This document shows, piece by piece, positions 1 through 64,000 of a stretch of DNA of 64,000 bases. The notes beneath the pieces were generated by a model that had not been told where the DNA came from, did no database searches, and worked only from the letters and a program-made list of their open reading frames with translations. Source of the stretch: Streptomyces sp. NBC_01431 (GTDB taxonomy: Bacteria; Actinomycetota; Actinomycetes; Streptomycetales; Streptomycetaceae); assembly GCF_036231355.1 (NCBI RefSeq), contig NZ_CP109496.1, forward strand, positions 6,200,001-6,264,000, read 5' to 3'. The translations under genes were made by a program, and so were the position numbers. Each line of letters begins with the position of its first letter. Position 1 is the stretch's first letter.

Positions 1-857
1 CCGAGCGCCTGTCCGCCGAGCGCGCCGCCGAACTGCTGGGTGCCGCCGCGCTCAAGGCCGTCGGCCCGGACGAGCGCCGCGGGGTCGAGGTCGTCGCCGT
101 CCGCACGGTCATCACCTCGCTCGATGACAAGCCCCTGGACACGCACGACATCTACCTGCGTCTGCACCTCCTCTCGCACCGGCTCGTCAAGCCGCACGGC
201 CAGAACCTGGACGGCATGTTCGGGCTGCTCGCCAACGTCGCCTGGACCTCGCTCGGCCCGGTCGCCGTCGACTCCGTCGAGCAGGTGCGCCTGAACGCCC
301 GCGCCGAGGGCCTGCACCTCCAGGTCACCTCGATCGACAAGTTCCCGCGCATGACGGACTACGTCGCGCCCAAGGGCGTACGCATCGCCGACGCCGACCG
401 GGTGCGCCTGGGCGCGCACCTCGCCGAGGGCACCACGGTCATGCACGAGGGCTTCGTGAACTTCAACGCGGGCACGCTCGGCACGTCGATGGTCGAGGGC
501 CGCATCTCGGCGGGTGTCGTCGTCGGCGACGGCTCCGACATCGGCGGCGGCGCCTCCACCATGGGCACGCTGTCCGGCGGCGGCAACGTCCGCATCATCA
601 TCGGCGAGCGGTGCCTAGTCGGCGCCGAGGCGGGCGTGGGCATCGCGCTCGGCGACGAGTGCGTCGTCGAAGCCGGGCTCTACGTCACGGCGGGTACGCG
701 CGTGACGATGCCCGACGGCCAGATCGTCAAGGCCCGCGAGCTGTCCGGCGCGTCGAACATCCTGTTCCGCCGGAACTCGGTGACCGGCAAGGTCGAAGCG
801 CGCCCGAACAACGCGGTGTGGGGCGGCCTGAACGAGATTCTGCACGCGCACAACTAG
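1..857 (+). CDS. dapD: 2,3,4,5-tetrahydropyridine-2,6-dicarboxylate N-succinyltransferase (3' part)
   Basis: The reading frame is already open at base 3, so the N-terminus lies outside the window; 284 residues are visible. DapD transfers succinyl from succinyl-CoA to tetrahydrodipicolinate in the succinylase branch of lysine/diaminopimelate synthesis in the cytosol. The visible part shows the actinobacterial type: an N-terminal alpha/beta part, then a left-handed beta-helix of hexapeptide repeats (for example [20 protein letters not shown] and [20 protein letters not shown]), then the C-terminal [11 protein letters not shown] short perfect hairpin follows the stop. A dapA-type gene converges on it, but the two are not in one operon. 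Confidence 0.95.
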
Positions 858-883
858 CCGGGGTCGTCCGGCAGCCGGGGTCG

Positions 884-902
884 CCGGGGGCTCCGCCCCC
901 GG
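884..902. terminator. Hairpin between convergent dapD and dapA-like gene
   Basis: CCGGGGGC and GCCCCCGG form a perfect 8-bp stem with a TCC loop, 27 nt after the dapD stop. There is no T-tract, as is common for Streptomyces terminators. It could serve both convergent genes. Confidence 0.5.
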
Positions 903-1024
903 ACCCCCTGGGCGTTGGCTCACCCGCCCGCCCGTGCACGGGGTTGGATGGGCCGACCCCTGGGGCTGTGCCCCAGACCCCTGCGGTGGCTCCGCCCCTG
1001 CACCCCTCTCGGGGCAACCCCCTT

Positions 1025-1053
1025 CAGGGGCGCGGGGAACTGCGCGACCAGCC
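1025..1053. repeat. Streptomyces-type dispersed intergenic repeat
   Basis: The stretch CAGGGGCGCGGGGAACTGCG followed by CGACCAGCC matches a short repeat I recall from intergenic regions of many Streptomyces genomes. The rest of 858-1143 is G/C-rich alternating sequence without a gene. Related aggggcgcggg fragments occur at about 5573 and 43480. Confidence 0.45.
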
Positions 1054-1143
1054 ACGTACGGTCCGCAGCCGAACGGGAACGGCTGGGTGGCCGCACGGTT
1101 CGTCCGGCCGGTTTCGCCCACCTCAGAGGCGGGCGAAACCCCC

Positions 1144-2028
1144 TCACCCCCTCAGCAGCGCATCCCGGGCCGCCCGCAGGCGGGTCAGCTCGGCCGGGCT
1201 CGCCGGCTGCAAGGGTGCCCGCACCGCGAACCCCAGCAGGGCCTTCGCCGTCACTGTGCCCGGCAGCCCCGACGCCATCATCAACTCCGTGAGCGGCAGC
1301 GCCAGTTGGTTGCGGCGGGCCGCCTCGGCCGGGGTGCCGGCGTCATGCGCGTCCAGTACCGAACGCATCGCGCCCGGCGCCACGTTCGCCACCGTGCTCA
1401 CGTAACCCGCCCCGCCCACCGCGTACAGCGGAAGGTTCAGCTCCTCGCACCCCGAGTAGTACGCCAGCGAGGTGCGGCCGATGACCTTGGTGGAGCCGAG
1501 CAGGTCGTACGAGCAGTCCTTCACCGCCACGATGCGCTCGTGCTCCGCGAGCCGGAGCATCGTGGCGGTCTCGATGCGGGTGCCCGTGCGGCCCGGGATG
1601 TCGTACAGCATCACCGGCAGGGCGGTGGCGTCGGCCACCGTGCGGAAGTGGGCCTCCACGGCATCCTGGGGCGGCCTGCTGTAGTACGGGGTCACCACCA
1701 ACAGGCCGTCCGCGCCGGCCTGTTCGGCCGCGCGGGCCAGCGCCACGGTGTGCGCGGTCGACGCGCTGCCGACGCCCGCCACGACCGCGGCGCGGTCGCC
1801 GACCGCCTCCACCACGGCCCGCACCAGCGCGGTCTTCTCCTCGTCCGAGGTGGTCGGTGACTCCCCGGTGGTGCCGTTCAGGACCAGACCGTCGCACCCG
1901 TTGTCGACCAGGCGCGCGGCCAGCTCCCGCGCCGCCGCGAGGTCGAGCTCGTACGAGGCGGTGAACGGCGTGACCATGGCGCAGAGGGCGCGCCCGAATG
2001 GGCGGGCCGGGTGGCGTGATGTCGTCAT
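1144..2028 (-). CDS. dapA: 4-hydroxy-tetrahydrodipicolinate synthase family aldolase
   Basis: A 294-aa class I aldolase of the DapA/NAL family, normal length. It shows the GTTGE motif (residues 52-56), the catalytic Tyr in LYDIPGRTG (Y142) and the Schiff-base lysine in IVAVKDCS (K170). Condensation of pyruvate with aspartate semialdehyde is the likely reaction. Streptomyces usually carry more than one dapA homolog, so this could be the second copy or act on another 2-oxo acid. It is convergent with dapD and lies 85 bp downstream of the Tat lipoprotein gene on the same strand. The leader carries a short inverted repeat but only a weak ribosome-binding site. Confidence 0.85.
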   Translation of the reverse strand: MTTSRHPARPFGRALCAMVTPFTASYELDLAAARELAARLVDNGCDGLVLNGTTGESPTTSDEEKTALVRAVVEAVGDRAAVVAGVGSASTAHTVALARAAEQAGADGLLVVTPYYSRPPQDAVEAHFRTVADATALPVMLYDIPGRTGTRIETATMLRLAEHERIVAVKDCSYDLLGSTKVIGRTSLAYYSGCEELNLPLYAVGGAGYVSTVANVAPGAMRSVLDAHDAGTPAEAARRNQLALPLTELMMASGLPGTVTAKALLGFAVRAPLQPASPAELTRLRAARDALLRG

Positions 2029-2058
2029 ACGCCAGTTTTGCCCGCCACGACGGTTAAC

Positions 2059-2070
2059 GTCTACTTAGAC
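2059..2070. promoter_or_regulatory. Short inverted repeat in the dapA-like gene leader
   Basis: GTCTA-CT-TAGAC lies about 30 bp upstream of the dapA-type start, overlapping an AT-rich TAAGTA stretch on the minus strand that could be a -10 box. It is a candidate operator only. Confidence 0.3.
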
Positions 2071-2113
2071 TTCGTGGAGGGCTGTGGTAGCGCTGCTGAA
2101 GTGTCGATGTCTC

Positions 2114-3664
2114 CTACCAGAGGTTCCGCTTCGCCCAGGTCGGGTCACCCGCGTACGGATGGAAGGTGTCCAGGTTGTCCTTGGCCGGGTGGCTGCGTCC
2201 CGCGGGACCCGCCGCGAAGATCCGCAGCAGGTTCTCCGTGACCCGCGAGGTGAACTTCGCGGTCGTGGCGTCGATGCCGTGGCCGCCGTCCCCGATGGTC
2301 GACTGGACCCAGCGCATGGTGCCCGTGTTGAAGACGCCGGCACCCGAACTCACCGTGTAGTAAGCCGAGTTGGCGTACGAGTGGACCCCGCGGCAGGTCA
2401 GCGGCGAATGCGAGACGACCTCGATCGGCCGGGGTGTGCTCTCCTCGCCGTTGGCGCGGTCGTATTCCGTGCCGACCAGACCCGGGAACGCCGAGCCGTG
2501 CTTGACGCCGGTGCCCTCGAACAGCCAGTGGCCGGGCGAGGTGACCACATAGTCGGCGGTGGTCGGGTTGGACTCGTACAACGTGCCGGTCAGGGAGTTC
2601 TCCGGCTGGGCGTGCGGGGGCTCGCGGAAGTTGGTGGTCGGCGGCTCGCCCTCGCGGCGGCCGGGGTCCTTGGCCCAGTCGTTCTTGTAGCAGACGATCA
2701 GCCGGTGGTCGCCGAGGCCGGTCTTCTCCAGGCGGATGCGGCGGAAGCAGGCGTTCGCGCCGAGGAAGGCGATGTTGGTTCCCCGGTCGCGGACCGCGGT
2801 GACCCGCTCGCGCATGGACTGCGTCCAGTACTCGTCATGTCCGAGCGACAGCACGGCAGTCGCGCCGTCCAGGAGTCGCGCGTCGCGCTCGATGTCCATG
2901 GTGGTGACGTAGGCGGGCGCCAGGCCCATCTTCTCGGCGAGCGCCACGACGGGCTGCTCGTAGGTGAGGAACAGGCCGTCGCCGTCGCGATGGTAGGGGC
3001 GGTCGCAGCTCACCGCGCGCGAGCGGTCCGCGTCGTCGCCGGTCGGCCCGTTGTAGAGGCTGTAGCCGCCCCATTCGTTGTACGCCTGCCAGGTCGCGAC
3101 CGCGTTGACGATCACCACCCGGCCCTTGGTGGTGGCCGACCTGACGGTGACCGGGACGTAGCGCTGGCCGCCGCTGTCGGCGGTGAGCCGGACGAGGTAG
3201 GAGCCCTCGGGCCAGTCCTTGGTGGGGACCTCGGTGCTCGCCGGCCAGTCGGCGGTCACCGTGTACGTCCCCGGCTCCACCTTGGCGGCGGGCTGGCGGA
3301 CGCCCTTGACGGGGCCCGACTCCCACACCTTGCGGGCCAGCGCACCTGCGTACCAGCCCATCCGGAACGCCTCGGCGCGGAAGGTCTTCGCGGTGGTGTG
3401 CACATGCAGCCGGAACGCTTCGCCGGGCGCGACGCTCGTACGGTCCGCGTACCCCTCGACCTCGTGCTCGGCGCCGCGCCCCTTCAGCCGCCAGCCGGCG
3501 TCACCGGGCCGGTCGTTCTCCTTCGCGGGCGGCTTCGAGGCGCCGCCTTCCGAGGGCCCGTCCTTGCCGGGGCCCTCGCCGGACGAGCACCCCGCCGCCC
3601 CCGCGGCGGCGACGGCTCCCGCCGCGCCGAGGAAGGCCCTGCGACTGAAGGCCGCGCGGTCCAT
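2114..3664 (-). CDS. Tat-exported lipoprotein, N,N-dimethylformamidase large-subunit-like
   Basis: The ATG at 3664 gives MDRAAFSRRAFLGAAGAV, a twin-arginine signal (SRRAFLG), followed by a lipobox ending AAGC, so the 516-aa protein is probably a membrane-anchored extracellular lipoprotein. A longer frame upstream is rejected because a GGAG ribosome site sits at the right distance from this ATG. The body resembles the C-terminal domain of N,N-dimethylformamidase beta subunits (LSLGHDEYWTQSMRE and NIAFLGANACFRR are typical). Amidase activity is not established for such secreted actinobacterial proteins. The linker GPGKDGPSEGGASKPPAKE is low-complexity. Confidence 0.75.
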   Translation of the reverse strand: MDRAAFSRRAFLGAAGAVAAAGAAGCSSGEGPGKDGPSEGGASKPPAKENDRPGDAGWRLKGRGAEHEVEGYADRTSVAPGEAFRLHVHTTAKTFRAEAFRMGWYAGALARKVWESGPVKGVRQPAAKVEPGTYTVTADWPASTEVPTKDWPEGSYLVRLTADSGGQRYVPVTVRSATTKGRVVIVNAVATWQAYNEWGGYSLYNGPTGDDADRSRAVSCDRPYHRDGDGLFLTYEQPVVALAEKMGLAPAYVTTMDIERDARLLDGATAVLSLGHDEYWTQSMRERVTAVRDRGTNIAFLGANACFRRIRLEKTGLGDHRLIVCYKNDWAKDPGRREGEPPTTNFREPPHAQPENSLTGTLYESNPTTADYVVTSPGHWLFEGTGVKHGSAFPGLVGTEYDRANGEESTPRPIEVVSHSPLTCRGVHSYANSAYYTVSSGAGVFNTGTMRWVQSTIGDGGHGIDATTAKFTSRVTENLLRIFAAGPAGRSHPAKDNLDTFHPYAGDPTWAKRNLW

Positions 3665-3786
3665 CGCACAACTCCGCTCTGCTGATCGGTCCCTGACAGG
3701 CCCAGTGTGCGGGAGCAGGCCGCGGCGCGCGCTGTGGCATGATCGGTGGCGGGCGCGGCTGAACACCGCATGTGGGGAACAGCAGT

Positions 3787-4521
3787 ATGAGCGAAGCACG
3801 GGTCGCCCTGGTGACCGGGTCCTCGTCGGGCATCGGCGCCGCGACCGCCCGCCGACTGGCCGAGTCCGGCGTCCGGGTCGTGATCAACTCGCGGTCGCGG
3901 GAAGCGGGCGAGAAGCTGGCCGCCGAACTGCCCGGCGCCGTTCACATCCAGGCGGACATCTCGGTGGACGGTGAGGCCGAACGGCTGGTGGGCGCCGTCA
4001 TCGAGGCCTGCGGACGGCTCGACATCCTGGTCAACAGCGCCGGCACCACCCGGTTCATCCCGCACGACGACCTCGCCGCCGCGAGCCCCGAGGTGTGGCG
4101 GGACATCTTCGACGTCAATGTGCTCGGCGTCTGGCAGACCATCACGGCGGCCGCCCCGCACCTGAAGGCGAGCGGTGCGGGCGCCGTGGTCAACGTGTCG
4201 TCGCAGGCGGGCATCCGCCCGAACGGCAGCTCCATCCCGTACGCCGTCTCGAAGGCGGCCGTCAACCACCTGACGCGGCTGCTCGCCAAGACGCTCGGAC
4301 CGGAGATCCGCGTCAACGCGGTCGCCCCCGGCTTCATCGAGACGCCCTGGTACGAGGGTGTCGAGGGCTTCGCCGAGACCAAGCGGCACGTGGAGAGGGC
4401 GGTCCCGCTGAAGCGCACCGGCACCGCCGAGGACGTGGCCGAGGAGATCGTCCACCTGCTCAACGCCTCGTACATCACGGGCGACGTGGTGTTCGTGGAC
4501 GGCGGCGGCAACCTCGTCTGA
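3787..4521 (+). CDS. SDR family NAD(P)-dependent oxidoreductase
   Basis: A 244-aa classical short-chain dehydrogenase. It has the TGSSSGIG cofactor loop (residues 10-17), NSAG (83-86), a catalytic Ser at 138/139, and Y152 and K156 in PYAVSK. The ATG at 3787 is chosen over the in-frame GTG at 3772 because GGGGA precedes it by about 9 nt. Closest in style to FabG-like 3-oxoacyl reductases, but the substrate cannot be told. It is divergent from the Tat lipoprotein gene and convergent with the PPOX gene. Confidence 0.85.
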   Translation: MSEARVALVTGSSSGIGAATARRLAESGVRVVINSRSREAGEKLAAELPGAVHIQADISVDGEAERLVGAVIEACGRLDILVNSAGTTRFIPHDDLAAASPEVWRDIFDVNVLGVWQTITAAAPHLKASGAGAVVNVSSQAGIRPNGSSIPYAVSKAAVNHLTRLLAKTLGPEIRVNAVAPGFIETPWYEGVEGFAETKRHVERAVPLKRTGTAEDVAEEIVHLLNASYITGDVVFVDGGGNLV

Positions 4522-4576
4522 GCGGTCCCGGGGCTCGCCGCCGAACGCCCGCGGAGCGCCCGGCGGGCGCCGCGCG

Positions 4577-4984
4577 TCACTGCGAGGTGGTGCGCTCCGG
4601 GCGTACGACCAGGACGACCCGGCGCTCGGCGTCGCCGACCGGGGCCTCGTACTCCAGGCCGTACCGCTTGGCGAGGACGTCGAAGAACGCGCCCGAGGGG
4701 TCGGGCTCAATGCGCTCGACGGTGCCGCGCACCTCCAGGTAGCGGTAGGGCTGTTCCGGATCGTTGACCGACAGGGACACCTTGGGATCGGCCGTCACGT
4801 TCTTGCACTTGCGGCGGTCGGTGGTCGTGGTGAAGCGCAGGAACTCGCCGTCCCAGAGCTGCCAGACGGGGTTGACGTGCGGGATGCCGTTGGGGCCCTT
4901 GGTGGCGAGGTGCACGAAGAGGGGGCGGGTCAGCAGGTCGGCGTGGCTGGCCGGGATCACGGAGTCGTTCGAGCTCGTCGTCAT
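4577..4984 (-). CDS. PPOX-class F420-dependent oxidoreductase
   Basis: A 135-aa split beta-barrel flavin/deazaflavin-binding protein of the pyridoxamine-5'-phosphate-oxidase-like superfamily; the pattern LATKGPNGIPHVNPVW and the strand with FTTTTDRRKCKNV are typical. Such proteins use F420 or FMN to reduce small substrates. ATG 4984 is preferred over the upstream ATG at 5020 because it follows a GGA and matches family starts. It is divergent from the MarR gene across a 68-bp AT-rich gap containing an inverted repeat, so it is probably the MarR target. Confidence 0.8.
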   Translation of the reverse strand: MTTSSNDSVIPASHADLLTRPLFVHLATKGPNGIPHVNPVWQLWDGEFLRFTTTTDRRKCKNVTADPKVSLSVNDPEQPYRYLEVRGTVERIEPDPSGAFFDVLAKRYGLEYEAPVGDAERRVVLVVRPERTTSQ

Positions 4985-4995
4985 GATCCCGAACG

Positions 4996-5013
4996 TTATC
5001 AATGTTTTGATGA
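4996..5013. promoter_or_regulatory. Putative MarR operator between PPOX gene and marR
   Basis: TTATCAA-TGTT-TTGATGA, a near-perfect inverted repeat (6 of 7 positions), sits midway between the divergent starts in the only AT-rich stretch nearby. Its size fits MarR-family operators. Confidence 0.5.
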
Positions 5014-5052
5014 TGCACAAGGGTTTTATGTCAGCCCCGTATGCTCGGAGCC

Positions 5053-5493
5053 ATGACCATGCCCGCCGAGGAGCGCCTCGGCCTCGACATCAAGCGCGCC
5101 GAGCAGGAGCTGATCGCGGCCAAGAGCGCGGCCGTCAAGGCGGCCGGCCTCACCGTGCCGCAGTACGCCGCGCTCTTCGCGCTGTCCGGTGCGCCGGGGA
5201 TCTCGGCGGCCGCGCTGGCCCGCGCCTGTCTGGTCACCCCGCAGGCCATGAACGTCGTACTGAAGAACCTGGAGGAGCGCGGCCTGGTCGAGCGCAGCCC
5301 GCACCCCTGGCACCGCAACGTCCTGGAGACCCGCCTCACCGACCCGGGACGCGCGGCGCTGGCCGCCGCTGACGAGCGGGCGGTCGCCATCGAGCGGCGG
5401 ATCGCACGCGAATTCACCGACGGGGAACGGGAGTTGCTGCGTTCACTGCTCGGCCGGGCCGTCGCCGCGATCAGGGACTGCGGGACCTCTTGA
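5053..5493 (+). CDS. MarR family transcriptional regulator
   Basis: A 146-aa winged-helix regulator with the dimer helix at the N-terminus and HTH around AALARACLVTPQAMNVVLKN. A wing with LVERSPHPWHRNVLETRLT follows. The start at 5053 (MTMPAEERLG) has CGGAG 5 nt upstream; the ATG at 5041 lacks a site. It probably represses the divergent PPOX gene and itself through the inverted repeat at 4996-5013. The ligand is unknown. Confidence 0.85.
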   Translation: MTMPAEERLGLDIKRAEQELIAAKSAAVKAAGLTVPQYAALFALSGAPGISAAALARACLVTPQAMNVVLKNLEERGLVERSPHPWHRNVLETRLTDPGRAALAAADERAVAIERRIAREFTDGERELLRSLLGRAVAAIRDCGTS

Positions 5494-5600
5494 CGTTGGG
5501 GGCGTCGCGCCACCTTGCGGCGCTGACCCTCACCCACCCCGCGTGGAAGCCCGGCGCGCTACCGCGCCCTGAAGGGGCGCGGGGGCTGCGACACCGTGCC

Positions 5601-5632
5601 GCTCCGCCGGGGAACGTCACCTCCGGCGGAGC
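5601..5632. terminator. Bidirectional terminator between marR and secreted nuclease gene
   Basis: GCTCCGCCGG and CCGGCGGAGC form a perfect 10-bp stem with a 12-nt loop between convergent genes. A smaller hairpin (CGCGCCC/GGGCGCG) lies just upstream at about 5565-5583. Confidence 0.6.
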
Positions 5633-5644
5633 GCTCGGCGGCCG

Positions 5645-7480
5645 CTACGGGCGGAAGCGGATGACCTGCGGGTCGTGGTCGCTGGTCTGGTTCGCGAACT
5701 CCGCGTTGATGTGCACGCTGTCGTAGGCGAAGCCCCGGATCGCGGGGCTGGTCAGGATCTGGTCGAGGACCTGGGTGTTGCCCTGGTAGACGTAGGAGTA
5801 GCGCTCCTTCTCCGGCAGGGTGCGGAACGCCGAGCGCAGCGCGCCGCCGTCCTCCAGCGCCTTGGTCGTGCCCGAGAAGTCGAAGTCGTTGATGTCCCCG
5901 ATGGCCAGGACGTCCGCGTGCTTGTCGACCGCGAGCAGCTGCTTCACGAACGCGTTGACGGCGCGGGCCTGCTGGAGGCGCTTGTCCTCCGAGGAACGCG
6001 GCACCGGCTGGTGCTGCGAGACCAGGCTCTCGTCGCCTCCCTTCGACGCGAAGTGGTTGGCGATCACGAAGACCGTACGGCCCTTGAAGACGAACTCGCC
6101 CGCGAGCGGCTTGCGGCTGTCGGTCCAGGCCGGGTTGGCCGGGTCGACGCGGCCGGGGGACAGGGTGAGCGCGGGGTGGCCCTTGCTGCCGGTGACGCCG
6201 ACGGCGGTCTTGTAGTCACCGCCGGGGCGGTCGGTGAAGGAGACCCGCGCGGGGTTGAAGAGGAAGCCCTGGCGGATGTTGCCGCCGGGCTCGCCGCCGT
6301 CCTTGTCGTTCTCGGGGTCGATCGAACGCCACTGGTAGGCCGGGCCGCCCGCCGCGGCGATCGCGTCCGTGAACTTCTTGACGGTCGCCGAGGCGTCCAC
6401 GGTGCCGTCGGTCTTCGCGCCGTTGTTGTCCTGGATCTCCTCCAGGGCCACGATGTCCGGCGAGGCCAGGTTCGTCACCACGCCCTGCGCCAGCGCGTCG
6501 AACTTCGACTGCGGGTCGCTCGGGTCCAGGTTCTCCACGTTGTAGGTGGCGACCGCGAGCTCGCCCGTGCGCTGCTTGCGGGTGATCTCGCGCTTGAGCC
6601 CGTTGTCCTTGACGGTGCCGAGGGTGCGCGCGGCGATCGTGTAGCCGCCGAACTGGTTGAAGTCCAGGGGGCCTTCGGTGGTCCCCGTCAGCGCGTCGCC
6701 GACGTTCGCCGTCGGGAAGGGCTGCTGGGCGGCCGGCGTCAGGCTCTGGATCTGGAGACGGCCGGTGTTCTGGTCGTGGTACGAGGAGTAGAGCGAGCCG
6801 CCGCGAGGGGTCCGGTTCTCGTGCGGCTTCACCGTGACCCACAGCTCGGAGTACGGGTCCGTGGCGCCGACCACCCGCGAGGTGCCGATGCGGACGTTCA
6901 TGCCCTCCAGGGACTCGTAGTAGTCCAGGGCGTACTTCTTGGGCTGGAGCGTGAGGCCGTTGATGCTGTTGCCGGCCGCCGGATCGCCGTTCGGCGTGTA
7001 CCGGTCGGGAACCGAGCGGTCGGTGATCACGACCGGCGCGGGCAGCGCGTTGCCCGAGGAGACGACCGTGAGGGTCGGCTTGGAGATCTGGGTGAGGGAC
7101 TGGTTGCCCGAGGCCAGGCCGCCCGGCACGTACTCGGTGACGGTGCCCGCGACGTTCACCGCGTCGCCCACCGTGACGGCCGGGTTCGACCCCGTGAAGA
7201 CGAAGATGCCCTCGCTGGTGGCCGGGTTGGCGTCGGGCGCCGTGTCCTGGAACCAGAAGCCCTTCGAGGAGCCGTACGTACGCACACCGGTGACGACACC
7301 GGTCACGCCCGTGACCTGCTGGCCCGCCAGCGGCGATATCCGGGTGGTGCCCTGGATGTCGTGGATCTTCGCCGCGACGGGCGCGGCGGGGGCCGCCTGC
7401 GAGGAGGCGGCGCCGACCAGGCCGGCGGCGAGTGCGGCGGCGACCACGGCGGACACGGCGGCGGTTCTGGGAACGGGCAT
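5645..7480 (-). CDS. Secreted endonuclease/exonuclease/phosphatase-family nuclease (ExeM/NucH-like)
   Basis: A 611-aa protein with a Sec signal peptide (MPVPRTAAVSAVVAAALAAG, cleavage near SSQA). An OB-fold/lamin-tail-like N-terminal half (about 35-300) precedes an EEP nuclease domain (about 305-611). Metal and catalytic signatures are visible: YNVENLDP, ALEEIQDNNG, IANHFASKGGD, IGDINDF and SDHDPQ. Secreted enzymes of this type degrade extracellular DNA. A GGAG site lies 7 nt before ATG 7480. About 90 bp upstream, TTGACA on the minus strand (7569-7574) may be a -35 box. It is divergent from the 7772 gene; the 291-bp gap holds nothing else recognisable. Confidence 0.85.
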   Translation of the reverse strand: MPVPRTAAVSAVVAAALAAGLVGAASSQAAPAAPVAAKIHDIQGTTRISPLAGQQVTGVTGVVTGVRTYGSSKGFWFQDTAPDANPATSEGIFVFTGSNPAVTVGDAVNVAGTVTEYVPGGLASGNQSLTQISKPTLTVVSSGNALPAPVVITDRSVPDRYTPNGDPAAGNSINGLTLQPKKYALDYYESLEGMNVRIGTSRVVGATDPYSELWVTVKPHENRTPRGGSLYSSYHDQNTGRLQIQSLTPAAQQPFPTANVGDALTGTTEGPLDFNQFGGYTIAARTLGTVKDNGLKREITRKQRTGELAVATYNVENLDPSDPQSKFDALAQGVVTNLASPDIVALEEIQDNNGAKTDGTVDASATVKKFTDAIAAAGGPAYQWRSIDPENDKDGGEPGGNIRQGFLFNPARVSFTDRPGGDYKTAVGVTGSKGHPALTLSPGRVDPANPAWTDSRKPLAGEFVFKGRTVFVIANHFASKGGDESLVSQHQPVPRSSEDKRLQQARAVNAFVKQLLAVDKHADVLAIGDINDFDFSGTTKALEDGGALRSAFRTLPEKERYSYVYQGNTQVLDQILTSPAIRGFAYDSVHINAEFANQTSDHDPQVIRFRP

Positions 7481-7771
7481 TCACGGACTCCGGAGGTGAT
7501 GAGGGAGGAAGGTGCGGGCGGCGGTGCAGTGTTCTACGCGCGTCAATCTCTTGTCTGGGGTGGGGAGTTGTCAAGACTTGCCGGGTGGACGGAACCTGAC
7601 GGATGGGTGAACCACCGGGTGCGCCGCGCGCCGGGCGCACCACGCGGCGCGGGTGCGCGCGACCGACGGGGCGGGACCCCGTCCGCAGCGTCTACGCTGG
7701 GTGCCGCTCAACCATCGCTGACCCAGCGCGACCAGAGCACCCCAGACCGTACGGCCGAGGAGTACCCCCAG

Positions 7772-9214
7772 ATGTCCCCAGACCGCCCCACCCTGCCGCC
7801 GGTACGGCTGAACTCCGAGGCGGAGCTGGCGCGGGACGCGCTGTCCGCCCCGCTGCTCGCCCGCGCCGTACGGCTCGCCCGCTGGGCCGGGCCGCACACG
7901 CGGGTCGGGGCCGGCGGCGAGCTCGTCGAGGAGCAGCTGCCGGCGGCCGCCGACGAGCTCGGCCTCGGCGACGACCAGGACGGACCCGCGTACGCCAGCG
8001 AGGCCTGGCGGGTCGCGGTCGACACCGGCCTGGTCGAGGTCGAGGACGGCGGTGACGACGAAGAGACGGACGGCACCGCCTCGGTCGGCGAGAACCTCGG
8101 CGTGCTCACCTCCGGCTCGCCGCAGGACGTGCTCGCCATCTGGCTCGACGCCTTCGACGTGGTCTTCGCGGACGCCACCGCGCCGATGATCGACGACTTC
8201 GCCGATCTGGTCGGCGAGGACGGCGAGATCGACTTCGAGCGCCTGGAGTGGGACCCGGAGGAGGAGGCCGAGTTCCTGGAGGGCGTCCTCGGCAACCTGT
8301 ACCTGCTGAGCGTGAGCGAGTCCGGCGCCCCCGAAGGGCCCGTGCCGCTGCCCGCCCTCGCCGCCTCGATGATCGTCCCGGACGACATGGGGGAGCCCAC
8401 CGACGACATCCTGGAGCAGGTCTCCGACGCGATGATGCGGCTGGACGACCAGTTCCGGCTCCTGGAGCCGATCGGTCTGGTCGAGTACGAGCCCGTGGAC
8501 GAGGCGTTGATGGCCGAGGAGGGCGACGAGCCCGCGCCGCCGGTGGACGACGAGGACGTCTCCCGGTACGGAATGGTCCGGCTGACGCCGCTCGGCCTCT
8601 ACGGGGTGCGCGCCCGGATGCTGGACGCGGGCGTGGACGCGCCGGCCGTCGGCGATCTGGCCGACAAGGGCGCGGACGTCCTGCTCGACGGCATCGCCTA
8701 CTTCCCCGAGCTCTCCGCCCGCGCCGAGACCGAGCAGTGGCTGGCCCGCCGCGAACCGGCCGAAGCGGCACGGGAGTTGCTCGCCGCGGCCCGGGGCGGC
8801 GACGCGGGCGGCCCGCTGCGCAGGCTGCACTGCCAGCAGGCCCTGGCTCTGACGGGCGCCTCCGCCGAACCGGCCGTGCGCGACGTGCTGCCCGACCCGG
8901 AACTGGGCGGCCTCGCCCGGGTCTGGCTCGCCGAGCGCGGCGCACCGGACGTGCCGCCGCCGTCCGAGACGATGATCTTCTGGCTGGCCATCGACACGAT
9001 CGCCGCGCAGTTGGCGGTGGAGGGCGACCTGGAGGAGCTCCAGGAGCTCGTGGAGGGGCTGGTCGGCCAGCACAGCGGGTTCTTCGACGCGGCCTGGCGG
9101 GTGGAGCACCCCGCGACCGCGGACGTCCTGGAGGCGATGGGGCGGCTGCACCCGGACAAGTCCACGGCCAAGGAGGCCCGCAAGGCGGCTTTCAAGGCGC
9201 GTTCGCGCGCCTGA
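7772..9214 (+). CDS. Conserved Streptomyces protein of unknown function (paralog of 57551 gene)
   Basis: I do not recognise a named family. The start is ATG 7772, with GAGGAG 9 nt upstream; the frame is open far upstream only because it is antisense to the nuclease. The 480-aa product is acidic, with Asp/Glu-rich stretches (residues about 85-165) and no signal peptide or membrane segment. The C-terminal half looks like helical repeats and ends in a basic tail (AKEARKAAFKARSRA). The gene at 57551 shares its order of blocks: an N-terminal R(A/V)AR-W motif, a central AIWLDAFDVV-like block, FWLAIDTIA-like, and a C-terminal HPDxxxAKxxRxAAF. A strong terminator follows. Confidence 0.8.
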   Translation: MSPDRPTLPPVRLNSEAELARDALSAPLLARAVRLARWAGPHTRVGAGGELVEEQLPAAADELGLGDDQDGPAYASEAWRVAVDTGLVEVEDGGDDEETDGTASVGENLGVLTSGSPQDVLAIWLDAFDVVFADATAPMIDDFADLVGEDGEIDFERLEWDPEEEAEFLEGVLGNLYLLSVSESGAPEGPVPLPALAASMIVPDDMGEPTDDILEQVSDAMMRLDDQFRLLEPIGLVEYEPVDEALMAEEGDEPAPPVDDEDVSRYGMVRLTPLGLYGVRARMLDAGVDAPAVGDLADKGADVLLDGIAYFPELSARAETEQWLARREPAEAARELLAAARGGDAGGPLRRLHCQQALALTGASAEPAVRDVLPDPELGGLARVWLAERGAPDVPPPSETMIFWLAIDTIAAQLAVEGDLEELQELVEGLVGQHSGFFDAAWRVEHPATADVLEAMGRLHPDKSTAKEARKAAFKARSRA

Positions 9215-9282
9215 ATTCCGCGCCGCGTTCAGGGGGTTGAACCCCGCGCCGCATTTCCGCGGTCGAACCGCGTCCGAATCCG

Positions 9283-9314
9283 GGCCGCCCGGAGGCCGTT
9301 GCCTCCGGGCGGCC
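9283..9314 (+). terminator. Strong intrinsic-type terminator after the 7772 gene
   Basis: GGCCGCCCGGAGGC and GCCTCCGGGCGGCC form a perfect 14-bp stem with a CGTT loop, followed by TTTCGCTT. It isolates the upstream gene from the RNA and ro60 locus. Confidence 0.85.
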
Positions 9315-9382
9315 TTTCGCTTGCCGCCGTCCGTCGTCGCCGCCCGGAAAACACTTGGCGTGCCGTCAGGCGCTCCCTCTAT

Positions 9383-9520
9383 GGTCGTTCTCGTCCGGGT
9401 GCGCAGGCACGACCTACTTCCACTGTTAATGGGGAGGCCGCGGGTTCGAATCCCGCCGCCGGTGCTCGTACCGGTGTAGCTCAGAGGCAGAGCACCAACT
9501 CGTCGGTTTTGCCGCCCAGT
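9383..9520 (+). ncRNA. Y-RNA-like RNA with circularly permuted tRNA module
   Basis: A T-arm (GCGGG, loop TTCGAAT, CCCGC; 9440-9456) is followed at once by CGCCGGT (9457-9463), a GCTCGT loop, and ACCGGTG (9470-9476). These two 7-mers pair fully (one G-U) as an acceptor stem closed by a hairpin loop. Then come TA and a D-arm (GCTC, loop AGAGGCA, GAGC; 9479-9493). The order T-arm, acceptor, D-arm is a permuted tRNA; no second T-arm follows. The module is enclosed by GGCACGACC (9406-9414) pairing with GGTTTTGCC (9505-9513): 8 of 9 pairs, one of them G-U. tRNA-mimic Y RNAs encoded beside Ro60 genes are known in bacteria (YrlA type), and a TROVE gene follows here. Ends are estimates; the outer Ro-binding helix could not be settled by eye. 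Confidence 0.75.
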
Positions 9521-9584
9521 TCTCCGGACACCCACACTTCATTCGTTTTTGTGCACCTCCCGGTGCGCAGGCCGCGGCTACTTC
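9398..9584 (+). repeat. Imperfect direct repeat flanking the tRNA-like module
   Basis: GGTGCGCAGGC-n5-CTACTTC occurs at 9398-9420 and again at 9562-9584; 18 of 23 positions agree, all differences lie in the central five bases, and the period is 164 bp. The first copy contains the 5' strand of the Y-RNA stem; the second lies in the leader of ro60 and has no tRNA-like module after it. Confidence 0.7.
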
Positions 9585-9634
9585 TTCGCAATGAAATCCG
9601 CCGTCGCCGAATTGATCTCGGGAGGCCATTCACC

Positions 9635-11212
9635 ATGGCTCGGTTCAATCTGCGCGCCACCAGGAAGCGCCCCACGTCGCCGGTCGCGTCCACCGGCGTC
9701 GCCGCCCTCACCCACGAGGGCGGTGCGGGCCGGCTGCGGGACGCCAAGTCGGAACTCTTCGTGCTGGCCGTCGCCAACTTCGTCGCGCAGCGGACCTTTT
9801 ACGAGACCGGCGCGGCCCGCGACGACCGGTTCGCGACGCTGGTCCGCAAGCTCGCCGTCGAGGACCCCGAGTGGACGGCGGGGCTGCTCGGCTGGCTGCG
9901 CGGCGAGGGCGGACTGCGTACCGCCTCGATCGTCGGCGCCGCCGAGTACGTCAAGGCCCGCCTGGACGCGGGCACTTCGGACGGCCCCGCCAACCGGCAG
10001 GTCGTCGCCTCGGTGCTGCTGCGCCCCGACGAGCCGGGCGAACTGCTCGGGTACTGGACCGCCACGTACGGCCGCGCCGTTCCCAAGCCCGTGAAGCGGG
10101 GCGTCGCCGATGCCGTACGCCGCCTCTACAACGCGCGGTCGCTGCTGAAGTACGACACCGCGTCGAAGGGTTACCGGTTCGGCGACATCCTCAACCTGGT
10201 GCACGCGGCGCCCGACCCGGCCAGGCCGTGGCAGGGCGAGTTGTTCCGGTACGCGCTCGACCGCCGCCACCACCCCGACACCGCGGTGCCGCCGGCCGGG
10301 GACCCGGTGCTGAGCGCGCACCGGGCGCTGATGGCCCTGCCCGTCGGGGAGCGCCGGGCCGTCGTGCTCGCTCCGGACGGAGCCGAGCGGCTCGCGGCGG
10401 CGGGGCTGACCTGGGAGGCACTCGCGGGCTGGCTCCAGGGACCGATGGACCGGGCGGCCTGGGAGGCGGTCATCCCGTCGATGGGCGCGATGGCGCTGGT
10501 GCGCAACCTGCGCAACTTCGACGAGGCGGGCGTCTCGGACGAGGTGGCGGCGCGGGTGGCCGCGAAGGTGTCCGACCCCGAAGCCGTCGCGAAATCACGG
10601 CAGTTCCCCTTCCGCTACCTCGCCGCGTACCGCCACGCGCCCTCGCTGCGCTGGGCGTACCCGCTGGAGCGTGCGCTGGGCCACTCGCTGGCCAACGTGC
10701 CCGCCCTCGGCGGCCGGACACTGGTCCTGGTCGACCGTTCGGGCTCGATGTGGTCGCCGCTCTCGGAGCGCTCCCGCCTCAACCGGGCGGACGCCGCCGC
10801 GATCTTCGGTACGGCGCTGGCGCTGCGGGCGGCCGACGCGGACCTCGTGCAGTTCGGCACGGGCAGCGCGCCGGTCACCCACCGGGCGGGCGAGTCAGTC
10901 CTGAAGGTCCTGGGCCGCTTCGGCGACCTCGGCGGTACGAACACGGCCGACGCGGTGCGGCGGCACTACCGGGGGCACGACCGCGTGCTGATCGTCACGG
11001 ACGAACAGACGTCGTACGGCGGCGACCCGACCAGCCTTATTCCTGCCGAGGTCCCGGTGTACACGTGGAACCTCGCGGGCTACCGGGTCGGCCACGGCCC
11101 GTCGGGCGACGCGAACCGCCATGTGTTCGCGGGCCTGACGGACGCGGCGTTCCGCATGGTGCCGCTGCTGGAGGCGGGCCGGGACGCACGCTGGCCGTGG
11201 ACGGCGCCCTGA
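9635..11212 (+). CDS. rsr: TROVE domain protein (Ro60/Rsr ortholog)
   Basis: A 525-aa Ro60-type RNA-binding protein of usual length. The ATG at 9635 has GGGAGG about 8 nt upstream. The N-terminal two thirds form the helical TROVE ring (LFVLAVANFVAQRTFYETG, LGWLRGEGGLRTASIVGA, DILNLVHAAPD). The C-terminal third is a vWA-like domain with an intact MIDAS motif, VDRSGSM (D367). Ro60 binds Y RNAs and the 3' ends of misfolded or decaying RNA, often with PNPase or other nucleases. The RNA at 9383-9520 immediately upstream is its expected partner. The MFS gene converges from the other side. Confidence 0.92.
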   Translation: MARFNLRATRKRPTSPVASTGVAALTHEGGAGRLRDAKSELFVLAVANFVAQRTFYETGAARDDRFATLVRKLAVEDPEWTAGLLGWLRGEGGLRTASIVGAAEYVKARLDAGTSDGPANRQVVASVLLRPDEPGELLGYWTATYGRAVPKPVKRGVADAVRRLYNARSLLKYDTASKGYRFGDILNLVHAAPDPARPWQGELFRYALDRRHHPDTAVPPAGDPVLSAHRALMALPVGERRAVVLAPDGAERLAAAGLTWEALAGWLQGPMDRAAWEAVIPSMGAMALVRNLRNFDEAGVSDEVAARVAAKVSDPEAVAKSRQFPFRYLAAYRHAPSLRWAYPLERALGHSLANVPALGGRTLVLVDRSGSMWSPLSERSRLNRADAAAIFGTALALRAADADLVQFGTGSAPVTHRAGESVLKVLGRFGDLGGTNTADAVRRHYRGHDRVLIVTDEQTSYGGDPTSLIPAEVPVYTWNLAGYRVGHGPSGDANRHVFAGLTDAAFRMVPLLEAGRDARWPWTAP

Positions 11213-11270
11213 TGCTCCGGTCCGGAGCGGGGGCGCCCACGGCCGGGGCCGCCGACCCACCGGACAGCGC

Positions 11271-12707
11271 CTAGCGCCGCCCCCGGATCACCACCGCGGC
11301 CACCAGCACCGCGGCGAGCGCGATGCAGGCCCCCACGCCGAACGCGCTCGTCGCCCCCAGTGTCAGCAGCTCCGCCGGGCTGTCGGCCGAGTGCCGCGTG
11401 GCCGTTCCCGCGACCGTCACCAGGACCGACAGGCCCAATGTGCCGCCCAGCCACTGAAGCGTCTGGAGCAGTCCGGACGCGGCGCCGGCCTGCTCCGGGG
11501 TGACCCCGGTCAGGATCGCCGCATTGAGCGGCATGAAGCTCAGGCCCACCCCGGTGCCGAGCACCAGCATCGGACCGAGCAGCCCGGTGGCGTACGAGCC
11601 GGTGGGGCTGAGCCGGGTGAGCCAGAGGGCCGCGAGGGTGATCAGGGTCATCCCCGTGACGAGCACGGGCTTCGGGCCGTGGCGCTGGAGCAGTCCGGGC
11701 ACGAACCGGAGCACGGTGAACATCGCGAAGGTCAGGGGCAGGAAGGAGATTCCCGCCCGCAACGGACCGTAGCCGAGCACGTGTTGCACGTACTGCGTGA
11801 GGAAGAAGAACGCGCCGAACATCCCGGCGGGCAGCAGCAGGATATCGAGATAGGCGCCCGCGCGGTTGCGGTCGGCGAAGAGCCTCAGCGGGGCGATGGG
11901 CTGACGGGCCCGTGATTCGACGTACACGAACAGCGCGAGGAGAACTCCGGCCGCGGCGAAGGAGAGTTGGGCGAGCGCATCGCTCCAGCCGCTTTCGGCG
12001 ACGCGTACGAAGGCGTACACGAGGGCGGTCATTCCGGCGGTGCCGGTGACCGCTCCCGCCGCGTCGAAGTGGCCCGCGCGGCGCGGGGTTTCGCGGACGA
12101 AGCGGGGCAGCGCGACGGCGACCGCGGCGCCGATGGGCACATTGATCAGCAGGGCCCAGCGCCAGGACGCCCAGGCCGTGAGCGCGCCGCCGAGCACCAG
12201 ACCGAGGGACGCGCCGATGGAGGCGACCGAGGTGTAGATGGAGAGGGCGTGGTTGCGGCGCGGGCCCTCCTCGAAGTTGGTGGTGATCAGGGCGAGGGTG
12301 CTGGGCGCGGTGAGCGCCGAGCCGACGCCCTGGAGCGCGCGGGCCGCGAGCAGCCAGCCGCCGTCGCCCGCGACTCCGCCGAGCAGGGAGGCGAGGGCGA
12401 AGACCGTGACGCCGACGGCGAGGGTTCGCCGGCGTCCCGCGATGTCACCGATCCGCCCGCCGAGCAGGAGTAATCCGCCGAAGGTGAGGGTGTAGGCGTT
12501 GAGCACCCAGGACAGCGCGGCTGGGCCGAAGTGCAGATCGCGCTGGATGTCGGGCAGGGCCACGTTGACGACGGTGGAGTCGACGCCGACCATCAGGTAG
12601 GCGGTGACGATCACGGCGAGTACGGCGCCGGGGCGTCCGGTCCGCGGCGCCCCGGCCGCGGTGCGGCGCGGGGGTGCGGTGGAAGGGGCGGCTGGCGTGG
12701 TCGACAT
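11271..12707 (-). CDS. MFS transporter, DHA2/EmrB-QacA-type efflux pump
   Basis: A 478-aa, 14-TM drug-efflux type MFS protein. Typical motifs are visible: DSTVVNVALPDIQRDL in TM1, GGRIGDIAGRRRT (motif A) and the TM5 region with SIGASLGLVLGGAL (motif C-like). The start at 12707 (MSTTPAAPS) has GGGAG upstream; the longer upstream frame is rejected. It is divergent from a TetR gene, with a 51-bp inverted repeat covering the gap. Regulation by TetR and export of an inducing toxic compound are inferred; the substrate is unknown. Confidence 0.88.
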   Translation of the reverse strand: MSTTPAAPSTAPPRRTAAGAPRTGRPGAVLAVIVTAYLMVGVDSTVVNVALPDIQRDLHFGPAALSWVLNAYTLTFGGLLLLGGRIGDIAGRRRTLAVGVTVFALASLLGGVAGDGGWLLAARALQGVGSALTAPSTLALITTNFEEGPRRNHALSIYTSVASIGASLGLVLGGALTAWASWRWALLINVPIGAAVAVALPRFVRETPRRAGHFDAAGAVTGTAGMTALVYAFVRVAESGWSDALAQLSFAAAGVLLALFVYVESRARQPIAPLRLFADRNRAGAYLDILLLPAGMFGAFFFLTQYVQHVLGYGPLRAGISFLPLTFAMFTVLRFVPGLLQRHGPKPVLVTGMTLITLAALWLTRLSPTGSYATGLLGPMLVLGTGVGLSFMPLNAAILTGVTPEQAGAASGLLQTLQWLGGTLGLSVLVTVAGTATRHSADSPAELLTLGATSAFGVGACIALAAVLVAAVVIRGRR

Positions 12708-12765
12708 GTTCAACTCCCGGTATGCGTGACCCGGTTGAACGCGGGCAGCACGAACCGCCCGCAAA

Positions 12766-12816
12766 CCGGGGAGTGTCTCCGTTTGGTGTCAGGTAAGATA
12801 CGGAGACAGTCCCCGG
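12766..12816. promoter_or_regulatory. Large inverted-repeat operator between MFS and tetR
   Basis: CCGGGGAGTGTCTCCGT (12766-12782) and ACGGAGACAGTCCCCGG (12800-12816) are inverted copies, 16 of 17 matching, with a 17-nt spacer. The spacer contains TAAGAT, a possible -10 box for tetR. The arms are centred 34 bp apart, which suits binding of two TetR dimers or one extended site. Confidence 0.8.
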
Positions 12817-12834
12817 TTGGCAAGGAGTTCTGGA

Positions 12835-13425
12835 ATGGCGCAGGTGGGAGCGGGTGCCGCGGCCAAGCCGATGCGGGCGGACGCCCGGCGCAACTACGAG
12901 GCCATCCTGAAAGAAGCCGCGATCGCCTTCGCGGAACGCGGTGAACAGGCCTCGCTCGACGACATCGCCAAGCGCGCGGGCGTCGGATCCGGCACGCTCT
13001 ACCGGCACTTCCCGACCCGGCAGGACCTCCTCGAAGCCGTCTACGTCGAGAGCATCGAGGAAATCGCCGCCCGCGCCGACGAGTTGAGGGCAGGCCGGGA
13101 TCCCGGCGAGGCGCTCAGCCTGTGGCTGCGCGAGCTCGCCGAGCAGATGATCCGCATCCGGGGGCTCAAGGCGCTGCTCGGCGCGGCCGTCACGGACGGC
13201 GGTTCGGCGGTCATGTCGGCGTGCAGCGACAAGCTCAAGACCGCCGCCGACCGACTCCTGTCCGCCGCCCAGGACGCGGGCGCGGTCCGCCGCGACCTCA
13301 AGCGCATCGAACTCCTGCGCCTCACGCACGCCCTCGCCACCGCCGCCGAACTGGCACACGGCGGCAGCGAGGACGTGGGCCGCTATCTGACCCTGCTGCT
13401 CGAAGGGATCAGGCCGCCGTCCTGA
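12835..13425 (+). CDS. TetR family transcriptional regulator
   Basis: A 196-aa regulator. The N-terminal HTH is canonical (SLDDIAKRAGVGSGTLYRHF, about residues 41-60), followed by a C-terminal ligand domain containing HALATAAELAHGG. ATG 12835 has AAGGAG 7 nt upstream; it is preferred to an upstream ATG at 12817. It is divergent from the efflux pump and most likely represses both genes from the palindrome at 12766-12816. Confidence 0.9.
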   Translation: MAQVGAGAAAKPMRADARRNYEAILKEAAIAFAERGEQASLDDIAKRAGVGSGTLYRHFPTRQDLLEAVYVESIEEIAARADELRAGRDPGEALSLWLRELAEQMIRIRGLKALLGAAVTDGGSAVMSACSDKLKTAADRLLSAAQDAGAVRRDLKRIELLRLTHALATAAELAHGGSEDVGRYLTLLLEGIRPPS

Positions 13426-13477
13426 GAGCCCGCGTCCACGGCTCGGGCAGGGGCAGGACGCGGACTCCGAGGAGGGC

Positions 13478-14701
13478 TCAGGAGGATGCCTTGGCCAGCA
13501 CCAGGCTCACGTTGTGCCCGCCGAACCCGAAGGAGTTGGCGAGCGCCGCATCCCAGGATCCCGTGCGGTTGCGGCCCGCGGCCACGTCGAGTTCGACCGC
13601 CGGGTCGAGGTTGTCCAGGTTGCGGGTTGCGGGCACGGTGCCGTCGCGCAGCGCGAGCAGCGCGGCGATCGCGCCAACCGCGCCGGAGGCGCCCAGCATG
13701 TGTCCGGTCATCGACTTGGTGGCCGTGACCACCGGATGCCTGCCGATCGCCAGGGCCACCGCCTGCGCCTCGGCGAGGTCGCCCGACGGAGTCGAGGTGG
13801 CGTGCGCGTGCACCACGCCGATGTCCGACGGGCCCAACCGGGCGTCCCGCAGCGCCGATTCGATCGCCCGCACCTGACCGGCCACGTCGGAAGCGGTGAT
13901 GTGGTCCGCGCTGGAGGTGACGGCGGCGCCGGCCACCGAGCCGTACACCCGCGCCCGCCGCGCCCGCGCGAACTCGGCGCGCTCCAGCACGAGCAGGCCC
14001 GCGCCCTCGCCCATGACGAAACCGCTGCGGTCGGCGTCGAACGGCCGGGACACCGACTCCGGGTCCTTGTCCTGGGTCGACAGCGCCTTCATCTGCGCGA
14101 ACGCGGCGATCGTGAACGGGTGCACACAGGCCTCGGTGCCGCCGGCCACCACGACGTCGGCCCGCCCGGCGCGGATCAGATCCAGCCCCATCGCGATCGC
14201 CTCGGCGCCGGACGCGCAGGCGCTGACCGGGGTCCGGGCGCCGCCCTGCGCGCCGAGTTCCATGGACACCCAGGCTGCGGGCCCGTTCGGCATCAGCATC
14301 GGCACGGCGTACGGAGAGAGCCGCCGGGCGCCGCTCTTCTCGAACGTGTCGTCCTGGCTCAGGGTCGTCAGGACGCCCCCGGTGCCGGTGCCGATCACCA
14401 CCGCGAGCCGCTCGGGTGCAACCTCCGGGGCGCCCGAGTCCCGCCAGGCCTCGCGGGCGCTTATCATCGCGAGTTGTTCACACCGATCAAGCTTGCGTGC
14501 CTCGACCCGGGCGAGCAGCAAGCTTGGGTCCACCGGCAGCCCGGCGGCGACCCGGACCGGCAGCCCGGCCCCCCACTCCTCCTCGATCAGCCGGACCCCG
14601 GACGCTCCGTCCAGCATTCCTGCCCAGGTCGTAGCGGTATCCACGCCGAGCGGGGTGATCGCGCCGAGCCCGGTGACGACTACTTCTCCAAGATCACTCA
14701 T
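13478..14701 (-). CDS. Beta-ketoacyl-ACP synthase II family (FabF-like)
   Basis: A 407-aa condensing enzyme with an intact Cys-His-His triad: C162 in VSACASGAEA, H300 in VHAHATSTPSGD and H334 in KSMTGHMLGASG, with K329. It elongates acyl-ACP with malonyl-ACP. No ACP, KASIII or malonyltransferase gene lies nearby, so it is a stand-alone FabF paralog rather than the main fatty-acid operon gene. Its 5' side carries G-rich tandem repeats. A flavoprotein gene lies upstream on the same strand. Confidence 0.85.
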   Translation of the reverse strand: MSDLGEVVVTGLGAITPLGVDTATTWAGMLDGASGVRLIEEEWGAGLPVRVAAGLPVDPSLLLARVEARKLDRCEQLAMISAREAWRDSGAPEVAPERLAVVIGTGTGGVLTTLSQDDTFEKSGARRLSPYAVPMLMPNGPAAWVSMELGAQGGARTPVSACASGAEAIAMGLDLIRAGRADVVVAGGTEACVHPFTIAAFAQMKALSTQDKDPESVSRPFDADRSGFVMGEGAGLLVLERAEFARARRARVYGSVAGAAVTSSADHITASDVAGQVRAIESALRDARLGPSDIGVVHAHATSTPSGDLAEAQAVALAIGRHPVVTATKSMTGHMLGASGAVGAIAALLALRDGTVPATRNLDNLDPAVELDVAAGRNRTGSWDAALANSFGFGGHNVSLVLAKASS

Positions 14702-14812
14702 GCCTCGACTGTGCCAGCGGGGGCGCTCCGCGGGGGATGGGGAGGGGGTAGCGATTTGTCCGGTGGGTGTTGTGGAGTTCCTACAGTGGGTGTGTGTGCG
14801 AGTGAGGGTGGG

Positions 14813-14910
14813 GGGAGGTGGGTCCGGTGTCTGAGGGGGGTGGGGGCGCGGTTGGGATGGCGGGAGGTGGGTCCGGTGCCTGAGGGGGCGGGGGTCACGG
14901 TTGGGGGGCG
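14813..14910. repeat. Two G-rich 49-bp tandem repeats upstream of the ketosynthase
   Basis: The unit beginning GGGAGGTGGGTCCGGTG then CTGAGGGGG occurs at 14813-14861 and 14862-14910. Each unit has several runs of three to six G on the plus strand, so G-quadruplexes are possible. The second copy runs over the 3' end of the flavoprotein gene. Confidence 0.7.
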
Positions 14911-15446
14911 GCCACCGCGCTCACCGTGTCCAACGCGATTCGCCACGGATAGCCTTCTGGCCGCTGCTCGCCCGGCTGGTTCGGTACGAATCCGCTGTCG
15001 CCGTACAGCACCGTCACTCCGGCCGCGCGCAGCGTGGCCAGCGACTGCTCGAACTGCGGATGCCGCACGTAGGCCGCGTTCACGCAGGGCATCGCCACCG
15101 TCGGAACGCGTTTGCCGATTCCCTCGGCCGCGACCCCCAGGACGAATGCCGAAGTCAGCCCGAGCGCCCACGCGTTGATGCTGTTGAAGGTCGCCGGAGC
15201 GAACAGGATCACGTCCGCGGGCGGCCACACGTCCGCCTCCCCGGGCCGCTTGTACTCGCTGCGCACCGGGTGTCCGGTCAGCGTGGCGAGGCCCCCGAGC
15301 GACTCCTCCAGCCACCCGGACGCGGTCGGCGTCAACCCGAGGCACACGTCCCAGCCGTCGGCCTGAGCCGCCTCGATGACCCGGGCGACATCGAAGACCG
15401 GCGGGGCCGCGCTACAGAACAAATACAGCGTCCGTGAAGTCGTCAT
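14895..15446 (-). CDS. Flavoprotein of the HFCD/PPC-decarboxylase-like family
   Basis: A 183-aa Rossmann-like flavoprotein: it begins TLYLFCSAAPPVFDVARVIE and carries FAPATFNSINAWALG, the counterpart of the PASANT motif of HFCD proteins, and AMPCVNAAYVRHP. The family includes phosphopantothenoylcysteine decarboxylase and lantibiotic decarboxylases (EpiD). As a solitary Streptomyces gene its substrate is unknown. The ribosome site at ATG 15446 is weak. A 16-bp palindrome lies 74 bp upstream. Confidence 0.75.
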   Translation of the reverse strand: MTTSRTLYLFCSAAPPVFDVARVIEAAQADGWDVCLGLTPTASGWLEESLGGLATLTGHPVRSEYKRPGEADVWPPADVILFAPATFNSINAWALGLTSAFVLGVAAEGIGKRVPTVAMPCVNAAYVRHPQFEQSLATLRAAGVTVLYGDSGFVPNQPGEQRPEGYPWRIALDTVSAVAAPQP

Positions 15447-15519
15447 GAGACCAGTGGATCACATGCAACTACCGCCGAACCGAAGTGAATTCGGGGGCGG
15501 AGCAGCCTCCCTCTCCACC

Positions 15520-15535
15520 AGTAGCCGCGGCTACT
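15520..15535. promoter_or_regulatory. Perfect 16-bp palindrome in the 15447-15689 gap
   Basis: AGTAGCCG/CGGCTACT is a perfect palindrome without spacer, upstream of the flavoprotein gene and downstream of the XRE gene. It is a candidate operator. Nothing else is recognisable in this 243-bp gap. Confidence 0.4.
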
Positions 15536-15689
15536 CACCCCATCCCAGCCAGCCCGCCTCAACCAAGCGCCGGATCTCCTCGTTCCTCGGCGCCGCAGCA
15601 CGCGGCGAAGGCGGCACGGGGCCGTCAGGCAGGGGAGTTGGGGCATGGATCGAGGGCAGTGGCGGGGGTTAGGCAATGGCGCATGGCCG

Positions 15690-17030
15690 TCAGGATCCGA
15701 GGACATCCATCAGATGGTCATCAAGATCGGCCACCCAGTCCTCCCGCCGCCATGGACGCAGCGCCTGACGGGCTCGCCGCAACCGGATCGCCGGAACCCT
15801 CCCGCCCGTCGTCGCAGCCGCCAGCACGCACTCGTGCAGCAGACCAGCCGCCGACTGCGGTTCGTCCATCCGGATCCGGGCCAGCGCCTGATCCGTCGTC
15901 GTAATCGCCCGCTGCACCTGTTCCCGCGGCGCCACCAGCGCGCCAGCCGCCGCGGCGAACCGGTCGTGCGCCAACGACGGATCACCGACATACAGCTCGC
16001 AGACCCCCTCGAAGCCCCGCAGATGCCCAGCCGTGAAACTCGACTCCGACGGGTCACCGCCGCCGTCGCGCTCCATGTCGTACCAGGCCAGCCCCAACGC
16101 GGCCTGAGCCTGACGTTGTTCGCCCGCCCGCGCCGCGAGCTCTGCTTGCAGCGCATGCGCCCGAGCCCTCACCACAACGCTGCCCCCGGTGCGGGCATCG
16201 CGCACAGCCGAGTCCACCAGTACCCGGGCAGCATCCAGACCCTGCGTTGAATACAGCGTGGTCAGGGCGTGACTCATGTGGACGGTCGCCCGCCGCCATG
16301 GGTCGGGCAACAGCCCGGCCTCCCGGGTCGCGACCGTGTACAGATTGCGGGAGGCGACATCATCGCGGGTTTCGAACGCAAGCCTCCCGGCCAGCGTATG
16401 GGCGGTCGCAGAAACACTTCTCAGCCTGGGCAGGAGAGGCTGGGGGACCGGACCGGCGGTCAGCTGGCGGCAGGCCTCCAGCGCGGGGGCGAGCAGCAGT
16501 TGCAGCCGCACGAAGGGCACACTGCCGACCTGGGCGTTCACGTCGGACACGACCGTCGACAGCCCGGCCACCAACTGGTCGTCAGCCAGGGACGGATCGG
16601 CCATAGCGGCGGCGAGCCCCCTCTGCACGCTCGGCGACAGCAGCGCGAGCAGCCCGCCGCCCTGGTCGGTGGCTGTCCTCACCAGCATGGACCGGAGCTC
16701 GCCGAGTTGCCGCGCACCTTCGCCGAGGTGCGCGAGGGCGTCGATCAGCCTGGCGAAGTCGGAGCCGGTTCCGAGGGCGATGTCACCGGCGGGGGTGCGC
16801 CCGTAGAGGTGGGCGAGGAGGAGCTGGTGGCGGGCGTCAGGCAGCGTGGGGCGGCTGGATTCCCAGCGGGCGACGGACCGCTGTAGTCCCGCGACGGTGG
16901 GCAGGGATGTGCGGGGCTGGCCGAGCCGCCCGGCGATGGCGATGAGAGCGCGGGCGGTGTCGGCGAGCGACAGGCCACGGCACTGTCGCAGCCGCTTGAG
17001 GGCCGTCGCGCCGGTCGCTCTGTCGTCCAT
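15690..17030 (-). CDS. XRE-type HTH regulator with TPR-like C-terminus
   Basis: The start is taken at ATG 17030 (MDDRATGATALK, 446 aa); an in-frame ATG at 17048 is also possible. The N-terminus carries a lambda-repressor-like HTH (ALKRLRQCRGLSLADTARAL through SVARWESSRPTLPD). The remaining 350 residues are helical, with TPR-like repeats such as RARAHALQAELAARAGEQRQ. Such proteins are common Streptomyces regulators sensing peptides or small ligands. It follows the SLOG gene by 25 bp on the same strand, so the two are probably one operon. Codon use looks less extreme than in the neighbours. Confidence 0.75.
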   Translation of the reverse strand: MDDRATGATALKRLRQCRGLSLADTARALIAIAGRLGQPRTSLPTVAGLQRSVARWESSRPTLPDARHQLLLAHLYGRTPAGDIALGTGSDFARLIDALAHLGEGARQLGELRSMLVRTATDQGGGLLALLSPSVQRGLAAAMADPSLADDQLVAGLSTVVSDVNAQVGSVPFVRLQLLLAPALEACRQLTAGPVPQPLLPRLRSVSATAHTLAGRLAFETRDDVASRNLYTVATREAGLLPDPWRRATVHMSHALTTLYSTQGLDAARVLVDSAVRDARTGGSVVVRARAHALQAELAARAGEQRQAQAALGLAWYDMERDGGGDPSESSFTAGHLRGFEGVCELYVGDPSLAHDRFAAAAGALVAPREQVQRAITTTDQALARIRMDEPQSAAGLLHECVLAAATTGGRVPAIRLRRARQALRPWRREDWVADLDDHLMDVLGS

Positions 17031-17055
17031 CACGCCATCGTGGCGCACATCGCGT

Positions 17056-17502
17056 CTACACGGGGACGATCAGGCGCGGTTTCCCCTGCTGGGCCGTGTA
17101 GTTGAGGGTCTGCCAGGTGCCGCTCCCTGGCTCGGTGGCGTTCGGGAAGCCGATGGTCATGCTGCTGCGGTCGACCATCCACCGGTTCCGGGCGTGGAAT
17201 GCGGGGGTGTGGAGTTCGCCGGCGCCGAGCTCGACGATGTCCGTGATGCGGTTCCTCATACGGGCGATGGCCTGACGCGCCTCGGCGGGCTGGTGGTCGA
17301 CGGTGCCGGGTACGACGACGGTGATGTGCGCGCCGGTGTTCCCGGCGAGCCAGATCAAGCTCAGGCTGTCGATGCCCTTGGCGCCGCCGATATAGAAGTG
17401 AGAGTCGGCGAACGGCTGGAGGTACGCCGTGAAGAGGCTGGTGTAGTCGTCCAGGTCGCGGTGCCCGGTTTCGCGCGTGCCGGTAATCGCCACCGTTCGC
17501 AT
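17056..17502 (-). CDS. SLOG-domain (DprA/LOG-like Rossmann) protein
   Basis: A 148-aa single-domain protein starting at ATG 17502 with GGAG upstream. It begins MRTVAITGTRETG, followed by IGGAKGIDSLSLIW, VVVPGTV, and a C-terminal RNRWMVDRSSMTIGFPN then GSGTWQTL and GKPRLIVPV. This is the SLOG fold, with a TG(T/S)R loop and a GGxxGID nucleotide-binding loop as in DprA, but without a DprA winged helix. SLOG proteins bind nucleotides or nucleotide-derived signals and are often found in conflict systems. It is co-directional with the XRE-TPR gene; two tandem 8-mers lie in its promoter. Confidence 0.7.
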   Translation of the reverse strand: MRTVAITGTRETGHRDLDDYTSLFTAYLQPFADSHFYIGGAKGIDSLSLIWLAGNTGAHITVVVPGTVDHQPAEARQAIARMRNRITDIVELGAGELHTPAFHARNRWMVDRSSMTIGFPNATEPGSGTWQTLNYTAQQGKPRLIVPV

Positions 17503-17512
17503 GATCAACTCC

Positions 17513-17530
17513 GTGTCATAGGGTGTCATA
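17513..17530 (-). promoter_or_regulatory. Tandem 8-mer upstream of the SLOG-XRE operon
   Basis: GTGTCATA occurs twice with a 10-bp period (17513-17520 and 17523-17530). On the minus strand this reads TATGACAC-CC-TATGACAC. The distal TATGAC is placed like a -10 box, so this may be promoter plus operator for the XRE regulator. Confidence 0.5.
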
Positions 17531-17565
17531 TCCCGCCCAGCCTTCCGCGTTGAGATCGTTCCTGC

Positions 17566-17824
17566 ATGGACACCGACCTGCAGAAACTCGCAGGCCGCCT
17601 GCAGAGTCGCGGACCCCATGTCGCCCTCAGCGACACGGGATCCCTGCGGGCGGCCAGCCCTCTCGGCGAACACCTCACGGAACAGATTGCCGTGGACGGC
17701 AGCCGCTACGTCACCTCGTTCGGATACGAGATGGGCGAGCGCGGCCACGAAGCGAGCTGCGCCGAACGCATTGCCCATCCTCGCAGTCCCCATCCGGACA
17801 GGCCCCAGAAAGAAGGCGTCATGA
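17566..17824 (+). pseudogene. Small conserved-looking protein with probable frameshift
   Basis: Starts MDTDLQKLAGRLQSRG and contains VDGSRYVTSFGYEMGERG and HEASCAERIA, which looks like a genuine small Streptomyces protein. Read straight through, the frame runs into the next gene. Shifting by +1 at about 17776 (inside CCC) gives ILAVPIRTGPRKKAS and a TGA that overlaps the next gene's ATG as ATGA. That stop-start overlap is the usual design for coupled genes, so I infer a 1-nt insertion, or a sequencing error, near 17774-17776. Function unknown. Divergent from the SLOG gene. Confidence 0.5.
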
Positions 17825-18009
17825 AGGCCGAGAGCCGCGTCAAGATCTGCATCTACTGCGACCGGCCCATCGAGGGAGCCTCGATCAAGGTCGCCGACAC
17901 CAGCCGCGTGGCCGCACCGAGTGGAGCCAGGGGAGACGACTACCGGCACGTGCAGGGCGACCCCGCCTGCCGTCCCCGCGGGTATCGCCCAGCTCAGGCC
18001 ACGAATTGA
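17821..18009 (+). CDS. Small Zn-ribbon-like protein
   Basis: A 62-aa protein, MKAESRVKICIYCDRPIEG onward, with a CxxC pair (CIYC) near the N-terminus and a later Cys (GDPACRP), suggesting metal binding. GAAGG lies 5 nt upstream of ATG 17821. It may be coupled to the upstream gene through an ATGA overlap if the frameshift there is real; otherwise it is the C-terminus of one 147-aa protein. Function unknown. Confidence 0.5.
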   Translation: MKAESRVKICIYCDRPIEGASIKVADTSRVAAPSGARGDDYRHVQGDPACRPRGYRPAQATN

Positions 18010-18138
18010 CGTTCGCCACCGGTTCGCACCCCGCGTACGCATGGAGCCCGCATATTTGTACTGCGCACCGGTAGCGATCACCGGAATTAGGGCAGCACCC
18101 AGGGGGCCGCCGCTGCGGGCCCCCCGACCCGCGAATAC

Positions 18139-19341
18139 CTACAGCGCCTCCGCCCCCGGCTTGACCATGCCGCGGACCGTGCGGGACTTGGCGAAGGTGC
18201 CGAGGGCGGTCATGTCCCACTCTCCCGAGAACTGCCTGACGAGTTTCGCCATCATGACGCCCGTCTGTGGCTCCGCGCCCGTCAGGTCGAAGCGCACCAG
18301 TTCCTCGCCGGTGGCCGCGTCGACCAGGCGGCAGTACGCCTTGGCGACCTCGGTGAACTTCTGGCCGGTGAAGGAGTTCACCGTGAAGACCAGGCCGGTG
18401 GCCTCGGCGGGGATGCGGCCGAGGTCGACCACGATCACCTCGTCGTCGCCCGCGCCCTCGCCCGTCAGGTTGTCGCCGGAGTGCTTGATGGCGCCGTCCA
18501 GGATGGAGAGCTTGCCGAAATAGCAGCTGTCCAGGTGGTTGCGCTCCGGGCCGTAGGCGATCACCGACGCGTCCAGGTCGATGTCCTTGCCGCCGTACGC
18601 GGGCTCCCAGCCCAGGCCCATCTTGACCTGGGAGAGCAGCGGGCGGCCGGCCTTGACCAGCGACACCGTCTGGTTCTTCTGGAGACTGACCCGGCCCTTG
18701 TCCAGGTTGACCTTTCCACTGCCCACGGGGGCGGGCGGTGCGGCGGGTGCCGCCGGGGCGGGCGCGGCCACGCGCGGATCGGCCGGGGGAGCGGACGGCA
18801 TCGCGGGCGCGGCGGACGGCATCGCGGGGGCGGCGGACGGCGCCGCGGGCTCCTCGACCGAGACGCCGAAGTCCGTGGCGATCCCGGCCAGTCCGTTGGC
18901 GTACCCCTGGCCCACCGCGCGGGCCTTCCACGCGCCGCCGCGCAGATAGATCTCCATGACCACCAGGGCCGTCTCGGCGCCCAGCCTGGGCGGGGTGAAG
19001 GAGGCGATCGCGCTGCCGTCGTCTGCGTTTCGCAGGGTGGCCGTGGGCTCGATGCCCTGGAAGGTCTGGCCCGCCGCGTCCGGGCTCGCGGTGACCACGA
19101 TCTTCTCGATCCCCGGCGGGACGGCAGAGGTGTCCACGACGATCGCGTCGGGCGCGGTGCCGCCGCCGGAGCGGTGGGTGACACCGGGGCCCTGCGGCTG
19201 GTTGTAGAAGATGAAGTCGTCGTCCGAGCGGACCTTGCCGTCGGCGGTGAGCAGCAGGCCCGAGACGTCGAGCCGTACGGGAGCGGCGACATCCACCGTC
19301 ACGCGGCCGGTCGGGAGCGGAAGATTCGAGCCTGGGGTCAT
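18139..19341 (-). CDS. TerD family protein with two TerD domains
   Basis: A 400-aa protein from ATG 19341 (MTPGSNLPLPTG); an ATG three codons upstream (19350) is too close to the GGGA site. An N-terminal TerD-like domain (about 1-170) and a C-terminal TerD domain (about 212-400) are joined by an Ala/Pro linker with repeated SAAPAMP units. The C-terminal domain has the Ca-binding style DIDLDASVIAYG and GAGDDEVIVVDLG. TerD proteins belong to the tellurite/stress chemistry found in multiple copies in Streptomyces, where they affect calcium handling and differentiation. A cluster of degenerate direct repeats lies upstream. Confidence 0.85.
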   Translation of the reverse strand: MTPGSNLPLPTGRVTVDVAAPVRLDVSGLLLTADGKVRSDDDFIFYNQPQGPGVTHRSGGGTAPDAIVVDTSAVPPGIEKIVVTASPDAAGQTFQGIEPTATLRNADDGSAIASFTPPRLGAETALVVMEIYLRGGAWKARAVGQGYANGLAGIATDFGVSVEEPAAPSAAPAMPSAAPAMPSAPPADPRVAAPAPAAPAAPPAPVGSGKVNLDKGRVSLQKNQTVSLVKAGRPLLSQVKMGLGWEPAYGGKDIDLDASVIAYGPERNHLDSCYFGKLSILDGAIKHSGDNLTGEGAGDDEVIVVDLGRIPAEATGLVFTVNSFTGQKFTEVAKAYCRLVDAATGEELVRFDLTGAEPQTGVMMAKLVRQFSGEWDMTALGTFAKSRTVRGMVKPGAEAL

Positions 19342-19428
19342 TTCGGTCATGTCCCGGGAACGAGCGGCGCCGCTTTGCGGTTCCTTGAACCTCGGCCGAA
19401 TGCCGTCGGGGCTTCCGTCGAGCGTGCC

Positions 19429-19560
19429 GGTGCCCGTCGGTCTGTTCTCTATCGGCCGGAGGCTTGTCGGCGGGTGCCCGTCGGCCTGTTCTCTGTCGGC
19501 CGGTGCCCTGCCGGTCTGTTCTCTGTCGGCCGGGAGCCTGTCGGCCGGTGGCCTCTCGGC
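19429..19560. repeat. Degenerate tandem repeats between udh and the terD-like gene
   Basis: The unit GGTGCCCGTCGGTCTGTTCT-CTRTCGGCCG appears about three times (from 19429, 19472 and 19502), followed by truncated TGTCGGCCGG/CTCTCGGCC units. It lies between the udh stop and the TerD start on the same strand, so it would be transcribed as leader or spacer. Confidence 0.65.
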
Positions 19561-19572
19561 CCGGGGGCGGTG

Positions 19573-20382
19573 TCAGTGCGGCCACCTCGGCGGGTCCGTC
19601 GCGAAGTGGCCGCCGAGCAGCGTCTGGTCGGGGATTTCCGGGTCGAGCTCGCCCTGTTCCGCCAGGAGCTTCGCGGCGTACGGCTCGGAGTCGTCGCGCG
19701 GCTCGTAGCCGAGCGCCCGCGCCGATGAAAGGTCCCACCACAGGCGGGAGTTGGCGGAGGAGCCGTACACCACGGTGTGCCCGACGTGCTCGGCCGTGAG
19801 CGCGGCGTGGAAGAGGCGGGCTCCGTCGCCGGGGCTCAGCCAGATCGACAGCATCCGTACGGACGTGGGCTCCGCGAAGCAGGAGCCGATGCGCACGGAC
19901 ACGGTTTCCAGGCCGTGCTTGTCCCAGTAGAGCTGCGCGAGGTCCTCGCCGAAGGCCTTGGACAGGCCGTAGAAGGTGTCGGGGCGGTGCGCGGTGGCCA
20001 CCGGGATCAGCGGGTCCGTGCCCTGGGGGCGCGGCGTGAAGCCGACGGCGTGGTTGGAGGAGGCGAAGACGATCCGCCGTACGCCCTCCTCGCGCGCGGC
20101 CTCGTAGAGGTTGTACGTGCCCTCTATGTTGGCCCGGACGATCTTGTCGAAGGAGGCTTCGAGGGAGATGCCCGCGAGGTGCAGCACTGCGTCGACGCCG
20201 CGGACCGCCTCGCGCAGCGCCGCCTTGTCGGCCAAATCGGCGGTGATCGCGTCCGGCTCGCCGGGCACGGGCAGCATGTCCAGGAGCCGCAGTTCGTATC
20301 CGTACGCCGGGAGCAGCCCGCGCATCAGGGTGCCGAGGCCGCCGGCGGCGCCGGTCAGCAGGACGGTGCGGGCAGCGGGCAC
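19573..20382 (-). CDS. udh: Uronate dehydrogenase (NAD-dependent epimerase/SDR type)
   Basis: A 269-aa protein from GTG 20382, preceded by GAGGAGA; an upstream ATG would add 24 poorly conserved residues. It resembles Agrobacterium uronate dehydrogenase throughout: TGAAGGLG cofactor loop, LHLAGISLEASFDKI, GTYNLYEAARE, FASSNHAVGFTPR, YGLSKAFGEDLA (Tyr/Lys pair) and RIGSCFAEPTSVRMLS. It oxidises glucuronate or galacturonate to the aldarolactone. It is divergent from kdgD, with matching promoters, so the two steps are probably co-regulated. Confidence 0.82.
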   Translation of the reverse strand: MPAARTVLLTGAAGGLGTLMRGLLPAYGYELRLLDMLPVPGEPDAITADLADKAALREAVRGVDAVLHLAGISLEASFDKIVRANIEGTYNLYEAAREEGVRRIVFASSNHAVGFTPRPQGTDPLIPVATAHRPDTFYGLSKAFGEDLAQLYWDKHGLETVSVRIGSCFAEPTSVRMLSIWLSPGDGARLFHAALTAEHVGHTVVYGSSANSRLWWDLSSARALGYEPRDDSEPYAAKLLAEQGELDPEIPDQTLLGGHFATDPPRWPH

Positions 20383-20435
20383 GGGCTCTCCTCGGGGTAC
20401 GGGGCGTTCCGGGGGAGCCCCAGGTCGCCGGTCTG

Positions 20436-20449
20436 ATCCATTCATGGAT
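20436..20449. promoter_or_regulatory. Palindrome ATCCATTCATGGAT in the udh leader
   Basis: ATCCAT-TC-ATGGAT lies just downstream of the predicted udh start point. A related TTCATGAAT lies at 20584-20592, downstream of the kdgD promoter. Candidate operator for a uronate-responsive repressor. Confidence 0.5.
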
Positions 20450-20468
20450 GACATTCACATCCGTGGAC

Positions 20469-20498
20469 ACGCTAAGGAGCGCGTCCGAACTCCGTCAA
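20469..20498 (-). promoter_or_regulatory. udh promoter, TTGACG-N18-TAGCGT
   Basis: On the minus strand, TTGACG (20498-20493) and TAGCGT (20474-20469) are 18 bp apart, the HrdB-type arrangement. It mirrors the kdgD promoter. Confidence 0.6.
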
Positions 20499-20546
20499 GT
20501 GGCGCGCCGGGGCGGTGAATTCCCCCGGTGTGGCGGGGTTTCCGGC

Positions 20547-20576
20547 TTGACCGTCACCAAGGCGCTGCCTTAGCGT
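20547..20576 (+). promoter_or_regulatory. kdgD promoter, TTGACC-N18-TAGCGT
   Basis: TTGACC (20547-20552) and TAGCGT (20571-20576) are 18 bp apart. The -10 hexamer and spacing are identical to the divergent udh promoter, giving a predicted leader of about 95 nt. Confidence 0.6.
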
Positions 20577-20678
20577 GGCGGCGTTCATGAATATAGACGT
20601 CAGTCAGAATCATGCACGACGCCTTGTGCAGGCCTCGTTCACGCCTTGTTCGTTCACGCCTTGTTCAGGGAGCAGCCC

Positions 20679-21632
20679 GTGACCTCAGCCCCGCTCGCCG
20701 CCCGTCTCACCCAGGTCCGCGGACCGCTGTTCTTCCCGGTGACCGCGTACGGGCCGGACGGCTCCCTCGAACTCGACGCCTTGCGCGCGCACGTGAGGAA
20801 CGGGATCGAGGCCGGTGCGGCCGCCGTGTTCGCGTGTTGCGGCACGGGGGAGTTCCACGCGCTGACCCCGCAGGAGTTCCGTGCCTGCGTCGCCGCGGCG
20901 GTCGAGGAGAGTGCGGGGCGCGTCCCGGTGGTCGCCGGCGCCGGATACGGCACCGCGCTCGCCGTCCAGTACGCCCGGCTCGCCGAGGAGGCCGGTGCCG
21001 ACGGGCTGCTCGCGATGCCGCCCTACCTCGTCGCCGCCGACCAGGCGGGCCTGCTCGACCACTACACCGAACTGGCCGCGGCGACCCGGCTCGACGTCAT
21101 CGTCTACCAGCGCGACAACGCGATCCTCACCCCCGAGACCGCGGTGGCGCTCGCCCGCGTCGATGGCATCATCGGCTTCAAGGACGGCCACGGCGACCTG
21201 GACCTGATGCAGCGCATCGTCAGCGCCGTACGCTCGGCGGGGCTCAGCCCGCTGTACTTCAACGGACTGCCCACCGCTGAACTCACCGGCCTCGCCTACC
21301 GCGGCATCGGCATCACCCTCTACTCCTCGGCCGTGTTCTGCTTCGCTCCCGACATCGCGCTGGCCTTCCACCGCGCCCTCGACTCCGGCGACGACGAGAC
21401 GGCCAACCGCCTCCTCGACGGGTTCTTCGTGCCGCTCGTGGAACTGCGCAACCAAGGGCGCGGATACGCCGTTTCGCTGGTCAAGGCAGGCGTGCGGCTC
21501 GCTGGTCTGGAGGTCGGCGAGGTCCGGCCGCCGCTGAGCGAGCCCGACGCCGGACACGTCAAGCAGCTGGCCGCGCTGATCGAACGGGGGCGGGCACTGC
21601 TCGGCCCGCACGAGCCGGCGGTGGGCGCGTGA
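20679..21632 (+). CDS. kdgD: 5-dehydro-4-deoxyglucarate dehydratase
   Basis: A 317-aa class I aldolase-family protein from GTG 20679 with AGGGAG upstream. It differs from DapA proper in the ways typical of KdgD: FFPVTAYGPDG, CCGTGEFHAL, VIVYQRDNAILT in place of the YNxPxR motif, and GIIGFKDGHGD with the Schiff-base lysine. It converts 5-keto-4-deoxyglucarate to 2-oxoglutarate semialdehyde with loss of CO2 and water. It overlaps the next gene by 4 nt, and the semialdehyde dehydrogenase for its product is at 29432. Confidence 0.85.
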   Translation: MTSAPLAARLTQVRGPLFFPVTAYGPDGSLELDALRAHVRNGIEAGAAAVFACCGTGEFHALTPQEFRACVAAAVEESAGRVPVVAGAGYGTALAVQYARLAEEAGADGLLAMPPYLVAADQAGLLDHYTELAAATRLDVIVYQRDNAILTPETAVALARVDGIIGFKDGHGDLDLMQRIVSAVRSAGLSPLYFNGLPTAELTGLAYRGIGITLYSSAVFCFAPDIALAFHRALDSGDDETANRLLDGFFVPLVELRNQGRGYAVSLVKAGVRLAGLEVGEVRPPLSEPDAGHVKQLAALIERGRALLGPHEPAVGA

Positions 21633-22771
21633 AGACCTCCGCGTTCCTCTACCCCTGGGACGTCCTCGGCGATCCCAGCGCCCCCGCCCGTATCGCGGAC
21701 CTCGGGGTGTGCCAGGTGACCCTGGCCTCCGCCTACCACTCGACGCGGGCCCTGACGCCGCGCCATCCGCGCCACCGCATCGTCACGGCCGAGTACGCGG
21801 CGGTGCTCTACCCGCCGGACGAACTGTATTGGCGCAGACGGGAGTTGAGGCCGTACGCGGCCGGTCCCTGGGCGCCCGGAGACGCGTACGGCCGGGCCGC
21901 CGAGGCTCTGGCGGCGGCAGGGCTCGACGTGCATTCCTGGGTCGTGCTCGCCCACAACTCCCGGCTGGGCGCCGAGCACCCCGACACCTCGGTGGTCAAC
22001 GCGTACGGCGACCGCTACCCCTGGGCGCCGTGCATAGCCCAGCCCCAAGTCCGCTCGTACCTCGTCGCGTTGGCCGCCGAGGCGGCGGTACGCCCCGGGG
22101 CCCGCGGCACGGAACTGGAGTCCTGCGGCTGGTACGGACTCGCGCACCTGCACGCCCACGACAAGATCGCGGGCGTGCCGCTCGACGACATCGCGCAGTA
22201 CCTGATGTCACTGTGCTTCTGCGCCGCGTGTGAGGCGGGGTACGCGGAATCCGGCCTGGACCCACAGGAGTTGAGAAGGCGCGTCCAGGGAGCGCTGGAG
22301 CCGGTGTGGCGCGGTGGCCCGGTGGGCGCGCGCGGCGCCGAACTGCTGGCGGACACACTGGAGTTCCGCGCGCGCACCGCGCGGACCCTCCAGGAATCCG
22401 CCGTGGCGGCGGTACGGGGGCGGGCTCACGCGGGGTTCCAGGTGCTGCTGCACGCGGATCCGGCGGCCCATCGCTGCGGGCCCAACGCGGGCGTCGACCC
22501 CGCACACGTTCTCGGCCTGGCCGATGGGGTGGTCGTGCCCTGCACGGGCGGGGCGCGACTCCTTGAACCCTTTGCGGCGTGCGGCGCTCGGGAGGCGGTG
22601 ATCGCGGCGAACTTCACGGTGGTGTCGGGGATGGGGGGCCGGCCCGGAGCGCTGGCGCAGGACGCCGCGCGCGCCGCGTCGCTGGGAGCGACGGAACTCC
22701 GGCTGTATCACGCCGGGTTGGCGTCCACGGCGGATCTTGAGGCGGTGCGGAAGTCGGGGGCGGTGGGGTAG
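21629..22771 (+). CDS. Uncharacterised 380-aa protein coupled to kdgD
   Basis: GTG 21629 overlaps the kdgD stop (GTGA), so the two are translationally coupled. I do not recognise a named family. The protein begins MKTSAFLYPWDVLGDPS and reads like a TIM barrel of the glycoside-hydrolase type: alternating strand ends such as QVTLASAYHSTRAL, DVHSWVVLAHN and CGWYGLAHLHAHDK, and a Cys cluster LCFCAAC. There is no signal peptide, so it is cytosolic. Context suggests a role in uronate or aldarate use, for example hydrolysis of an oligouronide or lactone, but no catalytic residue can be assigned. Confidence 0.8.
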   Translation: MKTSAFLYPWDVLGDPSAPARIADLGVCQVTLASAYHSTRALTPRHPRHRIVTAEYAAVLYPPDELYWRRRELRPYAAGPWAPGDAYGRAAEALAAAGLDVHSWVVLAHNSRLGAEHPDTSVVNAYGDRYPWAPCIAQPQVRSYLVALAAEAAVRPGARGTELESCGWYGLAHLHAHDKIAGVPLDDIAQYLMSLCFCAACEAGYAESGLDPQELRRRVQGALEPVWRGGPVGARGAELLADTLEFRARTARTLQESAVAAVRGRAHAGFQVLLHADPAAHRCGPNAGVDPAHVLGLADGVVVPCTGGARLLEPFAACGAREAVIAANFTVVSGMGGRPGALAQDAARAASLGATELRLYHAGLASTADLEAVRKSGAVG

Positions 22772-22991
22772 GGGCGGCGTTTCCTCTATACCCGCTCCTT
22801 CCCGCAGTGACACCGCGCGGCCTTCGCCGCGTGAGGGCTTCGCCTCCAACTCGCTCCTCCAGGTGCCCGAGCCCCCGTCCGGTCAAGTCCGCGGACCGGG
22901 CACCCACGCCTGGTCACGGCAGGACACAGTGCGGCAAAGATTTCCGCGTTTCCCCTGGCGGGGCGCGTGTGATGCGCGTAGACAAGCCACC

Positions 22992-23780
22992 ATGCGCACT
23001 CTTACCAAAACCGCAGCCACCGCCGCTGCGCTCGCCGTCACCGGTGTCGCCTTCTACGGAGTCGGCGCGGCCACCGCCGACAACGCGACGCCGAAGTCGG
23101 ACCGGGAGATCCCCAACATCACCAAGGTCGAAGACAAGATCAACGCGTACTACGGCGGTACGGCGGATGCCGCCGGGAACTACCAGGCCTCGCCCACCAG
23201 CAACTACGCCAAGCAGGTCGCCGAGATAGAAGGGCGCGCCAAGCGGCAGATCAAGCACGCCGCCGAGCACCCGGGGCGGGACGGACGCAAGCCCGCCATC
23301 GTGCTCGATGTCGACGACACCACGCTGCTGACGTACGACTACGAGAAGAAGAACGGCTTCGCCTACAACGCGGCCGCCTTCAACGCCTATGTGCAGAGCG
23401 CGCAGTCGATCGCCGTGTTCGGCATGCCGGACCTCGTCAACTACGCTGCCAAGAACGGTGTCACGGTCTTCTTCCTCACCGGCCGCGACGCCACCCAGCG
23501 GGACGCCAGCGCCGCCAACCTCACCAAGGCCGGCTACAACGTGCCGGTCGACGCGGCGCACTTCTTCCTCAAGGACAAGGTCAACCCGCCGGCGTACCTG
23601 AGCTGCGGGAAGCCCACCTGGACCTGTTCGACGGTCGACTACAAGGCGGGCACCCGCAAGCACATCGAGTCGCTCGGCTACGACATCGTCGCCAACCTCG
23701 GCGACCAGTACACCGATCTCTCGGGCGGCTACGCCGACAAGACGTACAAGATCCCGAATCCGATGTACTTCCTGCCCTGA
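22992..23780 (+). CDS. Secreted HAD-superfamily (class IIIB) acid phosphatase
   Basis: A 262-aa protein with a signal peptide (MRTLTKTAATAAALAVTG, cleavage near ATA). HAD motifs are complete: DVDDT (D106, D108), FFLTGR, a lysine in FLKDKVN and NLGDQYTDL. Family members dephosphorylate nucleotides or organophosphates outside the cell. The longer frame upstream is out of keeping with the clean signal peptide. A strong terminator separates it from the convergent PBP gene. The 220 bp upstream hold no clear Pho box. Confidence 0.87.
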   Translation: MRTLTKTAATAAALAVTGVAFYGVGAATADNATPKSDREIPNITKVEDKINAYYGGTADAAGNYQASPTSNYAKQVAEIEGRAKRQIKHAAEHPGRDGRKPAIVLDVDDTTLLTYDYEKKNGFAYNAAAFNAYVQSAQSIAVFGMPDLVNYAAKNGVTVFFLTGRDATQRDASAANLTKAGYNVPVDAAHFFLKDKVNPPAYLSCGKPTWTCSTVDYKAGTRKHIESLGYDIVANLGDQYTDLSGGYADKTYKIPNPMYFLP

Positions 23781-23788
23781 CCCATGCC

Positions 23789-23828
23789 CCGGTCCGGGGC
23801 GCGCGCCGTCCCGCGCGCCCCGGACCGG
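23789..23828. terminator. Bidirectional terminator, 17-bp stem
   Basis: CCGGTCCGGGGCGCGCG and CGCGCGCCCCGGACCGG pair perfectly over 17 bp with a 6-nt loop, 8 nt after the phosphatase stop and 16 nt from the PBP stop. Confidence 0.85.
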
Positions 23829-23844
23829 CCCCAGGGCCCGGGTC

Positions 23845-25305
23845 TCACTGCGAGGCGAGCGCGGCCTTCATCATCGCCTGGGCGACCGGGCCCGCCAGGC
23901 CGTTGCCGCTGACCTCGGAGCGCTCGGCGTCGGAGTCCTGGATGACCACGGCCACCGCGACCTCCTTGCCCGTCTTCGGGTCCTTGGCGAACGAGGTGAA
24001 CCAGGCGTAAGGCGTCTTGGAGTTGTCCACGCCGTGCTGCGCCGTACCGGTCTTGGCACCGACCTCCAGGCCGGGCGTCTTCGCGTTGGACGCGGTGCCG
24101 TCGGTGACCACCGAGACCATCGCGCTGTACATCTGCTGCGCCGTCTTCGAGGACAGAATCCTCTTGCCGTCGGAATCCGGGTACGACTGGAGCGTGGTGC
24201 CGGTGGAGTCGGTGACCTTCGAGACCATGTGGGGCGACGACAGTACGCCGTCGTTGGCGATGGCGGCCGACACCATGGCCATCTGGAGCGGCGTCGCGGT
24301 CACGTCGAACTGGCCGATGCCCGACAGGGCCGTGGACGACTGGTTCATGTTCTTCGGGTAGACACTCGGCCACGCCCGTACGGGAACGTCCAGCTCGGTG
24401 TCGTTGAACCCGAACTTCTCGGCCATCGCCCGCACCTTGTCCTGACCCAGGTCGACGGCCATCTTGCCGAAGACGTTGTTGCACGAGTATTCGAGCGCGG
24501 TGCGGATCGAGGCGTTCTCACAGGGCGCGGACGCCGACTCGTTGCGCAGATCGGTCGTCGTACCCGGCATCCGGTACGGGTTGGGGCTCGCGGTCTGCTG
24601 GTCGATCGAGGAGTAGAGGCCGTTCTCCAGCGCCGCCGACGCCACCACCAGCTTGAAGGTGGACCCCGGCGCCAGCGGCTGGCGCAGCGCCCGGTTGAGC
24701 ATCGGCTGGCTCTTGTCCTCGGACAGCTGCTTCCACGCGTCGCCGTCCGCCGACGAGGAACCCGCGATCTTCGACGGGTCGAACGACGGGGTGGAGACCA
24801 TGCCGAGGATGCGGCCGGTCTTCGGGTCCATCGCGACGGCCGCGCCCTCCTTGCTGCCGAGCGCGGTGTACCCGGCCTTCTGCACCGCCGGGTCGATCGT
24901 GGTCAGGACGTCGCCGCCGGCCGCCCGCCGACGCATCAGCGCGTCGAACGGGTTCTGCATGCGCGGATCGCTGCCGTCCAGGACCTTGGAGTAGATCCCC
25001 TCCAGCTGGGTCGAGCCGTACACCTGTGAGGCGAAGCCGGTGACCGGCGCGTACATCGGTCCGTCCTTGTAGGTGCGCCGATACGCGAGATCGCCGCTGT
25101 TCTTCCTCTCCGAGCCGGTGACCGGCGAGCCGGCCACGATGATGTCCCCGAGCGGCTGCGAGTACTCCGCGATGGTGTTCCGCCGGTTCAGCTTGTCGTC
25201 CGCGAGGGCCTGGCCTTTGTAGAACTGCACATAGGTGGCTCGTCCGAGGAGGGCGAGCACCATCAGCAGACAGAAGACCGAGGCGCGCCTGATTGTCTTG
25301 TTCAT
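23845..25305 (-). CDS. Class B penicillin-binding protein (PbpA-like transpeptidase)
   Basis: A 486-aa bitopic protein: short cytoplasmic start, TM at about 8-26, a dimerisation/PBP domain, then the transpeptidase. Active-site motifs: S215xxK218 (APGSTFK), S274CN276 and K418TG. It crosslinks peptidoglycan stem peptides outside the membrane. It is stand-alone, without the rodA-pbpA-stk neighbours of the core cell-wall cluster, so it is one of the several Streptomyces paralogs, possibly with a role in development or stress. Confidence 0.9.
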   Translation of the reverse strand: MNKTIRRASVFCLLMVLALLGRATYVQFYKGQALADDKLNRRNTIAEYSQPLGDIIVAGSPVTGSERKNSGDLAYRRTYKDGPMYAPVTGFASQVYGSTQLEGIYSKVLDGSDPRMQNPFDALMRRRAAGGDVLTTIDPAVQKAGYTALGSKEGAAVAMDPKTGRILGMVSTPSFDPSKIAGSSSADGDAWKQLSEDKSQPMLNRALRQPLAPGSTFKLVVASAALENGLYSSIDQQTASPNPYRMPGTTTDLRNESASAPCENASIRTALEYSCNNVFGKMAVDLGQDKVRAMAEKFGFNDTELDVPVRAWPSVYPKNMNQSSTALSGIGQFDVTATPLQMAMVSAAIANDGVLSSPHMVSKVTDSTGTTLQSYPDSDGKRILSSKTAQQMYSAMVSVVTDGTASNAKTPGLEVGAKTGTAQHGVDNSKTPYAWFTSFAKDPKTGKEVAVAVVIQDSDAERSEVSGNGLAGPVAQAMMKAALASQ

Positions 25306-25423
25306 CCCGTACGCAAGACGGCCGGCCGCCGGCAGGAAGTTCCACTTGTCCCGGTTTCTCAGAAAACATTCATCGGGCCGGAGCGCTTTCGGGAAGGAGC
25401 CCGGGAGGGCTCGCGGTAGGGCG

Positions 25424-26080
25424 TCACCGCGGCCGTACGAAGCCCGACTCGTACGCCGCGATCACCGCCTGGGTGCGGTCGCGGGTGCCCGTCTTGGCCA
25501 GGACGGAGGCGACATGGGTCTTCACCGTGGCCGGGCCGACGCCCATGCGGGCCGCGATCTCCGCGTTGGTGAGGCCCGTCGTCATCAGCCGCAGCACCTC
25601 CGCCTCCCGCTCGGTGAGGCGCGCGGTCCAGGCCGGGGCGGCGGCGCGGGCGGGGGCGTGCCGGGCGGCGAGGTCGCGGACCTGCGCGGGGAAGAGGAGC
25701 GAGTCGCTGCGGGCGACCAGGCGGACCGCCTGGATCAGCTCCTCGGCCGCGGCCCGCTTGAGCAGGAACCCGGCGGCGCCCGCGCGCAGCGCGTCGTACA
25801 CGTAGCTGTCGTTCTCGAAGGTCGTCACGACCACGATCCTCGGCGGTGACGCCAGCGTGGCCAGGATCTGCTCGGTGGCGCGGATGCCGTCGATCTCCGG
25901 CATCCGGACGTCCATCAAAACCACGTCGGGCAGTCTGTCGCGGACGACGGAGACGGCCTGGGCACCCGTGGTGGCCTCGCCGACCACCTCCATGTCGGGC
26001 TCGGCGTCGAGGATCACCCGCAGCGCGGTGCGCACCATGTGCTCGTCGTCGGCAATCACCACGCGGACCGCGGCGCTCAT
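25424..26080 (-). CDS. NarL/LuxR-family response regulator
   Basis: A 218-aa protein from ATG 26080. Receiver domain with acidic pocket D11/D12, phosphoacceptor D57 (VVLMDVRMPE), and a conserved Thr and Lys (VVVTTFEND, FLLKRAA). The GerE-type HTH follows (LTEREAEVLRLMTTGLTNAE). The start overlaps the kinase stop by 4 nt (ATGA). Partner of the 26077 kinase; targets unknown, most simply its own operon. Confidence 0.92.
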   Translation of the reverse strand: MSAAVRVVIADDEHMVRTALRVILDAEPDMEVVGEATTGAQAVSVVRDRLPDVVLMDVRMPEIDGIRATEQILATLASPPRIVVVTTFENDSYVYDALRAGAAGFLLKRAAAEELIQAVRLVARSDSLLFPAQVRDLAARHAPARAAAPAWTARLTEREAEVLRLMTTGLTNAEIAARMGVGPATVKTHVASVLAKTGTRDRTQAVIAAYESGFVRPR

Positions 26081-27327
26081 CGGCCACCGCCCAGCGGGAA
26101 GCGCACGCTCAGCCGCCAGACCCCGTCGTGCGGGCCCGACGCCGCGCATCCGCCGAGCAGCCGGGCCCGCTCCGCGATGCCGTGCAGCCCGCGGCCGCCG
26201 CCCGGCCGCACCACCGGCACGGCCCCGGACAGGGGGTTCTCCATCACCATCTCCAACTCTCCGCCAGCGATGGCGACTTGAAGGGTCGCGGTCGGACTCC
26301 CGCCGTGCCTCAGGGCATTGCTCAGGCCCTCCTGGACGATCCGGAACGCCTCGCGCGAGACCAGTTCGGGCACGGCGGCCGGGTCGCCGTCCAGGGAGTA
26401 CGCCACCTTCAGACCGGTGCGGGACAGCAGGCCCTCAAGCGCCGTCAGGTCCGGTGCCGTGAAGTCGCCGCCCAGGCCGGCGGCCCCCGTGGCACTCTCG
26501 TCGTCCTGCCGCAACAGGCCCAGTACGGCGTCGAGTTCGTCGACGGTGCGGCGGGTGGTCTCCTCGATCGCGGTCAGCGCCTGGCGCACGAACTCCCGGT
26601 CCACGTCCAGGACACGGCGCGCGGCACCCGCCTGGAGGGTGACCGCGCTGAGTGCGTGCCCCACCGAGTCGTGCAGTTCGCGGGCGAGCCGGTTGCGCAC
26701 CGCGAGCTCGGCCGCGCGCTGCTCGGCGACGGCCAGCCGGTCGGCGGGGGTCGGGCCCAGCAGGACCGGAGCGAGCCGAGCGAGCAGGGCGCCGGCCGCC
26801 GCCGAACACGCCGCCAGGCCGAGCAGCATCGCGATCCCGGCGAGCGGGGCGAGCGCGACGCCCCAGTCGGTGGAGAGCGGGCCGCCCGCGTCGTACGGAG
26901 TGCCGCGCAGGCCGGGGAAGACCGGGAGCACGATGAGGAACACCGAGAACGGCGGCAGGGCCAGGCTCATCCCGCTCAGGATCCCGCCGGCCGCGAGGTG
27001 CAGCGTGTACCAGGCGGAGGCGCGAAGGCGGGCGTCCCGGGAGCGCGCGGGGCCGTCGGCGAGCGCCGCGGGGTCGCTCCCGCACAGCGCCCGCACGCCG
27101 AACACCAGGAGCGGCCGGGCGATCGGCACCAGTGCGGAGACGGCGGCGAACGGCAGCGCGACGGCGAACGAGAGGAGTGAGAGCGGCAGCGAGGTCAGGA
27201 TGCCGGGCCCGTGCGTATAAGCGCCGACGATGATGGAACCCACCAGGAAGTACGGCATCAACAAGGCTCCGCCGAGGACCAGATGGACCCAGCGGTGCCG
27301 GGCCCGTATCCCGAACAGCGCGCGCAT
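26077..27327 (-). CDS. Two-component sensor histidine kinase (HisKA_3 type)
   Basis: A 416-aa kinase from ATG 27327, which overlaps the stop of the upstream membrane gene (TGATG). About four hydrophobic segments (16-36, 45-80, 105-140, 155-190) make the membrane sensor. Then come the HisKA_3 box LARELHDSVGHALS (H219) and an ATPase domain (IVQEGLSNALRHGG and PGGGRGLHGIAERARLLGG). There is no extracytoplasmic domain of size, so the signal is probably within the membrane or comes through the co-transcribed membrane protein. Confidence 0.9.
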   Translation of the reverse strand: MRALFGIRARHRWVHLVLGGALLMPYFLVGSIIVGAYTHGPGILTSLPLSLLSFAVALPFAAVSALVPIARPLLVFGVRALCGSDPAALADGPARSRDARLRASAWYTLHLAAGGILSGMSLALPPFSVFLIVLPVFPGLRGTPYDAGGPLSTDWGVALAPLAGIAMLLGLAACSAAAGALLARLAPVLLGPTPADRLAVAEQRAAELAVRNRLARELHDSVGHALSAVTLQAGAARRVLDVDREFVRQALTAIEETTRRTVDELDAVLGLLRQDDESATGAAGLGGDFTAPDLTALEGLLSRTGLKVAYSLDGDPAAVPELVSREAFRIVQEGLSNALRHGGSPTATLQVAIAGGELEMVMENPLSGAVPVVRPGGGRGLHGIAERARLLGGCAASGPHDGVWRLSVRFPLGGGR

Positions 27328-28295
27328 CACGGCGTGAGGTCCGGCTGCCGGGAGCGCTCGGCGAAGAAGTAGGTGCCGACGGTGGCGACCAGAATCCCGG
27401 TGATCATCTGCACAGCGTAGGTGAGGTGCATCAGCGCGGTGGGCAGATCCTGGGGGTCGCCCGAGCTGCCGAACGAGGCGAGCGCGAGCCAGCCGCCCCA
27501 GCAGGCGGTGGCGCCGGAGCCCAGCCACGCCAGCGCCAGCGGCACCCGCAGAGGCAGCGACCTGCCGAGGCCGAAGGCGAGCATCACGACGCCCGCCGCG
27601 GCAAGCACGACGAAGAGCGTGAACACCGCGTCCAGGGTGTACTGGTCCGAGGTGCGCGCCTCGGCCATGCCCCGGCTCAGGCCCGCCGTCGAGCCGGCCG
27701 CCCACGTCAGGTGTGCCCCGGCCGGAAGCAGCGAGAGCGCCGCCGCGGCGACGGCGGCCGCGCGCTGTGCGGGCCGGGTGGGGCCGTCCGCCAGCTCGCC
27801 GATCCGGCCGCGCCACAGGTGGCCCCAGCGGTCGCGGGCGTAGAGCGCGAACAGGGTGCCGAGCGCGAGGCCCTGGAGGATGAAGCCGGTGTAGACGACG
27901 CCGAAGACCCACTCGTCGAGGAAGGGGGCGCCGCCGGTGCCCGACGGTCTGTTCGGACCGGCGCCGAGCGCGCGCACGAGGAGCTGGAGCGGGTAGCCGG
28001 TCATGATCGGCGCGAGGAGGCCGGTGGCGACCCACATCGGCAGCGCGAGCAGCCACGCCTTCACGCGCAGGCCCCAGGGGCGGGTCAGGAGCAGCGCGAG
28101 CAGGACCACGCAGCCGTCCATCAGCACGCTGCCACTGTTGACCACGGCCATCGAGACGCGGTGTTCGAGCAGGACGCTGTGCTCGGGGATGCCGAGCCGG
28201 CTGCCGCAGACCCAGGCGATCTTGAGACAGATGTACGGGAGGCAGGCGACGATGGCGACGGCGCGCAGTGCCGGGCGCAGGGCGGGAGTGGTCAT
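27327..28295 (-). CDS. Polytopic membrane protein co-transcribed with histidine kinase
   Basis: A 322-aa protein with about seven to eight hydrophobic helices (for example VAIVACLPYICLKIAWVCGS and VFTLFVVLAAAGVVMLAFG) and no recognised catalytic motif. Its stop overlaps the kinase start by one base, so the three genes form a tight operon. Such stoichiometric coupling suggests an accessory sensor or signal-input protein for the kinase. No family name is claimed. Confidence 0.8.
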   Translation of the reverse strand: MTTPALRPALRAVAIVACLPYICLKIAWVCGSRLGIPEHSVLLEHRVSMAVVNSGSVLMDGCVVLLALLLTRPWGLRVKAWLLALPMWVATGLLAPIMTGYPLQLLVRALGAGPNRPSGTGGAPFLDEWVFGVVYTGFILQGLALGTLFALYARDRWGHLWRGRIGELADGPTRPAQRAAAVAAAALSLLPAGAHLTWAAGSTAGLSRGMAEARTSDQYTLDAVFTLFVVLAAAGVVMLAFGLGRSLPLRVPLALAWLGSGATACWGGWLALASFGSSGDPQDLPTALMHLTYAVQMITGILVATVGTYFFAERSRQPDLTP

Positions 28296-28462
28296 GTCCT
28301 CACCCTGGCGGGCCGCCCGGGGTTGCCACGTCCTGCGCCTGGACGATCCGCCTCCGCCGTGCGGAGGAGTGCCGGGTGTCTGCCGGGGGCACGGGGCGCC
28401 GCCCCGGACCCCGCTCCTGGCCCCAGGGGCTCGATCCGCCTGCGGCCCACGCCCGTTCCGGC

Positions 28463-28524
28463 CGGAGTCGGAGGCGGCGCGTCCCCAAGGGGGCCCGACG
28501 GCTCGGAGTCAGAGGCGGCGCGTC
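28463..28524. repeat. 21-nt near-identical duplication at the iclR 3' end
   Basis: CGGAGTC(G/A)GAGGCGGCGCGTC occurs at 28463-28483 and 28504-28524, 20 of 21 identical, 41 bp apart. The second copy covers the iclR stop codon. The rest of 28296-28508 shows only G/C-rich spacer. Confidence 0.6.
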
Positions 28525-29279
28525 GCCAGCGTCAGACGGTCCCGGGCGTCGAACAGGGCGTCCTTCACCGTCTGTTCGTGGGCCGGGGTCAGCCGGGCCA
28601 CCGGGACCGAGCAGCTGATCGCGTCGCGGGCCGGGGTGCGGTACGGGATCGCGACGCCGAAGCAGCGCAGGCCGAGCGTGTTCTCCTCGCGGTCCACGGC
28701 GTAACCCTGCTCGCGGATGAGGTGCAACTCCTCGATGAGCTTCTCGCGGTCCGTGATGGTGTGCTCGGTGAGCTGCTGGAGGGTCTCCGGGAGCAGCTTG
28801 CGCACCTGCTCGTCGCTGTGGGTGGCGAGCAGCGCCTTGCCGAGCGAGGTCGAGTGGGCCGGCAGGCGGCGGCCGACCCGGGTGAAGGGGCGCAGATAGT
28901 GCTGGGACTGGCGGGTGGCGAGGTAGACCACGTTGGTGCCGTCGAGCCGGGCGAGGTGGATGGTCTCGGTGGTGTCGTCCGAGAGGCGGTCCAGGGTGGG
29001 GCGGGCCGCCGCCACCACCTCGTCTCCGTCGATGTAGGAAGTGCCCACCAACAGGGCCCGGACACCGATTCCGTACCGGGTGCCCGTCGCGTCGGTCTCC
29101 ACCCAGCCGAGCTCGACCAGGGTGCGAAGGAGCATGTAGAGACTGGACTTCGGGTAGCCCACCGCCTCCTGGACCGCGGCGAGGGAGTGCATTCCGGGGC
29201 GTCCTGCGAAATACTCGAGCAACTCGACGGTCCGCACCGCGGACTTGACCTGTGCTCCACCTGAATCGGCAGCCGACAT
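28509..29279 (-). CDS. IclR family transcriptional regulator
   Basis: A 256-aa IclR protein: winged HTH in the first 75 residues (VKSAVRTVELLEYFAGRPG, SLAAVQEAVGYPKSSLYMLL) and an effector domain (LDGTNVVYLATRQSQHYLRP, LPAHSTSLGKALLA, GLRCFGVAIPY). IclR relatives of this type (KdgR-like) commonly control sugar-acid catabolism. It is divergent from the semialdehyde dehydrogenase gene with GAAC/GTTC half-sites between them, and could also control the udh/kdgD pair. Confidence 0.88.
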   Translation of the reverse strand: MSAADSGGAQVKSAVRTVELLEYFAGRPGMHSLAAVQEAVGYPKSSLYMLLRTLVELGWVETDATGTRYGIGVRALLVGTSYIDGDEVVAAARPTLDRLSDDTTETIHLARLDGTNVVYLATRQSQHYLRPFTRVGRRLPAHSTSLGKALLATHSDEQVRKLLPETLQQLTEHTITDREKLIEELHLIREQGYAVDREENTLGLRCFGVAIPYRTPARDAISCSVPVARLTPAHEQTVKDALFDARDRLTLATRRL

Positions 29280-29360
29280 CCCGCACCCCGCTCCTTCTCG
29301 CCAAGGCGTCTTGCCAAGGCGGAACGCCCGTTAATAGAGTCCCAGCATATTCAGCATCGG

Positions 29361-29383
29361 GAACTCCGTTCAGAATACCGAAC
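29361..29383. promoter_or_regulatory. Triple GAAC/GTTC half-site operator between iclR and ALDH
   Basis: GAAC-TCC-GTTC-N8-GAAC: a perfect 11-bp inverted repeat (29361-29371) plus a third inverted half-site (29380-29383). It lies in the AT-rich part of the divergent promoter and is the natural IclR site. Confidence 0.55.
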
Positions 29384-29431
29384 ATGTCCTGGTGGGCGGC
29401 AGTAGTGGAACGGCAGTGGAAGGACAACGCG

Positions 29432-30961
29432 GTGAGCGCAGCAGCACCAGTCTGGAGTGTCGACCCCCGAACCGGGAAGCCGCGTGAAGAGGTTGCCCTC
29501 GAAGCCACGCCCGAAGAGGTCGACCAGGCGGTCCGAGCCGCCTGGGCCACCCGCGGGACGCTGGCCGACCTGAGCGTACGCGCCGTGTTCCTGCGGACCG
29601 CGGCCGACCTCCTGGACGCCTCCGCCGAACACGTGGTGGAGGCCGCCGACGCCGAGACGGCCCTCGGACCGGTCCGCCTCGCCGGCGAACTGGCCCGTAC
29701 CACCGCCCAGTTGAGGGCCTTCGCGGAGGCCGTCGAGGAGGGGTCCTTCCTCGACATACGCATCGACCACGCCGATGCGTCCCGTACCCCGCCGTGGCCG
29801 GACCTGCGGCGCGTCAAGATCCCGCTGGGTGTCGTCGCCGTCTACTCGGCCTCCAACTTCCCGCTCGCCTTCTCCGTGCCCGGCGGTGACACCGCGAGCG
29901 CGCTCGCGGCCGGCTGCCCGGTCGTCGTCAAGGCGCACCCCGACCACCCGGCCACCTCCGAGCTCTGCGTCTCGCTGCTGCGCCGCGCCGCCGCCCAGGC
30001 GGGGCTGCCCGAGGACGTCGTGGTGCTGGTGCACGGCTTCACCGCGGGGGTCGAGCTCGTACGCCATCCGCTGGTGTCGGCCGCCGGGTTCACGGGGTCG
30101 GTGCGCGGCGGACGGGCCCTGTTCGACGCGGCGGCCGCCCGGCCCGTGCCCATCCCCTTCCACGGCGAGCTCGGCTCGCTGAACCCGGTGGTCGTCACGG
30201 CCGCCGCCGCCGAGGAGCGCGGCGAGCAGATCGGGGCCGCGCTCGGCGCCTCCATGACCATGGGCGTCGGCCAGTTCTGCACCAAGCCCGGCTTCGTTCT
30301 GGCCCCCGCCGGCGAGGCGGGCGACGCCCTGCTCAAGGCGCTCACGGCGGCGGTCAGCGACACCGACGCCGGGGTGATGCTCGACCACCGGATGCGGGAC
30401 GCGTTCGTCGCCGGGGTCACCGAGCGGGCCGCGCTGCCCGGGGTCGAGGCCCCGGTCACGCCCGGTGCGGGCGGCGAGCACACGGTGAGCGGCGGATTCC
30501 TGACGGTCCCGGCCGCGCTGCTCACCGAGGAGGGCGCGTACGACCTGCTCCTGGAGGAGTGCTTCGGCCCGGTGACCGTCGTCGCCCGGTACGCGGACGA
30601 CAGCGAGATCGGCGCGGTGCTCTCCCGGCTGCCCGGCAACCTCACCGCCACTCTCCAGCTCTCCTCGGTCGAGGCGGAAGGCGAGGGACCCGGGGCCCAA
30701 CTCCTCGCGGAACTCACCCAGTTGGCGGGACGGGTCCTGGTCGACGGCTGGCCGACCGGTGTCGCGGTCGCCCCCGCCCAGCACCACGGCGGCCCCTACC
30801 CGGCGACCACCTCCACCTCCACCTCGGTGGGTGCCACCGCCGTGGAGCGCTGGCTTCGCCCGGTGACGTACCAGAGCACCCCGCAGGCCCTGCTGCCACC
30901 GGAGCTGCGCGACGACAACCCGCTGGGGCTGCCGCGCCGCGTGAACGGCATCCTCGGGTGA
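29432..30961 (+). CDS. 2-oxoglutarate-semialdehyde dehydrogenase (aldehyde dehydrogenase, NADP+)
   Basis: A 509-aa protein from GTG 29432 with GGAAGGA 8 nt upstream. ALDH residues: N in SASNFPLAF, E246 in FHGELGSLNPV and catalytic C283 in GVGQFCTKPG. The NFPLAFSVPGGDTASALAAG and KAHPDHPATSEL stretches match the type III KGSADH/fatty-aldehyde group. It would oxidise the KdgD product to 2-oxoglutarate, the last step of the oxidative uronate/glucarate route. Divergent IclR gene upstream. Confidence 0.82.
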   Translation: MSAAAPVWSVDPRTGKPREEVALEATPEEVDQAVRAAWATRGTLADLSVRAVFLRTAADLLDASAEHVVEAADAETALGPVRLAGELARTTAQLRAFAEAVEEGSFLDIRIDHADASRTPPWPDLRRVKIPLGVVAVYSASNFPLAFSVPGGDTASALAAGCPVVVKAHPDHPATSELCVSLLRRAAAQAGLPEDVVVLVHGFTAGVELVRHPLVSAAGFTGSVRGGRALFDAAAARPVPIPFHGELGSLNPVVVTAAAAEERGEQIGAALGASMTMGVGQFCTKPGFVLAPAGEAGDALLKALTAAVSDTDAGVMLDHRMRDAFVAGVTERAALPGVEAPVTPGAGGEHTVSGGFLTVPAALLTEEGAYDLLLEECFGPVTVVARYADDSEIGAVLSRLPGNLTATLQLSSVEAEGEGPGAQLLAELTQLAGRVLVDGWPTGVAVAPAQHHGGPYPATTSTSTSVGATAVERWLRPVTYQSTPQALLPPELRDDNPLGLPRRVNGILG

Positions 30962-31094
30962 CGGCGCGGCTGCTCTGACCGCTGGAGCAGTACGGCCCTG
31001 ATGAGCCCTGGGTTCCATGGCGACGGCGTGCTCCCGGTACGCGCCGGAGGCCGTTCCCAGGGCCGCTGGCCGGTCCGGGGAAGGGGCGGGGAGG

Positions 31095-32477
31095 CTACTT
31101 CGCCGACCGAAGCCGCAGCGTCGCCGCCGCGGAGATCGCGAACAGCCCCGCCGCGATCAGCAGACTCGTACGCAGACCCGGTACGAAGCCTTCGCCGCCC
31201 GCGACCAGCGCGCCGAACACCGCGATGCTGAGGGCGCCCGCGACCTGTCGGCCCGCGTTGAGCACCCCGGCCGCCAGGCCCGCCCGCTCCTGGGGCAGCG
31301 CCTCCATCATCGCGGCGGTCAGCGCGGGCACCGAGATGCCGCAGCCGAGCGCCAGCGGAACCATCAGGAACGCGGCGAGCAGCGTAGGGGTGTGCTCGTC
31401 GGCGAGCAGCAGCACCAACAGGCCGGCCAGGGCGGTCAGTTGGCCGATCAGCATCGGCACGCGCGGCCCGAAGCGGTTCGACAGCTTTCCGGAGAGCACG
31501 TTCATGACCGGGATCAGCGCGGTCATCGGCAGGAACATCAGCCCCGCCGTCAGCGCCGACTCGCCGCGCACCCGCTGGAAGTAGAGGCTGAAGGCGAAGA
31601 TCACGCCGTAGAAGGCGACGCTGGCCGCGGCGCCCGCGCCGATGGCGACGGTCACGGTGCGGCTGCGGAACAGGCCGAGCGGCACCACCGGATGCGCCAC
31701 CCGCCGCTCGATCAGCCAGAACGCGACCCCGGCGGCCAGCGCGACCGCGCCCGCCGTGATCCGTACCGTCCCCTGCTCGATCACCGCGAAGGCGAGCGCC
31801 GCAAGCGCGACCGCGGCGGCCAGCTGGCCCGGCAGGTCCAGCGGCGCGGGACGGCGTTCGGCGCGCGGGGCGCGGGAGGTCAGGGCGAGGGCGACGAGGC
31901 CCAGCGGGAGGTTGATGAAGAAGATCCCGCGCCAGTCCCAGACCGTGGTCAGCGCGCCGCCCGCGACCGGGCCGAGCGCCACCGCGACCGAACCCCCGGC
32001 GGCCCAGAGCGCCACCGCCCTGGCCCGCCGCGCCGGATCCGGGTACGCCTGCCGCACCAGGGCGAGCGAGGCGGGCAGCACCACCGCGGCCGCCACGCCC
32101 TGCACGACCCGGGCGCCGATGAGCACACCCAGGGTCGGGGCGATGCCGCAGGCCGCCGAGGCGAGGGTGAAGACGATGGTGCCGAGCGCGTACGCCTTCG
32201 CCGATCCGACCCGGTCGGCGAAGGCACCGGTCGAGAGCATCAGCGCGGCGAAGGCGAGCGTGTAGGCGTCCACCACCCACTGGAGGCCGGACATGCCGCC
32301 GCCGAGGTCGGTGCCGATCGCGGGCAGCGCCACGTTCACCACGGAGGCGTCCAGGGTGATCAGGGCAAAGCCGACGAGCGCGGCGGCCAGGGTGAGAGAG
32401 GGGGAGGCTCCGTGCGGCGGCTTCGAGGTCAATTGGCGTTCGGCGGGGGCGGTTTGGAGTGCGGCGTTCGAAGACAT
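31095..32477 (-). CDS. MFS transporter, DHA2-type
   Basis: A 460-aa, 14-TM drug/H+ antiporter type MFS protein (LDASVVNVALPAIGTDL in TM1; STGAFADRVGSAKAY motif A; AGGSVAVALGPVAGGAL motif C). The start at 32477 (MSSNAALQTAP) is chosen because upstream codons lie in the divergent promoter. It is divergent from a GlxA-type regulator, its likely controller. Substrate unknown. The 31-kb gap before it (30962-31094) shows nothing recognisable. Confidence 0.88.
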   Translation of the reverse strand: MSSNAALQTAPAERQLTSKPPHGASPSLTLAAALVGFALITLDASVVNVALPAIGTDLGGGMSGLQWVVDAYTLAFAALMLSTGAFADRVGSAKAYALGTIVFTLASAACGIAPTLGVLIGARVVQGVAAAVVLPASLALVRQAYPDPARRARAVALWAAGGSVAVALGPVAGGALTTVWDWRGIFFINLPLGLVALALTSRAPRAERRPAPLDLPGQLAAAVALAALAFAVIEQGTVRITAGAVALAAGVAFWLIERRVAHPVVPLGLFRSRTVTVAIGAGAAASVAFYGVIFAFSLYFQRVRGESALTAGLMFLPMTALIPVMNVLSGKLSNRFGPRVPMLIGQLTALAGLLVLLLADEHTPTLLAAFLMVPLALGCGISVPALTAAMMEALPQERAGLAAGVLNAGRQVAGALSIAVFGALVAGGEGFVPGLRTSLLIAAGLFAISAAATLRLRSAK

Positions 32478-32547
32478 GCCCTCAGCCTGACGGGTGGAAG
32501 CCGCGTAGAGTAGTGGCCCGAATGCCATACCTCCGGAGGTTCTGGCC

Positions 32548-33507
32548 ATGCCGCTGCACCGGGTCGCCGTCATCGCGCCCTCGCCCGTCTCGATGTTCAA
32601 CCTCGCCATCCCCGAGCTCCTCTTCAGCAAGGTCGAGGTCGACGGCGGCCCCGGCTACGAGGTGGTGGTCTGCACCCCCGAGCCCGGCCCGATCGCCACG
32701 ACCGGCGGGCTTGACCTGTACGTGGGCCGGGGCCTGGAGGCGGTCGAAGGCGTCGACACCGTACTGGTCGCCGGGACGGGCCAGCGCTACGTACCCGATC
32801 CGCGCACGGTGGCCGCGGTCCGCCGGGCCGCCGCGGCGGGCACGCGCATCGCGTCCATCTGCAGCGGGGCCTTCGTGCTCGCCGAGGCCGGGCTGCTCGA
32901 CGGGCGCAGCGCCACGACGTACTGGGAACTCGCCGAGGAGCTGCGCAAGCGCTACCCCGCGCTCGACCTCAAGGGCGATGTCCTGTACGTCCAGGACGGC
33001 AATGTCATGACCTCCTCCGGGTACGCCGCGGGCATCGACCTGTGCCTGCACATCATCCGCACCGACTACGGCGCCGCCATCGCCAACAAGGTGGCCCGCC
33101 AGGCCCTCGTCGCGCCGGTGCGGCCGGGCGGTCAGACCCAGTTCACCCAGACCCCGCTGCCCGCCGAGCGCGGGGTGGTCTGCGCGGACACCCGGGGCTG
33201 GGCGATGCGCAACCTCGACAAGCCGCTCACCCTCACCGATCTGGCCCGCCACGCGGGCGTCAGCGTGCGCACCCTGACCCGGCGCTTCCACGCCGAGAGC
33301 GGCGCGAGCCCGCTGCAGTGGCTGCTTCACCAGCGCATCGAGCGGGCCAAGGAACTCCTGGAGACGACCACCCTCGCCATGGACCAGGTCGCCGAGGCGA
33401 GCGGCCTGGGCAGCGCGGACTCCCTGCGCGGCCACCTGGTGCGGCGCACCGGCCTCACCCCGAGCGCCTACCGGGCCATGTTCAGCAGACTGGCCGCGAC
33501 GGCCTGA
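32548..33507 (+). CDS. GlxA family regulator (DJ-1/PfpI domain plus AraC HTH)
   Basis: A 319-aa protein. An N-terminal DJ-1/PfpI-like domain (about 1-175, with the nucleophile-elbow ASICSGAFVLAEAGLL) precedes two C-terminal AraC HTH motifs (LTDLARHAGVSVRTLTRRF and MDQVAEASGLGSADSLRGHL). Such proteins sense small molecules. It is divergent from the MFS pump 70 bp away, so it probably activates or represses that gene. Confidence 0.88.
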   Translation: MPLHRVAVIAPSPVSMFNLAIPELLFSKVEVDGGPGYEVVVCTPEPGPIATTGGLDLYVGRGLEAVEGVDTVLVAGTGQRYVPDPRTVAAVRRAAAAGTRIASICSGAFVLAEAGLLDGRSATTYWELAEELRKRYPALDLKGDVLYVQDGNVMTSSGYAAGIDLCLHIIRTDYGAAIANKVARQALVAPVRPGGQTQFTQTPLPAERGVVCADTRGWAMRNLDKPLTLTDLARHAGVSVRTLTRRFHAESGASPLQWLLHQRIERAKELLETTTLAMDQVAEASGLGSADSLRGHLVRRTGLTPSAYRAMFSRLAATA

Positions 33508-33586
33508 CCCCGGGGAATGGTCCCGGTCCGGCAGGTGTTGTGCGGAGGCAAAACGTACGGGGTTCAACAAGTCTGAGAGAAGTGAC

Positions 33587-34294
33587 ATGCGCGTCGAGAT
33601 CTGGAGCGACATCGCCTGCCCGTGGTGCTACATCGGCAAGGCCCGCTTCGAGAAGGGCCTGGCGGAGTTCGCCCACGGCGACGAGATCGAGGTGGTCCAC
33701 CGCTCCTTCGAGCTCGACCCCAACCGTGCCAGGGGCGACATCGGCCCGGTGATCCCGATGCTGGCCAAGAAGTACGGCCGCACCATCGATCAGGCCCGCG
33801 AGATGGAGGCGCACGTCGCCTCCAACGCGCACGCCGAGGGCCTGGGCTACCTGGCCGACGGCCGCGACCACGGCAACACCTTCGACATCCACCGCCTGCT
33901 GCACCTCGCCAAGGCGCGCGGCCGCCAGGAAGAGCTGCTCGACCTCGCCTACCGGACCAACTTCGCCGAGGAGCGCTCCGTCTTCGACCCCGAGGTCCTG
34001 GTGGAGCTGGCCGTCGAGGCCGGTCTGGACGCCGACGAGGCGCGTACGGTCCTCGGCGACGTGGACGCGTACGCCGACGAGGTGCGCGCCGACGAGCGGG
34101 AAGCGGCCGAGCTCGGCGCGAGCGCAGTCCCGTTCTTCGTGCTCGACCGGAAGTACGGGATCTCCGGCGGCCAGCCCGCCGAGGTCTTCACACAGGCCCT
34201 TGAGCAGGCCTGGCAGTCGCACACCCCGGCCCTCAAGACCATCGCAGGCGACGCGGAGGCCTGCGGACCCGAGGGGTGCGAGGTCCCCCGCTGA
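33587..34294 (+). CDS. DsbA family oxidoreductase (FrnE-like)
   Basis: A 235-aa thioredoxin-fold protein with CPWC at residues 11-14 (WSDIACPWCYIGK), a helical insert, and the cis-Pro region SAVPFFVLDRKYGISGGQ. There is no signal peptide, so it is cytoplasmic, as for FrnE and 2-hydroxychromene-isomerase-like proteins. It ends with an extra CGPEGCE pair. GAGAAG precedes ATG 33587. It follows the GlxA gene by 79 bp in the same direction. Confidence 0.87.
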   Translation: MRVEIWSDIACPWCYIGKARFEKGLAEFAHGDEIEVVHRSFELDPNRARGDIGPVIPMLAKKYGRTIDQAREMEAHVASNAHAEGLGYLADGRDHGNTFDIHRLLHLAKARGRQEELLDLAYRTNFAEERSVFDPEVLVELAVEAGLDADEARTVLGDVDAYADEVRADEREAAELGASAVPFFVLDRKYGISGGQPAEVFTQALEQAWQSHTPALKTIAGDAEACGPEGCEVPR

Positions 34295-34326
34295 CCACCC
34301 ATTCATAAGCCTCACTTAGGGGCACC

Positions 34327-34348
34327 AGTCAATTGTTCTCAATTGACT
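34327..34348. promoter_or_regulatory. Perfect 9-bp inverted repeat upstream of class V aminotransferase
   Basis: AGTCAATTG-TTCT-CAATTGACT is a perfect inverted repeat, AT-rich against the background, 29 bp upstream of ATG 34378. It is shaped like an operator (MarR/GntR size), but no regulator gene is adjacent. Confidence 0.6.
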
Positions 34349-34377
34349 TGGGGTTGGCGGGCGTTCAGGGTGGAGTC

Positions 34378-35427
34378 ATGGAACTGGACTCCCTAGTGCG
34401 CGGCGAGTTCGCGCCGCTGACCACCTACCTCAACACCGCGAGCACCGGGCTGCTGCCCGCCCGGACCGTGGCGGCCATGGGTGAGGCCGTGGCCGCCTCG
34501 GCGGCGGGGCGGCCGACCGACATGTTCGGCGACGTGGAGGCGGCCCGCGCGAGCTACGCCCGGCTCGTGGGCGTCCCCGTGCGCCGCGTCGCGACCGGCG
34601 CGTCCGTCGCCGTCTACACCGGCCTCGTCGCGGCGTCGCTGCCCGTCGGGGCCGAAGTCCTGCTCGCCGAGGCCGACTTCAGCTCCGTGGTGAACCCGTT
34701 CCACATGCGCGGCGACCTGAAGGTGCGCACCGCGCCGCTTGAGGGCCTCGCCGAAGCGGTTCGGCCGGGCACCGCGCTGGTCGCGGTCAGCTCGGTCCAG
34801 TCCGCCGACGGCCGGATCGCCGACCTCGCCGCCATCCGCGAGGCCGCCCGCACCCACGGCGCCCGGACCCTCGTCGACGTGTCCCAGGGCGTGGGCTGGT
34901 ACCCGGTCGACGCCGGGGCGTACGACTACACCGTGACCGTCGGCTTCAAGTGGCTCACCACCCCGCGCGGGGTCGCCTTCCTCACCGTCCCCGACGACCT
35001 CGGTGGGCTGAACCCCCTGTTCGCCGGGTGGGTGGCCGGCGAGCGTCCCTGGGACAGCTGCTACGGCCCGGTCGAGGAACTCGCGCACTCCGCGCGCCGG
35101 TTCGACGAGAGCCCCGCGCTGTTCTCGTACACCGGCGGCCGGCACTCCCTCGCGCTCATCGAGGAACTGGGCACGGACCGCATCCACGCCCACAACACCG
35201 CGCTCGCCGACCGCTTTCGCGCCGGGCTCGCCGCGCTGGGCCACGAACCGGTGCCCGCGCCCGGATCGGCGATCGTCTCGGTGCCCGGCCTTGGCCACCG
35301 CCAGGCGGAGTTGAGCCGGGTCGGCGTCGAACTATCCGACCGGGCGGGCAACTTGCGCGCGGCCTTCCACTTCTACAGCTCGGCCGCCGACGTGGACCGG
35401 CTGCTCGATCTGCTGCCGGGACGCTGA
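34378..35427 (+). CDS. Class V aminotransferase family PLP enzyme
   Basis: A 349-aa fold-type I PLP enzyme of the NifS/CsdA-like class V group: start YLNTASTGLLPARTVAAM, Asp/Ser/Gln in LVDVSQGVGWYPVD, Schiff-base K191 in GFKWLTTPRG, and a Tyr/Gly-rich ALFSYTGGRHSLALIEELG. Whether it is a desulfurase, epimerase (isopenicillin-N-epimerase-like) or aminotransferase cannot be decided. A GGTGGAG site lies 2 nt before the ATG. Confidence 0.82.
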   Translation: MELDSLVRGEFAPLTTYLNTASTGLLPARTVAAMGEAVAASAAGRPTDMFGDVEAARASYARLVGVPVRRVATGASVAVYTGLVAASLPVGAEVLLAEADFSSVVNPFHMRGDLKVRTAPLEGLAEAVRPGTALVAVSSVQSADGRIADLAAIREAARTHGARTLVDVSQGVGWYPVDAGAYDYTVTVGFKWLTTPRGVAFLTVPDDLGGLNPLFAGWVAGERPWDSCYGPVEELAHSARRFDESPALFSYTGGRHSLALIEELGTDRIHAHNTALADRFRAGLAALGHEPVPAPGSAIVSVPGLGHRQAELSRVGVELSDRAGNLRAAFHFYSSAADVDRLLDLLPGR

Positions 35428-35479
35428 GGGCGGCGCTGCGCCGCCGGGCCGTGACCTGGACGGAGCCTGGCCGCGGGGC

Positions 35480-36142
35480 TCAGCGGGTCCTCGTGCCGGA
35501 GCCGAGTGGCTCGCCGTACCAGCGCCACCTCTCCGGGCGGGGCCTGCCCGGCAGATCGGCCCGGCCGGTGGCCCACAGCAGCACCTGCCAGCGGTCCTGA
35601 TCGTCCGGCACGTCCCGGAAGAGCCGGGCGAGCACCCGGTCGCACAGGCCGCCCGGCGGGGCCCAGACGAGGCCGAGGCCCTGGGCCACGTCGTGGGTGT
35701 GCAGCAGGGTCTCCACGATCCCCATCGCCGCGAAGCCCTCCGGGTCCGAGACCCCGAAGCTGTGATGGGCCCGCACCTGCGGCGAGGTCGTGCGCACCAT
35801 CGCGGTGAGCAGGGCGCCGCTCGCCTCCAGCGTCTGGAGGAGTCCGGCGGGGCCCGCGGCGCGGTCGGCGTGCACCGCGTTGCGGGGGCCGCCGGGCCGC
35901 TTCGCCTCCCACAGGAACGGCACGTCGCCGTCCAGCGGCGGCTGGGCGGGCCCGAGCTGCGCGGCGTACGCGAAGAGGTCGTCCGAGAGGTGCTCGACGG
36001 TCTCCCAGCAGTCCCACTCCAGCGAGCCGGCCTTCACGCTCCAGTCCGCGCCGAGTCCGGCGCGCAGTGCGGTGACGGACAGCCGCACGGAGTGCTCGAC
36101 GTCGGCGGCGGTGACGGGAGTCCGTGAAGATTCATCAGCCAT
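35480..36142 (-). CDS. Maleylpyruvate isomerase N-terminal (MDMPI/DinB-like) domain protein
   Basis: A 220-aa protein from ATG 36142. Four-helix bundle of the DinB/MDMPI superfamily: the metal-binding His residues lie in WDCWETVEHLSDDL and LLHTHDVAQGLG. Actinobacterial members include mycothiol-dependent maleylpyruvate isomerase and many proteins of unknown activity. It lies downstream of the ect terminator on the same strand, so it is probably a separate unit with its own repeat-containing promoter. Confidence 0.75.
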   Translation of the reverse strand: MADESSRTPVTAADVEHSVRLSVTALRAGLGADWSVKAGSLEWDCWETVEHLSDDLFAYAAQLGPAQPPLDGDVPFLWEAKRPGGPRNAVHADRAAGPAGLLQTLEASGALLTAMVRTTSPQVRAHHSFGVSDPEGFAAMGIVETLLHTHDVAQGLGLVWAPPGGLCDRVLARLFRDVPDDQDRWQVLLWATGRADLPGRPRPERWRWYGEPLGSGTRTR

Positions 36143-36159
36143 GGGGGGACCGTACCAAC

Positions 36160-36208
36160 GATCTCTGTGCGAATGATCTATCACGGTGTGATCGTTGTGC
36201 GAACGCTC
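36160..36208. promoter_or_regulatory. Two 19-bp direct repeats upstream of the MDMPI-like gene
   Basis: GATCTCTGTGCGAATGATC (36160-36178) and GATCGTTGTGCGAACGCTC (36190-36208) agree at 15 of 19 positions with a 30-bp (three-turn) spacing. Between them TCAC-GGT-GTGA forms a small inverted repeat. Likely regulator-binding sites. Confidence 0.5.
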
Positions 36209-36227
36209 AGAGGTGGTCGCGGGGGCG

Positions 36228-36285
36228 GGCGAAAGGGGCGGCCGACGGGTCGGGAACTCCCTGCCCGTCTGCCGCCCCTTTCGCC
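36228..36285 (-). terminator. ect operon terminator, long hairpin
   Basis: GGCGAAAGGGGCGGC and GCCGCCCCTTTCGCC form a perfect 15-bp stem, extended inside by GACGGG/CCCGTC. It begins 9 nt after the ectD stop. Confidence 0.85.
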
Positions 36286-36293
36286 GGGTGCGC

Positions 36294-37154
36294 TCACCGC
36301 ACCGGCGTGAAGTCCCTCGCCCCGATGAACTCCGGGCGGCGGATCGGAGCCGCGAACGGCTCGACCGCCGCGTTCTCCACGCTGTTGAACACGATGAAGA
36401 CGTTGCTGCGCGGGTACGGGGTGATGTTGTCCCCGGAGCCGTGCATGGCGTTGCAGTCGAACCAGGTCGCCGAGCCCGCGCGGCCGGTGAACAGCCGGAT
36501 GCCGTGCCGGTCGGCCATCTTCGTGAGCGCCTCGTCGGACGGCGTCCCCGCGTCCTGCATCTGCAGGGACTTCTTGTAGTTGTCCTTCGGGGTGGCGCCC
36601 GCGCAGCCGAGGAAGTCCCGGTGCGAGCCGGGCATGATCATCAGGCCGCCGTTGGTGTCGTGGTTCTCGGTCAGCGCGATCGACACGGAGACCGTGCGCA
36701 TGTGCGGCAGACCGTCCTCGGCGTGCCAGGTCTCGAAGTCCGAGTGCCAGTAGAAGCCCGAGGCGCCGAAGCCCGGCTTGACGTTGATGCGCGACTGGTG
36801 GACGTAGACGTCCGAGCCGAGGATCCGGCGGGCCGTGCCCACGACCCGCTCGTCGCGGACCAGTTGGGCGAAGAGCTCACTGATCCGGTGCACCTCGAAG
36901 ACCGACCGCACGGACTGCGACTGCGGCTCGATGATCGACCGCTCATCGGCACGAACGGAAGGATCGACGATCAATCGCTCAAGTTCCGAGCGGTAGACCG
37001 CGACCTCGTCGTCGGTGAGCAGGTCCTCGATCGCGAGGAAGCCGTCCCGCTCGTACGATTCGAGCCCGGCGGCCGGTCCCCAGACGACCGGGTCCTGGCG
37101 GGGGGTGATCACCTCGGCGGTGCCACGCGTGGGGTACAGATCCTGGGCGGTCAT
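36294..37154 (-). CDS. ectD: Ectoine hydroxylase
   Basis: A 286-aa Fe(II)/2-oxoglutarate dioxygenase that converts ectoine to 5-hydroxyectoine. The EctD signature FYWHSDFETWHAEDG is intact with iron ligands H137 and D139; the distal His is H237 in CNAMHGSGDN. ATG 37154 has GAGGAG upstream and starts 2 nt after the ectC stop. Last gene of ectABCD. Confidence 0.97.
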   Translation of the reverse strand: MTAQDLYPTRGTAEVITPRQDPVVWGPAAGLESYERDGFLAIEDLLTDDEVAVYRSELERLIVDPSVRADERSIIEPQSQSVRSVFEVHRISELFAQLVRDERVVGTARRILGSDVYVHQSRINVKPGFGASGFYWHSDFETWHAEDGLPHMRTVSVSIALTENHDTNGGLMIMPGSHRDFLGCAGATPKDNYKKSLQMQDAGTPSDEALTKMADRHGIRLFTGRAGSATWFDCNAMHGSGDNITPYPRSNVFIVFNSVENAAVEPFAAPIRRPEFIGARDFTPVR

Positions 37155-37156
37155 GG

Positions 37157-37561
37157 TCAGCCCTCCTCGGGTTCGGTCAGCAGGGGGTAGACGCCGTTCT
37201 CGTCGTGGTCCTCCCGTCCGGTGACGGGGGGATTGAAGACGCAGACGCAGCGGAAGTCGGTCTTGGGGCGCAGGGTGTGGCGCTCGTGGCCGTCCAGAAG
37301 GTACATCGTGCCGGGCGCGATCCAGTGGGTCTCGCCGGTCTCCTCGTTGGTGAGCTCGGCCTCACCCTCGGTGCACAGCACCGCCTCGATGTGGTTGGCG
37401 TACCACATGGCCGTCTCGGTGCCCGCGTACAGCACGGTCTCGTGCAGGGAGAAGCCGACCTTCTCCTTCGCGAGGACGATCCGCTTGCTCTCCCAGGTGC
37501 CGGAGGCGGCCTTGACATGGCGGTCGGTGTTCTCGATGTCCTTGAACGATCGGACAATCAC
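37157..37561 (-). CDS. ectC: Ectoine synthase
   Basis: A 134-aa cupin that cyclises N-gamma-acetyl-diaminobutyrate to ectoine. It begins [17 protein letters not shown] and contains [27 protein letters not shown] and [12 protein letters not shown], all typical. The start codon is GTG at 37561 with AAGGGA upstream. A 48-bp gap separates it from ectB. Confidence 0.97.
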
Positions 37562-37609
37562 GGTGAGTTGATCCCTTTCGGTGTACGTCGGTGGGGTGCG
37601 GGTGGGAGC

Positions 37610-38878
37610 TCAGACGGTCGCGGCGACCGCGCGGGCCAGCGACCGCAGCCCCTCGTCCAGCTCCTCGGGCGTGATGGTCAGCGGCGGCAGCAGCTTGACC
37701 ACCTCGCTCTGGGGACCCGAGGTCTCCAGGAGCAGCCCCAGCTCGAAGGCGCGGGCGCAGACCTCGGAGGCGCGGGCCGGGTCGGCGAACTCCAGGCCCC
37801 AGACCAGGCCGCGGCCCCGGTAGCTCGCACCGAGCCGGACGTGTTCGGTGCACAGCGCGAGCAGCGCCTGCTCGATCTGCTCGCCGCGCGCCAGGGTGTG
37901 CTTCTCCATCTGGCCGTCGGCCCAGTACGCGTCGAGCGCGGCGGTCGCGGTGACGAACGCCGGGTTGTTGCCGCGGAAGGTGCCGTTGTGCTCGCCGGGC
38001 TCCCACACGTCGAGCTCGCCCTTGAACAGGCAGAGCGACATGGGCAGGCCGTAGCCGCTGATCGACTTCGAGACGGTGACGATGTCCGGCACGATGCCCG
38101 CCTCCTCGAAGGAGAAGAAGGCGCCGGTGCGACCGCAGCCCATCTGGATGTCGTCGACGATGAGCAGCATGTCGCGGCGCCGGCACAGATCGGCGAGCGC
38201 GCGCAGCCACTCGGTCCGAGCCACGTTGATGCCGCCCTCGCCCTGCACGGTCTCCACGATCACGGCGGCCGGCTTGTTGAGGCCGGAGCCCTGGTCCTCC
38301 AACAGGCGCTCGAACCACAGGAAGTCGGGCACCCGGCCGTCGAGGTAGTTGTCGAACGGCATGGGCGTGCCGTGCACCAGCGGGATGCCGGCCCCGGCCC
38401 GCTTGAAGGCGTTGCCGGTCACCGCGAGCGAGCCGAGCGACATGCCGTGGAAGGCGTTGGTGAAGGAGACGATCGACTCGCGGCCCTTGACCTTGCGGGC
38501 CAGCTTCAGCGCGGCCTCGACCGCGTTGGTGCCGGTCGGGCCCGGGAACATCACCTTGTACGGCAGGTCGCGCGGCCGCAGGATGACGTTCTGGAAGGTC
38601 TCAAGGAACGCGCGTTTCGCGGTGGTCGCCATGTCCAGGCCGTGCGTGATGCCGTCCCGCTCGATGTAGTCGATCAACGCCCGTTTCAGTACGGGGTTGT
38701 TGTGGCCGTAGTTGAGTGAGCCGGCGCCGGCGAAGAAGTCCAGGTAGCTGTGGCCGTCCTCGTCGGTGAGGCGGGCACCCTGCGCACGGTCGAACACGGC
38801 GGGCCAGCCGCGGCAGTAGCTGCGCACCTCCGATTCGAGCGACTCGAAGACACTGAGGGCGGGCGGGGTGATGGTCAC
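37610..38878 (-). CDS. ectB: L-2,4-diaminobutyrate:2-oxoglutarate aminotransferase
   Basis: A 422-aa class III PLP aminotransferase making diaminobutyrate from aspartate semialdehyde, the first ectoine step. Motifs: FDRAQGARLTDEDGHSYLDF, PGPTGTNAVEAALKLAR, DDIQMGCGRTG and the lysine in DIVTVSKSISGYGLP. ATG 38878 overlaps the ectA stop by 4 nt. Confidence 0.97.
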   Translation of the reverse strand: MTITPPALSVFESLESEVRSYCRGWPAVFDRAQGARLTDEDGHSYLDFFAGAGSLNYGHNNPVLKRALIDYIERDGITHGLDMATTAKRAFLETFQNVILRPRDLPYKVMFPGPTGTNAVEAALKLARKVKGRESIVSFTNAFHGMSLGSLAVTGNAFKRAGAGIPLVHGTPMPFDNYLDGRVPDFLWFERLLEDQGSGLNKPAAVIVETVQGEGGINVARTEWLRALADLCRRRDMLLIVDDIQMGCGRTGAFFSFEEAGIVPDIVTVSKSISGYGLPMSLCLFKGELDVWEPGEHNGTFRGNNPAFVTATAALDAYWADGQMEKHTLARGEQIEQALLALCTEHVRLGASYRGRGLVWGLEFADPARASEVCARAFELGLLLETSGPQSEVVKLLPPLTITPEELDEGLRSLARAVAATV

Positions 38879-39396
38879 AGCGATTCTCCCTGGGGGTGGA
38901 GGGGGCCGATGCGGTAGAGGACCTCGGGTTGGTGCCCGTCGTCGGGGAACAGCCCGGCATCGAAGAGGAGTTCACGGCTGAGCAGGGCACCGCGCCGCTG
39001 GGCGTACGAGGTGAACAGCCGGTCGGAAGGGGTGTTGTCCGGCGACACCGTCGTTTCGAGGCGGGTGATCCCGTGCGAGCCGGTCACCTTCGCGGTCAGC
39101 GCCTCCAGCAGCAGTCCTGCAAGCCCCCGGCCCCGGTGGGCGTGGTCGACGGCGACCTGCCAGACGACCAGCGTGTCCGGCCGCTCCGGCCGTACGTAGC
39201 CGGTGACGAACGCGATCGGCTCGCCGGCCTCGCCCCGGGCCACCACGGAGGTCCGGGCGAAGTCGCGGCACCAGAGCAGATAGCTGTACGAGGAGTTGAG
39301 GTCGAGCACCTCGGAGTCACGGGCTATGCGCCAGATTGCGGCTCCGTCCTCCACTCGTGGGCTTTCGATTTGGACTGCTGTTTGGGCGGCGGTCAT
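38875..39396 (-). CDS. ectA: Diaminobutyrate acetyltransferase
   Basis: A 173-aa GNAT protein that acetylates diaminobutyrate. Visible: DLNSSYSYLLWCRDFARTS and the acetyl-CoA loop VDHAHRGRGLAGLLLEAL. First gene of the operon; the 313-bp region upstream (39397-39709) holds a 24-bp palindrome, a smaller inverted repeat and the terminator of the next gene. Confidence 0.96.
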   Translation of the reverse strand: MTAAQTAVQIESPRVEDGAAIWRIARDSEVLDLNSSYSYLLWCRDFARTSVVARGEAGEPIAFVTGYVRPERPDTLVVWQVAVDHAHRGRGLAGLLLEALTAKVTGSHGITRLETTVSPDNTPSDRLFTSYAQRRGALLSRELLFDAGLFPDDGHQPEVLYRIGPLHPQGESL

Positions 39397-39495
39397 GCCG
39401 AGGGAATTTACCGATCGGAAATTGAAATCGCATTCCCGTCAGGGGGTGTGCAAAGAGAGGTTCTGTGTTATCACGCGAGCATGCGCGCGATCCGA

Positions 39496-39519
39496 TTTGT
39501 CCGGTAATTACCGGACAAA
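39496..39519. promoter_or_regulatory. 24-bp perfect palindrome upstream of ectABCD
   Basis: TTTGTCCGGTAA/TTACCGGACAAA is perfect over 12+12 bp without spacer, 100 bp upstream of ectA in the AT-rich promoter region. A second inverted repeat, TCACA-CCCC-TGTGA, lies at 39541-39554. These are candidate operators for osmotic or nitrogen control; no regulator is encoded next to the operon. Confidence 0.65.
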
Positions 39520-39613
39520 AGGGTCGGGTTGTGGAGTCGATCACACCCCTGTGACACCTCGGGAACCTTGTTGAAATCTTTGTGTTTGAGGTCGGGAAGT
39601 CGGGGCAGAAGAA

Positions 39614-39648
39614 AACGGGAAGCTGCGGTGGATAAGCAGCTTCCCGTT
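39614..39648 (-). terminator. Intrinsic terminator of the 39710 aminotransferase gene
   Basis: AACGGGAAGCTGC and GCAGCTTCCCGTT pair perfectly (13 bp, 9-nt loop). On the minus strand the stem is followed by TTCTTCTG, a U-rich tail unusual for this genome. Confidence 0.85.
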
Positions 39649-39709
39649 ATGTGGAACGTTTTGCGGAATTCAGTTGTGCTTTACGCGCCGGAGGGTCGCC
39701 GGAAAAGTG

Positions 39710-40807
39710 TCACCAGGTTTCGGAGACGGCCCTGCGGGCAGCGTCCAGGTCCACCGCCACGCCGTGCTCGCCGAGCGCCGCCCCCAGCGCCGCGAGCGAG
39801 GACTGGACCGCACCCCGGGTGGCGTCCACGCCGTAGTGGTTGACCCGGATCATCGTCGCGGACAGCGCGCCGCCGCCCGCGATCAGCGGCAGCGAGGGGT
39901 CCGAGGCGAGCGCCTTCGCGACCAGCTCGCGGGCGTCGACCGCCTCGGGGACCCGCAGGGTCGTGGCCACCGGGGCGGCGTCGACGGCCTCGTGGACGTA
40001 CGGCGCGAGCCCGCCGCCCAGCGCGAGCGCACCCGCCCGGGTCGCGGCGGCCGCCGAAGCGTGCCGGGCCATCACCGCCGCCAGGCCCTCGGACTCGATG
40101 CGCTCCACACAGGCTTCGAACGCCAGCATCTCCAGCTGGGCGGGCGCGTGCAGCAGGGCCTTGCGGCCGCCGTCGATCCAGCGCTGCTTCCAGTCCAGGA
40201 GCGAGAGGTAGGAGTGGCGCGGCGCGTTCGGGTTCGCGGCGATGCGCTCCCAGGCGCGGGCACTGACCGATACGGCCGACACCCCGGCCGGGCCGCCCAT
40301 CGCCTTCTGTGCGCCGATCACACACAGGTCCACGCCCCAGGCGTCCGGACGAAGAGGCTCGGCGGCCACCGACGCCACCGCGTCCAGCATGAACAGGGCG
40401 CCGTGCCGGCGTACGACCTCGCCGATCTCCGCGACCGGGTTCGTATTGCCGGTCGCCGCCTCCGCGTGCACGAGCGAAACGAAATCGATCTCCGGGTGCT
40501 CGGTGAGCGAGCGGTCGATCTGCTCGGCGGTGACCGCGGTGTGGAACGGCACCTCCAGATCGATCACCTCGGCCCCGCAGTCACGCAGCCAGTTCCCGAA
40601 GGTCTGCCCGTAGGGACCGGTCACGACGTTGAGCGCCGTGGAGCCGGGGTGCGCGGCGCCCCGGATACAGCCCTCCAGGGGGAGCAGCGCCTCGCCCTGC
40701 ATGATCACCACGTTCTGCTCGGTGCCGAGCAGGACGGCCACCCGTCGCTCGATCGCCGCGAAGTGGTCGGCGGTCAGCGGGGCCAGGTCCAGGAGCGGGT
40801 GTGTCAC
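39710..40807 (-). CDS. Alanine-glyoxylate/serine-pyruvate-type class V aminotransferase
   Basis: A 365-aa PLP enzyme from GTG 40807 (GAAGG 8 nt upstream); a TTG start 33 nt upstream is less likely. Motifs: NVVTGPYGQTFGNWLRDCGA, VHAEAATGNTNPVAEIG, MLDAVASVAAEPL and Schiff-base K168 in CVIGAQKAMGGPAG. Probably transfers amino groups between alanine or serine and glyoxylate or pyruvate. Upstream of ectABCD on the same strand but separated by a terminator. Divergent from an amidohydrolase. Confidence 0.8.
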   Translation of the reverse strand: MTHPLLDLAPLTADHFAAIERRVAVLLGTEQNVVIMQGEALLPLEGCIRGAAHPGSTALNVVTGPYGQTFGNWLRDCGAEVIDLEVPFHTAVTAEQIDRSLTEHPEIDFVSLVHAEAATGNTNPVAEIGEVVRRHGALFMLDAVASVAAEPLRPDAWGVDLCVIGAQKAMGGPAGVSAVSVSARAWERIAANPNAPRHSYLSLLDWKQRWIDGGRKALLHAPAQLEMLAFEACVERIESEGLAAVMARHASAAAATRAGALALGGGLAPYVHEAVDAAPVATTLRVPEAVDARELVAKALASDPSLPLIAGGGALSATMIRVNHYGVDATRGAVQSSLAALGAALGEHGVAVDLDAARRAVSETW

Positions 40808-40896
40808 GGCGATGCCTTCTTCGGTCGGGTCGGGGGCCAAGTCGGGTGTTCGATCCTCTGGATGGAGACTACCCAGCGCCTCGTACAGTGCTGACC

Positions 40897-41982
40897 ATGA
40901 GCGATCGCACGGTGCTGCATGTGAAGGGGCGCGTCCTCGCCGGACCCGAGGACGTTCGGGACGAGCTGTGGGCGGTCGACGGGCGGATCACCTACGAGCG
41001 GCCTCCGGGCGAGGCCCTCACCCTCACCGGCTGGGTGCTGCCCGGCCTGGTCGACGCGCACTGCCACGTCGGTCTCGACCGGCACGGGCCGGTGCCGGAC
41101 GAGGTGAGCGAGAAGCAGGCCCTCACCGACCGCGACGCCGGGACCCTGCTGGTGCGCGACGCGGGTTCGCCCTCCGACACCCGCTGGATCGACCACCGCG
41201 AGGACCTGCCGAAGATCATCCGGGCGGGCCGCCACATCGCGCGCATCCGCCGCTACATCCGCAACTACGCCCACGAGATCGAGCCCGGCGATCTCGTGGC
41301 GTACGTCGCCCGCGAGGCGCGGCGCGGCGACGGCTGGGTCAAGCTGGTCGGCGACTGGATCGACCGCGACACCGGCGACCTGGGCGCCTGCTGGCCGCGT
41401 GGCGAGGTGGAGGCCGCGATCGCCGAGGCCCACCGGCTGGGCGCCCGGGTCACCGCACACTGCTTCGCCGAGGACTCGCTCAGGGACCTGGTCGAGGCGG
41501 GCATCGACTGCATCGAGCACGCCACGGGGCTGACCGAGGACACCATTCCGCTGTTCGCCGAGCGCGGCGTCGCGATCGTCCCGACGCTGGTCAACATCGC
41601 CACGTTCCCGCACCTCGCGGACGGCGGCGAGGCCAAGTTCCCGCTGTGGTCGGCCCATATGCGGCGGCTGTACGAGCGCCGCTACGACACGGTGCGCTCG
41701 GCGTACGACGCGGGGGTGCCCGTCTTCGTCGGTACGGACGCGGGCGGCTCGCTCGCCCACGGCCTGGTCGCGGCCGAGGTCGCCGAACTCGTCAAGGCGG
41801 GCATCCCGGCGCTCGACGCGCTCTCCGCGACGGCCTGGGGCGCCCGGTCCTGGCTGGGGCGCCCGGGGCTCGACGAGGGAGCCCCGGCCGACCTGGTGGT
41901 CTACGACCAGGACCCGCGCGTGGACGTGCGGGCCCTCGCGGCGCCGAGCCGGATCGTGCTCAACGGACGCGTGGTGGGCTGA
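40897..41982 (+). CDS. Amidohydrolase family protein
   Basis: A 361-aa metal-dependent amidohydrolase from ATG 40897. HxH at 55-57 (VDAHCHVGL), a candidate bridging Lys in GWVKLVGDWID, His in VTAHCFAED and IEHATG, and Asp in VGTDAGGS. This fits the imidazolonepropionase/prolidase-like subgroup. There is no signal peptide. Substrate unknown. Confidence 0.8.
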   Translation: MSDRTVLHVKGRVLAGPEDVRDELWAVDGRITYERPPGEALTLTGWVLPGLVDAHCHVGLDRHGPVPDEVSEKQALTDRDAGTLLVRDAGSPSDTRWIDHREDLPKIIRAGRHIARIRRYIRNYAHEIEPGDLVAYVAREARRGDGWVKLVGDWIDRDTGDLGACWPRGEVEAAIAEAHRLGARVTAHCFAEDSLRDLVEAGIDCIEHATGLTEDTIPLFAERGVAIVPTLVNIATFPHLADGGEAKFPLWSAHMRRLYERRYDTVRSAYDAGVPVFVGTDAGGSLAHGLVAAEVAELVKAGIPALDALSATAWGARSWLGRPGLDEGAPADLVVYDQDPRVDVRALAAPSRIVLNGRVVG

Positions 41983-42436
41983 CGGGCGGCCAACTCCCGC
42001 TGCGGCGGGGCGATTTGGCGGCGTACCCCGCCGGTCGGTCAGGTCGGCCCGTGGCCCAGGCCGGTCCGGTCGGTCAGCGGGCTGAGCGGGGCGAGCGCGG
42101 GGTCGGGCTCGCCGGAGAACTCGCGGTTGACCGGGCGTTACGCGTGGCGTGCCGATTCGTTGAGCACTTTCATGCGTACGCCGGGTGGTGGGGTGGCGTA
42201 GGGGGTGCGGCCCGGGGTGGCGGTGACGAGCGGGAACTCCTGTGCCGGAAGAATCGAATACAGGCACGGAAACCACCCTTTGGGGTGAACTCACGCCACG
42301 CTACTGTCAGTTCACTCTCAGTGCGTAAAGATTCCGGTGTCTCAAGTCGCAGGCGCGCCCCGTGATTCGCAGGAGTCCCACGAGTCCCCGTGGCGGGCGC
42401 CCGGACAGTCATGTCTCCAGTGGGGGTTCCACCATT
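41983..42436. other. 454-bp intergenic region with an inverted repeat
   Basis: No convincing gene. The distal part is AT-richer and looks like a promoter region. GTGAACT (42285-42291) and AGTTCAC (42309-42315) are perfect inverted 7-mers flanking TACTGT, a possible -10 box, about 120 bp before the LAxTG gene. A minus-strand ATG beginning MKVLNES is only 11 codons and has no ribosome site. Confidence 0.5.
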
Positions 42437-43417
42437 TTGAACAGCAACAACTTCCGCCTGCCCGCACCCGGTCCGGCCGCCTGTCGTCCCCTCGGCCGCC
42501 GCTCCGCCCGGATCGCGGCCTGTGTGGCGCTCGCCGCCGGACCGCTGCTGCTCGCGGCGCCGGCGCGAGCCACCGGCGGACCGGGCGACAGCGGGGGCCG
42601 GGCCAGTGCCGTCGTGCTGCGCACCGGGCTCGACGTCTCCCTGCTCAACAAGGCCGTCGACGTACCGCTCAAGGCCACGCTCAACGAGGTACAGGCGCCG
42701 GCCGGCGCCGACAGGACCGCGCTGACCGTGAAGCTCGACGCGGTCGGCGGCGGCCGGCCCGTCGATGTGCTGAAGGCGGACGTCGCCACGGCCAGGGCGA
42801 GCGCCGACGCGAAGAAGGCGGCGGGCTCCACCCGGCTCGTCAACGCCCGGCTGCATGTGCCGGGGCTGCCGCTGCTCTCCCTGGTGGAGGTCGGCGAAGT
42901 GACGTCCAGCGCGGTCTGCGAGGCGGGCCGGGCGCCGGTCGCCCAGTCCAATGTGCTGGGCGCGGTGACCGTGCTCGGGCGCAAGGTCACCCTGTCGTCC
43001 GGCGGCACCACGCGCGTGCAGGTACCGGGGGTCGGCGAGGTCACCCTCGACCTGTCGAAGACCACGACGACGTCGCGCACCGCCGCGGCCGTCGCCCTTC
43101 AGCTGAAGGTGTCGGTCAACCCGCTCCATCTGAACGTCGCCGACGTCAAGGGCGAGGTCACCCTCGCCGAAGCGACCTGCGAGACGCCCAAGGCGCCCGA
43201 ACCGCCGGCACAGGGCGGCACCGTGGCCAAGGGCGCCCCGGCGAAGGCTCCGGCCGGTACGGATGTGAAGGCGCAGAGCGGCGCCGCGGACACCAAGCTC
43301 GCGCAGACGGGGGGGAGTTCGGCCACGCCGTACCTCGCCGGTGGCGCGGCGGTCCTGCTGGTGGGCGGCGCGGGCGCGCTGGTCCTGACCCGGGCGCGGG
43401 GCGGCCGCGCAGAGTAG
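42437..43417 (+). CDS. LAxTG-anchored surface protein (SCO1860 family)
   Basis: A 326-aa secreted protein. TTG 42437 gives (M)NSNNFRLPAPGP, matching how I recall family starts; the ribosome site is poor. A signal peptide follows (RIAACVALAAGPLLLAAPAR). The body is rich in beta-strand repeats (VLRTGLDVSLLNKAVDVPLK), then a Pro/Ala/Lys linker. The C-terminal sorting signal is LAQTG (about 288-292), a hydrophobic helix and RARGGR. Class E sortases of Streptomyces cut LAxTG and attach such proteins to peptidoglycan. Function of the exposed part unknown. Confidence 0.85.
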   Translation: MNSNNFRLPAPGPAACRPLGRRSARIAACVALAAGPLLLAAPARATGGPGDSGGRASAVVLRTGLDVSLLNKAVDVPLKATLNEVQAPAGADRTALTVKLDAVGGGRPVDVLKADVATARASADAKKAAGSTRLVNARLHVPGLPLLSLVEVGEVTSSAVCEAGRAPVAQSNVLGAVTVLGRKVTLSSGGTTRVQVPGVGEVTLDLSKTTTTSRTAAAVALQLKVSVNPLHLNVADVKGEVTLAEATCETPKAPEPPAQGGTVAKGAPAKAPAGTDVKAQSGAADTKLAQTGGSSATPYLAGGAAVLLVGGAGALVLTRARGGRAE

Positions 43418-43477
43418 GCGCTCCGCGGGGAGGGGGGCTCGCCCGGCCGCGGTTGACCGTGTCTTGTGGCGCGGTTC

Positions 43478-43499
43478 CCGCGCCCCTTCGGGGGCGCGG
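43478..43499. terminator. Bidirectional terminator with TTCG tetraloop
   Basis: CCGCGCCCC-TTCG-GGGGCGCGG: 9-bp perfect stem with an extra-stable tetraloop, between convergent genes. Confidence 0.75.
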
Positions 43500-43601
43500 T
43501 GGCGCGCCGGGCTTGCACAGGGCGGTCTCGGCCGGAGGCCCGAAAGGGCTCCCGGACGGGACCGCCCAGCGCTCGGCCTCGTGCGCTTGTCCGCCGCCCC
43601 T

Positions 43602-45119
43602 TCAGCGCCCGGTCAGGGTCAGCGCCTGGTCCAGGGCCTGGAGGAAGCGGTTGGTGGTGGTGCGGTCGCGGACCGCGAGGCGCAGCCAGTCGGGACCGAG
43701 GCCCGGGAACGTGTCGCCGCGCCGGACGGCGAAACCGAGACCGCGCAGCCGCTCCCTGACCTCCGCCGCACCCTCGACGCGCATCAGGACGAACGGGCCT
43801 TCGGCCGGTTCCACCGTCAGGACGTCCTCGAACTCCCCGAGCCCCGCCAGGAGATGGGCCCGGTCCTCGGCGATCCGCACCGCCGCGGCCTCGGCCTCCG
43901 CCAGCGCGTGGGGCTCCACGCAGGCGCCCGCCGCGACCAGCGCCAAAGTCGACACCGGCCACAGCGGCTGGGCCCGCTGGAGTGCGGCGATCGTTTCGGG
44001 TCCGGCCAGTACGTAACCGATCCGCAGCCCGGCGAGCCCCCACGTCTTGGTCAGGCTGCGCAGTACGACCAGACCGGGAAGGTCGGTGCGCCCCGCGAGG
44101 GCCTCGCGCTCGCCCGGCACCGCGTCCATGAACGCCTCGTCCACCACCAACACCCGCCCCGGGCGCGCGAGTCGGGCCAGTGTGTCGGCCGGGTGCAGCA
44201 CGGACGTGGGATTCGTCGGATTGCCGACCACCACCAGGTCCGCGTCGTCCGGCACGGCCGCGGGGTCCAGCCGGAAACCGTCCTCGGCCCGCAGCAGCAC
44301 CCGCCGCACCTCGTGCCCCGCATCGCGCAGTGCCGCCTCCGGCTCCGTGAACTGCGGGTGCACCACCACAGGCTGACGAAACGTCAGGGAACGGGCCAGC
44401 AGGACGAAGGCCTCCGCGGCGCCCGCCGTCAGGAGCACCCGCTCCACCGGCAACCCGTGCCGGTCGGCCACCGCCGCGCGGGCCGCCCGGCCGTCCGGGT
44501 AGGCGGCGAGCCCGGTCAGCGAATCGGCGATGCGCTCCCGCAGCCAGACCGGGGGCGTGCCCGTGCGGACATTGACCGCGAGATCCGTCAACTCGCCCCC
44601 ACCGTCACGTACTTCGGCGTCACCGTGATGCCGCAGATCGTGTTCGGCTTCGGAAGGCGCCCCGGCGTTCCGCGGGGCGGCTGGGCGGCGTCGTACGATC
44701 GCGCAGGTCGCCATCGCGGGCCGGCCCGCCGGGCTCGACTTCCGCTTGGGCACGAGCAGTTCGCCGCCCCCGGCCAGCGCGGCGGCCTCCGCCACGGAAG
44801 GGGTCGCGACGGCGGCCAGTACCGCCTGCGAGCCGCGCGGCACCCCTACCGCCGCCAGCTCATCGGCTCCGTACGAGACGATCGGCACCCCGAGCTTCGC
44901 CGCGGCCCGCACGATGCCCGGCTCCCGCGATTTGCCGTCCACCGTGGCTAGCGCGGCGACGGCGCACCCGTCGAGACCCGCGTCCGCGAGCGCGGCCCCG
45001 ATCAGGCCGAGCACCTCGTCGGCCGAGACCCCCTTCGAGGCGCCGACCCCCACGACGAGCGGGGCCCCGGCGTCCTGCGGGGCGGGGGCGGGTGTGCCGC
45101 GGGTGGCGTCGTCGGCCAT
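43602..45119 (-). CDS. cobC: CobE/CbiG-CobC fusion (Rv2231c-type PLP protein)
   Basis: A 505-aa two-domain protein. Residues about 18-145 are a CobE/CbiG C-terminal domain (VVGVGASKGVSADEVLGLIG, ATVDGKSREPG, PSVAEAAAL, LLVPKRKSSP). Residues about 165-505 are a class I/II aminotransferase like L-threonine-phosphate decarboxylase (AYPDGRAARAAVADRHGLP, NPTNPTSVLH, Schiff-base Lys in SLTKTWGLAGLRIGY). It joins a corrin-ring enzyme and the maker of the aminopropanol arm in one chain. AGAGGAA precedes the ATG. Divergent from the ZIP gene. Confidence 0.88.
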   Translation of the reverse strand: MADDATRGTPAPAPQDAGAPLVVGVGASKGVSADEVLGLIGAALADAGLDGCAVAALATVDGKSREPGIVRAAAKLGVPIVSYGADELAAVGVPRGSQAVLAAVATPSVAEAAALAGGGELLVPKRKSSPAGRPAMATCAIVRRRPAAPRNAGAPSEAEHDLRHHGDAEVRDGGGELTDLAVNVRTGTPPVWLRERIADSLTGLAAYPDGRAARAAVADRHGLPVERVLLTAGAAEAFVLLARSLTFRQPVVVHPQFTEPEAALRDAGHEVRRVLLRAEDGFRLDPAAVPDDADLVVVGNPTNPTSVLHPADTLARLARPGRVLVVDEAFMDAVPGEREALAGRTDLPGLVVLRSLTKTWGLAGLRIGYVLAGPETIAALQRAQPLWPVSTLALVAAGACVEPHALAEAEAAAVRIAEDRAHLLAGLGEFEDVLTVEPAEGPFVLMRVEGAAEVRERLRGLGFAVRRGDTFPGLGPDWLRLAVRDRTTTNRFLQALDQALTLTGR

Positions 45120-45206
45120 GGCTGGTTCCTCTCAGGCCGCTCTGGTACCGCGGCGGGGGAAAAGGTGGACGTGCGGAGTAGGGGCCGCGTCGGTTAGCAA
45201 GGGCGC

Positions 45207-45929
45207 ATGGCGGTAATCGTCGCGCTCGGCGCGTTCCTGATGACCCTGGTGGGCGGCTGGACCGCCCAGCGGGTCACCGACCGGCGCCACCTCGTGCTCG
45301 GCCTCGCCGGCGGGCTCATGCTCGGCGTGGTCGGGCTCGACCTGCTGCCGGAGGCCCTGGACGCGGCCGGCGACGACGTCTTCGGGGTGCCGCGGGCGCT
45401 GCTCCTGTTCGTCGGCGGCTTCCTGTTCGCGCACGTCGTGGAGCGGGTACTCGCGGTCCGCCAGGCGGCACACGGAGCGGGCGACGAAAGGGTTCCGCAG
45501 GTCGGCCTCACGGCCGCGTCCGCGATGGTCGGACACAGTCTGATGGACGGCGTCGCGATCGGCGCGGCCTTCCAGGTGGGCGGCGGCATGGGCGTCGCCG
45601 TGGCCCTCGCCGTGATCACCCACGACTTCGCCGACGGCTTCAACACGTACACGATCACCAGCCTGTACGGGAACGAGAGGCGCAAGGCGGTGGCGATGCT
45701 GGTCGCCGATGCGCTGGCCCCGATGGTGGGCGCCGCCTCGACGCTGCTCTTCACCCTTCCGGCGCAGCTGCTCGGCAGCTATCTGGGCTTCTTCGGCGGC
45801 GTGCTCCTCTATCTGGCTGCCGCCGAGATCCTCCCAGAGGCCCACCACGACCACCCCGCGCTGTCGACGCTGCTGTTCACGGTCGCGGGCGTGGGATTCA
45901 TCTGGCTGGTGGTGGGCATCGCGGGCTGA
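45207..45929 (+). CDS. ZIP family divalent-metal transporter
   Basis: A 240-aa protein with about eight TM helices. The metal-site helices are visible: MVGHSLMDGVAIGAAF (TM4) and VITHDFADGFNTYTI (TM5), and it ends near EILPEAHHDHPAL. It may import zinc or another divalent metal. It sits inside the cobalamin region, between cobC (divergent) and cobB (convergent), so cobalt supply is an attractive but unproven role. Confidence 0.85.
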   Translation: MAVIVALGAFLMTLVGGWTAQRVTDRRHLVLGLAGGLMLGVVGLDLLPEALDAAGDDVFGVPRALLLFVGGFLFAHVVERVLAVRQAAHGAGDERVPQVGLTAASAMVGHSLMDGVAIGAAFQVGGGMGVAVALAVITHDFADGFNTYTITSLYGNERRKAVAMLVADALAPMVGAASTLLFTLPAQLLGSYLGFFGGVLLYLAAAEILPEAHHDHPALSTLLFTVAGVGFIWLVVGIAG

Positions 45930-45934
45930 GCGTG

Positions 45935-47404
45935 TCATCCCGCGCAGCCCTCGGTGAAGCGGCGGGCCACCTCGGGGCGGGCCGCCCAGTGGGTGTGCAG
46001 GTAGCTCGCGTGCACGCCGCCCTGCACGAAGCCCTCGACCCGGCGCTCCGGGTGCACCAGACCCCAGGCGGGGGTGGCTCCCGCGCCCGGCTCGATGACG
46101 GTGCGGTGGAACTCGTGGCCGCGCAGCCGGGTACCCGCGACGGCCAGGCTGTTGTCGCGCACCGCGACTGCCTCCCGGTAGCCGAGGGTGAGGCGGCCCG
46201 ACATGCGAGCGTCGGCGTCGAGCACCCCGCACATGGGCTGCCCGTCGAGGGAGCGCGCCAGATAGAGCAGGCCCGCGCACTCGGCGGCCACGGGCGCGCC
46301 CGAGCGGGCGAGCTCGGCGACGGCCTTGCGGAGCCGTTCGTTGGCGGACAGCTCGGCCGCGTACACCTCGGGAAAGCCGCCGCCTATCACCAACCCGCCG
46401 GTGCCGGGTGGGAGTTGCTCGTCCCGGAGCGGGTCGAAGGTGACGACCTCCGCGCCGGCGGCGGCCAAGAGCTCGGTGTGCTCGGCGTAGGAGAACGTGA
46501 ACGCGGAGCCGCCCGCGACGGCGACGACGGGCCGCCGTGCCGGGGCCGTCCCCACCCCGTTCCTCCCCGAACCCGGGGCTTTGCCCCCGGACCCTCCCTC
46601 CTCAAACGCCGGAGGGGCTGGATTTCGCTGAGCCCGAAGGGCGGCGGCGGAGCCCCGCGCCGACTGGTCGGGGCCGAGTGCGGACCCCGGCTCCCACGGC
46701 TGCACGCCCAGCGGCGGAGCCGTCCGCGCCAGGGCGAGCAGCGCGTCCAGATCGCAGCCCGCCCGCACCTGCTCCGCCATCGCCGCCACCGCGGCCACCG
46801 CGTCGGCCCGGCGTTCCGCCACCGGTACCAGGCCCAGGTGGCGGGACGGGGTGTCGACCTGAGGGGCGCGGCGCAGGGCGCCGAGAACCGGCACCCCCAC
46901 GTCCTCCATGGCCTCCCGCAGCAGTGCCTCGTGCCGATCCGAGCCCACCTTGTTCAGGATCACGCCCCCGATCCGCACCTGTGGGTCGAAGGACACGAAG
47001 CCGTGCACCAGCGCCGCCACCGACCGCGACTGCGAGGAGGCGTCCACGACGAGGACCACCGGGGCGCGCAGAAGCTTGGACACCTGGGCGGTGGAGGCGA
47101 GTTCACCGAGGCCGCTCGCCCCGTCGTACAGCCCCATTACCCCTTCGACCACGGCGAGGTCGCAGCCGCGCGCCCCGTGCGCGAACAGCGGGGCCACGAG
47201 CTCGGGGCCGCACATGTACGCGTCCAGGTTCCGGCCGGGGCGGCCGGTCGCCAGCGAGTGGTACCCGGGGTCGATGTAGTCCGGGCCCACCTTGTGCGGC
47301 GACACCGCGAGCCCGGCCTGCGCGAACGCGGCCATCAGCCCCGTCGCGACGGTGGTCTTCCCGCTGCCCGACGACGGGGCGGCGATGACGAGACGTGCTA
47401 CCAC
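45935..47404 (-). CDS. cobB: Cobyrinate (hydrogenobyrinate) a,c-diamide synthase
   Basis: A 489-aa glutamine-dependent amidase. P-loop APSSGSGKTT near residue 9; GPDYIDPGYH; C-terminal class I glutaminase with nucleophile AECAGLLYLA. A disordered insert rich in Ala/Pro/Gly (about 255-295) splits the two halves. GTG 47404 overlaps the cobO stop by 7 nt. Last gene of the riboswitch-led operon. Confidence 0.93.
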   Translation of the reverse strand: MVARLVIAAPSSGSGKTTVATGLMAAFAQAGLAVSPHKVGPDYIDPGYHSLATGRPGRNLDAYMCGPELVAPLFAHGARGCDLAVVEGVMGLYDGASGLGELASTAQVSKLLRAPVVLVVDASSQSRSVAALVHGFVSFDPQVRIGGVILNKVGSDRHEALLREAMEDVGVPVLGALRRAPQVDTPSRHLGLVPVAERRADAVAAVAAMAEQVRAGCDLDALLALARTAPPLGVQPWEPGSALGPDQSARGSAAALRAQRNPAPPAFEEGGSGGKAPGSGRNGVGTAPARRPVVAVAGGSAFTFSYAEHTELLAAAGAEVVTFDPLRDEQLPPGTGGLVIGGGFPEVYAAELSANERLRKAVAELARSGAPVAAECAGLLYLARSLDGQPMCGVLDADARMSGRLTLGYREAVAVRDNSLAVAGTRLRGHEFHRTVIEPGAGATPAWGLVHPERRVEGFVQGGVHASYLHTHWAARPEVARRFTEGCAG

Positions 47405-48006
47405 TCGATGCCCCGCTGGCCCTTCTGACCGGCGTCCATCGGGTGCTTGACCTTGGACATGTCCGTCACCAGATCCGCGAACTCCACCAGCTGCTCAGGT
47501 GCGTTGCGGCCGGTGATGACCACGTGCTGGGTGCCCGGACGGTCGCGAAGCACCGAGACGACCTCCTCGACGTCGACCCAGCCCCAGTGCAGCAGATAGG
47601 CGAACTCGTCGAGCACGTAGAACTTGTACGTCTCGGCCGCCAGGTCGCGCTTGACCTGCTCCCAGCCCTCGCGGGCCTTGTCCTCGTGGCTGGGCTCGCC
47701 CTCGGCGGGCTCCCGCTGGATCCAGGACCAGCCCTCGCCCATCTTGTGCCAGTCCACCGCGCCGCCCTCGCCGGACGCCCCGAGCACCTTCAGCGCGTTC
47801 TCCTCGCCGACCTTCCACTTCGCCGACTTCACGAACTGGAACACCCCGATGGGCCAGCCCTGGTTCCAGGCGCGCAGCGCCATCCCGAACGCGGCCGTCG
47901 ACTTCCCCTTGCCGACACCCGTGTGCACCATGACCAGATGCCTGTTACGCCGCTGACGCGTCGTCAGACCGTCCTCGGGTACGACACTGACCTGTCCCTG
48001 CGGCAT
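47398..48006 (-). CDS. cobO: Cob(I)yrinic acid a,c-diamide adenosyltransferase
   Basis: A 202-aa CobA/CobO-type enzyme that adds the 5'-deoxyadenosyl group to Co(I). Nucleotide loop TGVGKGKSTAAFG; QFVKSAKWKVGEE; YVLDEFAYLLHWGWV. ATG 48006 overlaps the chelatase stop by one base (TAATG). Confidence 0.95.
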   Translation of the reverse strand: MPQGQVSVVPEDGLTTRQRRNRHLVMVHTGVGKGKSTAAFGMALRAWNQGWPIGVFQFVKSAKWKVGEENALKVLGASGEGGAVDWHKMGEGWSWIQREPAEGEPSHEDKAREGWEQVKRDLAAETYKFYVLDEFAYLLHWGWVDVEEVVSVLRDRPGTQHVVITGRNAPEQLVEFADLVTDMSKVKHPMDAGQKGQRGIEW

Positions 48007-50102
48007 TAAGCGGCCCTCCTCGAAGTTCCCTGTACGTCCTTGACAAGACCGGCGATGGAATCCGCCCGCAGTTCGTCCAACGTGACGGCGCTGCCGCCCA
48101 GTTCGCGCGCGAGCTCTCCCGCGAGCCCGAGCCGAACCATCCCCGACTCGCAGTCCACCACCACCGACGCGGTGCCCTCGGCGGCGTGCAGCCGGGCGGC
48201 CCGGGTGCCGAGCGCCACCGGCTCGGGGCCGCCCGTCGCCCGGCCGTCGGTGACGACCACGAGCAGCGGCCGCCGCGAGGGATCGCGCAGCCGCTCCACG
48301 CGCAGGACGTCGTGCGCCTTCAAAAGCCCGGCCGCCAGTGGGGTGCGGCCGCCGGTGGGCAGCGTCGCGAGCCGGGCGGCCGCCGCGTCCACCGACGAGG
48401 TGGGCGGCAGCGCCAGTTCCGCGTCCTTGCCGCGGAACGTGATCAGACCGACCTTGTCGCGCCGCTGGTAGGCGTCGAGCAGCAGCGAGAGCACCGCCCC
48501 CTTGACCGCGCTCATCCGCTGCCGGGCCGCCATCGACCCCGACGCGTCCACCACGAACAGCACGAGATTGCCTTCGCGGCCCTCGCGGGTGGCCTGGCGC
48601 AGATCGTCCCGCCGCACCACCAGACCGCGGCCCGACCGGCCGCGCGCCCGCTGGTGGGGGGCCGCGGCCTGCACGGTCGCCGCCAAGTGCAGCTTGGTGA
48701 GCGCCCCTTGGGGCCGCCGCGAACCGGTCGTCCTGCCGTGCTCGGTACGGGCCCGCGAACGCCTGCCCGCCGCGCCCTCGCCAAGACCGGGCACGCTCAG
48801 CATCTTCGTCCGGAACGGCTCGGCGGCCTGCACCGCCGCGCGCTCGCCGGGCCCGGCGGGGGAGGGGGCCCCGGAAGTCTCCGGCACCTCGGGGGCTTGT
48901 GAGGCTTGGGGACTCCCGGCCGCGCCGTCGGGGGCACCGCCCTGCGGCGGGATGCCCCCGCCCCCGCCGGGACCGCCCGGCCCCTGGGGACCCGGGTCCG
49001 GATCGTCGTCGTCCTCGTTCCCGGTGGACTCGGTGGACTCGGTGGACTCGGTGGACTCGGTGGACTCGGGGGACTCGGGGGGCGCGTTGTCGTTCTTGAA
49101 CCGGTCCAGCGTCTCGTCGAGCTTGTCCTGGTCGAGCCCCGGCGCATCGAAGGGGTTTCGCCTGCGGCGGTGCGGCAGAGCGAGCAGCGCGGCCTGCCGG
49201 ACGTCCTCACTCGTCACGTCCGTACGCCCGTCCCAGGCGGCCAGCGCCGTCGCCGTCCGCGCCATCACGATGTCGGCGCGCATGCCGTCCACCTCGAACG
49301 CCGCGCAGGTGGCGGCGATCTGGAGCAGCGCCGCGTCCCCGAGCACGACGGAGGGCAGGAGCTCGCGCGCGGCCACGATCCTGGCCCGCAGCGCGCCCTC
49401 CTCCGCGGCCCAGCGGGAGGCGAACGCGACCGGGTCGTCGTCGTGGGCCAGCCGGCGCCGTACGACCTCCACCCGCTGCTCGGGCTCCCGCGAGGCCGCG
49501 ACCTCGACGGTCAGCCCGAACCGGTCGAGCAACTGCGGCCGCAGCTCGCCCTCTTCCGGGTTCATCGTCCCCACCAGCAGGAACCGCGCGGCGTGCCGCA
49601 CCGAGACGCCCTCGCGCTCCACGTACGAGGACCCCATCGCGGCGGCGTCGAGCAGCAGGTCGATGAGGTGGTCGTGGAGCAGGTTGACCTCGTCGACGTA
49701 CAGGATGCCGCGATGGGCGTCCGCGAGCAGCCCCGGCTCGAAGGCCTTCACGCCCTCGCCGAGCGCGCGCTCGATGTCGAGGGCGCCCACCAGACGGTCC
49801 TCGGATGCGCCCACCGGAAGCTCGACCATGCGCGCCGCGCGGGCGACGCCCGGCCCGGCCTCGTGCGGCCCGTCCGGGCACCGGTCGTCGGGCCCCGCGG
49901 GGTCGCAGCTGAAGCGGCAGCCCGCCACCACCGCCACCTCGGGCAGCAGGTCCGCGAGGGCACGGACGGCCGTGCTCTTCGCGGTGCCCTTCTCACCCCG
50001 GACGAGGACGCCGCCCACGGCCGGGCTCACCGCGTTCAGGAGCAGCGCAAGGCGCAGGTCGTCCATGCCGACGACGGCGGTGAACGGATACCGGGTGCTC
50101 AT
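48006..50102 (-). CDS. Putative cobaltochelatase (ChlI/ChlD fusion)
   Basis: A 698-aa protein from ATG 50102. The AAA+ half (about 1-320) has Walker A GEKGTAKST, Walker B GILYVDEVN and LVGTMNPEEGELRPQLLDRF. A low-complexity acidic/Pro-Gly linker (about 345-440) contains five EST repeats. The vWA half (about 500-698) has the MIDAS motif VVDASGSM. It fuses the I and D subunits of magnesium chelatase; in this operon cobalt insertion with a separate CobN is the likely job. CobN is not in the window. Confidence 0.88.
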   Translation of the reverse strand: MSTRYPFTAVVGMDDLRLALLLNAVSPAVGGVLVRGEKGTAKSTAVRALADLLPEVAVVAGCRFSCDPAGPDDRCPDGPHEAGPGVARAARMVELPVGASEDRLVGALDIERALGEGVKAFEPGLLADAHRGILYVDEVNLLHDHLIDLLLDAAAMGSSYVEREGVSVRHAARFLLVGTMNPEEGELRPQLLDRFGLTVEVAASREPEQRVEVVRRRLAHDDDPVAFASRWAAEEGALRARIVAARELLPSVVLGDAALLQIAATCAAFEVDGMRADIVMARTATALAAWDGRTDVTSEDVRQAALLALPHRRRRNPFDAPGLDQDKLDETLDRFKNDNAPPESPESTESTESTESTESTGNEDDDDPDPGPQGPGGPGGGGGIPPQGGAPDGAAGSPQASQAPEVPETSGAPSPAGPGERAAVQAAEPFRTKMLSVPGLGEGAAGRRSRARTEHGRTTGSRRPQGALTKLHLAATVQAAAPHQRARGRSGRGLVVRRDDLRQATREGREGNLVLFVVDASGSMAARQRMSAVKGAVLSLLLDAYQRRDKVGLITFRGKDAELALPPTSSVDAAAARLATLPTGGRTPLAAGLLKAHDVLRVERLRDPSRRPLLVVVTDGRATGGPEPVALGTRAARLHAAEGTASVVVDCESGMVRLGLAGELARELGGSAVTLDELRADSIAGLVKDVQGTSRRAA
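49023..49076 (-). repeat. 9-bp coding tandem repeat in the chelatase linker
   Basis: GGTGGACTC repeats perfectly five times (49023-49067) and is followed by GGGGGACTC. On the coding strand it gives five Glu-Ser-Thr units and one Glu-Ser-Pro. Its regularity suggests slippage and copy-number variation between strains. Confidence 0.85.
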
Positions 50103-50154
50103 GTGCTGATCTCTCCTTCGAGTAGTGCTGTACGCCACGGGCTCGCGGGGGTGG

Positions 50155-51660
50155 TCATGGCGCCCCCGGCGGGATGAACGGCAGCCCGGCGGGCGGGCCC
50201 TGCTCGATCAGCCTCAACAGGGCGCCGGTGTCCGCGTGTTCTTCGATCAGGTCGCCCAGCCGGTCCAGCTGCTCCTCGCGCAGCGCGCCGAACGACGTGC
50301 CGGGCGCGGGCACGAACCGGCGCCCCGCGGCCCGCGCGACCTGCTCCAGGAACCGGCGCCGGAAGCCGTCGCTCTCCAGCGAGCCGTGCCAGTGCGTACC
50401 CCACACAGCGCCGGTGCGGCAGCCGTCCAAGAACGGCTCGCCGCCCAGGACTTCGGCCACGCCGTGGTGGATCTCGTACCCCTCGACGCGTTCGCCGAGG
50501 GCCTCGCCGACCGGCCTCGCGAGGGTCTTCTCGGCGGCGAACCGCACCCGCACGGGTAGCAGCCCGAGACCGGGCACCGAGCCCGCCTTCGACTCGACGT
50601 CGTCCTCGATGTGCTCGCCGAGCAGCTGGAAGCCACCGCAGATCCCGAGCACCGGGCGCCCCTCGGCGGCCCGGCGCGCCAGCTCCGCCGCGAGTCCCCG
50701 CTCCCTCAGCCACTCCAATGCCCGGACCGTGCCGCGCGTTCCCGGCACCACCACCAGGTCGGCGTCGGTGAGTTCCTCGGGCCGGTCCACGAAGCGGACG
50801 ACCACGCCGGGTTCGGCCGCGAGTGCGTCGACGTCGGTGAAGTTGGACATCAGCGGCACCGCGCAGACCGCGACGCGCAGCACGTCCTCGCCGACCGGCG
50901 GTGCCACCACGGACTCCCGCACGGCGCCGCGCATGGAGACCCTGAGGCCGTCCTCCTCGTCGATGCCGAGGCCGTGGGCGTACGGCAGGATCCCGTAGGT
51001 GTGCCGGCCGGTGAGGCCGCGCAGCATCTCGATGCCGGGGTGCAACAGCGTCACGTCGCCCCGGAACTTGTTCACGACGTACCCCGCGACCAGCGCCTGG
51101 TCCTCGGGGCTCAGCAGCGCCGTCGTCCCGAAGAACGAGGCGAACACGCCGCCCCTGTCGATGTCGCCGACCACGACCACGGGCAGCCGCGCGGCCCGCG
51201 CGATGCCCATGTTGACGATGTCGGTACGCCGCAGATTGATCTCGGCCGGACTGCCCGCCCCCTCGCAGATCACGGCGTCATATGTGCCCCGCAGCTCGGC
51301 CAGGCACTCCAGGACGGTGCCGAGCAGCGCCTGCTGGCGGCCCCCGTGGTAGCCGCGGGCGCTCAACTCGCCCACCGGCTTGCCCATCAGGACGACCTGG
51401 CTGGAACGGTCGCTCCCCGGCTTGAGCAGCACCGGGTTCATGAGCGCGGTCGGCTCCACGCGCGCGGCCTGCGCCTGCATCGCCTGCGCCCGCCCGATCT
51501 CCGCGCCCTCGCGCGTGACGAACGAGTTCAGCGACATGTTCTGCCCCTTGAAGGGCGCGACCTTGACGCCCTGGCGCACCAGCCAGCGGCAGATGCCGGC
51601 CGTGACGACGCTCTTGCCCGCATCCGACGTCGTGCCCGCGATCAGCAGCCCGCCACCCAT
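50155..51660 (-). CDS. cobQ: Cobyric acid synthase
   Basis: A 501-aa amidotransferase from ATG 51660; the longer frame upstream is antisense space over cobD. Dethiobiotin-synthetase-like N-terminus ([32 protein letters not shown]) and a class I glutaminase with [11 protein letters not shown] and the His near GYEIHHG. It amidates four corrin side chains. It overlaps cobD by 19 nt, with a 52-nt gap to the chelatase gene. Confidence 0.95.
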
Positions 51661-52598
51661 GTACGTCCCTTCCTCACAGCGGCCCTCGTCGCGACGGCGG
51701 TGGCCAGCGTCAGCCAGCCCACCCTGCGCGAGAGCCGTACCGCCCGCTCGATGTCCGCGACTTCGACGGCCCGCCCCGGTGCGTTCAGGACCGGCCGGTG
51801 CTCGACGCGCCCCGCGTACGACAGCGTGCCGCCAAGACGCACCCCGAGGGCCCCCGCGAACGAGGCCTCGACCGGGCCCGCGTTGGGGCTGGGGTGCCGG
51901 GCGGCATCGGCGCGCCAGGCGCGCAGCGCACCCTTCTTGTCCGGGCCCGCGAGCACCGCGAGGACGGCGGTGAGCCGGGCACCCGGCCAGCCCGCCACAT
52001 CGTCCAGGCGCGCCGAAGCCCAGCCGTACCTGCGGTACTTGGCCGACTTGTGCCCGACCATCGCGTCCAGCGTGTTGACCGCCCGGAAGCCCACGAGACC
52101 CGGCACTCCGGCGAGCGCGCCCCACACCAGGGCGCCGACGACCGCGTCCGAGGTGTTCTCGGCGACCGACTCGACGACGGCCCTGGCGATCTGGTCCGCG
52201 TCCAGGGACTGCGGGTCGCGCCCGCACAGGTGCGGCAGCCGCTCCCGGGCCACCTCCACGTCGCCCGCGGCCAGCGCGCCGCCGATGGCCCGCGCCTCGC
52301 GGCCCAGCGAGGTGCCGCCCATCACCGTCCAGGTGGCGGCGGCGGTCAGCGCGGCGGCCGCGGCGGGACGGCCTCGTACGGCACGGGAAAGGAGGGTCGC
52401 GGCGCCCGCGGCGCCGCCCGCGCACACGAGGGTGTGCAGCGCGCCCCACCCGCGGTGGTCGCGCCACAGGACGCGCTCGACGGCCCCGGCCGCCCGCCCG
52501 AACGCGGCGACCGGATGCCCACGGCGCGGATCGCCGAGCAGCAGGTCGCCGAGGAGTCCGGCGGTGGCGCCGTACGCGAAACTGCGATCGGCCGGCAC
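51642..52598 (-). CDS. cobD: Adenosylcobinamide-phosphate synthase (CbiB/CobD)
   Basis: A 318-aa membrane protein attaching aminopropanol phosphate to adenosylcobyric acid. Typical: [56 protein letters not shown] and [22 protein letters not shown] 52598 is the first large gene after the cobalamin riboswitch; its ribosome site is weak (GGCGGG), and an 18-codon ORF ends 4 bp upstream. Confidence 0.93.
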
Positions 52599-52602
52599 GG
52601 GA

Positions 52603-52659
52603 TCAGCCCGCCAGGACGTCGCGTGGAACTGCGGTACTTCTCAACAGGCAGGCGCGCAT
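52603..52659 (-). CDS. Possible 18-aa leader peptide between riboswitch and cobD
   Basis: ATG 52659 preceded by GAGTGAGGA opens an 18-codon frame, MRACLLRSTAVPRDVLAG, ending 4 bp before the cobD GTG. Its ribosome site is better than that of cobD, so cobD may be translated by coupling to it. No homolog is known to me; this rests on position and ribosome site only. Confidence 0.4.
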   Translation of the reverse strand: MRACLLRSTAVPRDVLAG

Positions 52660-52682
52660 GGCGGTGGGTCCTCACTCAGGGT

Positions 52683-52838
52683 GTCCGCGCCCTGGTACGA
52701 CGTGACCGGCGGTGAGAGTTCCTGGCTCGCGGGGATCGCTCCCCGGTGACAGTGGCGGGACCGCGCCGGATTCGCACCGGCTTCCTCTTCTGCCGCCGTA
52801 GCTGGCCGGTGCAGTCCACCACGCTGCGAGAACACCCG
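52683..52838 (-). promoter_or_regulatory. Cobalamin riboswitch
   Basis: Read on the minus strand, the core is classical: AGGAAGCCGGTGCGAATCCG followed by a GGTCCCGCCACTGT segment (the GCCACTG B12 motif lies at 52756-52750) and, further on, GAGCCAGGAACTC (52728-52716). It lies between the phosphate-transport genes and cobD and would repress the cobD-cobQ-chelatase-cobO-cobB operon when adenosylcobalamin is plentiful. Exact ends are estimates. Confidence 0.93.
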
Positions 52839-52934
52839 TCAACTTGCCGTTGACCTGCGGCGCGGGAGTGTGCCGAGACACACAGCGAACCGCCCCCCGG
52901 CGGAGCCGGAGAGCGGTTCGCGAGCACGCGCGGG

Positions 52935-53159
52935 TCAGGCGACGATCAAGAAGATCCCGTACGCGACGGCCGCCGCGCAGAGCGCGAAGCAGGCGTACGC
53001 GCCGGTGCGGGCCAGGGCCGCGCTGCCGGCGGTGCCGGAAGCCGCGGCCTCCTGCTTGGTGAGGCCGACGATGCCGAGGGTGAACAGGCCCACCAGGCCG
53101 ACGGTCACCGCGAGGCTGACGCCGAAGACGGAGCCGAGGGACGCCCAGTCGATGTGCAT
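52935..53159 (-). CDS. Small two-TM membrane protein linked to phosphate transporter
   Basis: A 74-aa protein: one TM at about 11-33 (SLAVTVGLVGLFTLGIVGL), a short Ala/Gly loop and a second TM at about 53-73. It follows the Pit gene by 35 bp on the same strand, an arrangement I recall as conserved in Streptomyces, so it is probably a subunit or regulator of the transporter. No enzymatic motif. Confidence 0.75.
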   Translation of the reverse strand: MHIDWASLGSVFGVSLAVTVGLVGLFTLGIVGLTKQEAAASGTAGSAALARTGAYACFALCAAAVAYGIFLIVA

Positions 53160-53194
53160 GAGGATTCCTTAGCTGTTCCTGGTCGGATGCCCGG

Positions 53195-54445
53195 TCAGAC
53201 CGTTGCCGGGGTGGGCGGGTCGGCGGGGGCCACCGGGGCCGGGGCCTGGATCGTGGCCTTGAGGTCGGTGGCCGCGACGGCGACGCCGGTCGGCGGCGGG
53301 CTCACCGCGGCGATCGCGGTGGTGATGACACCGGCGGGCTCCGCCTCGTCGTTGGTGACGTGGGTGTGGTCGACGGGCTGGCGGCGCGAGAGCGACCAGA
53401 TGACGCCGGAGCCGGCGATCAGGAGCACGGCGACGGCGGCGATGCCCCAGCTGCCCTGCTTGGTGAGGAACTCCGCGCCCGCGCCGACCAGTCCGGCCGC
53501 CGGAAGCGTCAGACACCAGGCGACGACCATACGGGTGGCGGTGGACCAGCGGACCACGCCGCCCTTGCGGCCGAGGCCCGCGCCCATGACGGAGCCGGAG
53601 CAGACCTGGGTGGTGGAGAGCGAGAAGCCGATGTGCGAGGAGGCCAGGATGACGGTCGCGGCACCGGTCTGGGCGGCGAAGCCCTGCGGCGGCCGGAGCT
53701 CGGTGAGGCCCTTGCCCATGGTGCGGATGATGCGCCAGCCGCCGATGTAGGTGCCCATCGCGATGGCCATGCCGGCCGAGACGATGACCCACAGCGGGGG
53801 GTTCGAGCCCGGGTGCAGCACACCACTGGTGACCAGGGCGAGGGTGATGATGCCCATCGTCTTCTGGGCGTCGTTGGTGCCGTGGGCGAGCGAGACGAGG
53901 CCGGCGGAGGCGATCTGGCCGGCGCGGTAGCCCTTGGCGGTGGCCTTCTCGCTGGTGTTGCGGTTGAACCGGTACGTCAGCTTGGTGGCGAGCAGCGCGG
54001 CGATGCCCGCGACGATCGGGGCGGCGGCCGCGGGGAGCAGCACCTTGGTGACGACGGTCGAGCCGTGGACCGAGGACCAGCCCGCCGACATGACCGCGGC
54101 GCCGATGAGGCCGCCGAACAGGGCGTGCGAGGAGCTGGAGGGCAGTCCGAGCAGCCAGGTCAGCAGGTTCCACAGGATGGCGCCGACCAGCGCCGCGAAG
54201 ATCACCTCGGTTCTGATGCCTTTTTCATCGATGATCCCGCCGGAGATCGTCTTGGCGACCTCCACTGACAGGAACGCGCCGACCAGGTTGAGCACGGCGG
54301 ACATGGCGACCGCCATCTTGGGCTTCAGGGCGCCGGTCGAGATGGTGGTGGCCATCGCGTTGGCGGTGTCGTGGAAACCGTTCGTGAAATCGAACACGAG
54401 AGCTGTCGCGATCACAATCGCGAGCAGCAGTGTGGTGTGTTCCAT
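53195..54445 (-). CDS. pitH2: Inorganic phosphate transporter, PiT family
   Basis: A 416-aa metal-phosphate/H+ symporter with about ten TM helices. Both PiT signatures are present: FTNGFHDTANAMAT near the N-terminus and SLAHGTNDAQKTMG in the middle. The last 60 residues form a Pro/Ala-rich cytoplasmic tail. From gene order it should be the PhoP-controlled low-affinity transporter (pitH2, SCO1845), and a Pho box lies upstream. Confidence 0.9.
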   Translation of the reverse strand: MEHTTLLLAIVIATALVFDFTNGFHDTANAMATTISTGALKPKMAVAMSAVLNLVGAFLSVEVAKTISGGIIDEKGIRTEVIFAALVGAILWNLLTWLLGLPSSSSHALFGGLIGAAVMSAGWSSVHGSTVVTKVLLPAAAAPIVAGIAALLATKLTYRFNRNTSEKATAKGYRAGQIASAGLVSLAHGTNDAQKTMGIITLALVTSGVLHPGSNPPLWVIVSAGMAIAMGTYIGGWRIIRTMGKGLTELRPPQGFAAQTGAATVILASSHIGFSLSTTQVCSGSVMGAGLGRKGGVVRWSTATRMVVAWCLTLPAAGLVGAGAEFLTKQGSWGIAAVAVLLIAGSGVIWSLSRRQPVDHTHVTNDEAEPAGVITTAIAAVSPPPTGVAVAATDLKATIQAPAPVAPADPPTPATV

Positions 54446-54492
54446 TTACCCAGGCAATCGTTCGACGTCAGTGGCGGGACGAACGTAAGTAA

Positions 54493-54514
54493 CCTGGGTG
54501 AACGGAAGGTGAAC
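54493..54514 (-). promoter_or_regulatory. Pho box upstream of pit
   Basis: On the minus strand GTTCACCTTCC and GTTCACCCAGG are adjacent 11-nt direct-repeat units, the PhoP-binding unit of Streptomyces, followed by a degenerate third unit (TTACTTACG). They lie 48-69 bp upstream of the start codon. Confidence 0.82.
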
Positions 54515-54610
54515 TGGGGCGGGCGCGGCGGTGTATGTGGCCGCTTCTTGACCCCATCAGCCCCGCGGTCGGCCTCCTCGGCCCGCCGTGAGCCCGTTCC
54601 CGGCCCGGCC

Positions 54611-55378
54611 TCAGCCCCTCGCGAACTTCTTCAACTGCGCAAAAGTCCCATTGAAGAGATTCTGGTCACCCGGCAGGCTTCCGCTGCCATTGGCGTACTG
54701 CCAGAACGTCCAGCGCGACCAGCCGGCCGGCAGCGCCCCCGGCGAGGCGGCGTACCGCGCGAGCCACAGCGGGTGGGTGGCGGCGAAAGCCCGGCTGTCG
54801 CGGGTGCAGTCGTGCCACCAGGGCGCGGTCGTGTAGATCACCGGACGGCGGCCGGTACGCAGGTGCACCTCGTCGCTGAACGCCGTGATCCACTCGGTCA
54901 TCGCGGCGGGGCTCAGCCCGTAGCACTTGTCGCTGCTGTCGCCGTTGGAGTACGGGTTGTGCTCCAGGTCGAGCGCGGGCGGCAGCGTCCAGCCGTCGCG
55001 CCGCCAGCCGCCGCCGTGCTGCACGAAGTACGCCGCCTGCGCCTGGCCGGACGACTGGTCGGGCACCGCGAAGTGGTAGGCGCCGCGGACCAGGCCCGCC
55101 TGCCGGGCGCCGTCGTACTGCTGCGTGAAGTAGGGATTGCGGTACCAGGTGGACTCGGTCGCCTTGACGTAGACGAACGACGCGCCCCGGCCCTTCGCGG
55201 CACCCCAGTCGACGTTCTTCTGGTGCGAGGAGACGTCGTCGCCGAGCGGCTTGCCGGCGGCCGCCGCGCCGGGCAGCGCGGCGAGCCCGAGTGCCTCCAT
55301 GGCCAGCGCGGCCAGCACGGCCGCGACCGCGGCCCGGATGCCGAGGTGGCGCACGAACGGACGGTGGTCGCGAGCCAT
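54611..55378 (-). CDS. Secreted GH25 lysozyme (muramidase)
   Basis: A 255-aa protein from ATG 55378 (GGGGGA upstream). Signal peptide RAAVAAVLAALAMEALGLAA with cleavage near AAAAG. The GH25 fold is clear: GDDVSSHQKNVDW with the catalytic-site Asp, SFVYVKATES, GAYHFAVPD, PALDLEHNPYS (catalytic acid region) and WSRWTFWQYANGSG. It cleaves peptidoglycan between MurNAc and GlcNAc outside the cell. Confidence 0.92.
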   Translation of the reverse strand: MARDHRPFVRHLGIRAAVAAVLAALAMEALGLAALPGAAAAGKPLGDDVSSHQKNVDWGAAKGRGASFVYVKATESTWYRNPYFTQQYDGARQAGLVRGAYHFAVPDQSSGQAQAAYFVQHGGGWRRDGWTLPPALDLEHNPYSNGDSSDKCYGLSPAAMTEWITAFSDEVHLRTGRRPVIYTTAPWWHDCTRDSRAFAATHPLWLARYAASPGALPAGWSRWTFWQYANGSGSLPGDQNLFNGTFAQLKKFARG

Positions 55379-55399
55379 GGTGTCCCCCTGAATCCCGAC

Positions 55400-55435
55400 G
55401 TACGTCCCGATGTACGTCCCGGCGTACGGAACAAA
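55400..55435. repeat. 12-bp direct repeats upstream of the lysozyme gene
   Basis: GTACGTCCCGAT, GTACGTCCCGGC and a degenerate GTACGGAACAAA follow one another. They lie within 60 bp of the lysozyme start and in the gap to the divergent aldolase gene, so they may be operator sites. Confidence 0.5.
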
Positions 55436-55508
55436 CGGCCAGAGGCTAGTGGAAGATCGCGCCACGACCGCGTGCCGCGGCCGTGGCGGGCCTGGCAGGA
55501 TCAGCCGC

Positions 55509-56159
55509 ATGAGTGACGAGGCGGCGACGGCCGCGGCCTGGGCCGAACTGATCGACACCGCGCGCAGGACCGCTGCGGAAGGACTGGTCGTCGGCACCTC
55601 GGGCAACGTCTCGGTCCGGGTCGGCGAGCTGGTCCTCGTCACCCCGACCGGCGTCCCCTACGACCGGCTCGGCCCCTCCGACACCGTCGCCGTCGACCTC
55701 GAAGGCCGTCAGGTCATGGGCACGCTCCGGCCCACCAGCGAGATCCCGATGCATCTCGCGGTGTACCGGAACACCGACGCACGGGCCGTCGTCCACACCC
55801 ACGCCGTGCACGCCACGGCCGTCTCCACGCTCGTCGGCGAACTGCCGCTGGTGCACTACATGGCCGCCGAGCTCGGCGGCCCGGTGCGGGTCGCCCCGTA
55901 CGCCCTGTACGGCAGCGAGGAACTGGCCGAGAACATGCTGCGTGCCCTGGCGGGCCGCACCGGATGCCTCCTCCAGAACCACGGGGCCCTCACGTACGGA
56001 ACCGGCCTGGCCCAGGCCTACGACCGCACCGCCCAGTTGGAGTGGATGTGCCGCGTGTGGCTCACCGCCGCCGCGCTGCCCGGCCGCACGCCGACCCTGC
56101 TCAGCCCCGCCCAGCTCGACGAGGCCGCCGAGCGGCTGCGCGGCTACGGCCAGCCGTAG
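55509..56159 (+). CDS. Class II aldolase/adducin family protein (FucA-like)
   Basis: A 216-aa protein from ATG 55509. Motifs of sugar-phosphate aldolases: TSGNVSVRVGELVLVTPTG, PTSEIPMHLAVYRN (catalytic Glu region), zinc ligands in VVHTHAVHATAVS and a third His in CLLQNHGALTYG. Fuculose-phosphate-type aldol cleavage is likely; the true substrate is unknown. Confidence 0.85.
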   Translation: MSDEAATAAAWAELIDTARRTAAEGLVVGTSGNVSVRVGELVLVTPTGVPYDRLGPSDTVAVDLEGRQVMGTLRPTSEIPMHLAVYRNTDARAVVHTHAVHATAVSTLVGELPLVHYMAAELGGPVRVAPYALYGSEELAENMLRALAGRTGCLLQNHGALTYGTGLAQAYDRTAQLEWMCRVWLTAAALPGRTPTLLSPAQLDEAAERLRGYGQP

Positions 56160-56243
56160 CGGCGCCCCGGGTCCGCGGCGGCCAGGCCGCCCCGATGGTC
56201 CCGCCCACTGGCACCGCGGCCGACCCGGGCCGAGACTGGACGC

Positions 56244-57371
56244 GTGCGCCCCGCTATGAAGACGGCAGCGGCCGTCACCACACTCATCGGCGTCGGCGCG
56301 GCAGCGGTCGTCGCCGGACGCTACGCCAGCGACGCCGCCCTCAAGGCGCCGCCGGGCCGCCCGCTGCCGACCGACCCCCGGCTGACCGTGCACGCCACGG
56401 CCCCCGGCCGGATCACCCTGACGCGCTCGCTCGCCGCGCTGCGTCCGGGGACGTACGGCCTGGAGGGCGACGGCGTCCGCGCGGTCGTCGGTGACATCCT
56501 CGACGGCGCTCCGCACACCGCGGACACGGTGGTACGCCGACTGGAGCGAGTCACCCAGGGCGGCGTCGCACCGGGCGACCGGGTGCGGCTCACCCCCCAG
56601 GTGCACCGCGGGACTCCGCACACCGCGCTCGGCCTGGACCACCGGGACGTCGAGATCCCGGCCGAACTCGGCCCGCTGCCAGCCTGGTTGGTGCCCGGAC
56701 CCCGCACCACCTGGGTGATCACCGTGCACGGCCTCGGCACCACCCGCGAACACCCCCTGAACATCATGGGCTTCCTGCACCGCCAGCAACTGCCCGTGCT
56801 GGACATCACCTACCGCGGCGACGACGGGGCGCCCCGCCCGCCGGACGGCCTCGGCCACCTCGGCGACTCCGAATGGCGCGACCTCGACGCCGCGATCCGG
56901 TTCGCCGTCCGGTCGGGGGCCGAGCGCGTCATCCTGCACGGCTGGTCCACCGGCGCCACGATGGCCCTGCACGCCGCCGCGAACTCCCCGCTGCGCGAGC
57001 GCATCAGCGGCATCGTCCTCGACTCACCCGTCCTCGACTGGGAGTTCACCCTGCGCGCCCTCGCCACGGCCCGCCGCACCCCGGGCGTGCTGCTGCCGCT
57101 CGCCGTCCGCGCCGCCCAGGGCCGCACCGGCATCCACGGCGACCGGCTCCAGGAAGCCGTCGACCCCGCGGCGCTGCGCGTGCCGACACTGCTCTTCCAC
57201 GGCCCCGACGACACGCTCGCCCCCTGGGGTCCGTCCCGCGAACTCGCCGACCGGCGCCCCGAACTGATCACCCTGCACACGGTCGCCCACGCTCCGCACG
57301 CCTCGATGTGGAACGCCGACCCGCCCCGCTACGAGGAAACCCTGCGCCGCTTCCTGACCCCCCTCATGTGA
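56244..57371 (+). CDS. Alpha/beta hydrolase with N-terminal membrane anchor
   Basis: A 375-aa protein (GTG 56244; an internal ATG at 56256 is an alternative). A hydrophobic N-terminus (AAAVTTLIGVGAAAVVAG) suggests a signal anchor. The hydrolase fold has the oxyanion HGLGTTREHP, nucleophile elbow HGWSTGATMAL, Asp in FHGPDDTLAPW and His near VAHAPHASMWN. Probable esterase/thioesterase or peptidase of unknown substrate. Confidence 0.82.
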   Translation: MRPAMKTAAAVTTLIGVGAAAVVAGRYASDAALKAPPGRPLPTDPRLTVHATAPGRITLTRSLAALRPGTYGLEGDGVRAVVGDILDGAPHTADTVVRRLERVTQGGVAPGDRVRLTPQVHRGTPHTALGLDHRDVEIPAELGPLPAWLVPGPRTTWVITVHGLGTTREHPLNIMGFLHRQQLPVLDITYRGDDGAPRPPDGLGHLGDSEWRDLDAAIRFAVRSGAERVILHGWSTGATMALHAAANSPLRERISGIVLDSPVLDWEFTLRALATARRTPGVLLPLAVRAAQGRTGIHGDRLQEAVDPAALRVPTLLFHGPDDTLAPWGPSRELADRRPELITLHTVAHAPHASMWNADPPRYEETLRRFLTPLM

Positions 57372-57550
57372 GACCCCGGCGGCAACCGGCACGGCGGCCG
57401 TGGCCGGTTCCGGGCGCGCCGCCGGCCCCCGGCGGACGGCCTTCGCCCGGTCGCCCACCCCGGCCCCGGCAACCCCGGCCGTCCCCCCCGAGGGACAGGC
57501 GTGGCCGATTCCGTTTGGGCTTTCGGGCCGTCAACGGGAAGACTGCATCC

Positions 57551-58966
57551 GTGACCTCCCGGAAGCCTGAAGAGAAGTTGCCGCGCGACTCCGGACTGCG
57601 GCTTGTCCGCGGTCCGCAGCCGAGGGAAGCCCGACCTCTTGCCACCGCGCGCAGGGCGGTGACCGACCGGCGCACCAGGCCGGCCCCCCGGCCGCCCGCG
57701 GGCACCCCTGCCGCCGCCGAACTGGCCCGCCAGGCAAGGGTGGTGCTCGCCGACGCCGTACGCGTCGCCCGCTGGATCGACGCCGAGCGCGCCCGCGGCG
57801 GCGCCTGTGGCCCCGGGCGGCCGGGACCACTGCCCGCCCCCGTCGCCGAGCGGGCCGCCGCCGCACTCGGTCTGACGCAGACTCAGGTGCGGGCCGGCTG
57901 GGACCGTGCACGGCTCGCCGGGCTCGTCGAGCTGCACGGCGCCACCGTGCGTCCGGGCTGGCGGCTGCGCGCCTGGGACCGCGACGACGCGGCCGTGCTG
58001 CGCGGCTGGGTCGCGCTGTTCGACGCCTGGTCCATCGTCCATCCCGCCCCGGACGACATCGCCCCCACCGCGGTCGCCGAGGTCGTCGAGGCCGTGCCCC
58101 AGGTGCTCTCCCTCCTTCAGCTCTCGGCCGGGCCCGTGCTGGTCCCGGCCCTGCTCGACCTGCTCGGGCAGCGGGTCGCCGAACTCCGCGAGGAACGCTG
58201 CGAGGTCCCCTACCGCCCCGAGCCCGACCCCGAGGCGCTGCCGCCGCTCCTTCCGCACCTGCTCGGCTGGGCCCTGGCCGGCCTCGCCGCCGTCGGCGCG
58301 CTCACCCTCGGCGAGGGCCAGGCCACCTTGACCCCGCTCGGCAACTGGGCGGTCTGGGTCAAGCTGGAGCAGATCTGTGTGGCCGCGCAGAGTCCGGCCG
58401 GGAACATCGAGCAGTCCGCCGAGGACATGCTGCGCGGTTGCGCGGGCCTGACCCCCGGCCCGGCGCGCGCCGAGTACCGCGCCTGGATCGCCGCCCGCAC
58501 CGTCGGCAGCGCCGTCACCGAACTCCTCGACGCGGCGCGCGGCGACGACGCGCTGCTGCGGGGGCTCTCCTTCGAGGCGCTGCGCGTGGTGGGGGCACCC
58601 GCCGAGCCCGGGGTGCGCGCCGCCGCGACGGAGACCTCCCTGCGCCCTTACGCCCTGCTCTGGCTGGCGGAGTACGAGGGCGGCGATCCGGAGGACGTGC
58701 TGGGTGTCCTCACCCGGGAGGAGGCCACCTGGCTGTGGGTCGACACCGCCGCCGCCGTGGCCGACCACGGCGAGAGCGAACTCCTCGTGCGCCACCTCGA
58801 CTCGGCGGTGCAGGGCACGGTGCCCGCGCTCCTCGACGAGGTGCGGGCCGTGGGACATCCCCGCACCGTGCAGGTCCTGGTCGCACTCGCCGCGGCGCAC
58901 CCCGACCCGGCCCTGGCCAAGGCGGTCCGCCGGGCCGCCTTCCAGGTCCACAACGGTTCCGCCTAG
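57551..58966 (+). CDS. Conserved Streptomyces protein of unknown function (paralog of 7772 gene)
   Basis: GTG 57551 with GGGAAGA upstream is taken as start (471 aa); the frame is open further up only as a shadow of the hydrolase gene. The N-terminal 60 residues are basic and disordered. The rest is helical with HTH-like and repeat segments (RVVLADAVRVARWIDAERAR, VRAGWDRARLAGLVELHG). The C-terminus is HPRTVQVLVALAAAHPDPAL then AKAVRRAAF. It shares block order with the 7772 product. No known function. Confidence 0.78.
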   Translation: MTSRKPEEKLPRDSGLRLVRGPQPREARPLATARRAVTDRRTRPAPRPPAGTPAAAELARQARVVLADAVRVARWIDAERARGGACGPGRPGPLPAPVAERAAAALGLTQTQVRAGWDRARLAGLVELHGATVRPGWRLRAWDRDDAAVLRGWVALFDAWSIVHPAPDDIAPTAVAEVVEAVPQVLSLLQLSAGPVLVPALLDLLGQRVAELREERCEVPYRPEPDPEALPPLLPHLLGWALAGLAAVGALTLGEGQATLTPLGNWAVWVKLEQICVAAQSPAGNIEQSAEDMLRGCAGLTPGPARAEYRAWIAARTVGSAVTELLDAARGDDALLRGLSFEALRVVGAPAEPGVRAAATETSLRPYALLWLAEYEGGDPEDVLGVLTREEATWLWVDTAAAVADHGESELLVRHLDSAVQGTVPALLDEVRAVGHPRTVQVLVALAAAHPDPALAKAVRRAAFQVHNGSA

Positions 58967-59024
58967 CAAGCGTGTGCCCGCCCCGGCCGGGGCGGGACCG
59001 AGCCGCCCCCCGCCCCCCGCCCCC

Positions 59025-59414
59025 TCATCCCGCCCCGCCCGGCACGTACGTGCCGAAGCTCCACACGTTGCCCTCCGCGTCCCTCGCCATGTAGTCCCGC
59101 GAGCCGTAGTCCTGGTCCGTCGGCTCCATCAGGATCTCCATGCCCTGCTCGGCGGCGTGCTTGTGGTGCGCGTCCACATCGCTCACCACCACGTACACCC
59201 CCACCGGGCCCGCGTCCGCCATCGTCTGGGCGAAGAGGCCCGCGCGGTCCTTGGAGCCGATCATCACCAGGCCGGTGCCGTAGGACAGTTCGGCATGCAT
59301 CACGCTGCCGTCCTCCCCCTCGTACACGCACACCTCGGTGAAACCGAAGGCGTGTGTGAGCCGGCTGATCGCCGCTTTCGCGTCGCTGTAGAGAATCGTC
59401 GGACAGACGCTCAT
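59025..59414 (-). CDS. VOC family (glyoxalase/bleomycin-resistance-like) protein
   Basis: A 129-aa protein starting MSVCPTILYSDAKAAISRL, with AAGGAG 8 nt before ATG 59414. Two beta-alpha-beta-beta-beta modules; VYVVVSDVDAHHKHAAEQG and RDAEGNVWSFGTYVPG are typical. Metal ligands cannot be assigned with certainty, so the activity (isomerase, dioxygenase or binding protein) is open. Confidence 0.82.
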   Translation of the reverse strand: MSVCPTILYSDAKAAISRLTHAFGFTEVCVYEGEDGSVMHAELSYGTGLVMIGSKDRAGLFAQTMADAGPVGVYVVVSDVDAHHKHAAEQGMEILMEPTDQDYGSRDYMARDAEGNVWSFGTYVPGGAG

Positions 59415-59504
59415 ACCGATCACTCCTTGGGTGGCCAGGCCGATGACTATGACCTGGATCTCAGTCTCGCACCCGGCACTGACAACGCCCCGGCCCGGCG
59501 GACT

Positions 59505-60398
59505 TCACGGCGTGAAGGTGTTGCAGGCCGCCATGTCGCCGCTCCGGAACCCGGTGTGGAACCACTGCCGGCGCTGCTGTGCCGAGCCGTGTGTCCAGGT
59601 CTCCGGGGTCACCCGGCCCTGGAACCTCTCCTGGATCCGGTCGTCGCCCACGGCGGCCGCCGCGTCCAGCCCGTCCTTGATGTCCTGGCCGGTGAGGCTG
59701 GTGATCAGCGGGCGGCCCGTCGAGGGGTCCGCGGTGGTCGTCGCGTGGTGTGCCCAGACACCGGCGTAGCAGTCGGCCTGCAACTCCACTTTCACCGCAT
59801 CGCTGTTGGCGCCCTGTTGGCCGTTCTGCGCCTTTCGCAAGGTGCCCATCAGGTTCTGGACGTGGTGCCCGTACTCGTGCGCCACCACGTACGCCTGCGC
59901 GAAGGGGCCGCCGCTGGAGCCGAACTTGGTGCGCAGCTCGTCGAAGAACCCCAGATCGAGATAGACCTGCCGGTCTCCCGGACAGTAGAACGGGCCGACC
60001 GCCGAAGTCGCCGCACCGCACGCGGTGTTGACCCGCTGGGTGAAGAAGACGGTCCGGGCGGGGGAGTACGTGCCGCCGCGCCGGGGGAACTCCTGACTCC
60101 AGTAGTCCTGCACGCTGTTGACCACCGCGACGATCCGGCAGTCCTCCTTGGTGTTGGCGTCCGAGCCGCGCTTGCAGCTCTGCGACACCTGCGCCTGGGA
60201 CGAGGAACTGGCCGCCGGTGTCGTGTCGCCCGACGAGAGGCCGAGCTCCTCCGGGCCCACCCCGAAGAACAGCGCCAGGAGCAGGGCGATGAAGCCGACG
60301 ACGCCGCCGCCCACCGTGGCCCGGCCGCCCGGGATCCGGCTGCCGCGCGCGTCCTGGACCTCGGATGTGTCCAGCTCGGCGTCGTCGTCGAACCGCAT
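59505..60398 (-). CDS. YpfJ-type neutral zinc metallopeptidase
   Basis: A 297-aa membrane-anchored protein from ATG 60398 ([14 protein letters not shown]). One TM ([20 protein letters not shown], about 31-50), a Ser/Thr-rich stalk and an extracellular zinc-peptidase domain with [11 protein letters not shown] second conserved stretch is [15 protein letters not shown], and it ends MAACNTF. Peptidase activity is family-predicted. Divergent from the ABC-F gene across a 320-bp gap. Confidence 0.85.
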
Positions 60399-60718
60399 GG
60401 GGCGCACCACCCTCTGATCCACCGGGGCCGGCACGCGGGCAGCCCTCCGTACGTCACCCCGAGTATCAGACAGTTCACTGCGCTACGCCCGTTTTGTACG
60501 GCTGTTTCGCTGCCCCGGCCGATGCGCTCGGCCCGATCACCCCGGACCGCACCCCGCTCGGCAACGATCTCCCTGGTGAGCGGCGCACGGACCGCGGCGA
60601 AACCGGGTTGCGTGGCCCAGTTAGAATTGGCCCATGGCAATTCTCCTTGTGCATTAGACGGCGTCGACCTCCGCGACCCCCGTCCCGTCCGCCGTCCATT
60701 CCGCCCTGGAGTCTTTCC
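60399..60718. other. Divergent promoter region of peptidase and ABC-F genes
   Basis: No large gene. TAGAAT at 60622-60627 is a good -10 box 7 nt before the ATG of a 7-codon frame. No clear -35 box is visible. Confidence 0.5.
60634..60657 (+). CDS. Possible leaderless 7-codon leader ORF before ABC-F gene
   Basis: ATG 60634 opens MAILLVH followed by TAG, 61 nt before the ABC-F start. It has no ribosome site, but TAGAAT lies 7 nt upstream, so transcription would begin at or next to the A of the ATG (leaderless). The ATG sits in the loop of AGAATTG-N8-CAATTCT (60623-60644), which could be an operator. ABC-F genes are often controlled by short leaders; here this is inference. Confidence 0.4.
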   Translation: MAILLVH

Positions 60719-62317
60719 GTGATCACCGCCACCGGCATCGAGCTGCGCGCCGGCGCCCGAATCCTCATCGAGTCCGCTTCCTTCCGCGTCGCCAAGGGCG
60801 ACCGCATCGGCCTGGTCGGCCGCAACGGAGCGGGCAAGACCACCCTCACCAAGTGCCTGGCCGGCGAGGGCGTCCCGGCCGCCGGCACCATCACGCGCTC
60901 GGGCGAGGTCGGCTATCTGCCGCAGGACCCGCGCACCGGCGACCTCGACGTCCTCGCCCGCGACCGCGTCCTGTCCGCCCGCGGCCTCGACGAAGTCCTG
61001 CGCAAGATGCGCGAGAACGAGGAGCGCATGGCGAACGGCAAGGGCGCCACGCGTGAGAAGGCGATGAAGAAGTACGAGCGCCTGGAGACCGAGTTCCTCA
61101 CCAAGGGCGGGTACGCCGCCGAGGCCGAGGCCGCCACCATCGCCGCGGCGCTAGGCCTGCCCGACCGGGTGCTCGGCCAGCCGCTGCACACGCTCTCCGG
61201 CGGTCAGCGCCGTCGCATCGAGCTCGCCCGGATCCTCTTCTCGGACGCCGACACCCTGCTCCTGGACGAGCCGACCAACCACCTCGACGCCGACTCCATC
61301 GTGTGGCTGCGCGACTACCTCAAGTCCTACCGCGGCGGCTTCATCGTGATCTCCCACGACGTCGACCTGGTCGAGACGGTCGTCAACAAGGTCTTCTACC
61401 TGGACGCCAACCGCGCCAACATCGACGTCTACAACATGGGCTGGAAGCTCTACCAGCAGCAGCGCGAGGCCGACGAGAAGCGCCGCAAGCGCGAGCGCCA
61501 GAACGCCGAGAAGAAGGCCGCCGCCCTCAACTCGCAGGCCGACAAGATGCGCGCCAAGGCCACCAAGACGGTCGCCGCGCAGAACATGGCCAAGCGCGCC
61601 GAGCGCCTGCTGTCCGGCCTGGAGGCGGTACGCGTCTCCGACAAGGTCGCCAAGCTGCGCTTCCCGGAGCCCGCGCCCTGTGGCAAGACCCCGCTGACCG
61701 CGGAGGGCCTGTCGAAGTCGTACGGCTCGCTCGAAATCTTCACCGACGTCGACCTGGCCATCGACAAGGGCTCGCGGGTCGTCATCCTCGGACTGAACGG
61801 TGCGGGCAAGACGACGCTGCTGCGGCTGCTCGCCGGCGCCGAGAAGGCGGACACCGGCGAGGTCACGCCGGGCCACGGGCTGAAGATGGGCTACTACGCG
61901 CAGGAGCACGAGACCCTCGATCCCAATCGCACGGTCCTGGAGAACATGCGTTCCTCCGCCCCGGACCTCGACCTCGTAGAGGTCCGCAAGACGCTCGGCT
62001 CGTTCCTCTTCTCCGGCGACGACGTGGACAAGCCGGCCGGAGTGCTCTCCGGTGGCGAGAAGACCCGGCTCGCCCTGGCCACCCTCGTCGTCTCCTCCGC
62101 CAACGTTCTGCTGCTCGACGAGCCCACCAACAACCTCGACCCCGCCAGCCGCGAGGAGATCCTGGGCGCGCTGCGCACGTACAAGGGCGCCGTCGTCCTG
62201 GTCACCCACGACGAGGGCGCGGTCGAGGCGCTCCAGCCGGAGCGGATCATCCTGCTCCCGGACGGGGTCGAGGACCTGTGGGGCCCCGACTACGCGGATC
62301 TGGTCGCGCTCGCCTGA
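60719..62317 (+). CDS. ABC-F family ATPase
   Basis: A 532-aa protein from GTG 60719 with GGAG 8 nt upstream. Two ABC domains: Walker A GRNGAGKTT and GLNGAGKTT, signatures LSGGQRRRIELAR and LSGGEKTRLALA, Walker B LLLDEPTNHLD and LLLDEPTNNLD. They are joined by a long basic coiled linker (about 240-300, EADEKRRKRERQNAEKKAAA). No membrane domain: it acts on ribosomes. It resembles the housekeeping actinobacterial type rather than a dedicated antibiotic-resistance protein, but resistance is not excluded. Confidence 0.9.
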   Translation: MITATGIELRAGARILIESASFRVAKGDRIGLVGRNGAGKTTLTKCLAGEGVPAAGTITRSGEVGYLPQDPRTGDLDVLARDRVLSARGLDEVLRKMRENEERMANGKGATREKAMKKYERLETEFLTKGGYAAEAEAATIAAALGLPDRVLGQPLHTLSGGQRRRIELARILFSDADTLLLDEPTNHLDADSIVWLRDYLKSYRGGFIVISHDVDLVETVVNKVFYLDANRANIDVYNMGWKLYQQQREADEKRRKRERQNAEKKAAALNSQADKMRAKATKTVAAQNMAKRAERLLSGLEAVRVSDKVAKLRFPEPAPCGKTPLTAEGLSKSYGSLEIFTDVDLAIDKGSRVVILGLNGAGKTTLLRLLAGAEKADTGEVTPGHGLKMGYYAQEHETLDPNRTVLENMRSSAPDLDLVEVRKTLGSFLFSGDDVDKPAGVLSGGEKTRLALATLVVSSANVLLLDEPTNNLDPASREEILGALRTYKGAVVLVTHDEGAVEALQPERIILLPDGVEDLWGPDYADLVALA

Positions 62318-62398
62318 TCCCGGGCGTCAGGCGGCGGGATCCGTGCATGATCCAACCGCTGATCCACTCCTCATGGATCATTCGGCTCAGCCGTGATC
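62316..62398. promoter_or_regulatory. GATC cluster upstream of gbn
   Basis: GATC occurs at 62316, 62338, 62349, 62361, 62376 and 62395 (spacings 22, 11, 12, 15 and 19), and again at 62445 and 62653 before the gbn start. Gbn is reported to bind GATC-centred sites, so this is a likely autoregulatory array. Confidence 0.6.
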
Positions 62399-62448
62399 CT
62401 CAATCTGAGTGAGTGCGTCTCGTACCCCGGCGTGGGATGCGCTGGATC

Positions 62449-62479
62449 AAGGTTCGTCCCCTCTGGGACGGGCCTTTTT
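62449..62479 (+). terminator. Intrinsic terminator after ABC-F gene
   Basis: AAGGTTCGTCCC and GGGACGGGCCTT pair over 12 bp (two G-U) with a CTCT loop, and run into TTTTT. It is one of the few canonical U-tract terminators in the window. Confidence 0.85.
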
Positions 62480-62695
62480 CCTTGTGTGACCCGGAACACA
62501 GCGCTGACCTGGCGTTTCGTCTCGACTTTCAGGCCCGGACATGTCCAAGCCCCGCCGGAATGCGCCATTCTGCTCCGGTCGGACGGCTCCCCGGACCCGG
62601 AGGTCGTCGTACGGACCTTGCCGAATGGGTGGCCAGGACGGGCGGAAGGGGTGATCATGAGAAGTCCAGAGCGCACTTCCCATGAGGAGGCACGG

Positions 62696-62917
62696 GTGGC
62701 CGAGACTCTGAAGAAGGGCAGCCGGGTAACCGGCGCCGCGCGCGACAAGCTCGCGGCAGACCTGAAGAAGAAGTACGACTCCGGTGCGAGTATCCGGGCG
62801 CTGGCCGAGGAAACCGGCCGCTCCTATGGATTCGTCCACCGGATGCTCAGCGAGTCCGGGGTCACTCTCCGCGGACGCGGCGGAGCGACACGGGGCAAGA
62901 AGGCCGCCTCGGCCTGA
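62696..62917 (+). CDS. gbn: GATC-binding nucleoid-associated protein Gbn (SCO1839 type)
   Basis: GTG 62696 with GAGGAGG 5 nt upstream gives 73 aa, the length I recall for Gbn of S. coelicolor. Basic N-terminus (AETLKKGSRVTGAARDKLAA), a homeodomain-like HTH (SIRALAEETGRSYGFVHRML) and a Gly/Arg/Lys tail. Gbn binds DNA with a GATC core, bends it and affects the timing of development. A GATC cluster precedes the gene and a hairpin terminator follows it. An enoyl-CoA hydratase follows, as in SCO1839/SCO1838. Confidence 0.85.
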   Translation: MAETLKKGSRVTGAARDKLAADLKKKYDSGASIRALAEETGRSYGFVHRMLSESGVTLRGRGGATRGKKAASA

Positions 62918-62963
62918 CCGAGGCAGGTCCGGCGTCCCCTGTGGTCCCCCGGGTCCGGTGGTG

Positions 62964-62997
62964 ACCACCCGGTCGGCCGTGCGGTCGACCGGGTGGT
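62964..62997 (+). terminator. Hairpin terminator after gbn
   Basis: ACCACCCGGTCG and CGACCGGGTGGT form a perfect 12-bp stem with a 10-nt loop. A smaller hairpin, TGACCGC-CGTC-GCGGTCA, follows at about 63016-63033 in the leader of the next gene. Confidence 0.75.
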
Positions 62998-63065
62998 TAC
63001 TGTGCAGTCACTTAATGACCGCCGTCGCGGTCATGCACTGACGGCCACTGACCCGGAGGCGCTCC

Positions 63066-63866
63066 ATGGCTTCGCCCGCACCTGAGGTAGAGGTATTCGA
63101 CAAGGACGGCGTCCGGCTCTCCGTCGCCGACGCGGTCGCCACGGTGACCCTGACCAATCCGGGCAAGCGCAACGCTCAGTCTCCCGCTCTGTGGCGGGCG
63201 TTGGCGGACGCCGGACGGTCGCTGCCGGGCAGCGTGCGCGTGGTCGTGCTGCGCGGGGAGGGCAAGTCCTTCTCCGCCGGCCTCGACCGCCAGGCCTTCA
63301 CTCCCGAAGGCTTCGACGGCGAGCCCTCGTTCATCGACCTCGCGCGCGGCTCCGACGAGGAGCTCGACGCGGTCATCGCCGAGTACCAGGAGGCGTTCAC
63401 CTGGTGGCGCCGCAACGACATCGTGTCGATCGCGGCCGTCCAGGGGCATGCGATCGGTGCGGGCTTCCAGCTCGCCCTGGCCTGTGATCTGCGGGTCGTC
63501 GCGCAGGACGTGCAGTTCGCCATGCGCGAGACCAGCCTCGGACTCGTCCCCGACCTCACCGGCACGCATCCGCTCGTCGGGCTCGTCGGGTACGCCCGCG
63601 CGCTCGAAATCTGTGCGACGGGGCGGTTCGTGGGGGCCGAGGAGGCCGAGCGCGTCGGCCTCGCCAACCTTGCCGTGCCGGGTGCCGAACTCGACTCCGC
63701 GGTACGGGACTTGGCAGGAGCGCTGCTTGCCGCTCCTCGGGATGCGGTGGTCGAGACGAAGGCACTGCTGAGGGGGGCCGTGGGGCGGGACTACGAGGAC
63801 CAGCGCGTTGCCGAGCGGGCCGCTCAGGCCCGGCGTCTGCGCGACCTGGCCGGTCTCTCGGACTGA
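63066..63866 (+). CDS. Enoyl-CoA hydratase/isomerase family protein
   Basis: A 266-aa crotonase-fold protein. Acyl-CoA and oxyanion regions: LTNPGKRNAQSPALW, FSAGLDRQAF and AVQGHAIGAGFQLALACDLR; then RETSLGLVPDLTGTHPL and AEEAERVGLAN. The residue pattern at the two catalytic Glu positions is not clearly hydratase-like (Asp in VPDLTG), so isomerase or another crotonase reaction is possible. CGGAGG precedes ATG 63066. Confidence 0.88.
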   Translation: MASPAPEVEVFDKDGVRLSVADAVATVTLTNPGKRNAQSPALWRALADAGRSLPGSVRVVVLRGEGKSFSAGLDRQAFTPEGFDGEPSFIDLARGSDEELDAVIAEYQEAFTWWRRNDIVSIAAVQGHAIGAGFQLALACDLRVVAQDVQFAMRETSLGLVPDLTGTHPLVGLVGYARALEICATGRFVGAEEAERVGLANLAVPGAELDSAVRDLAGALLAAPRDAVVETKALLRGAVGRDYEDQRVAERAAQARRLRDLAGLSD

Positions 63867-63951
63867 GCCGGCCCGCACCCCGCGGGGTGTTGTCGGGGGC
63901 GCTGCCCCTGACCTCGCACGGCTTGGTCGTGCGGTCCGGATCGTGTGCCGG

Positions 63952-64000
63952 TCAGCCGGACCAGGTGATCAGGACCGCTACCGACTCCGCCTCTGGGACG
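63952..64000 (-). CDS. C-terminal fragment of a minus-strand gene running off the window
   Basis: A minus-strand frame open from the window edge ends VPEAESVAVLITWSG then TGA at 63952. Sixteen codons are too few to name it, but the composition looks coding. 63867-63951 shows no feature. Confidence 0.45.
   Translation of the reverse strand, partial: VPEAESVAVLITWSG

What the first reader, a model, noticed from the sequence alone, without database searches (positions are those of the whole stretch)
9383..9520. Circularly permuted tRNA-like Y RNA directly upstream of a Streptomyces Ro60 gene
The order T-arm, acceptor 3' strand, 6-nt loop, acceptor 5' strand, D-arm can be read base by base. The seven acceptor pairs are complete, the T-loop is TTCGAAT and the D-loop keeps the GG pair. 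The module is enclosed by 9406-9414 pairing with 9505-9513. Together with the adjacent TROVE gene this identifies a tRNA-mimic Y RNA. Bacterial Y RNAs that mimic tRNAs are known, so the class is established; this Streptomyces member and its closed acceptor loop (GCTCGT) are worth describing. The tRNA mimicry may recruit tRNA-modifying enzymes.
Basis: partly seen in the sequence, partly recalled or inferred. Interest (0 to 1): 0.85.

Follow-up and report, generated by a model that had tools for sequence, protein, structure and literature searches.

The report
Y RNA carrying a complete permuted tRNA
Next to the Ro60 gene of this Streptomyces lies a small-RNA gene whose head is an entire transfer RNA written in circularly permuted order, anticodon arm included, which is one arm more than the published bacterial Y RNAs are described as having.

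Summary
(1) An outer stem, 9393-9399/9523-9529, and a conserved -10 box at 9380-9385; the RNA is about 9393-9529. (2) An intact anticodon arm at 9418-9434 (TTCCA-CTGTTAA-TGGGG) plus a 5-nt variable loop. The head is therefore a whole tRNA cut at 26/27, not the three-arm module of known YrlA. In 59 Streptomyces homologues the arm is kept with compensatory changes, U33 and A38 never vary, and the anticodon triplet changed at least 30 times. (3) A second, short Y-like element without a tRNA (9556-9625), whose 3' strand is the ro60 ribosome-binding site. Most Streptomyces ro60 genes carry an array: four-arm Y RNA, short Y element, three-arm Y RNA resembling permuted tRNA-Arg. Stand-alone copies exist elsewhere. 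Likely role: a Ro60 tether showing a complete tRNA surface to tRNA-binding partners. Expression, Ro60 binding and the partner are untested. New variant of a known kind.

The parts
9283..9314 (+). 14-bp perfect inverted repeat plus T-rich tail, probable terminator of the upstream gene
   Evidence: weaker match
9355..9360 (+). -35-like TTGGCG
   Evidence: sequence; weakly conserved
9380..9385 (+). -10 box TATGGT (TAGAGT/TAAAGT in relatives), 7 nt before the outer stem
   Evidence: conserved upstream of the A1 Y RNA in the loci; no sigma-70 consensus match
9393..9529 (+). Y RNA of class A1 (four-arm YrlA type), whole body
   Evidence: model R1 140.5 bits (the window is in the training set)
9393..9399 (+). 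outer stem, 5' strand (pairs 9523-9529)
   Evidence: helix 1, 99.8% paired, 2 pairs changed on both sides
9523..9529 (+). outer stem, 3' strand
9406..9414 (+). inner Y stem (putative Ro60-binding helix), 5' strand (pairs 9505-9513)
   Evidence: helix 2
9505..9513 (+). inner Y stem, 3' strand
9418..9434 (+). anticodon arm, tRNA positions 27-43: TTCCA-CTGTTAA-TGGGG, triplet GUU
9435..9439 (+). variable loop, tRNA positions 44-48: AGGCC
   Evidence: C48 and G15 invariant
9440..9456 (+). T arm, positions 49-65
9457..9463 (+). acceptor 3' strand, positions 66-72
   Evidence: helix 5, 5 pairs changed on both sides
9464..9469 (+). closing loop GCTCGT joining position 73 to position 1
   Evidence: loop not conserved
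9470..9476 (+). acceptor 5' strand, positions 1-7
9477..9494 (+). U8, A9, D arm and A26
9551..9568 (+). competing hairpin GUGCACC-UCCC-GGUGCGC of the B element
   Evidence: minimum-energy fold
9556..9625 (+). short Y-like element (class B), no tRNA module
   Evidence: direct repeat with the A1 5' strand; 70-sequence alignment
9620..9625 (+). GGGAGG: ro60 ribosome-binding site, also the 3' strand of the B outer stem (pairs 9556-9561)
9635..11212 (+). ro60 (TROVE protein, 525 aa)
   Evidence: Pfam TROVE; Ro60 fold incl. D. radiodurans Rsr

Best explanation
The locus encodes a YrlA-type Y RNA (about 9393-9529, + strand) whose Ro60-binding stem carries a complete tRNA, circularly permuted between positions 26 and 27: anticodon arm, variable loop, T arm, acceptor 3' strand, short loop, acceptor 5' strand, D arm. 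Shown here: the anatomy, its conservation with compensatory changes, its genomic link to Ro60, a conserved promoter box, and a tRNA-like pattern of constraint. Inferred: it is transcribed, Ro60 holds the double stem, and the head offers a whole tRNA surface to tRNA-binding partners (modification enzymes, PNPase, or anticodon-acting enzymes), thereby gating or redirecting Ro60. The anticodon arm widens the range of partners beyond what three-arm YrlA can offer. It is unlikely to be a translating tRNA, because its ends are joined and the triplet drifts.
For: Structure pairs: 99.7% of cells paired, 13 pairs changed on both sides, 0/500 shuffles; anticodon helix 100% paired with two pairs changed on both sides, A31-U39 to G-C in 4 and C30-G40 to G-C in 3 sequences. 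Loop: C32 57/58, U33 58/58, U36 55/58, A38 59/59; U8, A14, G15, C48, G19, C56, T54, A58 invariant. On the ro60 tree the triplet changes at least 30 times (position 34 19x, 35 15x) while 33, 38 and 48 change 0x. A strict arm (5 bp, 7-nt loop, U33, A38) is found in 57/59 against 0.1% of shuffles. RNAalifold proposed the arm unprompted. The segment of model R1 that spans the permuted tRNA (positions 30-108) matches real tandem tRNA gene junctions at about 57 bits (L001). Rfam YrlA matches the class A1 copies only in the middle (24-84 or similar) but class A2 end to end. In further class-wide loci 27 of 49 distinct modules have an intact arm, 0.31 expected. Ro60 fold. Co-occurrence 59/68 against 0/53.
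Against: No transcript data. The two basal anticodon pairs are invariant U-G wobbles and share the motif UACUUC that all three Y classes carry, so part of the arm may be conserved for Ro60 binding rather than tRNA mimicry. ARAGORN rotated heads as tRNAs, but it also accepts 93% of heads with a shuffled anticodon arm (60% with a definite isotype), so that test does not weigh on the arm. The minimum-energy fold contains the anticodon arm in only 20/59 and misses the acceptor helix in the window copy. The homologues are related, so counts are not independent.
Confidence: 0.8

Rival explanations
1. Ordinary three-arm YrlA: the 9418-9434 hairpin is an incidental apical stem near the internal loop of the Y RNA and has nothing to do with tRNA.
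For: UUC of the stem lies in the motif UACUUC shared with the tRNA-less B class; basal U-G pairs are unusual for a tRNA; the arm is in only 20/59 minimum-energy folds.
Against: Fixed 5-bp/7-nt geometry, fixed 5-nt variable loop, U33/A38/C48 invariant with 34-35 free, compensatory stem changes; the same geometry recurs with other stems and a 4-nt variable loop next to tRNA-Glu-type D arms in other families and in stand-alone copies.
Confidence: 0.13
2. A permuted tRNA gene: the transcript is processed at the acceptor loop into a functional tRNA, as permuted tRNA genes are in some algae and archaea.
For: All positions 1-73 are present in tRNA numbering; the head resembles tRNA genes of this genome at up to 72%.
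Against: The triplet changes at least 30 times among close relatives; 8 of 59 have C37; the genome already has ordinary tRNA genes for these isotypes; strict link to Ro60.
Confidence: 0.03
3. Decoy or bait for anticodon nucleases: the intact anticodon loop occupies such enzymes, sparing tRNAs, with the changing triplet reflecting changing enemies. (A functional refinement of the best explanation, not exclusive with it.)
For: Intact anticodon loop with a rapidly changing triplet; competitive inhibition of an anticodon nuclease was proposed for the YrlA tRNA-like domain (PMC7790460); developmental tRNA cleavage in S. coelicolor is cited in PMC8628891.
Against: No nuclease identified; in Salmonella no YrlA fragments were seen (PMC7790460); position 34 mostly toggles between G and C.
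Confidence: 0.2
4. The A1 and B elements act mainly in cis as a leader that lets Ro60 control its own translation; in this clade the B fold sequesters the ro60 ribosome-binding site. (Compatible with the best explanation.)
For: B 3' strand is the ribosome-binding site in window, L033, L034, L035; two mutually exclusive folds, the closed one 2.3-6.4 kcal/mol less stable without protein; L034/L035 lost the tRNA head yet keep B.
Against: The overlap is confined to one small clade; in most species B lies far from the start codon; no reporter data.
Confidence: 0.25

Closest known systems
YrlA RNAs (Rfam RF02553; Salmonella YrlA; Chen 2014 and Wang 2018 as cited in PMC8394870)
   Same: Stem from the two ends, permuted T-acceptor-D order, gene next to a Ro60 (rsr) gene
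   Different: YrlA consensus has three tRNA arms (structure line; PMC8394870). Class A1 has a fourth, the intact anticodon arm, with the cut at 26/27. Score is below the Rfam gathering cut-off
Class A2 Y RNA of other Streptomyces ro60 loci
   Same: Y stem plus permuted tRNA, matched end to end by RF02553
   Different: tRNA-Arg-like, cut inside the anticodon loop so the anticodon stem is formed by the module ends (98.8% paired, 3 pairs changed on both sides); some species have a tRNA-Leu-like head instead. Absent before ro60 in the window
Short Y RNAs without a tRNA domain (second Y RNAs of other bacteria, from general knowledge)
   Same: Class B has the double Y stem only
   Different: In the window clade its 3' strand is the ro60 ribosome-binding site
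Permuted tRNA genes (algae, archaea; PMC3978253, PMC3218864, abstracts only)
   Same: 3' half precedes 5' half, acceptor ends joined by a short linker
   Different: Those yield translating tRNAs; here the tRNA is held in a Y stem next to Ro60 and its triplet is not conserved
Tandem tRNA-Asn genes of Streptomyces
   Same: Their junction reads in the same permuted order with a short linker and matches model R1 positions 30-108
   Different: Ordinary tRNA genes; no Y stem, no Ro60. They are the main false positives of an Rfam YrlA search

Membership tests
YrlA / bacterial Y RNA | Stem formed by the 5' and 3' ends | tested here: met
   two helices, 99.5-99.8% paired with compensatory changes
YrlA / bacterial Y RNA | tRNA-like domain in permuted order (T arm, acceptor, D arm) | tested here: met
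YrlA / bacterial Y RNA | Gene near a Ro60/Rsr gene | tested here: met
   ro60 starts about 105 nt after the Y RNA; Ro60 fold; co-occurrence
YrlA / bacterial Y RNA | Rfam RF02553 gathering score (69 bits) | tested here: not met
   32.1 bits; no genome of 297 in the class reaches it. Taken as a limit of the curated model, not a defining biological feature
YrlA / bacterial Y RNA | Three-arm head without anticodon arm (Rfam consensus) | tested here: not met
   intact arm at 9418-9434; hence filed as a variant
YrlA / bacterial Y RNA | Transcribed as a small RNA and bound by Ro60 | not testable with these tools
   conserved -10 box only
Ro60 (TROVE) protein | TROVE HEAT-repeat ring plus vWA domain | tested here: met
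   Pfam PF05731 49.7 bits, cut-off 23; Foldseek 2nvo TMt 0.70, 1yvp 0.62, 9l5y 0.74
Permuted tRNA gene | Matures to a translating tRNA | not testable with these tools
   triplet drift argues against

The most novel reading that the evidence does not exclude
Actinobacterial Ro60 particles display complete tRNAs, anticodon arm included, as bait or decoy for enzymes that act on the anticodon loop (anticodon nucleases or A37-modifying enzymes), and the anticodon triplet is turned over under selection while the tRNA frame is kept.
Probability: 0.2. Interest if true: 0.85.

Novelty: new variant of a known kind. Interest (0 to 1): 0.66.

Why it matters
Bacterial Y RNAs are described as three-arm tRNA mimics. 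A widespread class with the whole tRNA, in an experimentally tractable genus, makes the question of why Ro60 needs a tRNA mimic directly testable: the anticodon arm, the acceptor linker and the Y stem can be changed one at a time, and close relatives have already deleted the head (L034, L035). The class is unannotated, since Rfam misses it at its cut-off and tandem tRNAs score higher.

Tried and rejected
Rfam YrlA as sole evidence: rejected, because tandem tRNA-Asn genes outscore the true locus. ARAGORN on rotated heads as proof of the anticodon arm: rejected after the shuffle control. Single-sequence folding as proof: weak. Origin of the window head from tandem tRNA-Asn: suggested by the similar linker (GCTCGA against GCTCGT), not supported, since nearest tRNAs differ between species and Asn only ties with Thr for the window. 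A first structure string for A2 had one helix misplaced by two columns; corrected. Functional tRNA gene: considered and given low weight. Primary YrlA papers (Chen 2014, Wang 2018, Sim 2018) and the S. coelicolor tRNA-cleavage paper are not held, so whether an anticodon arm was ever noted there could not be checked. No paper was found on Ro60 Y RNAs in Streptomyces.

Full report
Observation. With tRNA numbering: T arm 49-65 = 9440-9456, acceptor 3' strand 66-72 = 9457-9463, loop 9464-9469, acceptor 5' strand 1-7 = 9470-9476, U8 A9 = 9477-9478, D arm to A26 = 9479-9494. The helix 9406-9414/9505-9513 is also as described, with one mismatch. ARAGORN finds no tRNA in the window as it stands.

Context. 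The ORF from 9635 is a real Ro60: Pfam TROVE above cut-off, profile matches to human Ro60 and other TROVE chains, and a predicted structure (mean pLDDT 75) whose 13 matches below E 0.001 are all Ro60 structures, including D. radiodurans Rsr, TM 0.70. Upstream lies a probable terminator (9283-9314), so the Y RNA and ro60 appear to start a new transcription unit. A -10 box is conserved 7 nt before the RNA in the aligned loci. I found no terminator between the Y RNA and ro60.

Homologues upstream of ro60 in 80 named Streptomyces records show an outer stem, GTCCGGG 9393-9399 with 9523-9529, which covaries (GTCCAGG/TCTGGAC, TGCCCGG/TCGGGCA and others between classes).

Between the Y stem and the T arm lie exactly 22 nt in 57 of 59 homologues: a 5-bp stem, a 7-nt loop and a 5-nt variable loop, that is tRNA positions 27-48. 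In the window this is TTCCA CTGTTAA TGGGG AGGCC. The loop is C U N N U A A with U33 and A38 invariant, and the tertiary partners U8-A14, G15-C48, G19-C56, T54-A58 are invariant. On a tree of the ro60 genes, positions 33, 38 and 48 do not change, 34 changes 19 times, 35 15 times, the triplet at least 30 times; stem positions 30/40 and 31/39 change together. Pair counts give 0/500 shuffles for the structure as a whole, and the anticodon helix is 100% paired with two compensated pairs. A strict arm is met by 57/59 and by 0.1% of shuffled arms. A covariance model of the RNA matches ordinary tandem tRNA genes over positions 30-108, the part holding the permuted tRNA, so the head is what one would get by cutting two neighbouring tRNAs between positions 26 and 27. 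ARAGORN on rotated heads (58/59 called) agrees but is not discriminating for the arm.

Among 81 loci (the fuzzy 'no T arm' labels there were judged mostly spurious and ignored, except in L034/L035), about 50 have the array A1-B-A2 (3 of them with a reduced B), 18 B-A2, 8 A1-B (window included), 2 A1 only, 3 B only. A2 resembles a permuted tRNA-Arg(ACG) (58/70 identical for one example), cut inside the anticodon loop; its anticodon stem is formed by the module ends and covaries strongly. In several species A2 has a tRNA-Leu-type D arm and long variable arm instead. B has the two Y stems only (99.5% paired, 4 pairs changed on both sides). Related arrays occur beside Ro60 in other families of the class, with tRNA-Glu-, Gln- and Asn-like heads, and 27 of 49 distinct modules (Streptomyces and other families together) have an intact anticodon arm against 0.31 expected. 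In five Streptomyces genomes a stand-alone Y RNA with a tRNA-Glu-type D arm and an intact anticodon arm lies away from ro60, with its own -10-like box and, in several, a terminator-like hairpin.

B and translation. In the window, L033, L034 and L035 the 3' strand of B, CGGGAGG, is the ro60 ribosome-binding site, 9 nt before the start codon. The element can fold in two exclusive ways: a hairpin 9551-9568 that leaves the site unpaired by B, and the Y fold that pairs it; the Y fold is 2.3 to 6.4 kcal/mol less stable without protein. Ro60 binding could therefore close the site; this is inference. L034 and L035 have lost the tRNA head and the 3' strand of A1 but keep its promoter region and B, so the head is dispensable at this locus in that sub-clade.

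Function. From the literature read: in known systems the stem binds Rsr, the tRNA-like domain is modified by DusA and TruB and tethers PNPase (PMC8394870), and a competitive inhibitor role against an anticodon nuclease was suggested (PMC7790460). The best-supported mechanism here is the same tether with a fuller tRNA surface. Steps shown: anatomy, conservation, linkage. Steps inferred: transcription, Ro60 binding, partner binding.

Limits. No expression data were available; primary YrlA papers could not be read; homologues are related; the window sequence was part of the model that scores it at 140.5 bits. Rfam gives 32.1 bits and the window copy folds poorly by energy alone, so the case rests on comparative evidence.

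Noticed in passing
window 9551-9634: Second, tRNA-less Y-like element overlapping the ro60 ribosome-binding site, with two competing folds; possible Ro60 autoregulation.
   Followed up: partly
L034, L035 (S. violascens clade), about 130 to 80 nt before ro60: Natural deletion of the tRNA head and 3' strand of the A1 Y RNA, with the promoter region, 5' strand and B element kept.
   Followed up: partly
L223:3529-3674(-), L224:3565-3705(-), L226:3291-3433(+), L227:3340-3483(-), L228:3209-3351(-): Stand-alone Y RNA genes with tRNA-Glu-type heads and intact anticodon arms, no ro60 nearby.
   Followed up: partly
L037, L044, L062, L079, L097, L105, L146, L150 and others: Class A2 heads with a tRNA-Leu-type D arm (GTGGCGGAA..GAAGACGCG), some with a long variable arm: the mimicked tRNA has switched isotype.
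   Followed up: partly
L160, L172, L162, L125 (family f17): Y RNAs next to Ro60 with tRNA-Glu- or Gln-like D arms and 4-nt variable loops.
   Followed up: partly
G000:C1:5611924-5612074 (L001, L189): Tandem tRNA-Asn genes whose junction mimics a permuted tRNA and outscores the true Y RNA in the Rfam YrlA model: a systematic false positive in Streptomyces.
   Followed up: yes
window 52697-52835 (-): Cobalamin riboswitch (RF00174, 48.9 bits).
   Followed up: no
window 13478-14701 (-): Beta-ketoacyl synthase gene next to an MFS transporter gene (11271-12764, -), downstream of ro60.
   Followed up: no
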